The notes under the pieces were generated by a model, which saw only the letters and a list, made by a program, of their open reading frames with translations, ran no database searches and was not told where the DNA came from. A stretch of DNA of 33,882 nucleotides from an uncultured Prevotella sp. (GTDB lineage: Bacteria; Bacteroidota; Bacteroidia; Bacteroidales; Bacteroidaceae): contig ONYZ01000052.1 in the NCBI GenBank assembly GCA_900322175.1, positions 1 through 33,882 of the forward strand. Reading direction: 5' to 3'. Of the stretch, positions 1 through 33,882 are shown one piece after another (position 1 is the first letter of the stretch; each line of letters begins with the position of its first letter). A program made the translations under genes and the position numbers.

Positions 1-94
1 CGCGGCGGACACCTTTGCCTCTGGCTGGACGCTTCCCGCTATAAGGGCACGTTGGGGACTCTCACCCGTTAGAATACGTTCGTGCTGGACGAAC
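1..94 (-). ncRNA. 5' end of a group IIC-like intron (continues past left edge)
   Basis: Read on the minus strand this stretch contains GGGTGAGAGTCCC (55-67), then AAC, a GAAG, AGCC, GCAA and GGTGTCCG, in the order and spacing I recall for domain I of the Oceanobacillus iheyensis group IIC intron. It starts a few nucleotides after a terminator hairpin, the usual target of group IIC introns. By alignment the intron would begin near 94 with GTTCG, not the usual GTGYG, so the exact 5' boundary is uncertain. The reverse transcriptase/maturase, if present, lies outside the window. No protein is called here, although two short forward frames are open. Confidence 0.68.
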
Positions 95-99
95 TAGAA

Positions 100-130
100 A
101 ACAGGTGCTCCCAATAAGGAAACACCTGTT
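100..130 (-). terminator. Rho-independent terminator of the ferredoxin gene
   Basis: Perfect 8-bp inverted repeat AACAGGTG/CACCTGTT with a 15-nt loop, 22 nt past the ferredoxin stop codon. On the minus strand it is followed by TTTTCTA, so the U tract is short and appears cut by the intron-like sequence that follows. Confidence 0.75.
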
Positions 131-152
131 AGATTGTCTTATGTCCTAAATA

Positions 153-320
153 TTAGGGAAGGCTGATAGCCTCAGAAGGACAAACACTTGCACAAGTACC
201 ACACTCTGTGCAGAGATCAGGGTTGATAGAATACTTCTCACCCTCAGAAATTGCCTCTACTGGGCACTCGCCCTGACATGTACCGCAAGCGATGCAGTCG
301 TCACCAATTACATATGCCAT
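153..320 (-). CDS. 2x[4Fe-4S] ferredoxin, 55 aa
   Basis: A small gene encoding a bacterial-type ferredoxin, a soluble cytoplasmic electron carrier for low-potential redox enzymes. The translation holds two clusters of the CxxCxxC...CP type: C9-x2-C12-x2-C15-x3-C19-P and C37-x2-C40-x2-C43-x3-C47-P, each binding one 4Fe-4S cluster. The length is normal for the clostridial type. The ATG at 318-320 lies about 50 nt downstream of a clear -7 box. The gene is monocistronic and ends in a hairpin terminator. It diverges from porT. The family is certain; the redox partner cannot be told from sequence. Confidence 0.96.
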   Translation of the reverse strand: MAYVIGDDCIACGTCQGECPVEAISEGEKYSINPDLCTECGTCASVCPSEAISLP

Positions 321-372
321 AATTCGTAATCTATTAAATTGTTAATAATATAAATACTCACTTTGAGTGATG

Positions 373-405
373 CAAAGGTACAACTTATTTTCGAAATATA
401 CCAAA
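373..405 (-). promoter_or_regulatory. Promoter of the ferredoxin gene
   Basis: On the minus strand TTTG (402-405), 21 nt, then TACCTTTG (373-380). This matches the Bacteroidetes sigma-ABfr consensus TTTG/TAnnTTTG. Confidence 0.85.
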
Positions 406-491
406 CTTTAGGTATCTTTTTTAGTAATTTATACATTGTCAAAATAAGATTTTACATAATAAGATAGCGATTTTTGCGTTATTATAAAGGT

Positions 492-1199
492 ATGAAAATT
501 AGAATTCTATCTATTATAACAGCTATATGTATCGCAACTGGATGTATGGCACAAATACGACACGCGATTCAGCACAAGCCGTATATCGACTTGCGCCCTA
601 TGCACTTTGGTATCTCAGTGGGCATGAATATGCAGGATATTGAGTTTGATAGCGAAGCACCAATTGTGTGCGATGCCGATAGATGGAATTCAGGATTATC
701 AGTAGGTGTACTGGCAGACATGCGACTATCAAATCATCTGAACCTGCGTATAACACCCACCATGCACTTTGGTTCTAAACATCTGATGTTAAAGAATACA
801 GGAGTTCTAGATACAGAGGGAAGACCTATACCAGAGACTCAGGATATGAAGAATACATATCTGTCTGTCCCCGTAGATATTAAATTCTCTGCCCAGAGAT
901 GGAACAACATCCGTCCATACATGCTGGCAGGTTTAAGTCCAATGATGAATCTAACCAGTAAGAATCAGGATATAATACAACTAAAGCGTACTGACCTGAT
1001 GATTGAGTTGGGACTGGGATGCGACCTGTATCTGCCTTTCTTCAAGTTTATACCAGAACTAAAGTTTTGCTATGGATTGGGCAACAGGATAGACAAAAGC
1101 CATGTATCCGACTTGAAGGACGACAATAAAAAAACGTATGCCAACGCTATCAATAGCGGGCATACGAAGATGATTGTATTATCGTTCTACTTCGAATAA
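492..1199 (+). CDS. porT: PorT-family outer-membrane beta-barrel protein (type IX secretion/gliding)
   Basis: A 235-aa protein starting MKIRILSIITAICIATG, a signal peptide, then IDLRPMHFGISVGMN, typical of PorT/SprT proteins. These are predicted 8-strand outer-membrane barrels needed for type IX secretion. Alternating hydrophobic segments and an aromatic C-terminus (VLSFYFE) fit a barrel. I chose the ATG at 492, not one at 474, because the earlier one adds six residues before the signal peptide and overlaps a weak promoter-like tttttgcg stretch. The gene is convergent with the 5'-nucleotidase pair, and the two stop codons abut at 1199/1200. The GH53 enzyme at 5023 has a plausible type IX tail and could be a substrate. 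Confidence 0.82.
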   Translation: MKIRILSIITAICIATGCMAQIRHAIQHKPYIDLRPMHFGISVGMNMQDIEFDSEAPIVCDADRWNSGLSVGVLADMRLSNHLNLRITPTMHFGSKHLMLKNTGVLDTEGRPIPETQDMKNTYLSVPVDIKFSAQRWNNIRPYMLAGLSPMMNLTSKNQDIIQLKRTDLMIELGLGCDLYLPFFKFIPELKFCYGLGNRIDKSHVSDLKDDNKKTYANAINSGHTKMIVLSFYFE

Positions 1200-2042
1200 C
1201 TACTTCTCGAACGTCAGAACCAGTTTGCCGATAAACACACCGTGCTTACCATTCTGATCGTCAGGAACCATCTTTCCGGTCTTATCAGGTGCATACTCAA
1301 GAGTAGGCATATAGGTATGAGTATGCCCTCCCAATACCAAATCGCACCCCTCTATCTCCTTAATAAACTGCTGGTCGGGATATTCAGATATCTGCCAGCC
1401 CAGATGAGAGATACATATCACAACATCACACTTTTCCTGCTTGCGCAGAATATTAATATACTTTTTGGATATCTCAACTGGATCGAGGTATTTCACACCC
1501 TCACAGTTCTTATTCGACACAAGTCCTTTTATAGGAGCACCAAGCGCATAGACTCCAATCTTAAGTCCATTGCGATTAAGAGTGATGTAGTCTTTGACAA
1601 GACCCTCGCATGGAGTTCCTGTGAAATCATAATTTGAACAGACTATTGGGAAGTTGGCCATACGAAACAAACGTGCCATATTCTCAAGTCCAAAGTCGAA
1701 CTCGTGATTGCCGATAGTGACAGCATCATAGCCCATATAGTTCATCAATCCGACTTCGACCTCACCCTTAAATATAGTGTAGAAGCCAGATCCCTGTGAG
1801 AAATCGCCAGAATCGAAGAATAACAAATCAGGATTCTGCTTTCGCTCCTCCTTAATCATGCTTATACGACGCAAGAATCCGCCACGACCGGCCAGATCTT
1901 TATTGTCAAGATTCTCATTAAGAGGCATAATACACGAGTGAGTATCGTTGGTATGGAGTATCACCAACTGTTTCTTGGACTTTGCACTTGCCGAAACAAC
2001 TGCCACAAGTGCTATAAATATTATAAGGTGTAATCTACGCAT
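1200..2042 (-). CDS. Metallophosphatase domain of a split 5'-nucleotidase (UshA-type N-domain)
   Basis: A 280-aa exported protein (signal peptide MRRLHLIIFIALVAVVSASA) with the full calcineurin-like metallophosphoesterase motif set: LHTNDTHS, FDSGDF, GNHEFDFG, ISHLGW and GGHTHT. These ligate two metal ions and would hydrolyse nucleotide or related phosphate esters in the periplasm. In UshA-type enzymes this domain is fused to a C-terminal substrate-binding domain. Here that domain is the separate gene 3 nt upstream in the operon (2046-2810), so both products probably act together. Domain order in the operon is the reverse of the fused enzyme. Substrate is not predictable; 5'-nucleotides, UDP-sugars and NAD are options. 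Confidence 0.9.
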   Translation of the reverse strand: MRRLHLIIFIALVAVVSASAKSKKQLVILHTNDTHSCIMPLNENLDNKDLAGRGGFLRRISMIKEERKQNPDLLFFDSGDFSQGSGFYTIFKGEVEVGLMNYMGYDAVTIGNHEFDFGLENMARLFRMANFPIVCSNYDFTGTPCEGLVKDYITLNRNGLKIGVYALGAPIKGLVSNKNCEGVKYLDPVEISKKYINILRKQEKCDVVICISHLGWQISEYPDQQFIKEIEGCDLVLGGHTHTYMPTLEYAPDKTGKMVPDDQNGKHGVFIGKLVLTFEK

Positions 2043-2045
2043 AAC

Positions 2046-2810
2046 TTACTGAATTTTTATTCTACCTTCTACCTGTGAATCAACTATCACGCCACGAGCC
2101 TGATGATCCTTGAAATAGTTCATAATAAGGAATCGGGTGTTGTTACTCTTCTCATTAGGAGCAATAATGTTAGTTCCCTCTCGGAGTACTGGCATACCAT
2201 CATTGCCCTCGATAAGATAATTGATGGTAGCCACGCGATACTCAGCCTTTGGATCAATTTCCTTGCCATGAAGCTTGCTTGAAATGAGTTTTCCATCTTC
2301 AGTAATCACCAACTCTACGCCATGACTTACACCCTCGCCTCCCCTATGGGCTATCTGACGGAACAATGTAAGCATCTGTTCGCCTGTAAGGGTGATGAAA
2401 CATATCTTGTTTTCAAAAGGAGCCACATCAAGCACATCTCCATAGGTAACATTGCCTTTAGTAAGGTCGGCACGGATACCCCCCATGTTATATATGCCGA
2501 GAACTGGATTTTCGTTATAATCCTTAGCAGACCAAACTAGAATATCAGCCAAGAGATTAGAAAGATTACTCTCAGGACGATCGGCATGCATATTCCTAGC
2601 AACCACACCAACTATCGGTCCCATAATACTATCGTTAACCCGTTTAAAGGGTTCTAGAAACTTAACAGCACGCTCATCAGGTTTCTTATCATAGCGACTA
2701 TCCACTATCAAGCGAGTACGCTCCACACTAGTAAGTTGATAATGCTTAGGTGCACACCCAACTATCATCAACGAGGCCAAAGAAGCATAAATAATACGTC
2801 TTATATTCAT
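2046..2810 (-). CDS. 5'-nucleotidase C-terminal domain lipoprotein
   Basis: A 254-aa protein homologous to the C-terminal, substrate-specificity domain of UshA-type 5'-nucleotidases. Recognisable stretches are ESNLSNLLADIL, YNMGGIRADL and APFENKICFITLTGEQ. The start is the ATG at 2808-2810: it gives a lipoprotein signal (MNIRRIIYASLASLMIVGC) and lies about 20 nt from the -7 box, whereas the longer frame upstream covers the promoter. The Cys after IVG is the likely lipidation site. It lacks metal-site motifs and so should need the metallophosphatase encoded 3 nt downstream. The pair looks like a two-polypeptide version of one enzyme, which I believe is common in Bacteroidetes. Confidence 0.88.
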   Translation of the reverse strand: MNIRRIIYASLASLMIVGCAPKHYQLTSVERTRLIVDSRYDKKPDERAVKFLEPFKRVNDSIMGPIVGVVARNMHADRPESNLSNLLADILVWSAKDYNENPVLGIYNMGGIRADLTKGNVTYGDVLDVAPFENKICFITLTGEQMLTLFRQIAHRGGEGVSHGVELVITEDGKLISSKLHGKEIDPKAEYRVATINYLIEGNDGMPVLREGTNIIAPNEKSNNTRFLIMNYFKDHQARGVIVDSQVEGRIKIQ

Positions 2811-2830
2811 AATTTGTTGTTTTAATGGTG

Positions 2831-2838
2831 CAAAAATA
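2831..2838 (-). promoter_or_regulatory. -7 box for the 5'-nucleotidase operon
   Basis: TATTTTTG on the minus strand, 20 nt upstream of the ATG at 2810. No clear -33 TTTG at standard spacing. Confidence 0.65.
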
Positions 2839-2880
2839 CAAAAAATATCCGAAATATTTCTTCGAAACAAAAAAAAGTTG

Positions 2881-2888
2881 TACCTTTG
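2881..2888 (+). promoter_or_regulatory. -7 box for rplS
   Basis: TACCTTTG followed by CACC, giving a predicted 5' leader of roughly 90 nt. It is divergent from the 5'-nucleotidase promoter, with about 42 bp between the two -7 boxes. Confidence 0.8.
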
Positions 2889-2939
2889 CACCCGCTTTTC
2901 GGCGTAATCGCTGGCAGGAAGTAACGAGAGGCCTGTTAT

Positions 2940-2960
2940 GTTGCGTTGGAACGATACAAC
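2940..2960 (+). promoter_or_regulatory. Hairpin in the rplS leader
   Basis: GTTG-CGT-TGGA-ACG-ATA-CAAC folds into a stem with one 3-nt bulge, 22 nt upstream of the rplS start. The leader also holds GGCAGG/CCTGTT complementarity around 2922-2937. This may be a ribosomal-protein leader used for autoregulation, but I do not recognise it as a defined family. Confidence 0.4.
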
Positions 2961-2982
2961 AATTTAATTATTTAAAAGTACA

Positions 2983-3324
2983 ATGGATTTAATTAAAGTT
3001 GCTGAAGAAGCATTTGCAACCGGCAAGAAGTTCCCAGAGTTCAAGGCTGGTGACACTATCACTGTCGCTTACAAAATTATTATCCAGCTCTATCGTGGTG
3101 TAGTAATTAAGATTGCTGGTCACGGAGACAAGAAGCGCTTCACTGTTCGCAAGATGTCAGGTACAATTGGTGTAGAGCGTATCTTCCCAATCGAGTCTCC
3201 GAACATTGAGAGCATCGAGGTCAACAAGGTTGGTAAGGTTCGCCGTGCTAAGCTTTACTATCTGCGCAAGCTCACTGGTAAGGCTGCTCGCATCAAGGAG
3301 AAGCGCCACAACGTTGGTGAATAA
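2983..3324 (+). CDS. rplS: 50S ribosomal protein L19, with a 6-residue internal deletion
   Basis: A 113-aa L19 protein. The core runs from [12 protein letters not shown] through [23 protein letters not shown] and VERIFP to [23 protein letters not shown]. Compared with E. coli L19 (VWVVEGSKKRLQAFEGVVI), the segment reads [13 protein letters not shown]. Six residues corresponding to EGSKKR are absent between I33 and I34 (around 3079-3084), an in-frame loss of 18 nt. That loop is near-universal in L19. The gene is otherwise intact with its own promoter, leader and terminator. Either the loop is dispensable in this lineage or the assembly has dropped 18 nt. L19 sits at the 30S-50S interface. Confidence 0.97.
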
Positions 3325-3330
3325 AAAAGG

Positions 3331-3370
3331 AAAAAAGAGGCTGCGCCCAAGTGTGCAAGCCTCTTTTTTT
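3331..3370 (+). terminator. rplS terminator, possibly bidirectional
   Basis: 12-bp stem AAAAAAGAGGCT/AGCCTCTTTTTT with a 15-nt loop and a T run to 3370. The matching A run on the left gives a U tract on the minus strand too, so it can also end the convergent 50-aa gene, whose stop codon overlaps the T run. Confidence 0.92.
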
Positions 3371-3521
3371 ATTCCCCATGCAAGGCATTCTGGAATTCTT
3401 CCCAACTCTGGAACCCAGCCAAAAGCGAGAGACGGTCGAGCGTCTTCTTATCAGGTTTTCTCAAGATCTCCTTCTCTACTGCCTCAAGCAGTTTTCTAAG
3501 CGCCAAACGTTTCTTTTCCAT
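3369..3521 (-). CDS. Small conserved-looking protein, 50 aa
   Basis: The product starts MEKKRLALRKLLEAVEKEIL and continues RKPDKKTLDRLSLLAGFQSWEEFQNALHGE. It is charged, predicted all-helical, and has no signal or membrane segment. I recall similar unnamed short proteins in Bacteroides and Prevotella but no function. The ATG at 3521 is preferred over a longer frame to 3611 because the upstream part is low-complexity and covers both divergent promoters. It shares a compact divergent promoter region with the AICAR formyltransferase gene. It is real on grounds of its own -7 box, codon pattern and a precise end on the shared terminator. Confidence 0.72.
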   Translation of the reverse strand: MEKKRLALRKLLEAVEKEILRKPDKKTLDRLSLLAGFQSWEEFQNALHGE

Positions 3522-3539
3522 ATTATTAAAAATTTGCTG

Positions 3540-3547
3540 CAAATTTA
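3540..3547 (-). promoter_or_regulatory. -7 box for the 50-aa gene
   Basis: TAAATTTG on the minus strand, 18 nt upstream of the ATG. It lies between the -33 and -7 regions of the divergent promoter, so the two promoters overlap and may exclude each other. Confidence 0.65.
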
Positions 3548-3560
3548 CAAAAATATTTTG

Positions 3561-3568
3561 TACCTTTG
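3561..3568 (+). promoter_or_regulatory. -7 box for the AICAR formyltransferase gene
   Basis: TACCTTTG followed by CACAC; a TTTG at 3533-3536 is 24 nt upstream. The predicted leader is only about 20 nt, which fixes the start codon at 3596. Confidence 0.78.
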
Positions 3569-3595
3569 CACACAGAAATAGAAAATATCGCAAAA

Positions 3596-4780
3596 ATGAA
3601 AGAATTAGCACTCAAGTACGGATGTAATCCCAATCAGAAGCCCTCACGCATCTTTATGACTGAGGGCGAGCTACCCATCGAAGTTATCAACGGCCGTCCT
3701 GGATATATCAACTTCCTTGACGCATTCAATGCATGGCAGCTTGTAAAAGAGCTTAAAGCTGCAACTGGATTGCCTACAGCAGCATCGTTCAAGCACGTAA
3801 GTCCTGCAGGAGCAGCTGTAGGACTGCCTCTGAGCGACACACTGAAGAAGATATACTTTGTTGACGATGTAAAGGACCTCGACGAGAGTCCTATCGCTTG
3901 TGCATACGCTAGAGCACGTGGTGCCGACCGTATGTCGAGCTATGGCGACTTTGTAGCTCTGTCTGACACCTGCGACGCAACAACAGCCAAGTTGCTTAAG
4001 CGCGAGGTAAGCGATGGTGTGATTGCACCCGACTTTACTCCAGAGGCTATAGAGATACTGAAGGACAAGCGCAAGGGAACATACAATGTAATCAAGATTG
4101 ATCCTACATACGTGCCTGAGCCAATCGAGCGCAAGCAGGTATTCGGCATCACATTCGAACAGGGTCGCAACGAGATCAAACTCGATGACGATGCACTCTT
4201 CGAGAATATGCCTACACAGAACAAGACCTTTAGTCCTGAAGCTAAGCGCGATCTGATCATCGCACTGATTACACTGAAATACACTCAGAGTAACTCTGTT
4301 TGCTACGTTAAGGATGGTCAGGCCATTGGTATCGGAGCAGGCCAGCAGAGCCGTATCCACTGCACACGTCTGGCTGGAAACAAGGCAGATATATGGTGGT
4401 TGCGCCAGCATCCAAAGGTAATGAACCTACCATTCATCGACAATATCCGTCGTGCTGATCGCGATAACACCATCGATGTATATATCTCAGAGGATCACGA
4501 CGATGTACTACGCGATGGCACATGGCAGATGTTCTTCAAGGAGAAGCCCGAGATACTCACTATGGAGGAGAAAAAGGAGTGGATAGCAAAGAACACTAAA
4601 GTAGCCCTGGGTTCTGACGCATTCTTCCCATTTGGCGACAATATTGAGCGAGCTCATAAGAGTGGCGTAGAGTTTATCGCCCAGGCTGGTGGCTCAGTTC
4701 GCGATGACAATGTTATCGAGACCTGCGATAAGTATGGTATTGCAATGGCGTTTACTGGTGTACGTCTGTTCCATCATTAA
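3596..4780 (+). CDS. Stand-alone AICAR formyltransferase (PurH C-terminal domain only)
   Basis: A 394-aa phosphoribosylaminoimidazolecarboxamide formyltransferase. It transfers a formyl group from 10-formyl-THF to AICAR in purine synthesis. SFKHVSPAGAAVG carries the catalytic Lys-His pair (K66, H67). SNSVCYVKDGQAIGIGAGQQSR and the C-terminal AFTGVRLFHH are further hallmarks of the transformylase domain. The IMP cyclohydrolase (MGS-like) domain found at the N-terminus of PurH is absent, and the protein starts directly at the transformylase fold. A separate cyclohydrolase or a full PurH must exist elsewhere. The upstream ATG at 3566 is rejected because it lies inside the -7 box. Confidence 0.9.
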   Translation: MKELALKYGCNPNQKPSRIFMTEGELPIEVINGRPGYINFLDAFNAWQLVKELKAATGLPTAASFKHVSPAGAAVGLPLSDTLKKIYFVDDVKDLDESPIACAYARARGADRMSSYGDFVALSDTCDATTAKLLKREVSDGVIAPDFTPEAIEILKDKRKGTYNVIKIDPTYVPEPIERKQVFGITFEQGRNEIKLDDDALFENMPTQNKTFSPEAKRDLIIALITLKYTQSNSVCYVKDGQAIGIGAGQQSRIHCTRLAGNKADIWWLRQHPKVMNLPFIDNIRRADRDNTIDVYISEDHDDVLRDGTWQMFFKEKPEILTMEEKKEWIAKNTKVALGSDAFFPFGDNIERAHKSGVEFIAQAGGSVRDDNVIETCDKYGIAMAFTGVRLFHH

Positions 4781-4796
4781 AGATTAAACATTAAAT
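4776..4796 (+). repeat. ATTAAAC/ATTAAAG heptamer spacer, copy 1
   Basis: ATTAAAGATTAAACATTAAA overlaps the AICAR formyltransferase stop codon. It recurs on the minus strand at 14194-14230 and, with one change, at 8831-8866. All three lie just upstream of a downstream gene within a transcription unit. Confidence 0.6.
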
Positions 4797-4806
4797 TTCA
4801 GATTTA

Positions 4807-4995
4807 ATGGACGATTTTCAGAACATTCTTGAGAACGGCATCAACTTCGGACGTGGAGGTGACAAGCCGAAAGACGATGGCAAAGTAAAAACCAAAGCCA
4901 AAAAGAAAAAGTATATCACTGGTGCTCACGGTAGCGGCTCTGCTCGTCAGAAAGCCAAATACCGTGAGCAGCGGGCAAACCGTCATAAGAAATAA
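4807..4995 (+). CDS. Hypothetical small basic protein, 62 aa
   Basis: I do not recognise this protein. It begins with a short acidic/hydrophobic segment (MDDFQNILENGINFGRGG). After that it is rich in Lys and Arg (VKTKAKKKKYITGAHGSGSARQKAKYREQRANRHKK), with no membrane segment. The basic, Gly/Ser-containing tail suggests RNA or ribosome binding, but that is inference. The gene starts 26 nt after the AICAR formyltransferase stop, with no separate promoter visible, so it is probably cotranscribed. A minus-strand frame of similar length over the same bases has no start signal and is rejected. Confidence 0.65.
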   Translation: MDDFQNILENGINFGRGGDKPKDDGKVKTKAKKKKYITGAHGSGSARQKAKYREQRANRHKK

Positions 4996-5022
4996 TAGTA
5001 ACAATTTAATATCCTAGAAAAA

Positions 5023-6291
5023 ATGAAACTACTAAAACTACTATTAATTATAGCCCTACTCTGCAGCACGAACACCCTTTGTGCTCAGAAGTATGTAGGT
5101 GGCGACATCTCTGTATTGAAAAGCTACGAAGACAATAACGTAGAATACTACGACGAACAAGGCGCCAAGATAGACGATGTGCTGAAATATATGAAAAGCG
5201 ATACAGTGGGATGGAATGCCCAGCGCGTACGTTTATTCGTAAATCCCAACCAAAAAGCTCCTGATGGGAAAAAAGATGCACAGGTTTGTCAAGACATAGA
5301 CTATGTGATAGCACTCTGCAAGCGTATTAAGGAAGAAGGGTTTGCTCTAATGCTAGATTTTCACTACAGCGACACTTGGGCTGATCCATCTAACCAATGG
5401 ACACCTGCAGCATGGACTACACTATCCAATGAAGAACTGCTACAGAAGATATACGACTATACCAAAGAGTGCTTGGAGAAACTAGTGGAAGCAGGAGCAA
5501 CGCCTGACTTCATACAGACAGGCAACGAGATTTCATACGGTATGCTTTGGGGAAAATATAACAGCAAAACATACATTTGCTATTCAAACTCTTCAGAATC
5601 AAACTGGACACGTTTCAAGAACCTGCTAACACAGGCCACCAAGGCTTGCAGAGAGGTTTGTCCAGAGGCCAAGATCATCATTCATTCAGAGCGTTCAGGC
5701 GATGGAAATGCACTGAAAGACTATTTTACACGTTTAGCCAGTATCGATTACGATATAATCGGACTGTCATATTACCCATTCTGGCATAAATCACTATCTA
5801 CACTTGCCAGCAACTTAAAGATGCTAGCTAATGATTTTTCAGATAAAAAAGTTCAAATTGTAGAAACTGCCTACTACTATCAGTGGCAGCCTGAAAAGGG
5901 GAAAGGTATAGATTATGATTTCCAAAGCACCTGGCCCATTTCGCCTGAAGGTCAAGCTGCTTATACAAAAGCACTCATAGAGGAGTTAAACAAGCACAGC
6001 AATGTAAACGGACTTTATTGGTGGTTCCCAGAAGAAAATGGCAATGGTCCTGACAGTAAAGTCCTTACAGGATGGGTGAATCGTGGCTTATGGGACAATA
6101 ATACACATAAAGCACTGCCAGCTCTCTACGAGCTAAAGAACTTCAACAATGCGAGTTCTGGTATCAACAATTTACGATCTGATACAGAGGAGCCTACTTG
6201 TTGGTATACTCTTTGTGGCCGCAAATTAAGCAAGAAGCCTGTAGCGAAAGGCATTTATGTGGCTAATAAAAGAAAAATCATAGTTGACTAA
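5023..6291 (+). CDS. Secreted GH53 endo-beta-1,4-galactanase
   Basis: A 422-aa glycoside hydrolase of family GH53, which cuts beta-1,4-galactan side chains of pectin (arabinogalactan I). Residues 1-22 form a signal peptide ending CAQ. The (beta/alpha)8 domain begins at GGDISVLKSYED and includes VRLFVNP and LMLDFHYSDTWADP. The acid/base is E169 in QTGNEISYGMLW and the nucleophile E281 in VQIVETAYYYQW. The last 30 residues (CWYTLCGRKLSKKPVAKGIY...) resemble the short C-terminal sorting tails of Prevotella type IX secretion cargo. No SusC/D pair lies nearby, so it is not in a canonical polysaccharide locus. It is convergent with tolC across a perfect hairpin. Confidence 0.93.
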   Translation: MKLLKLLLIIALLCSTNTLCAQKYVGGDISVLKSYEDNNVEYYDEQGAKIDDVLKYMKSDTVGWNAQRVRLFVNPNQKAPDGKKDAQVCQDIDYVIALCKRIKEEGFALMLDFHYSDTWADPSNQWTPAAWTTLSNEELLQKIYDYTKECLEKLVEAGATPDFIQTGNEISYGMLWGKYNSKTYICYSNSSESNWTRFKNLLTQATKACREVCPEAKIIIHSERSGDGNALKDYFTRLASIDYDIIGLSYYPFWHKSLSTLASNLKMLANDFSDKKVQIVETAYYYQWQPEKGKGIDYDFQSTWPISPEGQAAYTKALIEELNKHSNVNGLYWWFPEENGNGPDSKVLTGWVNRGLWDNNTHKALPALYELKNFNNASSGINNLRSDTEEPTCWYTLCGRKLSKKPVAKGIYVANKRKIIVD

Positions 6292-6318
6292 TTTGTGTTG
6301 CAGGGTTTGCAATATAAA

Positions 6319-6354
6319 TTTCGGGGCTTGAAACATATATTTCAAGCCCCGAAA
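6319..6354. terminator. Bidirectional terminator between GH53 and TolC genes
   Basis: Perfect 15-bp inverted repeat TTTCGGGGCTTGAAA with a 6-nt loop (CATATA), midway between two convergent genes. T/A runs at the ends are only 3 nt. Confidence 0.8.
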
Positions 6355-6374
6355 CATAAAATAGCTAACTTATA

Positions 6375-7706
6375 TTAGAAATTCAACTCCTTGCCTCTGT
6401 AAAACTCTAACAACGCATGCTGATACAGATTCTCATATCTGGCCTGAACCAGATCCGATTCTGATTTCAGATAGTTGTTCTTTGCCTCGTTAAACTCTGT
6501 GATGGTCGATTTTCCATTCTCGTATTTAGCTTGCATCAGTTCGAAAGCATCCTTCGAACTCTGCACAGCCTCAGCCGAACTTTGAGTCTTGGTCTGTGCA
6601 TTCAGAGCGTTATAATACACCTGCTGAATCTCCTTATATAATGACTTTTTAGTGTTGTCGAGCTGCAACTGCTGAGTCTCCTGATCGATACGGGCATTAC
6701 GCACGCGATTGCGCGTCTGGAAGCGATTGAAGATTGGCACATTAAGATTCAGTCCGATATATTGGCTGAAGTTGTTCTCCAACTGTTTGCCAAATCCGTC
6801 AGCCTTAAAACCAGAGGTAGTATAATAGTTGGTTCCCAGTCCACCACTCAGCGAGAGTGTTGGGTAATGTCCAGCCTGAGCAATCTTGATGCTATGAGCA
6901 GCACCACGCAGTTTCAGTTGCTGTGAAAGTATCTCTGGCTTGATACCTATAGCCTCAGCATAAACCTGATCTGGTGTGGTAAGATTATCAAGTTTTACCA
7001 GATTTTCCAGTTCTGCCAGACTAGGACGAACAATGGTAAAGCCATCAGGGCTAGGCAGTTCTAATAGCTGGGTAAGGCTCAATATAGCCAACTTCAGATT
7101 GTTCTCTGCCTGTGTGGCTGTCAGTCGGCTATTGGCCATTGTTGCCTTCTGCTGAGAGAGTTCTGCCTCGCTTGCCTTGCCATTATTCACAAAGGCCTGC
7201 AGACGGGCCACCTGAGCAGAGTCGATTGAGATCTGTCGACGAGCCACATCAGCAATCTCCATATCATAGAGTATCTGCACATAAGCCTGAGCCACCTGCA
7301 TACGAATATCGTTCTTTGCCTTTTCCAGATCGGCCGTAGCTGCTTCGAGGTTCAGTTTACTCAGCTTTATTTGATTTGGAATCTCAAAGCCAGTAAACAA
7401 TGGAAGACTGGCACCAAGCTGGAACGATGTCGATGATGTATTGGTGTTTGTATAAGTATTCTCAGAGGTAAGTCCTCTACCGAACGAGAAGTTCTGACCT
7501 ACACTTCCACTTACATCAGGCAGTCGTGAATTCTTGGCATTGCTCAGCTGTATCTCCTGCTGGCGACACTGGTTCACCTGCTGCTTTATGCTGATGTTAT
7601 GCTCAATAGCATAGTCGCAGCACTCACGGATGCTCCAAGCCTTCTGCGCACTTACAGTACCTATGCCCAACGAGCCTATTACTATTGATAATATATACTT
7701 TCTCAT
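6375..7706 (-). CDS. TolC-family outer-membrane efflux channel
   Basis: A 443-aa outer-membrane factor. The signal peptide MRKYILSIVIGSLGIGTVSA is followed by two internally similar OEP repeats with long alpha-helical coiled segments (for example AKNDIRMQVAQAYVQILYDME and NTKKSLYKEIQQVYYNALNA) and barrel strands. Length and layout are normal. It is the last gene of the minus-strand export operon and follows the MacA-like adaptor by 6 nt. With the adaptor and the two permeases it would form a MacAB-TolC-like tripartite exporter. Cargo is unknown. It ends at a strong hairpin shared with the GH53 gene. Confidence 0.93.
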   Translation of the reverse strand: MRKYILSIVIGSLGIGTVSAQKAWSIRECCDYAIEHNISIKQQVNQCRQQEIQLSNAKNSRLPDVSGSVGQNFSFGRGLTSENTYTNTNTSSTSFQLGASLPLFTGFEIPNQIKLSKLNLEAATADLEKAKNDIRMQVAQAYVQILYDMEIADVARRQISIDSAQVARLQAFVNNGKASEAELSQQKATMANSRLTATQAENNLKLAILSLTQLLELPSPDGFTIVRPSLAELENLVKLDNLTTPDQVYAEAIGIKPEILSQQLKLRGAAHSIKIAQAGHYPTLSLSGGLGTNYYTTSGFKADGFGKQLENNFSQYIGLNLNVPIFNRFQTRNRVRNARIDQETQQLQLDNTKKSLYKEIQQVYYNALNAQTKTQSSAEAVQSSKDAFELMQAKYENGKSTITEFNEAKNNYLKSESDLVQARYENLYQHALLEFYRGKELNF

Positions 7707-7712
7707 AATCGC

Positions 7713-8825
7713 TTACTTTTCATTGTCATCAGTTACGATCTCAGGACCACGAACCTTATCCTTTGCCGTGATGCCCTTCTTAATCTCGATATTTACACCG
7801 TCAGAGAGACCAGTCTCCACATAGGTACGATTGTAGTTCTTGTCTTTGCCATCGCCATTTATAACATATACAAAAGTACTGTCGCCACTAAACTCGATGG
7901 CACTCTCTGGGATGGTCAGCACCTTGTCGGCCTTGGCTAGTACTATCTCTGCATTGGCGCTATAGCCACTGCGAATCTTTCCACCCTCAGTCAGTTTAAC
8001 AGCAGCCTTAATTTCAAACTGGTTGGCACCATTGCTCTCGATAGCCTTTGGTGAGATATATTCAAGGGCAGCATCAAACTTCAGGTCCTGCAGGGCACCG
8101 ATAGTAATCTTCATGTTCATGCCGTTCACCAGCTGCCCCACCTCAGTCTCATCAATATTTCCACGGAAAATCAGGTTGTTCATATTGGCAACTGTGGCAA
8201 TCGTAGTACCTTCGTTCATGGTGTTCACCTGGATAACAGAGTATCCCACCTTTACAGGTATGTCGAGGATTCTGCCACTGATAGTGCTTCGAATCAGAGT
8301 AGATGAAGCCTTGGCATTCGACTTCGAGAATCCATCGCGCACAACCTGCAGAGCATCCTCAGCAGCCACTTTCTCATGCTTGGCCTGAGCCAACGACACT
8401 TTGATCTTATCAAACTCATCGGCACTCACCAACTTCTGATTGAAGAGGTTCTGCTCGCGCTCAAAGTCGGTCTGGGCCTGCTTCAGATTGATCTCTGCCA
8501 GACGCACACGCATCTCTGCACTCGAGAGCTGTCCCATCTCAGGCACCACCTTTACCTTTGCTATCACGTCGCCGGCATTCACATAGTCGCCAGCCTCCTT
8601 GTAGAGTTCGCTGATGATACCAGAGATCTGTGGCTTGATGTTAACCTCGTTGCGAGGTTCAATCTTACCTGTGATAATGGTGGTTTTCTGGATACTGTCC
8701 AGTTTTGGGGTAAACTCATTGTAAACCACTTCTTTGGGTTGGCTCTTCTGCCACAAGAACACGAATGTTCCGATGAAAATCAGCGCTACGATAGCAGCGA
8801 TAATCAGTTTTGAATAGCGTTTCAT
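7713..8825 (-). CDS. MacA/HlyD-family periplasmic adaptor
   Basis: A 370-aa membrane fusion protein linking an inner-membrane ABC exporter to TolC. An N-terminal membrane anchor (residues 7-25) precedes a split biotinyl-lipoyl domain (GKIEPRNEVNIKPQISGIISELYKEAGDYVNAGDVIAKV). A helical hairpin follows (LAEINLKQAQTDFEREQNLFNQKLVSADEFDKIKVSLAQAKHE), with the second lipoyl half and beta-barrel (ISGRILDIPVKVGYSV) and a membrane-proximal domain behind it. It lies between the second permease gene (42-nt gap holding a heptamer spacer repeat) and the TolC gene. No truncation is visible. Confidence 0.94.
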   Translation of the reverse strand: MKRYSKLIIAAIVALIFIGTFVFLWQKSQPKEVVYNEFTPKLDSIQKTTIITGKIEPRNEVNIKPQISGIISELYKEAGDYVNAGDVIAKVKVVPEMGQLSSAEMRVRLAEINLKQAQTDFEREQNLFNQKLVSADEFDKIKVSLAQAKHEKVAAEDALQVVRDGFSKSNAKASSTLIRSTISGRILDIPVKVGYSVIQVNTMNEGTTIATVANMNNLIFRGNIDETEVGQLVNGMNMKITIGALQDLKFDAALEYISPKAIESNGANQFEIKAAVKLTEGGKIRSGYSANAEIVLAKADKVLTIPESAIEFSGDSTFVYVINGDGKDKNYNRTYVETGLSDGVNIEIKKGITAKDKVRGPEIVTDDNEK

Positions 8826-8828
8826 ATG

Positions 8829-8867
8829 CTTTATTTTTTTAATGTTTAATCCTTAATGTTTAATGTA
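8829..8867 (-). repeat. ATTAAAC/ATTAAAG heptamer spacer, copy 2
   Basis: Minus strand: ACATTAAGGATTAAACATTA followed by an A run, filling the gap between the permease and adaptor genes. It is a diverged copy of the spacers at 4776 and 14194. Confidence 0.6.
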
Positions 8868-10112
8868 TTACTCGTCTCGCATTGCATCTACTGGCTTTAT
8901 GCTCATCGCTCTGGCTGCTGGAGCTAAGCCAGCAAGCACACCCAGTGTACTCACCACTACGGCACAGAATATTGCTGTCCAGAATCCCACTTGGAAGTGG
9001 GTCTCTACTATACCATCCTCTGTATTAGCCAATTCCAGCATCTGCAATATCATCACAGCGAATAGTATTCCACTCATACCCGCCACAAGTGTCAGCACTA
9101 TGCTCTCCGAGATAATCTGCGATAGTATCATCTTGGGTGTAGCACCTATTGCTCTACGGATACCTATCTCTGTAGTGCGTTCCTTCACCGTCACCATCAT
9201 AATGTTTGACACGCCAATGGCACCAGCAAGCAGGGTTCCCAGACCAACCAGCCAGATAAGAACATTCACGCCCTTAAACAGATTGTTGATCATCTGGAAC
9301 ATCAACTCTGTATTGAATACAAACACACCTTGTTCGTCAGTAGGATCTACATAGTGAGCTCTTGCCACGGTTTCGCGTATTCGAGGCGTAACCTTACTCA
9401 TAATAACACCTGGGCGACCTGTAGCAGCGATAATGTCAATTGCATTACCACGATTAAAAACGGCCTGCATCAAGGTGATTGGAATGGTGATACGTTCTTC
9501 TGCACGTCCACCTATCGAGATACCGCCTGAACTATAGTCTACCCCCACCACTTCATAATAGGTAGAATCCACACGAATCTTCTTGCCGCAAGGATCGCCA
9601 CCTTCCCTAAACAGGTCTTTGTATATCTTCTTGCCTATCACGCACACCTTGCGTTGTTCTTTGATATCCATATCGTTCAGATACCTACCGTAGTATATCT
9701 TTGGTTCCATAATCCTAGCCACTTCTGGCACAGAGCCATGCATAGTGGGACTGGTTTTCTGGTCATCATAATATGCAGTTCCTCCACGTCCCATCAGCAT
9801 TGGAGCCACAGCATCCAACTCTGGAACCTTTTGCTTCAGGCGCTCCACATCTTTATATACCATATACCAGCGGCGTCCCTTGCGAAATCCCTTATAGGGT
9901 TTGGAGGTTTGCTCGGCACCAACAATCACTGTATTCTGGGCAAAGCCCTCGAAGTTGCTGTATAGTTTCTCCTTCATACCCTGTCCGCCACCCATCAGGG
10001 CTACGAGCATAAACACACCCCAGAACACACCGAACCCAGTGAGGAACGAACGCGACTTATTACGAGTCAGCGTATCGATTATTTCTCTGTAACTATCAAT
10101 ATCTACTCTCAT
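8868..10112 (-). CDS. MacB-type ABC transporter permease (second of two)
   Basis: A 414-aa FtsX/MacB permease: an N-terminal membrane helix (SFLTGFGVFWGVFMLVALMGGG), a large periplasmic MacB_PCD domain, then three C-terminal helices. The C-terminal part has the family motif GVSNIMMVTVKERTTEIGIRRAIGATPKMILSQI. The start is the ATG at 10110-10112 (MRVDIDSY). A TTG three codons... two codons upstream would overlap the previous stop and is not needed. It lies 2 nt after the stop of the first permease and is a paralogue of it, so the transporter is probably a heterodimer. It lacks a fused ATPase; the cognate ATPase gene in this operon is broken. Confidence 0.93.
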   Translation of the reverse strand: MRVDIDSYREIIDTLTRNKSRSFLTGFGVFWGVFMLVALMGGGQGMKEKLYSNFEGFAQNTVIVGAEQTSKPYKGFRKGRRWYMVYKDVERLKQKVPELDAVAPMLMGRGGTAYYDDQKTSPTMHGSVPEVARIMEPKIYYGRYLNDMDIKEQRKVCVIGKKIYKDLFREGGDPCGKKIRVDSTYYEVVGVDYSSGGISIGGRAEERITIPITLMQAVFNRGNAIDIIAATGRPGVIMSKVTPRIRETVARAHYVDPTDEQGVFVFNTELMFQMINNLFKGVNVLIWLVGLGTLLAGAIGVSNIMMVTVKERTTEIGIRRAIGATPKMILSQIISESIVLTLVAGMSGILFAVMILQMLELANTEDGIVETHFQVGFWTAIFCAVVVSTLGVLAGLAPAARAMSIKPVDAMRDE

Positions 10113-10114
10113 AA

Positions 10115-11371
10115 TCAATCAGCTCTTAATGCCTCAATGGGGCGAATTCTACTTGCTTTATAGGCAGGGATGAGTCCTGCGATAGTACCAGCTATCACCA
10201 TCACCATAGTTGCCTCGATACACACATCCAAGCCCACGGTTGGGTTTACAAACAGTGTTATCTTCTGTACACCCAGATCTGTCACCTCGTGTCCCAGTGT
10301 AGCATCCATATACTCATTGGCGAATATGCCAAACAGCATACCTAAGTATCCAAACAGAGTAGTAATAATCACACTCTCAGTAATAATCAGTCGCAGTATG
10401 CTCCATGGCTTGGCGCCGATAGCCTTACGAATGCCAAACTCATGAGTGCGCTCCTTCACAGTGATGAGCATGATGTTTGATACACCCACGATACCACTTA
10501 GCAATGTGAAGAGGCCGATGACCCATAGGAAAGTGTGGATGATGGCTATACCATCGTTCATCTGCAAGCTCTGTGTATAGTTGTTCCAGATCCAAATAGC
10601 ACGTTTGTCGTCAGGGTGTGCCTGGTGCATACCATTCAGACGTCGACGATAGTCCTTTTCAAATTCATAATTAGCTTTCTCTGTGTCCAACCCGTGGAAT
10701 GTAAACTCAATGCTACCCAGACTGGGGGTGTTAGCACCATAGATACTCTTGATGGCCGAGTAAGACGAATAGGCATTAGCCCAACCCTCGTCACGACCTT
10801 TATAGATGCCCACTACCTTAAACTGGATGTTACCCACCTTCACAAACTTACCCAACAGTGTTTGGTAGTCCTTAGGCTCAAGTTCTTTGGCCTGACTGTC
10901 GGCAAGAACCAGCACCTTGCGTCGCTCCTTCACGTCAATATCGTTGATAAATCGTCCACAAATAAGATGTGTTTTAACGATCTGAGTATGAACTGGGTAA
11001 ACACCTGCTATCTGGATGTTCTTATAATTCTCGCCATAGGTTACTGTACCGCTCATATAGTAGCAGGCTCCAACTTCATCTACATTCTGTGTAAACTCCG
11101 TCTCAGTAGCTTCCTTATCGTGGGCGTTCAGTTGGATATAGCGTCCTTCCTTCATACCCTTGTAGGGTTGCGAAGTACGCCCACCATCCACTTCTATCGA
11201 GTTGGTCAGGTAGTCGCCGCTCATCTTCATCGTAGCATTGATGAGTCCGTTGCCAGCTCCCAGTAGCACGATGATCATAAAGATTCCCCACGCCACAGCA
11301 AATCCTGTGAGCGTAGTGCGAAGCTTATTCCTTCGTGCCGTCTGCCATATTTCTGTTAGTATATCGTGCAT
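10115..11371 (-). CDS. MacB-type ABC transporter permease (first of two)
   Basis: A 418-aa paralogue of the downstream permease with the same layout: N-terminal helix (TTLTGFAVAWGIFMIIVLLGAG), periplasmic domain at about residues 45-280, and three C-terminal helices. The signature is GVSNIMLITVKERTHEFGIRKAIGAKPWSILRLI. It starts at an ATG (11369-11371) 5 nt after the broken ATPase gene, consistent with tight operon organisation. Both permeases are intact, which argues that the ATPase lesion is either recent, an assembly error, or complemented by another ATPase. Confidence 0.93.
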   Translation of the reverse strand: MHDILTEIWQTARRNKLRTTLTGFAVAWGIFMIIVLLGAGNGLINATMKMSGDYLTNSIEVDGGRTSQPYKGMKEGRYIQLNAHDKEATETEFTQNVDEVGACYYMSGTVTYGENYKNIQIAGVYPVHTQIVKTHLICGRFINDIDVKERRKVLVLADSQAKELEPKDYQTLLGKFVKVGNIQFKVVGIYKGRDEGWANAYSSYSAIKSIYGANTPSLGSIEFTFHGLDTEKANYEFEKDYRRRLNGMHQAHPDDKRAIWIWNNYTQSLQMNDGIAIIHTFLWVIGLFTLLSGIVGVSNIMLITVKERTHEFGIRKAIGAKPWSILRLIITESVIITTLFGYLGMLFGIFANEYMDATLGHEVTDLGVQKITLFVNPTVGLDVCIEATMVMVIAGTIAGLIPAYKASRIRPIEALRAD

Positions 11372-11376
11372 AGCTA

Positions 11377-12065
11377 TTACTTCATCATGCCGTTAATACC
11401 GAATGGACTTGCATCGTGGTTCAGGTTCTCTTCTATCTGACCTATGATGCCATCCTTGATGTGTACTATCTTGTTGGTCTCATTGGCCACACCACTCTCG
11501 TGGGTTACCACTACTATGGTCATACCTTCTTCCTGATTCAGCTGCTTGAGCAACTGCATCACCTCCACCGATGTCTTCGAGTCGAGGGCTCCTGTGGGCT
11601 CATCGGCCAGAATAATCTGTGGACGGGTGATGAGTGCTCGGGCTATTGCCACACGCTGTTTCTGTCCTCCCGACAGCTCATTGGGGTAGTGTTCGGCCCA
11701 GTCGGCCAGGCCCAGCTTGTCCAGATACTCCATCGCCATCTGGTGGCGCTTCTTTCTGGATACCCCCTGATAGAATAATGGCAACTCAACGTTTTCCACG
11801 GCGGTTTTGAAAGAGATGAGATTAAACGATTGGCGGCAGCCTTGCGCTCGCTGAGGTTCCAGATGGGCACTCCAGCCAGTTCGTAGGTTCCAGAGTCATA
11901 GTTGTCCAATATGCCGAGAATATTCAGCAGTGTAGATTTGCCTGAGCCCGATGCTCCCATGATGCTGACGAACTCACCCTTTGCGATGTCGAGCGAGATA
12001 CCCTTCAGCACATGAAGCGGCTGGGCACCTTGATAGGTCTTGTTGATGTCTTGTAAATGTATCAT
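11377..12065 (-). pseudogene. MacB-type ABC ATPase, frameshifted by an internal deletion
   Basis: Intact N-terminal part from ATG 12065: MIHLQDINKTYQGAQPLHVL, Walker A GASGSGKST, up to WNLSERKAAANR. The other half continues in a different frame: FNLISFKTAVENVELPLFYQG, ABC signature LSGGQKQR, Walker [12 protein letters not shown] and H-loop VTHE. The junction lies at 11826/11827. In the family about eight residues (roughly L-I-x-F-V-F-Q-S, with the Q-loop glutamine) stand between these parts, so some 25 nt seem to be missing, removing the Q-loop and shifting the frame. No good start codon exists for the distal half. Without repair, the exporter lacks its own motor. An assembly artefact remains possible. 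Confidence 0.88.
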
Positions 12066-12137
12066 TTTCTTTTTTACCTTAGTTTCTTTGACTATTAGTC
12101 GCAAAAAGTTACTGAAAAGTTGCACTAATCACATTAT

Positions 12138-12491
12138 TTAACTTTTCTCCCATGCCGCTGTGATGTCAGAGATTGAGATATCTAATAGCCTCATCTGTCG
12201 GAACAGCTCTGGCAGTCGCTCCTTCATAAACTCCTGCTTGCGAGCCTTCAGTATCTGCTTCTTGGCTCCTGGAGTCACGAAGTAGCCCAGTCCACGCTTG
12301 TTGTAGATTATTTCCTCGCGAGCCAACTGTTCGTAGGCTTTCACTGCGGTATTAGTGTTCACTTCGAGCAGCACGGCATATTCGCGTACTGACGGTATTC
12401 GATCATCGTCTTTGTATACACCCGATAGTATCTCGTCGCACAGGCGATCGGCCATCTGGATGTAGATCGGTTTATCATTTGTGAAAGTCAT
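12138..12491 (-). CDS. GntR-family regulator, YtrA subfamily
   Basis: A 117-aa repressor-type protein. The N-terminal winged helix-turn-helix is clear: KPIYIQMADRLCDEILSGVYKDDDRIPSVREYAVLLEVNTNTAVKAYEQLAREEIIYNKRGLGYFV (residues 7-72). A short helical C-terminal tail of about 45 residues replaces the large effector domain, which marks the YtrA subgroup usually encoded with ABC transporters. It overlaps the upstream membrane gene by 17 nt, so it is translated from the same transcript. It probably binds the inverted repeat at 15086-15109 at the start of this operon and represses it. YtrA-type regulators are often linked to cell-envelope antibiotic stress; the inducer here is unknown. Confidence 0.92.
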   Translation of the reverse strand: MTFTNDKPIYIQMADRLCDEILSGVYKDDDRIPSVREYAVLLEVNTNTAVKAYEQLAREEIIYNKRGLGYFVTPGAKKQILKARKQEFMKERLPELFRQMRLLDISISDITAAWEKS

Positions 12492-13398
12492 AATTTATCC
12501 ACTTGTTAGTTATTAATTCAAATCCCTTGAAGATACGGAACGATATCCAGTAGTTAGCAATTGAGAGTATCGGCAGCACGATGCAGTACACATAGACTAA
12601 AGGACTAATCATGTGCCTATAGTATTTTCCTGCAGCATCTATCCATTCAGAACGGAACGTGTACAGATCGAAATAGTTCATAAACTTTCCAAGCCCAACC
12701 GTGAGGAGAATAAACACCACACTCGAAGCCACAAATGCATATTTACGAAGCAATGTGCCACCTAGTGTATAGAGAGAGTGAATCCAAAGCATAGATGCCA
12801 AGAAGAAAGCCCATCGCATTATACCATACCACGTAGAGATTCCAAAATTAGGAAGGAAACTGTTCCAGAACAAAGGAAGAGCAGAATCGTACCATCGCAC
12901 CCAACTATTTGCATACATTACATCTCCCCAGCGGTTAGTGATATATACCGATTCTGGTTCACCTTCATAACGTGGTGTAAAGCCCATCAGATCTCTACCC
13001 CAGAGAAAAGCCATACGGAGTGTATCGCCGAGAACCATTGCCAGGAATACGCAGAGGATGCAAACCACTGTAGAGTAGACTATCAGCGAGAGGTATTTCT
13101 CTGCATTAGTTGATGGCAACATCATAAACGACTCGCGCTTGCGCTTATCATTGATGCCGGCAACTACCGAACTAATAAGCACCACGCTTGCTATAACAAA
13201 GAGCACCATTCCCATGTCTCCAAAATTACGCAACATCTCGTACGGGCTTTCGTTCAAAGTGCCGAATTTCCAATATAGCATCTCGCACATAAACACCACC
13301 AGCGCAGCCCCTATCGTCCACATCAGTAGCGAGCGGAAGTTGGTGCTCAGCACCCAGCGCAGGGTATTTCCAAATCTATTTATGCTAAAACTATTCAT
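12475..13398 (-). CDS. ABC-2-like membrane protein, 307 aa
   Basis: An integral membrane protein with about six predicted helices (for example around residues 25-42, 62-83, 107-127, 185-205, 219-238 and 268-290). It is a paralogue of the next gene upstream: both start with F-x-I-x-R-F-G-x-x-x-x-W and share the motif ML-P-(S/A)-(S/T)-N-x-E-K-Y-L before a membrane helix, and a second motif LGGT-x-x-R. This suggests a heterodimeric transmembrane part driven by the ATPase at 14234-15049. Substrate is unknown; the arrangement resembles ytr/bcr-type envelope-stress transporters. Its end overlaps the GntR gene. Confidence 0.82.
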   Translation of the reverse strand: MNSFSINRFGNTLRWVLSTNFRSLLMWTIGAALVVFMCEMLYWKFGTLNESPYEMLRNFGDMGMVLFVIASVVLISSVVAGINDKRKRESFMMLPSTNAEKYLSLIVYSTVVCILCVFLAMVLGDTLRMAFLWGRDLMGFTPRYEGEPESVYITNRWGDVMYANSWVRWYDSALPLFWNSFLPNFGISTWYGIMRWAFFLASMLWIHSLYTLGGTLLRKYAFVASSVVFILLTVGLGKFMNYFDLYTFRSEWIDAAGKYYRHMISPLVYVYCIVLPILSIANYWISFRIFKGFELITNKWINYDFHK

Positions 13399-13413
13399 AA
13401 TGCTTTCGATTCT

Positions 13414-14193
13414 TTAAAAGTTTACAAACCTACCAATATTCTGAGTGCGACAGAAGAAGCGGTACGACAACAAGAAGTTTACTAATGCCCATGCCCAGTA
13501 AAAAGCGCAAAACATAGCATAAGTCTCTCCACTGTCTTTATAGTCTAAGTCGCCAGAGTTGGGGAACAGCCACATTTGGACAACACCAATTGCTACGAGA
13601 GTCAATGCAGTAAGCACCCAAGCATATTTGCGAGAACGGAAGAATGTGCCACCTAGAGCAAAGCATGAATTAAGCCAAATGGCCATAGTAACAATCAGTG
13701 CAACATATTTCATCGGGATGGGATCGTGTGGATGGGTTGGCGTAAACATCTCAATAACCCTCGATACAACAAAAATCGTATAGTCATGTCCCATCAGCAT
13801 ATTCACCACATACTGTATCAAGTCGGCACACAAACTGGCAACTATGCCAATGGGTATCAGGATAATCCAACCAGAATAGCGCACCAAATATTTCTCGAAG
13901 TTAGATGCCGGCAAAAGGAGCAGCGCCTGCTTGTCGTGCTTGCCACACAAACTGTAGAACATCGTCGACGGACCAATCAGGAATATTACCAATACAAACA
14001 TCATGGTAGTCGCTGCACAGGGTGAATAGTTTGCTGCACGTCCATTAATATTCACCATACCTGTAGTGAAAAACAGGAACATCAGCAGCTGAATAACAAA
14101 CACCTGCAGGAAAGTTCTCACAAAGTAGCTACGATCATTCCTGAGCGACCACTTGGTCAGTTTTCCGAATCTATGTATATCAAACTGTATCAT
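13414..14193 (-). CDS. ABC-2-like membrane protein, 259 aa
   Basis: A polytopic membrane protein, shorter paralogue of the following gene. It starts MIQFDIHRFGKLTKWSLR and has about six helices. It carries LLLLPASNFEKYLVRYSG and CFALGGTFFRSRKYAW, matching the shared paralogue motifs. It lacks the roughly 50-residue extracytoplasmic loop present in the 307-aa protein. It lies 15 nt upstream of its paralogue and 40 nt downstream of the ATPase gene. Together the three genes encode one ABC transporter. Confidence 0.82.
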   Translation of the reverse strand: MIQFDIHRFGKLTKWSLRNDRSYFVRTFLQVFVIQLLMFLFFTTGMVNINGRAANYSPCAATTMMFVLVIFLIGPSTMFYSLCGKHDKQALLLLPASNFEKYLVRYSGWIILIPIGIVASLCADLIQYVVNMLMGHDYTIFVVSRVIEMFTPTHPHDPIPMKYVALIVTMAIWLNSCFALGGTFFRSRKYAWVLTALTLVAIGVVQMWLFPNSGDLDYKDSGETYAMFCAFYWAWALVNFLLSYRFFCRTQNIGRFVNF

Positions 14194-14232
14194 AAGATTT
14201 AATGTTTAATCTTTAATGTCTAATGTTTAATC
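14194..14232 (-). repeat. ATTAAAC/ATTAAAG heptamer spacer, copy 3
   Basis: Minus strand: ACATTAGACATTAAAGATTA continuing AACATTAAATC, filling the gap between the ATPase and the first membrane gene. It shares a run of about 21 identical bases with the spacer at 4776-4796. Confidence 0.6.
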
Positions 14233-14233
14233 A

Positions 14234-15049
14234 TCAAATCTTTCCCTCGTTTACAGCATTAAACAGAAGTTCCAAATTAACCTGGGTCTCAGGACTATCC
14301 TCACGGCGAGGAGCTATTACAGCATTACCCTGAAGCGAAGGCTCTGCATAGAGTACATCGTCCATCTCGGCAGGTGTGCGATACTCAAATGTGTACTTGT
14401 CCTGAATCTCAGCTACACTTGCATTCAGAAGCAGCTTTTGTGGACTCAAGATGAGGATATGATCCAGCAATGATTCTACATCGTGCACCTGATGGGTAGA
14501 GATGATGAGCGTGCGGTCGCCTGTCATATACTGTGTTACCACCTTGCGGAACTGACTCTTCGATGGGATATCCAGTCCGTTGGTAGGCTCGTCCATCAGC
14601 AGCACCCTGGTATTAGTAGCCAATGCAAAGGCCATAAACACCTTCTTCTTCTGTCCCATCGAGAGGGCATTAAGCTTCAGGTCAGTAGTCAGTTCAAAAT
14701 CCTTCAGGCAACCTTCAAGCACAGTAGTACTGAACAAGGGATAGAAGGGGCGATTGATCTTCACATACTCATCGAGCGACATAGCAGGCAAGTCAAACTC
14801 CTCTGGCACGATGAATATCTCCTGCAGGGTCTCAGGCTTGCGCAGTTTGGTCTCGATGCCATCAAAGTTTACGCTACCCTTCTTAGGGCGCAGCAATCCA
14901 GCTATCAGGTAGAGCAGTGTACTCTTACCTGTACCGTTCTTACCCAACAGACCATAAATATTATCCTGCTTCAGTTCCAGACTGAAATCATCGAATACCA
15001 GGTTCTTACCACCTGCGTACTTAAAACTGATGTTGTTTACTTCGATCAT
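14234..15049 (-). CDS. ABC transporter ATP-binding protein (YtrB-like)
   Basis: A 271-aa nucleotide-binding subunit and the first gene of the minus-strand operon. Walker A is GKNGTGKST (36-44), the signature is LSMGQKKK (Met instead of the usual Gly in the second glycine slot), Walker B LLMDEPTNGLD and the H-loop STHQVHD. The C-terminal 60 residues are not part of the nucleotide-binding fold, as in other exporters of this group. It would energise the two ABC-2-like membrane proteins that follow. Transcription starts at a perfect operator-like palindrome, so this gene and the GntR gene downstream probably form an autoregulated unit. Confidence 0.93.
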   Translation of the reverse strand: MIEVNNISFKYAGGKNLVFDDFSLELKQDNIYGLLGKNGTGKSTLLYLIAGLLRPKKGSVNFDGIETKLRKPETLQEIFIVPEEFDLPAMSLDEYVKINRPFYPLFSTTVLEGCLKDFELTTDLKLNALSMGQKKKVFMAFALATNTRVLLMDEPTNGLDIPSKSQFRKVVTQYMTGDRTLIISTHQVHDVESLLDHILILSPQKLLLNASVAEIQDKYTFEYRTPAEMDDVLYAEPSLQGNAVIAPRREDSPETQVNLELLFNAVNEGKI

Positions 15050-15085
15050 AATGATATAGTTTTAATTGTTAATTACCTGTGTTAT

Positions 15086-15109
15086 AGTGTACCACTTTAA
15101 TAGTACACT
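15086..15109 (-). promoter_or_regulatory. Candidate operator for the GntR/YtrA-type regulator
   Basis: Perfect inverted repeat AGTGTAC-N10-GTACACT. It starts immediately downstream of the -7 box of the ABC operon, so it covers the transcription start, where a bound repressor would block RNA polymerase. I recall AGTGTA...TACACT as the half-sites reported for Bacillus YtrA, with one base more spacing; the match supports the link to the regulator at 12138-12491. Confidence 0.75.
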
Positions 15110-15110
15110 G

Positions 15111-15142
15111 CAAAAGTAGAATAATTATCAATACCCTCCAAG
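15111..15142 (-). promoter_or_regulatory. Promoter of the ABC/GntR/MacAB-TolC-like operon
   Basis: Minus strand CTTG, 20 nt, then TACTTTTG (15111-15118). The predicted leader is about 60 nt and begins inside the operator-like palindrome. Confidence 0.78.
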
Positions 15143-15218
15143 CTTTTAAGCAAAAAACTTCATTTCCTTAACACACTTTAACCCGCCACCCTCGCGCGTA
15201 CATATTTTATAGTCAATG

Positions 15219-15306
15219 AGATAGTACGGCACTATCTGGTAGATAGTACGGCACTATTTATGAGATTGCCGTAACATATCTATGAGATACCCGTAACTTC
15301 GTCCTC
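15219..15306. repeat. Four 22-bp iteron-like direct repeats
   Basis: Units begin with AGAT at 15219, 15241, 15263 and 15285, exactly 22 bp apart. Units 1 and 2 share AGATAGTACGGCACTAT, itself an imperfect palindrome (ATAGT-ACGGC-ACTAT). Units 3 and 4 are diverged but keep AGAT, CCGTAAC and, for unit 3, TCTATG. No spacers separate the units. They lie in the 508-nt gene-free gap (15050-15557) between the ABC operon and the DUF3987 gene. Bases 15120-15218 of this gap show nothing else I can name. Confidence 0.72.
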
Positions 15307-15326
15307 TAGTGCACGCTGTGACATTG

Positions 15327-15485
15327 GTTCATACGACAGGAAGCAAAAAAAGTTTGGTCACGAGGACGACAGAATTACCTTATATATTATAATATGTAAT
15401 AATTATTATATATAATATTATTATAATATATACATTCTATGTCTTGCTTCGTGACCAAACTTTTTTTGCTTCCTGTCGTATGAAC
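15327..15485. repeat. 159-bp palindromic element with 37-bp perfect arms
   Basis: Arms 15327-15363 and 15449-15485 are exact reverse complements, starting GTTCATACGACAGGAAGC. Inside, GACAGAAT and ATTCTATGTC pair with a 2-nt bulge, then TATATATTATAAT (15381) pairs with ATTATAATATATA (15420), around an almost pure A+T centre. The whole element can form one long hairpin or cruciform. There is no open reading frame and no obvious target-site duplication directly at its ends; CTAGTG occurs on both sides (15305-15310, 15485-15490) but not flush with the left arm. It is MITE-like or part of a replication or recombination site. Confidence 0.9.
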
Positions 15486-15498
15486 TAGTGTTGTATTC

Positions 15499-15529
15499 TT
15501 GGTAGAATGGAATATTTTTAGTACCTTTG
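15499..15529 (+). promoter_or_regulatory. Promoter of the DUF3987 gene
   Basis: TTGG at 15499-15502, 19 nt, then TACCTTTG at 15522-15529, just outside the right arm of the large palindrome. Confidence 0.75.
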
Positions 15530-15557
15530 CACTTGTTTTTCAATATAACAAACAACT

Positions 15558-16920
15558 ATGACAGTAGAAACAGACATAAAGAATCGCCCGATTATCGAGC
15601 GACAGATGATTGCCGCGGGCAATGAGATAGAGCAACTGATGGAGTATTACCCCTGTTTGCGAGAGATTTGCATTCCTTGGCACACTGATGACTCGTTGCT
15701 CTTATCGCTTTTACCATCGTCCAAGAGAGTTGCGACGGCTCAACTATAGTGTTTTCATCATTGGCGACCCAGGTTCGGGCAAATCGTTCGTTAGTACCCT
15801 CTACGAACTTTTGGCAGGTCCTATCCGTAAGGTATCCAAAGAGGGGCAGAATGCAGAGAATCGTTATCGTCGCAAGCGCAAGGAGTGGTTGGATAACGGC
15901 CAAAAGGGCGATGGACCTGCAATGTCTAAGGTCATCATCCGCACCCATCCTGCACGCACATCCAACAAGGTTTTTATCGAGGACATGAAGAATGCCGTAG
16001 AGATAGTGGATGGCAAAGAGATGCACCTGCACATGCTGTCGTTCGACACAGAACTCGATAATGCTATCAACCAGCAGGGCGAGGCTTGGAGCAACAAGAC
16101 CTATCTTGAACTCAAGGCATTCCACAACGAGGAAGATGGACAGTTCTTCTCGAACTACGACTCTGAGCTGTGTGACTTCAATGTGTATTGGAACTTTGTT
16201 TACACTGGCACTCCAAACGCGCTGAAATCCAAGGTAAATGCCAAGAACATCGGCAACGGCTTCTCTACCCGCTTGGCAGCAATCCCTATGCCTAGCTCAC
16301 ACTTCGAGATGATGAAGCGCGAGGAAGATGAAGAGGCAGGCGTTGAGCCAGAAGAATTCAAGACCATGCGCATGTGGGCAGAGCGACTCGACACCACACA
16401 TGGCGAATTGCCTATCAGCAAACTGGTGGATAGCACCTACGAGTGGGCAAAAGATCGTATGTCGGATGCTGAGGAGGACCAGTCGAAAACTGACGAACTG
16501 CTGCTTAAACGCGTACCTTATTATGGTATAGCCGTAAGTGTGCCATTCATCATGATGCGCCACTGGGACGAATGGCAAGAGCATCACACACTGACTATCG
16601 ATGATATCGACTTGCGTCTGTGTCGTCTTGCCATGGACATTCAGTTCTTATGCCAACGCCACTACTTCGCCAAGTATTGGGACTACTATTTTATGCAGCA
16701 AGCCCAGTGCATCAGCACTCCAATTCACAAGCGCCACACCAAGCTGATGCGTGCCCGCTATAACATGCTGCCTGACGAGTTCAGCACCTTCAGCATGCAG
16801 CTATACCTAGGCGTAACCCAACGAAATGCAGAAAAGATGATAGAACGCTGGCTAAGCGATGGCTACATCAAACGAATAGAATCAGGGAGGTATAAGAAAC
16901 TTTTCTTAGAGCTGACATAA
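15558..16920 (+). pseudogene. DUF3987-type P-loop protein, frameshifted near its N-terminus
   Basis: The natural start MTVETDIKNRPIIERQMIAA at 15558 leads into ICIPWHTDDSLLLSLLPS, then hits a stop at 15749. The rest, from RRLNYSVFIIGDPGSGKSF (Walker A-like GDPGSGKS) to the end, lies in another frame. The break is near 15715-15725. The distal part keeps LHMLSFDTELDNAINQ (Walker B-like acidic strand) and a winged-helix-like C-terminus. DUF3987 proteins are primase/helicase-like ATPases often tied to mobile elements in Bacteroidetes. The gene has its own promoter and terminator. A small deletion or insertion is likely; I cannot tell decay from assembly error. A distal ATG at 15688 gives a 410-aa product, but it lacks the natural start. 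Confidence 0.8.
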
Positions 16921-16930
16921 ATAAGGAATG

Positions 16931-16965
16931 GCAGGAATTATTATTTTCCTGCTATTTTCATTTTT
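16931..16965 (+). terminator. Terminator of the DUF3987 gene
   Basis: Stem GCAGGAA/TTCCTGC with an 8-nt loop, followed by TATTTTCATTTTT. Confidence 0.75.
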
Positions 16966-16976
16966 ACATATTAATA

Positions 16977-17008
16977 TTTGGACAATACAAAAAAACTTCT
17001 TATATTTG
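16977..17008 (+). promoter_or_regulatory. Promoter of the caspase-like gene
   Basis: TTTG (16977-16980), 20 nt, then TATATTTG (17001-17008): an exact Bacteroidetes consensus promoter. Confidence 0.88.
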
Positions 17009-17064
17009 CACAAAAAAACAATCTATAATTAAATAAATATCAAAAACTAGGAATAAATAGAATT

Positions 17065-18873
17065 ATGAGAATAATATTTGTTTATTTTCTTCTTTTCATA
17101 TCTGTTTGTGCCACAGCTCAAACTAGCAGTCCTGATGACGATTATCGAACTGGTGCTTATTATTATGAAAAAGGCGATTACAAGAATGCATTTCGTTACT
17201 TTTTGAGCGCCGCAAAGGCAGGAGATTCAAATGCGCAGAATGATATTGGGAACATGTATCAGACGGGAGAGGGTGTTATACAAAGTTATACGAATGCTTT
17301 TCAATGGTATTTAAAAGCGGCTAACCAAGGGCATTATTTCGCTCAAAATTCATTGGGAGACTTATATTATTCCGGCAATGGCGTTAAACAGGATTATTTA
17401 AAGGCATACGAATGGTATTCTAAAGCAGCGGAACTAGGTTGTAATGAAGCACAGTTTTCATTAGGAAGTATGTATCATTATGGCGATGGTGTTAAACAAG
17501 ATTATTTAAAGGCATACGAATGGTATTCTAAAGCAGCGGAACAAGACAACACAAACGCACAATATGCTTTAGGAGTACTTTATGATGATGGTTATGGGGT
17601 GCTACAAGATCATATGAAAGCATACGAATGGTACATGAAAGCAGCACAAAGTGGTGATTGGATGCCATTGTATTGCCTTGGCCGTTTGTTTTTAAACGGA
17701 TTGGGAGTCAAAGAAGATTTAAACAAGGCAGAGTTATGGTTTAAGAAATCAATAGAGGCCAATAAAAACAACCCATATTCATATGGTAGACTAGGATTGA
17801 TATATGCATTACGTGACAAAGACTATAAAAAGGCTTTGGAATATTCCGATTTAGCTCTTTCATGCAAAGAGATTAAAAATGGTGATAAAGCGCAGATTGG
17901 AAAAATATACGGAGCCCGTGGGCAGATTTTCTATCTAAAAGGTGATATGCAGAATGCTAAAAAGGTCTTAAATAAATGTATAGAGCTAAATCCCAAATAT
18001 TTAGATAGCGATGATGATTTTGCCAAGATTATGTCCAAACAAAACAATCGAGGTTCTTATTCTTATGACAACAAAGTCCACGCGAGTTCTTTTGTTGACA
18101 TAGACTCTGACATCTTCATCAATCCTATAATTAATAATTATCACTTTGCAATCATAATTGGCAACGAAAAGTACAAGAACGAAGTTGACGTTCCTTTTGC
18201 CAATAATGATTCAAAAATATTTTGCCAATATGTAGAAAAAACACTAGGCGTGCCACATGAACAGATTCGATTAATAGAAAATGCGGGATATAACGACATC
18301 CGTATTGCCATTAACTGGTTAGTACAAGCAATGCGGGTTTGTAGAGGCAAAGGAAAAGCAATCATTTATTATGCTGGACATGGTATTCCCAACGAATCAG
18401 ACCAATCATCATATCTGTTGCCAGTAGATGGAATAGGAAATGACCCTGGTTCTGCTTATGCTTTACAAGAATTATATGACAAATTGGAAAATGTTGATGC
18501 TAAATCAATAACAATATTCTTGGATGCATGTTTCAGTGGTTCTAAGCGTGAAGAAGGCATGCTCACATCAGCACGAGGTGTTGCAATTAAAGCAAAACAA
18601 AGCACTCCTAAAGGGAATCTTATTATTTTTTCTGCTGCTCAAGGAGATGAAACTGCTTATCCATACAAAGACAAACAACATGGATTGTTTACTTATTTCC
18701 TATTGAAGAAGTTACAAGAAACAAAAGGTGAAGTAACATTAGGAGAACTTAGTGAATACTTAGCCGACGAAGTAGGACGTCAATCATTTATCAAAAACAA
18801 CAAGATTCAAACTCCAACAGTTTCAGTTTCTTCATCACTACAAAATAGTTGGAAAAGTATTAAGTTGAAATAA
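17065..18873 (+). CDS. Secreted Sel1-repeat protein with C-terminal caspase-like (C14) protease domain
   Basis: A 602-aa protein. A signal peptide (1-18, ending CATA) is followed by Sel1 repeats of 36 residues (about 28-230; units of the form A-x-Y-x-L-G-x-x-Y-x-x-G-x-G-V-x-Q-D-x-x-K-A-x-x-W-Y-x-K-A-A), then TPR-like helices (about 240-320). A linker leads to a caspase fold (360-595). Catalytic residues are H439 in YYAGHGIP and C489 in FLDACFSGS, both intact, so the protease should be active. Two Sel1 units are almost identical in DNA (17383 and 17491, 108 bp apart), a sign of recent duplication. The gene is AT-rich relative to the core genes around it. A role in envelope proteolysis, signalling or stress is possible; the export signal argues against a cytoplasmic suicide effector. 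Confidence 0.9.
   Translation: MRIIFVYFLLFISVCATAQTSSPDDDYRTGAYYYEKGDYKNAFRYFLSAAKAGDSNAQNDIGNMYQTGEGVIQSYTNAFQWYLKAANQGHYFAQNSLGDLYYSGNGVKQDYLKAYEWYSKAAELGCNEAQFSLGSMYHYGDGVKQDYLKAYEWYSKAAEQDNTNAQYALGVLYDDGYGVLQDHMKAYEWYMKAAQSGDWMPLYCLGRLFLNGLGVKEDLNKAELWFKKSIEANKNNPYSYGRLGLIYALRDKDYKKALEYSDLALSCKEIKNGDKAQIGKIYGARGQIFYLKGDMQNAKKVLNKCIELNPKYLDSDDDFAKIMSKQNNRGSYSYDNKVHASSFVDIDSDIFINPIINNYHFAIIIGNEKYKNEVDVPFANNDSKIFCQYVEKTLGVPHEQIRLIENAGYNDIRIAINWLVQAMRVCRGKGKAIIYYAGHGIPNESDQSSYLLPVDGIGNDPGSAYALQELYDKLENVDAKSITIFLDACFSGSKREEGMLTSARGVAIKAKQSTPKGNLIIFSAAQGDETAYPYKDKQHGLFTYFLLKKLQETKGEVTLGELSEYLADEVGRQSFIKNNKIQTPTVSVSSSLQNSWKSIKLK
17383..17542 (+). repeat. Tandem Sel1-encoding DNA repeat, 108-bp period
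   Basis: About 52 bases from 17383 (GTTAAACAGGATTATTTAAA...) recur at 17491 with one mismatch, in the same frame, encoding two identical Sel1 cores (VKQDYLKAYEWYSKAAE). Confidence 0.85.
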
Positions 18874-18886
18874 AAATAAGAAGAAG

Positions 18887-18920
18887 TTTGGTATAAATAA
18901 AAAAATTGTTTGTATCTTTG
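18887..18920 (+). promoter_or_regulatory. Promoter of the ATPase/partner/nadK unit
   Basis: TTTG (18887-18890), 22 nt, then TATCTTTG (18913-18920). The leader is about 11 nt, which sets the ATPase start at the ATG at 18938, not a GTG at 18932. Confidence 0.82.
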
Positions 18921-18937
18921 CGCCAAATTTAGTGTAT

Positions 18938-20149
18938 ATGAAACATCTCGTTATAAGGAATATAGGTCCACTTAAAGAAGTGGATATTGCTTTGAGTAAG
19001 ATAAACTTAATTATCGGGCCTCAAAGTACTGGAAAGAGTTGTATATTAAAGATCGCTAGTTTTTGCGCTTGGGTAGAGAAAACAATATCCTTAAACCAAG
19101 ACAAAAGAGATTTTCTTTCAAGAGAAGCTATTGACAAAAATCTAATAGCTTTCCACAACCTTCAAGGTTACGTAGATAATTCTTCCTTCTTTGAATACGA
19201 AACAGAAATAATGAGATTCTCTTTTTCATTCAAAGACAATAAATCTGTATTTGAATGGAAGGAGGGACGTTGGGATTTTAAACGCAACAAGATTTCATAT
19301 ATTGTTGCAGAGAGAAACATACTCTCCGTAATTCCCAATTGGTATGAAATAGATTTCCCCAACAATAGTATCCGCTATTTTATGAAAGAATGGCAGAATG
19401 CAAGAAACAGCATTGGAGACAAAGAACCACTTTCAATTCTTAATACAGGAATCAGATATAAATACGACAAAAATAGAGGAACTGACAAAATAATGCTGAA
19501 TGATGGGAAAGAGTTCAATTTGCTTAACGCATCAAGTGGTATGCAATCTCTAATTCCATTGTTTGTGTTCATCAACTACATCTCTAAATATATCTTCACC
19601 TTAGACATTCAAAGCATAAAAGACCAAGAAGCCAAAGTAAATTTACTCTACCAACTAAAAGAGAACCACCCTTCTGGTAAATATATTTCCATAGAAGACC
19701 ATGGTATCTCTGTTGCATCTGATGCTTTACACTATATAATTGATTCCTTTACGAAGTACGATCATAGCGACATATATCTCGAAGAGCCCGAAGAGAATCT
19801 ATTCCCAGAGACTCAGCGAGATTTGGTTAATTGGCTGGCAGAGATTGTGAATGGAGAGAGAAATCATACATTATTTATCGCCACTCATAGCCCTTACATC
19901 ATGTCTGCTTTCAACAATCTCATCCAAGCTGGGGATATTATTGAAGAATCGCCAGAGAAGAAAACTGAAGTTGAGAAGATTATTGGTGGCAATCGTGCTA
20001 TTAAGTACAACGATGTTGCAGCCTTTGCTATTGCCAATGATAGTGTTCACAGTATCAAAGACGATGAACTTCGATTGATGTCGCCATCTGAACTTGATAC
20101 TGTCTCTGATGACATTTCTAATGTTTTCAATAAATTACTTGAATTATGA
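18938..20149 (+). CDS. AAA-family (ABC/RecF-like, AAA_15) ATPase of a putative defence pair
   Basis: A 403-aa cytoplasmic ATPase. Walker A is GPQSTGKS (27-34), after an N-terminal strand typical of RecF/SMC/OLD-like ATPases (KHLVIRNIGPLKEVDIALSKINLIIG). A long insert with variable helices follows, then a signature-like LLNASSGMQSLIPL. Walker B is IYLEEPEENLFPETQ (E282-E283) and the switch/H-loop FIATHSPYIMSAF has H317. There is no fused TOPRIM nuclease as in OLD or GajA, so a partner is expected. The next gene overlaps it by 4 nt (ATGA). ATPases of this kind are sensors in anti-phage systems such as PARIS, Septu and retron-linked modules. AT-rich codon use suggests transfer. Confidence 0.88.
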   Translation: MKHLVIRNIGPLKEVDIALSKINLIIGPQSTGKSCILKIASFCAWVEKTISLNQDKRDFLSREAIDKNLIAFHNLQGYVDNSSFFEYETEIMRFSFSFKDNKSVFEWKEGRWDFKRNKISYIVAERNILSVIPNWYEIDFPNNSIRYFMKEWQNARNSIGDKEPLSILNTGIRYKYDKNRGTDKIMLNDGKEFNLLNASSGMQSLIPLFVFINYISKYIFTLDIQSIKDQEAKVNLLYQLKENHPSGKYISIEDHGISVASDALHYIIDSFTKYDHSDIYLEEPEENLFPETQRDLVNWLAEIVNGERNHTLFIATHSPYIMSAFNNLIQAGDIIEESPEKKTEVEKIIGGNRAIKYNDVAAFAIANDSVHSIKDDELRLMSPSELDTVSDDISNVFNKLLEL

Positions 20150-20577
20150 GAGACATCCCAGCAAATATAATTCGCGAGAGAAGGGACTCACTGATAGTAT
20201 TAAAGGAAAAGAAAAGCAAGATAACGCTACTAAACCCCCAAAAGAGACTATATAAAGAGGTGAAAGTGGATGGCAATCTCTACGCCATTACTGAAACCAA
20301 CGAAAAGAAATGTGATTATCTTGAAATAGGTAAAGAGACACTGGATGCATTCTTTATTGAGTTGAAAGGAATTGATATTGACACTGCATACCAACAACTG
20401 CTAGCATCAACCACAAATATCAATGTTGGTGATGTAAAAAAGAAAGTTGCAATAGCTGTCACTCCTCATATACCAAAGGCCAACGTAAAGTTCCAGAAAT
20501 ACAAGAAGTTGTGTCAGAAACAAGGTACGGAGTTGATTGTAAAAAATAGTGGAAGTACATATGATTTGAACAAATAA
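20146..20577 (+). CDS. Small protein with PD-(D/E)XK-like nuclease signature, ATPase partner
   Basis: A 143-aa soluble protein translationally coupled to the ATPase. I do not recognise a named family. Residues 54-88 read KKCDYLEIGKETLDAFFIELKG followed by a helix with AYQQL: D57, then E72-x-K74 on a strand, then Q83/Q84. That spacing (D-x14-E-x-K plus a following helix) is the core of PD-(D/E)XK nucleases. It is small for a free-standing nuclease, and the C-terminal half is basic (VKFQKYKKLCQKQ), which may contact nucleic acid. It is probably the effector of the pair; an inactive structural role is also possible. The gene ends 1 nt before nadK. Confidence 0.72.
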   Translation: MRDIPANIIRERRDSLIVLKEKKSKITLLNPQKRLYKEVKVDGNLYAITETNEKKCDYLEIGKETLDAFFIELKGIDIDTAYQQLLASTTNINVGDVKKKVAIAVTPHIPKANVKFQKYKKLCQKQGTELIVKNSGSTYDLNK

Positions 20578-20578
20578 T

Positions 20579-21463
20579 ATGGAACATCGTAAACTAAGGT
20601 TTGCTCTGTTGGGCAATATTTATCAGGCTAAGAAATCGGCCAGCATACAGAAGGTACTATCTACGATTGCCAACTTTGGCGCGGAGCTGTATGTGGACAT
20701 GGAGTACTATTACTTCCTGAAGGATCATCAGCGCCTGAACGTGAAGGCTACTAAGGTATTCTCGGATGATGACTTTGATGCTGATTTCGTAATATCGATG
20801 GGAGGCGATGGTACATTCCTTAAGGCTGCCAGTCGTGTGGGCAATAAGAACATCCCCATTCTGGGCATAAACATGGGCCGACTGGGTTTCCTGGCAGACA
20901 TCAATCCTGATGATATAGAGCACTGTCTGAAGGCACTGTATAATGATGATTATGCAGTGGAGAGTCGTGCGCTGATACAGGTTGAGGCTGATGGTGCTCC
21001 GCTTGGCGACTTTAGTTTTGCACTGAACGACGTGGCTATACTGAAGCGCGACACGGCATCGATGATTTCGATACGTGCCAATGTAAACGGAACATATCTG
21101 AACACCTATCAGGCTGACGGACTGGTAATATCTACGCCTACAGGTTCTACTGCTTATTCACTATCTAACGGTGGACCAATCATCGTGCCTGGTACTAAGG
21201 TATTCTCGATGACTGCCGTTGCTCCGCATTCGCTTAATGTGCGACCTATAGTATTGTCTGATTCATCTGTTATCGAACTGGATGTGGAGAGCCGTTCGCA
21301 CAACTTCCTTGTGGCTATCGACGGACGTTCGGAGAAATGCAAAGAGGGCACGAAGATTGTGCTCCGTCGTGCCCCCTATGATATCAAAGTAGTTAAGCGA
21401 TCAGATCATCGCTACTTCAACACCCTACGTGAGAAAATGATGTGGGGTGCTGATACCCGTTGA
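20579..21463 (+). CDS. nadK: NAD kinase
   Basis: A 294-aa ATP-NAD kinase making NADP+. The kinase motif is MGGDGTFLKAA (G75-G76-D77-G78-T79), with NMGRLGFLADI, FALNDVAILKRD, YQADGLVISTPTGSTAYSLSNGGPI and a C-terminal VAIDGRSEK. All expected motifs are present. It starts 1 nt after the small putative nuclease gene and has no promoter of its own directly upstream, so it seems to rely on transcription through the AT-rich accessory genes. Codon use returns to the core style of the genome. Its stop codon directly abuts that of the convergent GH3 gene, with no spacer or terminator. Confidence 0.97.
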   Translation: MEHRKLRFALLGNIYQAKKSASIQKVLSTIANFGAELYVDMEYYYFLKDHQRLNVKATKVFSDDDFDADFVISMGGDGTFLKAASRVGNKNIPILGINMGRLGFLADINPDDIEHCLKALYNDDYAVESRALIQVEADGAPLGDFSFALNDVAILKRDTASMISIRANVNGTYLNTYQADGLVISTPTGSTAYSLSNGGPIIVPGTKVFSMTAVAPHSLNVRPIVLSDSSVIELDVESRSHNFLVAIDGRSEKCKEGTKIVLRRAPYDIKVVKRSDHRYFNTLREKMMWGADTR

Positions 21464-24112
21464 TTACTTCACCTCAAAATCGAATGACTTCAGATCCTTG
21501 TCCATCGACGAGGTTCCGTAGAATATCTGATAGCGACCTGACTTAGTTGACAGCTCGTCGATCATCTCGTCGTAATACTCGAATGCCTCGCCATCCAGTG
21601 TGATGGTGGCCTTCTGTGTCTCGCCAGCCTTCAGATTCAACTTCTGGAATCCCTTCAGAGCCTTGATAGGTGCGCCAGCATCGTCGAGACGCTTTACGTA
21701 TACCTGGACAGTCTCTGTACCCTCGCGCTTTCCGGTATTGGTAACAGGGATGGTGAGTGTAACTTTACCGTTCTTCTTCATCTTCTTAGCAGAGATCTTA
21801 GCATCGCCCACATTGAATGTTGTATAGCTAAGTCCATAGCCGAATGCATACTGAGGAACACCTGTGAAATAACGATAGGTGCGGTTCTTCATTGAGTAGT
21901 CAAGGAAGTCGGGCAAATCGTTGTTAGAGCGATAGAATGTTACAGGCAGTTTTCCGCCAGGGTTGTAATCGCCAAACAGTACCTCGGCCAGAGCCTTGGC
22001 TCCACCCTGACCAGCATACCAGGCCAGCAACAGTGCATCGTACTCGCCTTCTACACTGCCAAATGCGATGGCAGAACCAGAGCAGTTGACGAAGATAACT
22101 GGCTTGCCAGTCTTGTGCATAGCCTTAATCAGCATCTGCTGAACCTTTGGCAGTTCGATATCCTGCTTGTCGCCACCTTCGCCCTCCATCTGGGCAGAGA
22201 TACCACCGATAATCACGATGGCGTCAGCATCCTTAACCTGGTTGGCAAGATCAGTAAAGTCAACCAGATTGCGCTCACAGATGTCGCCACGAAGCATAGC
22301 AAACTGACCGTTGCCATGACGGTATTCGATCACAACATCGTAAGTCTTACCAGCCTCAACTGGGAATGACTTATACTGAGGCTTACGACCAAAGCCGAAG
22401 CCGAATCCACGACGACCACCAGCCTTAGCATCCTCTACTACCTCGCCATTCACCTTCAGCACGTAGCCATTATCTGTGGTCAGTGTGTACTTCATATCGC
22501 CAGTAAAGTTGGCTGTGTACTTACCACTTACGCGAACAGACAGAGAATCGCGGCTGACACCCTGAGCAAATCCCCATGCGCCAAAGGTCGAGAAGTTCAG
22601 TTCGTTAAAGTATTCTGTCTTTGCAGGTTCACCTTCGAGTTCACGATTGTTCCAGAACTCAACCTTAACGCCCTTACCATCGTTGAAGTCCTGCAGATGG
22701 TGGATGGTAGCATATTCATCATTCAGTTCGCATGCCTTGTTGTAGATAATCTTTGCACCTGGCACAGCAGCCTTTATACCTGACAGAAGTGAGTGCTGAT
22801 GAGCCTCGGTAGGAGTACCACCATAGTTACCATTCAGCATGTTTACATCGTCGGCATTAGGACCAAGCACAGCCAGAGTCTTAATGTTCTTAGATAATGG
22901 AAGTACCGGCTTCAGAGCCCCTCCTTCGGAGGGGTTGGAGAGGTTCTTATTCTCGAGCAATACCATACTCTCGCGAGCAGCCTGAGTGGCCATCGCGTCG
23001 TTCTTCTCGCTGCTGATGACATCATCCTTCAGGTTGGCCCAAGGCAACATATCAGCAGGGTCGAACATACCCAGTTCAAATCGTCCCATCAGAGTCTTAC
23101 GCAGATGATCATCGAGATCACTCTCCTTGATAAGTCCCTTCTTCAGTCCCTCTACCAACGACATGAACACCTTGCCACACTCCAAGTCGGTACCATTCAG
23201 CACGGCATCAACTGATGCAGAGAGTCCGTCCTTATGAGTCTCGTGCTGACCACGATTGAAGAAGTTGTTGATAGCATCACAGTCGGTAAGCACGATACCA
23301 TCGTAGCCCCACTTGTTGCGCAGGATGTCGATGAGCAGACGATCGCTTGTACAACATGGTTTGCCCTCGAATCGCTGATAGGCACACATCACCTCGCGCA
23401 CATTGGCCTTCTTTACCAAGGCCTTGAATGCAGGCAGATAGGTCTCCCACAGATCACGGTTGGTTGGCTCCACATTCATAGAGTGGCGCAGTGGCTCTGG
23501 CCCACTGTGTACAGCATAGTGCTTGGCACAAGCGTGAGTCTTGAAGTAGTGATCGTTGTTGCCCTGCATACCCAGCACGGTCTGCACACCCAGCACGGCA
23601 TTCATATAGGGATCCTCGCCACACGTCTCCTGACCACGTCCCCATCGAGGGTCGCGGAAGATATTCACGTTAGGGCACCAGAATGTGAGCTCAGGATTGC
23701 CAGGGTAGTAAACCACGCCCATGGGCACGTTGAACAGTTTGGGATCGTTGTGGTCAGTACGGTTCCAGTTGGCACGTGCCTCATCGCTCACCTGAGAGAA
23801 CACATCGTAGAAAAGCTGTGCATTGAATGCAGCAGCCATGCCGATAGGCTGAGGATAAACGGTATATCCCCCCTGACGAACGCCATGACATGCCTCGCTC
23901 CACCAGTTATAGCTGGGTATACCCAGACGGTCGATTGATATCGACTTGTTCATCATCAGTCCCACTTTCTCCTCAGGAGTAAGCATACTCAACAGATTCT
24001 CAACACGATCCTTGTAGGACAGTTTGGTATCCAGATAAGGATACTTTGCCTGGGCAAATACACTAGTGCCCAACATCGCCGTAATGGCTAAAGTTAAAAG
24101 TCTCTTCATCAT
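21464..24112 (-). CDS. Secreted GH3 glycosidase (beta-xylosidase/beta-glucosidase type) with PA14 insert
   Basis: An 882-aa GH3 enzyme, close in layout to Prevotella Xyl3A. Signal peptide (1-20), then the catalytic TIM barrel with LGIPSYNWWSEACHGV, GRGQETCGEDPYM, KHYAVHSGPE and the nucleophile D277 in GIVLTDCDAI. The C-terminal alpha/beta domain is interrupted by a PA14 domain (about 490-620) and resumes with IIGGISAQMEGEGGDKQDIELP, whose Glu residues include the likely acid/base. A fibronectin-III-like domain ends the protein. Residues 389-401 (KNLSNPSEGGALK) look like an insertion and are encoded by a palindromic repeat. It probably acts on xylo- or gluco-oligosaccharides in the periplasm or at the surface. 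Confidence 0.94.
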   Translation of the reverse strand: MMKRLLTLAITAMLGTSVFAQAKYPYLDTKLSYKDRVENLLSMLTPEEKVGLMMNKSISIDRLGIPSYNWWSEACHGVRQGGYTVYPQPIGMAAAFNAQLFYDVFSQVSDEARANWNRTDHNDPKLFNVPMGVVYYPGNPELTFWCPNVNIFRDPRWGRGQETCGEDPYMNAVLGVQTVLGMQGNNDHYFKTHACAKHYAVHSGPEPLRHSMNVEPTNRDLWETYLPAFKALVKKANVREVMCAYQRFEGKPCCTSDRLLIDILRNKWGYDGIVLTDCDAINNFFNRGQHETHKDGLSASVDAVLNGTDLECGKVFMSLVEGLKKGLIKESDLDDHLRKTLMGRFELGMFDPADMLPWANLKDDVISSEKNDAMATQAARESMVLLENKNLSNPSEGGALKPVLPLSKNIKTLAVLGPNADDVNMLNGNYGGTPTEAHQHSLLSGIKAAVPGAKIIYNKACELNDEYATIHHLQDFNDGKGVKVEFWNNRELEGEPAKTEYFNELNFSTFGAWGFAQGVSRDSLSVRVSGKYTANFTGDMKYTLTTDNGYVLKVNGEVVEDAKAGGRRGFGFGFGRKPQYKSFPVEAGKTYDVVIEYRHGNGQFAMLRGDICERNLVDFTDLANQVKDADAIVIIGGISAQMEGEGGDKQDIELPKVQQMLIKAMHKTGKPVIFVNCSGSAIAFGSVEGEYDALLLAWYAGQGGAKALAEVLFGDYNPGGKLPVTFYRSNNDLPDFLDYSMKNRTYRYFTGVPQYAFGYGLSYTTFNVGDAKISAKKMKKNGKVTLTIPVTNTGKREGTETVQVYVKRLDDAGAPIKALKGFQKLNLKAGETQKATITLDGEAFEYYDEMIDELSTKSGRYQIFYGTSSMDKDLKSFDFEVK
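22910..22948 (-). repeat. REP-like palindrome inserted in frame in the GH3 gene
   Basis: Core CCCCTCC-TTC-GGAGGGG at 22918-22934, flanked by TTGGAGAGGTT. It encodes NPSEGG within residues 389-401, at a place where GH3 relatives I recall go straight from LLENK to VLPLS. The same core occurs in frame at 30987-31001. Confidence 0.78.
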
Positions 24113-24148
24113 AGTTTGATAATAGTAATGTAATAAGTTTAGAATTTG

Positions 24149-24184
24149 GGTGCAAAGATACGAATAAGTGAGTAAAATTCCAAA
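24149..24184 (-). promoter_or_regulatory. Promoter of the GH3 gene (promoter repeat A, copy 1)
   Basis: Minus strand TTTG, 20 nt, then TATCTTTG (24153-24160). The 36-bp block is 33/36 identical to the promoter of the HerA-like gene at 29648-29683. Confidence 0.88.
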
Positions 24185-24247
24185 TTAATTTGAGAATTTT
24201 CGAGCGTAAGTATCTTCGGCGATGCCAAAGATAGTTATTTTTTCCTA

Positions 24248-24289
24248 CAGATTATACGGATTATGCAGATTTTTTATTATCTTTGCACT
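24248..24289 (+). promoter_or_regulatory. Promoter of the DJ-1/PfpI gene (promoter repeat B, copy 1)
   Basis: -7 box TATCTTTG at 24278-24285, preceded by a repeat containing GATTATACGGATTATGCAGA and a T run. The whole block aligns with the rmuC promoter (33173-33213, minus) at about 35 of 39 positions. Confidence 0.8.
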
Positions 24290-24314
24290 CAGAATGATTT
24301 AAATATAGAAGATT

Positions 24315-24887
24315 ATGGCAAAAGTTTATGTATTTCTGGCAGAAGGCTTCGAGGATGTAGAGGCTCTAATTCCCATCGACGTATTGCGTCGTGGAGGTGT
24401 GGATGTTACAACGGTTAGCATCTCTGAATTTCCTTTGGTACAGTCGGCTCATGGAGTGAATATCGAGGCTGACATCCTGTTTGAGCAAGGCAACTATGCC
24501 GATGCCGACCTGCTGATGCTACCTGGAGGTATGCCAGGTGCCAGCAATCTGTATATGCACGATGGTGTGTGCAAGGCGGTTAAGGAGCAGTTTGCCGCTG
24601 GCAAGAAGGTGTCTGCCATCTGCGCAGCTCCTGGTGTAGTACTTGCTCCACTGGGCATTCTGAATGGCAAGAAGGCTACATGCTATCCAGGATTCGAGAA
24701 GGCTCTGGCCGAAAATGGCGCATCATATACAGCCGACTTGGTGACAGTGGATGGCAACGTGACCACAGCCGAGGGTCCTGCAGCAGCATTCCCATACGCT
24801 TACGAACTTCTCTCGCAGTTGGTCGACAAAAAGACTTCTGACCAGATAGCCGAGGGCATGCGTTTCAAACACCTGATGGAAAAGTAA
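24315..24887 (+). CDS. DJ-1/PfpI-family protein (YajL/ThiJ-like)
   Basis: A 190-aa cytoplasmic protein of the DJ-1 superfamily. [18 protein letters not shown] holds the conserved Glu near the active site. The nucleophile elbow is [16 protein letters not shown] with the reactive Cys, and the C-terminus has the family pattern [16 protein letters not shown]. Length is standard. Members are protein/nucleotide deglycases or redox-stress chaperones; which activity applies cannot be read from sequence. It is the first gene of a run with ispD and recG, separated from ispD by a 70-bp hairpin repeat. Confidence 0.93.
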
Positions 24888-24892
24888 TTTTA

Positions 24893-24962
24893 GCAACGGA
24901 CTACAGGACTAACAGGACTGATTATCAAAAAGAAAAAGTCCTTGAGTCCTGTAGTCCGTTGC
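24893..24962. repeat. 70-bp hairpin repeat, copy 1 (upstream of ispD)
   Basis: GCAACGGACTACAGGACT at the left end is the exact reverse complement of the right end AGTCCTGTAGTCCGTTGC; inside, AGGACT and AGTCCT also pair. The second copy at 25687-25756 differs at two positions. Confidence 0.92.
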
Positions 24963-24976
24963 AAAAAAAGAACGAT

Positions 24977-25687
24977 ATGGACTATATAATAATCGTAGCT
25001 GGTGGTAAGGGATTGCGAATGGGATCGGATATCCCCAAGCAGTTTCTACCGATTGGTGGTAAGCCTGTGTTGATGCGCACACTAGAGCGATTCCGCGAAT
25101 ACTCTGAGGATATCCAGATTATTCTAGTATTGCCAGAGTCACAGCAGGAGTACTGGCATCAGCTCTGCGACGAATATCATTTCGATGTGGAATACACATT
25201 GGCAAATGGCGGACAAACACGTTTCCACTCTGTGCAGAACGGACTGGCCAAGATGCCCGACGATGCACAAGGTGTGGTAGGTGTGCACGATGGTGTGCGT
25301 CCCTTCCCCAGCATCGAGGTGATACGCAATTGCTACGATACCGCCCGTACTGCCAAGGCTGTCATCCCCGTTATTCCCGTTGTAGAAACCGTTCGACAAC
25401 TTATTAGCAACGGACCGCTCGAGCTCTGCTCGCTTGCTACCGGAGGGACGCAAGAACAGGACTCTAGGACAGTTCCTCGCGATCAGTACCGACTGGTGCA
25501 GACACCACAGACGTTCGACATCCAACTGCTCAAGGCCGCCAATCGCCAGCCATACAACGATGGTTTTACCGATGATGCCTCAGTAGTAGAAGCATTCGGT
25601 CACAAGATCACCCTGGTAGAGGGCAATCGCGAAAACATCAAGATTACCACCCCCTACGATTTAAAGATTGCTGAAGTTTTAATATAG
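24977..25687 (+). CDS. ispD: 2-C-methyl-D-erythritol 4-phosphate cytidylyltransferase, with likely repeat-derived insert
   Basis: A 236-aa MEP-pathway enzyme joining CTP and MEP to give CDP-ME for isoprenoid synthesis. [19 protein letters not shown] is the nucleotide-binding loop; GVHDGVRPF and [41 protein letters not shown] are diagnostic. The start is the ATG at 24977; a TTG at 24959 lies in the hairpin repeat. Residues 143-163 (after VVETVRQL, before RTVPRDQY) form an extra loop compared with relatives. Its DNA (25403-25468) contains TAGCAACGGAC and CAGGACTCTAGGACAG, resembling the 70-bp repeats flanking the gene. The loop lies before the conserved QTPQ motif and probably extends a surface turn. 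Confidence 0.95.
25403..25471. repeat. Probable in-frame remnant of the ispD-flanking repeat
   Basis: Starts with TAGCAACGGAC (25405-25415), identical to the repeat ends at 24891 and 25685, and ends with ACAGGACTCTAGGACAG, similar to the internal ACAGGACTAACAGGACTG. The middle (CGCTCGAGCTCTGCTCGCTT) is unrelated to the flanking copies. Confidence 0.55.
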
Positions 25688-25756
25688 CAACGGACTACAG
25701 GACTAACAGGACTGATTATCAAAAAGAGAAAGTCCTTGAGTCCTGTTGTCCGTTGC
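25687..25756. repeat. 70-bp hairpin repeat, copy 2 (between ispD and recG)
   Basis: 68/70 identical to 24893-24962. One difference (GTTGT for GTAGT) introduces a mismatch in the stem. It starts at the last base of the ispD stop codon and ends 8 nt before the recG start. Confidence 0.92.
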
Positions 25757-25764
25757 GGAAATAT

Positions 25765-27858
25765 ATGGATATACTAGATCAAGACATCAAATACCTGCCT
25801 GGCGTAGGCCCTAACCGTAAGAAGATGCTGAGCAATGAGCTCGGCATCGAATGCTATGGTGACCTGCTTGAGTACTATCCATACAAATACGTCGACCGTT
25901 CTAAGGTCTACACCATCCACGAACTCACTGGCGATATGCCATTCGTGCAGGTGGTGGGACATATTCTGAGTTTCGAGACCTTCGCAATGGGCCCACGCAA
26001 GGAGCGCGTGGTGGCACACTTCACTGATGGCACAGGCATCTGCGACCTCACATGGTTTAATGGCGGCAAATACGCTAAACAAAATTATAAAATAGGTGTG
26101 CAATACCTGATATTTGGCAAACCTACAGTGTTCAACAACCGCATCAACTTCACTCATCCCGATCTGGATGATGCTTCTAAGGTTGACCTGTCAGCTATGG
26201 GGCTACAGCCTTACTACAACACCACTGAAAAGATGAAGAAGAGCGGGCTCAACTCGCGATCCATCGAGCGACTCACCAAGACGCTTATCGAGAAGCTCCC
26301 ACCCCAGCCCGAGACTATCCCTGACTTTATATACCAACCACTCCATCTGGTCGAGCGCGACTTTGCCCTGCGCACAGTCCACTATCCGCAAAATGCCAAG
26401 GACCTGGAGCGAGCCCGATTACGACTTAAGTTCGAAGAGCTGTTCTTTATCCAACTTAATATATTAAGGTACGCGAGCGACCAGCGCCGCAAGTTCCGTG
26501 GTTATGTTTTCTCGAAAGTGGGCGACGTATTCAACACCTTCTATAGCCAGTATCTACCATTCCCTCTCACTGGCGCCCAGAAGCGCGTGATTAAGGAAAT
26601 CCGCAAGGACATGGGTTCCGGCCGACAGATGAACCGTCTGCTACAGGGCGATGTGGGTAGCGGCAAGACGCTTGTGGCACTGATGTCTATGCTTATTGCC
26701 ATCGACAACGGCTATCAGGCCTGCATCATGGCCCCTACCGAAATACTGGCCGAACAGCATCTGCATACCATCATGGGATTTCTGAAAGACATGAATCTGC
26801 GTGTGGCCCTGCTCACAGGTATAGTAAAAGGCAAGCGCCGACAGGAAGTACTCGACGGACTGATGGACGGCACTATCAATATCCTTGTTGGCACCCACGC
26901 TGTTATCGAGGACACCGTGCAGTTTGCACGACTGGGCTTTGTGGTTGTCGATGAGCAGCACCGTTTCGGTGTGGCCCAGCGTGCTAAGCTCTGGAACAAG
27001 AGCACCAACCCTCCCCATGTACTGGTGATGACAGCCACCCCTATCCCCCGAACGCTCGCCATGACACTATATGGCGACCTCGATGTGAGCGTCATCGACG
27101 AACTACCCCCAGGTCGCAAACCCGTCCGAACCACACATGTGTTCGACTCTCGCATGACGTCGCTCTATGATGGCATTCGCAATCAGATACGCGAAGGCCG
27201 ACAGGTCTACATCGTCTTTCCACTCATCGAGGAAAGTGCCAAGAGCGACCTTAAGAACTTAGAGGATGGCTTTGAGGTATTGCGCGAGGCATTCCCCGAA
27301 TTCCGGTTGAGCAAGGTCCACGGACGAATGAAACCCAAGGACAAAGAAGAAGAGATGCAGAAGTTTGTACGCGGCGAGACTCAGATACTCGTAGCCACCA
27401 CTGTCATCGAGGTGGGCGTGAATGTGCCTAATGCTTCAGTAATGGTAATCCTCGAAGCCCAGCGCTTCGGTCTGGCACAGTTGCACCAACTCCGTGGGCG
27501 CGTGGGGCGTGGTGCCGATCAGTCGTTCTGCGTCCTCGTAACCCCATTCAAACTTAGCGAAGACACCCGCAAGCGCATCGACATCATGTGCGACACCAAC
27601 GACGGTTTCCGTATAGCCGAGGCCGACTTGAAACTTCGTGGTCCTGGCGACCTGGAAGGTACCCAGCAAAGCGGAATGGCTTTCGACCTAAAAATAGCCG
27701 ATATCGCCCGCGACGGCCAGATAGTACAGATGGCTCGCGACGAAGCTCAGAAGGTAATCGACGAAGACCCAGAGTGTAACTCGGCCAAGTTCAGCATGTT
27801 ATGGAATCGACTGCGCCAACTTCGTAAAACAAATATTAATTGGGCGGCTATTTCCTAA
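25765..27858 (+). CDS. recG: ATP-dependent DNA helicase RecG
   Basis: A 697-aa superfamily 2 helicase that remodels stalled forks and Holliday junctions. The N-terminal wedge/OB domain (LPGVGPNRKKML to about 250) is followed by motif I GDVGSGKT, motif Ia MAPTEILAEQH, motif II VVDEQHRFG, motif III TATPIPRTL, motif V EVGVNVPNAS and motif VI QLRGRVGRG. A C-terminal RecG-type TRG region follows (DLKLRGPGDLEGTQQSG). Length is normal and no motif is lost. The ATG at 25765 is used; a TTG at 25753 lies inside the hairpin repeat. No promoter is visible between ispD and recG, so it is probably cotranscribed unless the repeat stops polymerase. Confidence 0.97.
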   Translation: MDILDQDIKYLPGVGPNRKKMLSNELGIECYGDLLEYYPYKYVDRSKVYTIHELTGDMPFVQVVGHILSFETFAMGPRKERVVAHFTDGTGICDLTWFNGGKYAKQNYKIGVQYLIFGKPTVFNNRINFTHPDLDDASKVDLSAMGLQPYYNTTEKMKKSGLNSRSIERLTKTLIEKLPPQPETIPDFIYQPLHLVERDFALRTVHYPQNAKDLERARLRLKFEELFFIQLNILRYASDQRRKFRGYVFSKVGDVFNTFYSQYLPFPLTGAQKRVIKEIRKDMGSGRQMNRLLQGDVGSGKTLVALMSMLIAIDNGYQACIMAPTEILAEQHLHTIMGFLKDMNLRVALLTGIVKGKRRQEVLDGLMDGTINILVGTHAVIEDTVQFARLGFVVVDEQHRFGVAQRAKLWNKSTNPPHVLVMTATPIPRTLAMTLYGDLDVSVIDELPPGRKPVRTTHVFDSRMTSLYDGIRNQIREGRQVYIVFPLIEESAKSDLKNLEDGFEVLREAFPEFRLSKVHGRMKPKDKEEEMQKFVRGETQILVATTVIEVGVNVPNASVMVILEAQRFGLAQLHQLRGRVGRGADQSFCVLVTPFKLSEDTRKRIDIMCDTNDGFRIAEADLKLRGPGDLEGTQQSGMAFDLKIADIARDGQIVQMARDEAQKVIDEDPECNSAKFSMLWNRLRQLRKTNINWAAIS

Positions 27859-27908
27859 AACTATGTTAAGATACGCCGTTATCGTGCACATCTTTAATGA
27901 ATATGTTA

Positions 27909-27916
27909 TATCTTTG
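27909..27916 (+). promoter_or_regulatory. -7 box for the NlpC/P60 gene
   Basis: TATCTTTG followed by CAATT, 33 nt upstream of the start codon. Confidence 0.78.
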
Positions 27917-27949
27917 CAATTGAAATCTTTTTTCTAACTTACAAGCCTA

Positions 27950-28507
27950 ATGAAGAAATTGTTTATCTTTGCCCTGATATTGATGCTTTCTATGAGCGAC
28001 CTCGCTCTTGGAAAGGTTAACCCTGACAGGACTCCGGATGATAATGACGAGGAGGAGATTGGCAATTTTGACTTCATTTATGGAACTCAGGACGATCTTA
28101 ACGAGGCTTTCGAGAAGACCGAGATGCTGATGAGCGAGGCATTCTCGCACATAGGCGCCCGCTATCGTTCAGGCGGCAAAGGTCCCAACGCCTTTGATTG
28201 TTCTGGTTTTACCAGCTACGTTTATAAGCAGCAAACCAATTTGTTTATCGGCGCATCATCTAGAGATCAGTATGCGCGAAACACTCCCATCACCCGCGAA
28301 GAATTGCAAAGTGGCGATCTGGTATTCTTTACCAGTCCGCGTTCTGGTCGAGGCGTTGGCCATGTAGGTATTGTAGTTGATGTAGATCCCATCAACGATA
28401 CATTCACCTTCATCCACGCCAGTACCAATAATGGTATTACTATCAATAGTTCTACCGACTCTGGTTACGCTAGTCGTTACATCGGCGCAAGAAGGGTACA
28501 GCAGTAA
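27950..28507 (+). CDS. NlpC/P60 (C40) cell-wall endopeptidase
   Basis: A 185-aa exported peptidase that cuts peptide stems of peptidoglycan. The signal peptide MKKLFIFALILMLSMSDLALG is followed by an acidic linker (DDNDEEE) and the catalytic domain from about residue 60. The active-site Cys is in NAFDCSGFTSYVY, the first His in GVGHVGIVVD and a second polar residue in FIHAST. The single domain, without SH3 modules, resembles Spr/MepS-type enzymes. The M23-LysM gene downstream has its own promoter, so the two hydrolases are neighbours rather than an obligate operon. Confidence 0.94.
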   Translation: MKKLFIFALILMLSMSDLALGKVNPDRTPDDNDEEEIGNFDFIYGTQDDLNEAFEKTEMLMSEAFSHIGARYRSGGKGPNAFDCSGFTSYVYKQQTNLFIGASSRDQYARNTPITREELQSGDLVFFTSPRSGRGVGHVGIVVDVDPINDTFTFIHASTNNGITINSSTDSGYASRYIGARRVQQ

Positions 28508-28593
28508 ATAGACATAAAACAATCCACTGCCAACAAAAAAAATGAGAAAATAACGGTGTAAAGTGTTAAAAGTGAACAAAAAACACCGATATA

Positions 28594-28625
28594 TTGTGGA
28601 TTTTAATTCATTCTTTGTACCTTTG
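28594..28625 (+). promoter_or_regulatory. Promoter of the M23/LysM gene
   Basis: TTG at 28594-28596, 21 nt, then TACCTTTG at 28618-28625. The intergenic stretch before it also holds a CGGTGT/ACACCG inverted repeat of unclear role. Confidence 0.8.
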
Positions 28626-28673
28626 CAGCGATTTTTTGAATTAACTCGCCTAAATTGAAATAAAAAATAGAAT

Positions 28674-29609
28674 ATGATTATATCAAGTATAAAGAAACTG
28701 GCCGTATTGGCATTTGCAACTTTTGTAGCGACTCCAGTAGCCGCTCAGGATCTGTTGGCCAAGCAGGCACCAGTTGACCGCAAGATGAAGGCAGTAGACT
28801 CAATGGTTCTTAAGCGAATCATCGAGCAGGAGGAGAGATACAATCCATCTGCCGACCTCTATGAGGATTGGAACAATGTATACGCTCATCGCGAAACTGC
28901 CCTCCCCGATTCATTCCGCATCGATCTGAGAGGTTTCCACATGCCCACCGATAGTCGTGTGCTCACCTCAAACTTTGGTGCCCGTTGGGGACGCCAGCAC
29001 AAGGGTCTTGACGTTAAGGTTTATATTGGTGATACCATCCGCGCTGCATTCAGCGGCAAAATCCGTATAGTAAAATACGAGCCTAAGGGATATGGTAAGT
29101 ATGTAGTTATCCGTCACCACAATGGTTTGGAAACTATCTATGGTCACATGTCAAAGCACCTGGTAGTTGAGAATCAGGAGGTTAAGGCTGGTGAGCCTAT
29201 CGGACTTGGAGGTAACACTGGTCGTAGCACAGGTTCACACCTGCACTTCGAGACACGACTCTGCGGCGTAGCCCTTAACCCAGCTCTGCTGTTCGACTTC
29301 CGCAATCAGGATGTTGTAGGCGATTTCTACATGTTCCGTCGCAACAAGTACGCTTCTGAATCGGCTATGGCCACACGTCTGCGTGGTGTAGGTGGTGCAA
29401 ACACAGACGATAACGACCTGGACGAAGAGCTCGAGATTGCCTCAACACCACGTACAACGTCTAGCGTACACTTCCATAAGGTTAAGAAGGGCGACACCCT
29501 GCAGGCTATTGCCCGCAAGCATCACACTACGGTAGCCAAGCTCTGTCAACTTAACCACATAGGCAAGACTATCCGTTTGAAACCTGGACAAATTTTGAAG
29601 TACAACTAA
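28674..29609 (+). CDS. M23 metallopeptidase with C-terminal LysM domain
   Basis: A 311-aa secreted peptidoglycan hydrolase or amidase activator. A signal peptide (to about residue 24) precedes a helical region (26-70). The LytM/M23 domain has the zinc ligands in TSNFGARWGRQHKGLDV (H-x3-D) and SHLHFE (H-x-H). After an acidic linker (NTDDNDLDEELE), a LysM module of about 45 residues (HFHKVKKGDTLQAIARKHHTTVAKLCQLN...LKPGQILKYN) binds peptidoglycan. Both zinc motifs are complete, so the enzyme is probably active. It has its own promoter and a strong terminator, hence monocistronic. Confidence 0.94.
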   Translation: MIISSIKKLAVLAFATFVATPVAAQDLLAKQAPVDRKMKAVDSMVLKRIIEQEERYNPSADLYEDWNNVYAHRETALPDSFRIDLRGFHMPTDSRVLTSNFGARWGRQHKGLDVKVYIGDTIRAAFSGKIRIVKYEPKGYGKYVVIRHHNGLETIYGHMSKHLVVENQEVKAGEPIGLGGNTGRSTGSHLHFETRLCGVALNPALLFDFRNQDVVGDFYMFRRNKYASESAMATRLRGVGGANTDDNDLDEELEIASTPRTTSSVHFHKVKKGDTLQAIARKHHTTVAKLCQLNHIGKTIRLKPGQILKYN

Positions 29610-29621
29610 AAAAATATCAGG

Positions 29622-29650
29622 AATCCCGTCAAGTTGACGGGATTTTTTTT
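29622..29650 (+). terminator. Terminator of the M23/LysM gene
   Basis: Stem AATCCCGTC/GACGGGATT with a 5-nt loop, followed by eight Ts. The end of the T run is also the -33 region of the next promoter. Confidence 0.93.
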
Positions 29651-29683
29651 GGTATTTTACTCGCTTATTCGTATCTTTGCGCC
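29648..29683 (+). promoter_or_regulatory. Promoter of the HerA-like gene (promoter repeat A, copy 2)
   Basis: TTTG (29648-29651), 20 nt, then TATCTTTG (29672-29679). The block is 33/36 identical to the GH3 promoter at 24149-24184. Confidence 0.88.
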
Positions 29684-29704
29684 ATAAACTTAAAACAATA
29701 GCGT

Positions 29705-31276
29705 ATGTACGACAAGGAAAGAGGGCTTTACATAGCCCACTGCTCTAACGGAGCACTTAGTATCACTGGTAAGATGGCCAACCGCCACGGTCTGATTGCA
29801 GGAGCCACAGGTACTGGTAAGACAGTCACCCTACAGGTGATGGCCGAGACATTCTGTCAGGCAGGTGTGCCCTGCTTTATGGCCGACATGAAGGGCGACC
29901 TCTCTGGTATCTCACAGGTTGGCAAGATGAGTGGCTTCATCGAGAAACGTCTGCCCGAGTTCCAAATTGAGAATCCTGAGTTCCAGAGTTGTCCTGTACG
30001 CTTCTTCGACGTGTATGGCGAACAGGGGCATCCCATGCGCGCCACCGTCAGTCAGATGGGACCACAACTGCTGTCGCGTCTGCTCGGCCTCAACGAGACA
30101 CAGGACGGCGTACTCAACATCGTTTTTCGCATCGCCGACGAGCGCGGACTGCTCATCCTCGACCTTAAGGACCTGCGCGCCATGCTCGACTATGTATCGC
30201 AGCATGCCAAGGAGTACACCACCAAATACGGCAATATATCTTCAGCATCCGTTGGTGCCATCCAGCGTACCCTGTTGCAGTTAGAGAATCAGGGGGCAAA
30301 TAAATTCTTTGGCGAACCATCGTTCGACATCTACGATCTGATGCAGACCGAGGGCGGCAAGGGCATCATGAATGTGCTGGCTGCCGACAAACTGATGATG
30401 CAGCCTAAACTATACTCTACATTCCTGTTGTGGCTGCTCTCCGAACTCTACTCTACCCTGCCCGAGGTTGGCGACCTGCCATTGCCTAAACTGGTGTTCT
30501 TCTTCGACGAGGCTCACATGCTGTTTGATGGAACTTCCAAGGCGCTGCTCGACAAGATCGAGCAGGTCATCCGTCTGATACGTTCCAAGGGCGTGGGCAT
30601 ATATTTCATCACACAGAGTCCTACCGACATTCCTGAGAACATACTTGGACAGTTGGGCAACCGTGTACAGCACGCCTTGCGTGCCTACACGCCTAAGGAC
30701 CAGAAGGCTGTCAAGACCGCAGCCGACACCTTCCGCCCCAATCCCGACTTCAAGACCGACGAGGCTATTATGAACTTGGAGACTGGTGAGGCACTGGTCA
30801 GCTTCCTCGACGAGAAGGGTGCGCCCAGCATCGTTGAGCGTGCCAAGATACTGTTCCCGCTATCGCAGATTGGCGCCGTCACCGAGGGCCAGCGTCTTGA
30901 CATCATCAAGCAGAGTCGTATCTATGGCAAATACGACACCCCGATTGACCGCGAGAGTGCTTTCGAGATTCTAACCTCCCCCGCCCCCTCCGAAGGAGGG
31001 GAGTCGCCTGCGGAACAAGCCTCTCCTTCGGAGAGGAAGGGAGAGGTCAAAAAGAAGCCAGGCATCATGTCGAAGGTGCTCAAGGCTGTCCTCACAGCTA
31101 TCACCTCCACCTTCGCCACCATCCTTGGCACTTACGTTGCTGACAAGGTAACGGGCAAGAAGACCAAGTCGCGCACTTCCACTACTGGGCGTGTGGCCAA
31201 GAATGCCACAAGTGCTGCCACGCGCACCATCACCAAGGAACTCACCCGCGACATCCTCGGCAATCTGATAAAATAA
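29705..31276 (+). CDS. HerA/YjgR-type (DUF853) ATPase with repeat-derived insert
   Basis: A 523-aa P-loop ATPase of the HerA/FtsK-like superfamily. Walker A is GATGTGKT (about residue 35), then [12 protein letters not shown], Walker [13 protein letters not shown], an arginine-finger region ([42 protein letters not shown]) and a C-terminal helix-rich tail. YjgR-type proteins are widespread but of unknown role; DNA translocation is inferred. Residues 423-448 ([23 protein letters not shown]) are encoded by a composite palindromic repeat, forming a flexible linker before the basic, Thr-rich C-terminal region. Its stop codon abuts that of the convergent phosphopantetheinyl transferase gene. Confidence 0.9.
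30972..31047 (+). repeat. Composite REP-like element in frame in the HerA-like gene
   Basis: Two palindromes, CCCCTCCGAAGGAGGGG (about 30985-31001) and CCTCTCCTTCGGAGAGG (31020-31036), enclosed by ACCTCCCC and GGGAGAGGT outer arms. The element is about 75 nt (25 codons) and keeps the frame open. Its first palindrome reads P-S-E-G-G, as in the GH3 insert. Confidence 0.85.
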
Positions 31277-31837
31277 TTAAAGATTCTCGCAAATAGTATA
31301 AATATACTGCTGTCGTTCGACGGTGGTATATTTATATTTTTTTGTGTCGATAAGTGATTTTACGTCGTGAGTGATGCCAGTGCCGATAAGTTTTGATGTG
31401 GCCTCTTTCATAGTCCACAGGCGGATGAAAGTGGCTGCGGGAGCATCGGAGTTTGCGATTTCGACTTTCTCTTCATCATTCATCGTGTAGTTTATCAGAC
31501 TATCATTAAACTCACGAATGGATTCTACATCCACGCCTATGGGCTGATTGCTGATGGCGCAGATTACGGCCTCCTTGCAGTGGCTCAGGTTGAAGTATAT
31601 CTCAGGATGGCCAACGATACTGGGTTTGCCATGCTCGTTATATTCGAAGATGGGATTCTCCGTGATGCAATACTCCTTCTGCAGACCTTCCTTCAGCAGT
31701 TGATAAGCCAGCACGCAGAGTCGCTGACCCTGTTCATACTTAAACTTCAAGGCCTGCTCGCGCCGCTGTCCGGAAATGCCCCTCAAAGCCGCCTCCAAAT
31801 CAAACTCCCAAATCTCCTCGCTAACAAGAGTAATCAT
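31277..31837 (-). CDS. 4'-phosphopantetheinyl transferase (Sfp-type)
   Basis: A 186-aa enzyme that attaches the CoA-derived phosphopantetheine arm to carrier proteins. FNLSHCKEAVICAIS, GVDVESI (Mg-binding Asp/Glu) and FIRLWTMKEATSKLIGTG are the three conserved motifs. It starts at the ATG 31835-31837; an upstream TTG is unnecessary. At this length it is a short Sfp-type enzyme. The target could be fatty-acid ACP or a secondary-metabolite carrier; no carrier gene is visible in the window. It lies 16 nt after rmuC, separated by an AT-rich CAATTA spacer, and is probably cotranscribed with it. Confidence 0.92.
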   Translation of the reverse strand: MITLVSEEIWEFDLEAALRGISGQRREQALKFKYEQGQRLCVLAYQLLKEGLQKEYCITENPIFEYNEHGKPSIVGHPEIYFNLSHCKEAVICAISNQPIGVDVESIREFNDSLINYTMNDEEKVEIANSDAPAATFIRLWTMKEATSKLIGTGITHDVKSLIDTKKYKYTTVERQQYIYTICENL

Positions 31838-31853
31838 AATTGTCAATTATCAA

Positions 31854-33158
31854 TTATTCCAATCCCACCTCTGGGAGAGGAATTTTGCGGTTGGGATTTT
31901 CTTTGGCACCTAGGGTGATGAGTTCCTGAGCCTTTTGGGTTACGCTCTGGCGACCGGTGATGAGCTTGTTGTTGGTATTGTCGTAGGCCTTCTGCACAGC
32001 CTCGATCTTTGTGCCCAGGTCATTGTATCGCTGAACGAAGTCACCCAGACGGTCAAGCAACTGCTCGGCCAGACCGAACACCTTCTCCTGATTCTCGGCC
32101 TGCTGATTCTGCACCCAGGCTATGTGTATCATGTGCAGTATGCCCAACAGGTTCTGCTCGCCAGTCACAAACACCTTCTTCTCGAAAGCCTCGCGCCACA
32201 GCGTGGGATCGTTGGCCAGTGCCAACTGCAGCGACGACTCGAACGGCACAAACATTATCACAAAGTCCACCACATCGCGCCCGTTCTTCACGTACTTGGA
32301 ATAGTCCTTGCGCGCCAATTCGTTGACATGCTGTCGCACACTCTTGACGTGGTCCTGCAGATAGCGCTCCTTATCCTCAGGCGATTCGGCATTCACATAT
32401 TTCTCGTAGGCCACCAGCGACACCTTCGAGTCGATGATGGCATCCTGTCCCTGCGGGTAGTGCAGTATCACGTCGGGCTGCATCTCGCGACCGGTCTCGT
32501 CGTGCTTCATGGGGCGTCCCAGTTCGTCGCGCAAACGGGCCTGCACCTCGTAATGTATACCCTCGGTCAGTCCTTGCGATGTCAGCAGGTCGCCCAGTAT
32601 TATCTCGCCCATGTTTCCGCTCACCTTGTTGTCGCGACGCAGCACGTTGGTCAGGCTCTCTGCCTTCTCGCCCAGCTGCTGTGTCTGCTGCATCATCATC
32701 AGCATCTGCTCGCGGAACGAGGCCGAATGGGCTGCCGACTCCTTCTGATTGTCGTTGATGGCCTTCTGCATATTGGCTATTGCATCCTTCAGCGGTTGGG
32801 TGATGCCTGTCATGGTCTCGGTGTTCTGCTCCTTCAGTTTAGATGCGCTCTGCTCCAGCAGTTGCTGAGCCATATTCTTAAATCGCGCCTCGTTGCGCTG
32901 CAGTTCCTCGGTCATCTGCTGACGCAGCAACTGCAGTTCGCGCCCCTGCGATTCGGCCTTGGCGTGCAGGTCTCTGTTCTCGGTCTCAAGATGCTGCACG
33001 CGACTGGTCTTCTCGGCCAGTTGTTCGGTCTTCATCTTCAGTTCGATATCAGCCTTTCCGCCCGCTATGCGCAGTGTGTCCATACGGCGGTCCATCAGCA
33101 CATATAGTACCACGGCTCCTATCGCTATTCCTATTACAATATACAATACAACCATCAT
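31854..33158 (-). CDS. rmuC: RmuC-family protein
   Basis: A 434-aa protein of the RmuC family, linked to limiting recombination at inverted repeats in E. coli. A single N-terminal membrane helix (VVLYIVIGIAIGAVVLYVLM) is followed by a long coiled coil (about 30-200). The PD-(D/E)XK-like core follows: GNMGEIILGDLLTSQGL, MQPDVILHYPQGQDAIIDSKVSLVAYEKY (D-x-K motif), VVDFVIMFVPFESSLQLAL and a C-terminal helical tail. The first of two consecutive ATGs is used (33156-33158). It is the first gene of a probable two-gene unit with the phosphopantetheinyl transferase. Confidence 0.94.
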   Translation of the reverse strand: MMVVLYIVIGIAIGAVVLYVLMDRRMDTLRIAGGKADIELKMKTEQLAEKTSRVQHLETENRDLHAKAESQGRELQLLRQQMTEELQRNEARFKNMAQQLLEQSASKLKEQNTETMTGITQPLKDAIANMQKAINDNQKESAAHSASFREQMLMMMQQTQQLGEKAESLTNVLRRDNKVSGNMGEIILGDLLTSQGLTEGIHYEVQARLRDELGRPMKHDETGREMQPDVILHYPQGQDAIIDSKVSLVAYEKYVNAESPEDKERYLQDHVKSVRQHVNELARKDYSKYVKNGRDVVDFVIMFVPFESSLQLALANDPTLWREAFEKKVFVTGEQNLLGILHMIHIAWVQNQQAENQEKVFGLAEQLLDRLGDFVQRYNDLGTKIEAVQKAYDNTNNKLITGRQSVTQKAQELITLGAKENPNRKIPLPEVGLE

Positions 33159-33172
33159 ATTCTGTTAATTTT

Positions 33173-33216
33173 GGTGCAAAAATATAAAAAATCTGCGTAA
33201 TCCGTGTAATCCGTGG
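33173..33216 (-). promoter_or_regulatory. Promoter of rmuC (promoter repeat B, copy 2)
   Basis: Minus strand GATTACACGGATTACGCAGA, a T run, then TATTTTTG (33177-33184), the -7 box. It matches the block in front of the DJ-1/PfpI gene. Confidence 0.8.
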
Positions 33217-33227
33217 AAAAATAATCG

Positions 33228-33235
33228 TATATTTG
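33228..33235 (+). promoter_or_regulatory. -7 box for the DUF4332 gene
   Basis: TATATTTG followed by CGGCAAC, 43 nt upstream of the start codon and divergent from rmuC. Confidence 0.78.
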
Positions 33236-33278
33236 CGGCAACAAATCTATTCACCATCAACTTAAAACTTATAAAATT

Positions 33279-33686
33279 ATGGATTACAAGATTATTGACA
33301 TCGAAGGTGTTGGCGACGTTTACGCCGAGAAACTGATTGCCGCAGGTATTAACAAAGTAAGCGAACTGCTGGAGAAGTGCGCTGCCCCCAAGGGACGCAA
33401 GGAGCTGGCCGAGGCTACTGGTATCTCAGAGAAACTGATACTGCGCTGGACTAACCATGCAGACCTGTTCCGTGTAAACGGTGTAGGCCCTCAGTTTGCC
33501 GAGCTGCTCGAGAAGGCAGGTGTCGACACCGTCAAGGAGTTCCGTCATCGTGTGCCAGAGAACCTCCAGCCCAAGCTTGAGGAGGTCAACGCCCAGTTCC
33601 ACATCTGCGGCCGCGTACCCGCAGTAAGCGAAATCGCCAAAATGGTAGAAGAAGCCAAGACCCTGGAGCCAATGATGACTTACTAA
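33279..33686 (+). CDS. DUF4332 (helix-hairpin-helix-like) protein
   Basis: A 135-aa soluble protein of the DUF4332 type. It has two similar helix-hairpin-helix-like halves: DIEGVGDVYAEKLIAAGINKVSELL (8-32) and RVNGVGPQFAELLEKAGVDTVKEF (about 65-88). GVG turns of this kind often contact the DNA backbone or mediate protein contacts. No catalytic motif, signal or membrane segment is visible. Function is unknown; a nucleic-acid-binding or scaffold role is inferred from fold only. It has its own promoter and terminator. Confidence 0.88.
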   Translation: MDYKIIDIEGVGDVYAEKLIAAGINKVSELLEKCAAPKGRKELAEATGISEKLILRWTNHADLFRVNGVGPQFAELLEKAGVDTVKEFRHRVPENLQPKLEEVNAQFHICGRVPAVSEIAKMVEEAKTLEPMMTY

Positions 33687-33744
33687 TTTATCTCTTAGCA
33701 ACAAATCAATCCCTCTTCGCTCGATATGTGAGCGGGCGGACACA

Positions 33745-33779
33745 AAAAAGTGTGTATCATCCAGTGATACACACTTTTT
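33745..33779 (+). terminator. Terminator after the DUF4332 gene
   Basis: Stem AAAAAGTGTGTATCA/TGATACACACTTTTT, 15 bp perfect, 5-nt loop, T run. The A run on the left makes it usable in both directions. Confidence 0.92.
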
Positions 33780-33783
33780 CTTT

Positions 33784-33882
33784 CTCTATGTGGGGTACAT
33801 AGACCGACTTTCTGGGGCGATTGGGGCTCTATGTGGGGTACATAGACCGACTTTCTGGGGCGATTGGGGCTCTATGTGGGGT
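33784..33882. repeat. 43-bp tandem repeat running off the right edge
   Basis: Two full identical units (33784-33826, 33827-33869) and 13 nt of a third. Each unit begins CTCTATGTGGGGTACATAGA, which includes a CTATGT/ACATAG hairpin, and ends with CTGGGGCGATTGGGG. It has no coding frame with a start signal. Total copy number is unknown because the window ends inside the array. Confidence 0.93.

Follow-up and report, generated by a model that had tools for sequence, protein, structure and literature searches.

The stretch of DNA analyzed here, hereafter the window, comprises 33,882 nucleotides from an uncultured Prevotella sp. and contains two adjacent genes, A and B, which are listed with their surroundings in Table 1. 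In the original prediction, made from the sequence alone, this pair was described as a candidate two-gene anti-phage unit, perhaps of an undescribed subtype, formed by an AAA ATPase and a small PD-(D/E)XK-like partner. The details on which that proposal was built are found in the DNA as described: the Walker A motif at residues 27-34, the E282/E283 pair and H317 of the ATPase are correctly numbered when translation begins at the ATG at 18938, which gives 403 aa (the GTG at 18932 gives 405 aa), the 143-aa partner carries D57, E72, K74 and a glutamine-containing helix, and the two reading frames overlap by 4 nt. The calculated mass and pI of protein B are 16.3 kDa and 9.5. The pair is also AT-rich, with GC contents of 35.3% (A) and 36.4% (B) compared with 45.6% for the window, a feature shared by the caspase-like gene upstream (35.8%). 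As for the consensus promoter attributed to the pair, a promoter-like site does precede gene A and agrees with the Bacteroidota-type consensus. Four sites of the form TTTG-N19-23-TAnnTTTG occur on the plus strand of the window; the -7 part of this one is kept in the related loci L050, L051 and L052, and the -33 TTTG is absent from the corresponding place in L050/L051.

Table 1. Positions of the genes, motifs and other features discussed in the text (coordinates of the window).
Feature	Position	Strand	Basis or remark
DUF3987-like gene, below the Pfam cut-off, mobile-element-type	15688-16920		one gene upstream of the Sel1-caspase gene
Gene with Sel1/TPR repeats and a caspase-like (Peptidase_C14) domain; not counted in the system	17065..18873	+	family matches
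Homologous DNA block (about 81%) shared with the L050/L051 pair; unit that changed place	18847..20536	+	DNA comparison
Bacteroidota-type promoter-like site: TTTG (18887-18890), N22, TATCTTTG (18913-18920)	18887..18920	+	sequence
Gene A, OLD/ABC-type AAA ATPase, PDC-M29A-like, 403 aa	18938..20149	+	ORF, family matches, motifs
Walker A of gene A	19016-19039	+	residues 27-34, GPQSTGKS
Signature-like SSGMQS of gene A	residues 199-204		sequence
E282/E283 of gene A (Walker B LEEPEE)	19781-19786	+	sequence
H317 of gene A	19886-19888	+	sequence
ATGA, A stop / B start overlap	20146..20149	+	sequence
Gene B, PD-(D/E)XK-like nuclease (predicted), 143 aa	20146..20577	+	motifs, profile alignment, predicted model
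D57 of gene B	20314-20316	+	sequence
E72 of gene B	20359-20361	+	sequence
K74 of gene B	20365-20367	+	sequence
Q84 of gene B	in the helix after E72-x-K74		sequence

The statement that the pair sits beside a mobile-element-type gene is only partly accurate: the DUF3987-like gene lies upstream, but the direct neighbor is the Sel1-caspase gene. A second ORF (15558-15749) overlaps the DUF3987-like gene in another frame, and the latter may be frameshifted. Downstream of B lies a gene which is presumably NAD-kinase-like. The neighbors found at 26 B loci matched 71 PADLOC families at 1e-15 (Qat, type III restriction, DRT, and SspH among the 25 listed), compared with 21 families, the mad, PglZ, AriA, and PD-Lambda-3 models among them, for genes in 20 stretches spaced over G164, a genome congeneric with that of the window. 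These figures count models, not proteins; the ORFs scanned, chosen at random and at most 900 aa long, were 145 out of 157 in the first case and 136 out of 147 in the second.

Gene A exceeds the Pfam cut-offs for AAA_15 and AAA_21, the second of which bears an AbiEii-type domain name, and no TOPRIM match was obtained in a Pfam scan of its 403 aa. Among the models of PADLOC, a scan with which had been proposed together with the original prediction, PDC-M29A matches the whole protein (5.6e-59, residues 1-403 on 1-406 of 410), while AriA, PD-T4-4_A, and PtuA follow far behind (1e-15 to 1e-10). A profile built from nine relatives of the ATPase and compared with solved structures reached an OLD-family endonuclease, AriA, PtuA, FtsE, and the ATPases of other ABC transporters. 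Among the best 80 of 425 relatives, the nearest (L050-L052) come from Prevotella and Prevotellaceae assemblies.

Protein B is more difficult to place. Taken alone, it exceeded no cut-off of Pfam or NCBIfam and had no noteworthy match in PHROGs or PADLOC, where neither PDC-M29B model matched it at E 1; matches to DUF4435, AriB, HNH, or PtuB were also absent from the Pfam and PADLOC scans, in agreement with the view that the partner is neither an HNH nor a DUF4435 protein. The signal emerges from the family. Across 30 aligned Bs, all members have E72 and Q84, and at least 90% of them keep D42, C56, D57, K74, and A81. When these 30 proteins were scanned singly, the PDC-M29B model PDLC04563 matched 22 of them at E ≤0.1 (including L034, originally found with that very model), so that the B of the window, although missed by the PDC-M29B models, represents a divergent branch of B. 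Cas4 matches are weak (6 of 30 Bs, best 0.00028), and so are those of single Bs to Shedu, NERD, HSDR_N_2, and PDDEXK_9, unrelated families being equally weak. In profile alignments, D57, E72-x-K74, and Q84 align with their counterparts in PDDEXK_9 and HSDR_N_2 (12 of 17 and 14 of 16 extracted references were used, respectively, wrong frames having been dropped by eye). The 30-member alignment scored 37.0 with PDDEXK_9 (probability 83%) and 24.0 with HSDR_N_2 (11%); a 41-member alignment, which leaves out the partial or doubtful members of 52 Bs, scored 24.6 (15%) and 28.5 (32%), against shuffle maxima, obtained from 60 shuffles of this larger alignment only, of 16.9 and 17.1. Unrelated profiles scored 11 to 17. 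The AlphaFold model computed from 41 sequences (pLDDT 85.6, pTM 0.83) has the expected strand-strand-helix core, with a weak region at residues 41-50 (mean 57), and thus the predicted structure does contain the nuclease-like core whose absence would have spoken against the original prediction. Among 1000 re-aligned chains its best structural matches are Can2, Cdn1, and Card1, and EcoT38I, EndoMS, FokI, BspD6I, BamHI, and McrBC are also found. No Z score attains 8, values under which are common by the standard of the tool, and scores of up to 5.7 are obtained with acetyl-CoA carboxylase; the structural matches therefore lend support but do not decide the question by themselves. No convincing relative of B was found among the PDB sequences. 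Nevertheless, motif, profile, and predicted model agree in indicating that B is a PD-(D/E)XK nuclease.

The two genes travel together. A first scan of genome contigs for B (39 stretches) yielded no relative. With the B profile as the sole query, hits were then obtained in 17 of the 301 family genomes and in 12 of the 395 phylum genomes; both figures include the genome of the window. Stops interrupt five of the 19 stretches matched in the family search (L021, L022, L024, L025, and L029); the open B frame was taken in all except L029, which is truncated and was left out of the B alignment. There are 31 distinct B matches, five of them seeds; among the latter, L035 is situated at the end of its contig, where linkage is not judgeable. 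In 25 of the 26 non-seed Bs a PDC-M29A-like ATPase is located directly upstream on the same strand (split into two frames in L040), and the remaining one, L029 (1274-1677), is a decayed pair with an internally deleted ATPase remnant and a truncated B. The conserved co-location anticipated for the two genes is thus observed. Of 52 A-B junctions, including those of the phage and plasmid records L048 and L049, 28 have the exact 4-nt overlap and 49 lie within 20 nt according to a script; the overlap in L052 was read by eye. Searches seeded with the ATPase gave 79 loci in genome contigs (from the best 80 of 425 confirmed relatives) and nine in viral contigs. The partner is B in 50 of these 88 loci, a divergent CE...ExK protein in three, an alternative protein of ~180 aa in 32, and none recognized next to the best ATPase of the locus in three; as only the best 80 of 425 relatives were kept, these counts describe the nearest relatives.

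Compared with L050, the proteins of the window show 85% (A) and 81% (B) identity, with dN/dS values of 0.05-0.06 and 0.08-0.10 at a dS of 1.1-1.6, and both genes are under purifying selection. The homologous block has changed place: in L050/L051 it sits at a site matching 3306-3596 of the window, where 241 bases separate the flanking ORFs, and its flanks there are, presumably, a ribosomal-protein L19-like gene and a purine-synthesis-like gene. The island of L050 also holds two nucleotidyltransferase-HEPN-like gene pairs and a restriction-type N-terminal domain (judged by eye). Neither A nor B was found at 1e-10 in the NAD kinase stretches of 11 relatives (15 loci found, 11 fetched). In 10 of these 11 relatives (L220-L230), a DJ-1/PfpI-like gene and the NAD-kinase-like gene are oriented divergently, with a pdxJ-like gene between them in three; in the window (20579-24887) both have the same orientation and are separated by a GH3-like gene, and this segment is therefore rearranged. 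Further relatives of B are carried by a 4.7-kb 'phage' record that also bears a transposase (which we take to be IS3-like) and by a mobilizable Muribaculaceae plasmid, on which the gene beside B is presumably recombinase-like. The genome of the window has three copies of B. One belongs to a second pair (G000:C64, L010; ATPase 3399-4589, B 2799-3389, minus strand), whose B does match PDC-M29B, and another lies at a contig end (G000:C53, L015).

Several described systems resemble the pair. In Septu, an ABC-type ATPase is likewise combined with a nuclease, PtuB, which is an HNH protein; the PtuA matches are weaker, and membership was rejected since B has a PD-(D/E)XK core instead of an HNH or PtuB match. 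Fused OLD proteins and Gabija GajA were discarded as well, the 403-aa ATPase having no TOPRIM match behind the ATPase. In PARIS, AriB is a DUF4435 protein, and B matches neither DUF4435 nor AriB; the B profile scored 18.3 with a DUF4435 alignment (20 of 30 fetched loci), close to what unrelated profiles give, and PARIS membership was also rejected. Of the 61 family genomes examined, 58 carry a DUF4435 gene (for example, G000:C90:11145-11912, L231), and a crude test applied to 20 of the 30 loci fetched detected in each of them a P-loop or EEPE frame nearby on the same strand; this gene is nearly universal in the family, unlike a normal PARIS-type defense system. PARIS resembles the pair in that AriA is among the nearest matches of the ATPase and in its separate OLD-like ATPase and nuclease genes, but AriB is described as a TOPRIM nuclease, while B is predicted to be PD-(D/E)XK (PMC10568477; PMC12796447). 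PD-T4-4 has a similar operon, and PD-T4-4_A matches the ATPase at 4.5e-15; however, the best matched stretch covers residues 280-368 only and PD-T4-4_B does not match B. In the candidate PDC-M29, the likeness extends to the same order of A and B, adjacent on one strand, and the difference lies in the divergent B.

The closest characterized analogue is WonAB, encoded by the WASA-1 prophage of Vibrio cholerae, which has been shown experimentally to abort phage infection (PMC12137116). According to that paper, WonA is an ABC ATPase requiring K34, R182, E300, and H333, WonB is a 16.1-kDa PD-(D/E)xK partner requiring K71, and defense depends on both genes; an excess of WonB is toxic only with active WonA, in which case DNA stays intact and translation stops, and rRNA or tRNA is suggested as the target. 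The same source places WonAB in a larger family of ABC-ATPase sensors with nuclease effectors, the nuclease differing in some related operons, and names PD-T4-4 as related (PMC12137116). The ATPase of the window carries the Walker A, signature, Walker B, and H-loop features of this type, with the Walker A lysine, a conserved arginine, the Walker B glutamate, and the H-loop histidine in the order described for WonA; in both two-gene operons the partner has about 16 kDa and its ExK lysine lies near residues 71-74. The arginine is at residue 126 in the window and at 182 in WonA, whereas L131-L133 and L041 have it at 180-183, a WonA-like spacing. The comparison sets a pair known from its sequence against the published description of one with experiments. 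No exact match to the K34/R182/E300/H333 pattern of WonA was found among the fetched ATPases, and viral contigs searched with L132 and L130 returned only their own contigs, WonAB not being reached. In conclusion, the pair is not of an undescribed kind, a possibility raised in the original prediction, but a divergent member of the catalogued candidate PDC-M29, listed in the PADLOC-DB of 2023, with WonAB, whose design was demonstrated in 2025 (PMC12137116), as a characterized analogue. For PDC-M29 itself, a literature search retrieved neither an experiment nor the name.

The alternative partner deserves separate consideration. The ~180-aa protein (for instance, L074:7182-7721 and L101:3176-3751) replaces B in 33 of the 111 ATPases of a quick, midpoint-rooted tree from which the partial rows L115 and L136 were dropped; these are the best ATPases of 32 loci and the second ATPase of L101. 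They form one group, which otherwise holds only the other ATPase of L101 and is nested among B-paired rows. To explain the partner label, the tree requires two changes, of which well-supported branches force at least one, and the direction of the exchange is not shown by a tree of this kind. The head of the ATPase stays conserved where the partner has been exchanged, and the tail behind residue ~325 also differs in this clade. In 18 aligned ~180-aa partners, E10, D14, D55, and D57 are invariant (PECYxDT...GIIDxDK), a pattern that is TOPRIM-like at the level of motifs only. The profile test with DUF4435 was negative (15.7; shuffle mean 15.5, maximum 25.6), the 18 proteins had nothing of note in Pfam (best 0.0076), the two members tried matched nothing in PADLOC at 0.01, and 20 genomes supplied no reference sequences of the OLD-like TOPRIM family.

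The part of the original prediction that proposed a two-gene anti-phage unit agrees with the nuclease-like partner, the conserved linkage, and the WonAB analogue, and the pair is probably a defense unit of the PDC-M29 / WonAB kind, in which A, on sensing infection, allows B to cleave nucleic acid, whereupon the cell stops. By analogy with its relatives and with WonAB, ATPase A would dimerize around ATP like other ABC-type ATPases and act as sensor and gatekeeper, while B, its synthesis coupled to that of A by the 4-nt overlap, would be held or licensed by A. Infection would change the state of A and B would then cut its target, most likely RNA of the translation machinery, stopping the cell before phage progeny are made. 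Licensed cutting is taken as the most likely mode of action, and RNA as the likelier target, since gene order, motifs, and sizes are those described for WonAB (PMC12137116).

Alternatively, A might recognize foreign DNA ends or replication structures and B might cut phage or plasmid DNA, with survival of the host. The higher score of the 41-member B alignment with HSDR_N_2, a type I restriction nuclease domain, than with PDDEXK_9 and the structural resemblance to EcoT38I, EndoMS, and FokI are consistent with such direct restriction, as is the activity on DNA that such ABC ATPases have elsewhere. However, WonAB is described as leaving chromosomal DNA intact and blocking translation (PMC12137116). 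The pair is also unaccompanied by a methylase or specificity gene, and direct restriction is considered rather unlikely. A toxin-antitoxin module, in which A would only neutralize a toxic B, is suggested by the small basic nuclease behind a larger partner and by the AbiEii-type name of AAA_21, but it is very unlikely, given that the ATPase head is conserved where the partner is exchanged and that WonB is reported not to be toxic without WonA, which rules out plain sequestration for WonAB (PMC12137116). A nuclease with an ABC ATPase would also suit a function of the cell itself, such as DNA repair, an even less probable role considering the patchy presence, the three B copies in one genome, the change of site, and the carriage on a plasmid. 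The least credible proposal is a three-gene unit with the Sel1-caspase protease as killing effector and A and B as sensor: a decayed piece of a caspase gene precedes the pair at the other chromosomal site in L050/L051 (about 5847-5918) and a Sel1-repeat gene precedes that of L052, but the former is only a remnant, whereas purifying selection acts on A and B, the gene of L052 gave no caspase domain, the caspase protein matched nothing in the 88 loci at E 1e-8 except the Sel1 repeats of L052, and its caspase part matches six other loci of the genome of the window.

Under the preferred reading, a defense unit of the PDC-M29 / WonAB kind, the candidate PDC-M29 takes its place next to the characterized WonAB and points to a common ATPase plus PD-(D/E)XK design in Bacteroidota, for which a wide set of sequences and the catalytic residues to test are now supplied. 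The part most worth following is the exchange of partners. It is conceivable, if somewhat doubtful, that the ATPase is a general infection-sensing chassis with an exchangeable nuclease. If so, the pair of the window would be one form of a modular system whose second form is undescribed. The natural exchange would reveal which features of the ATPase determine the nuclease under its control.
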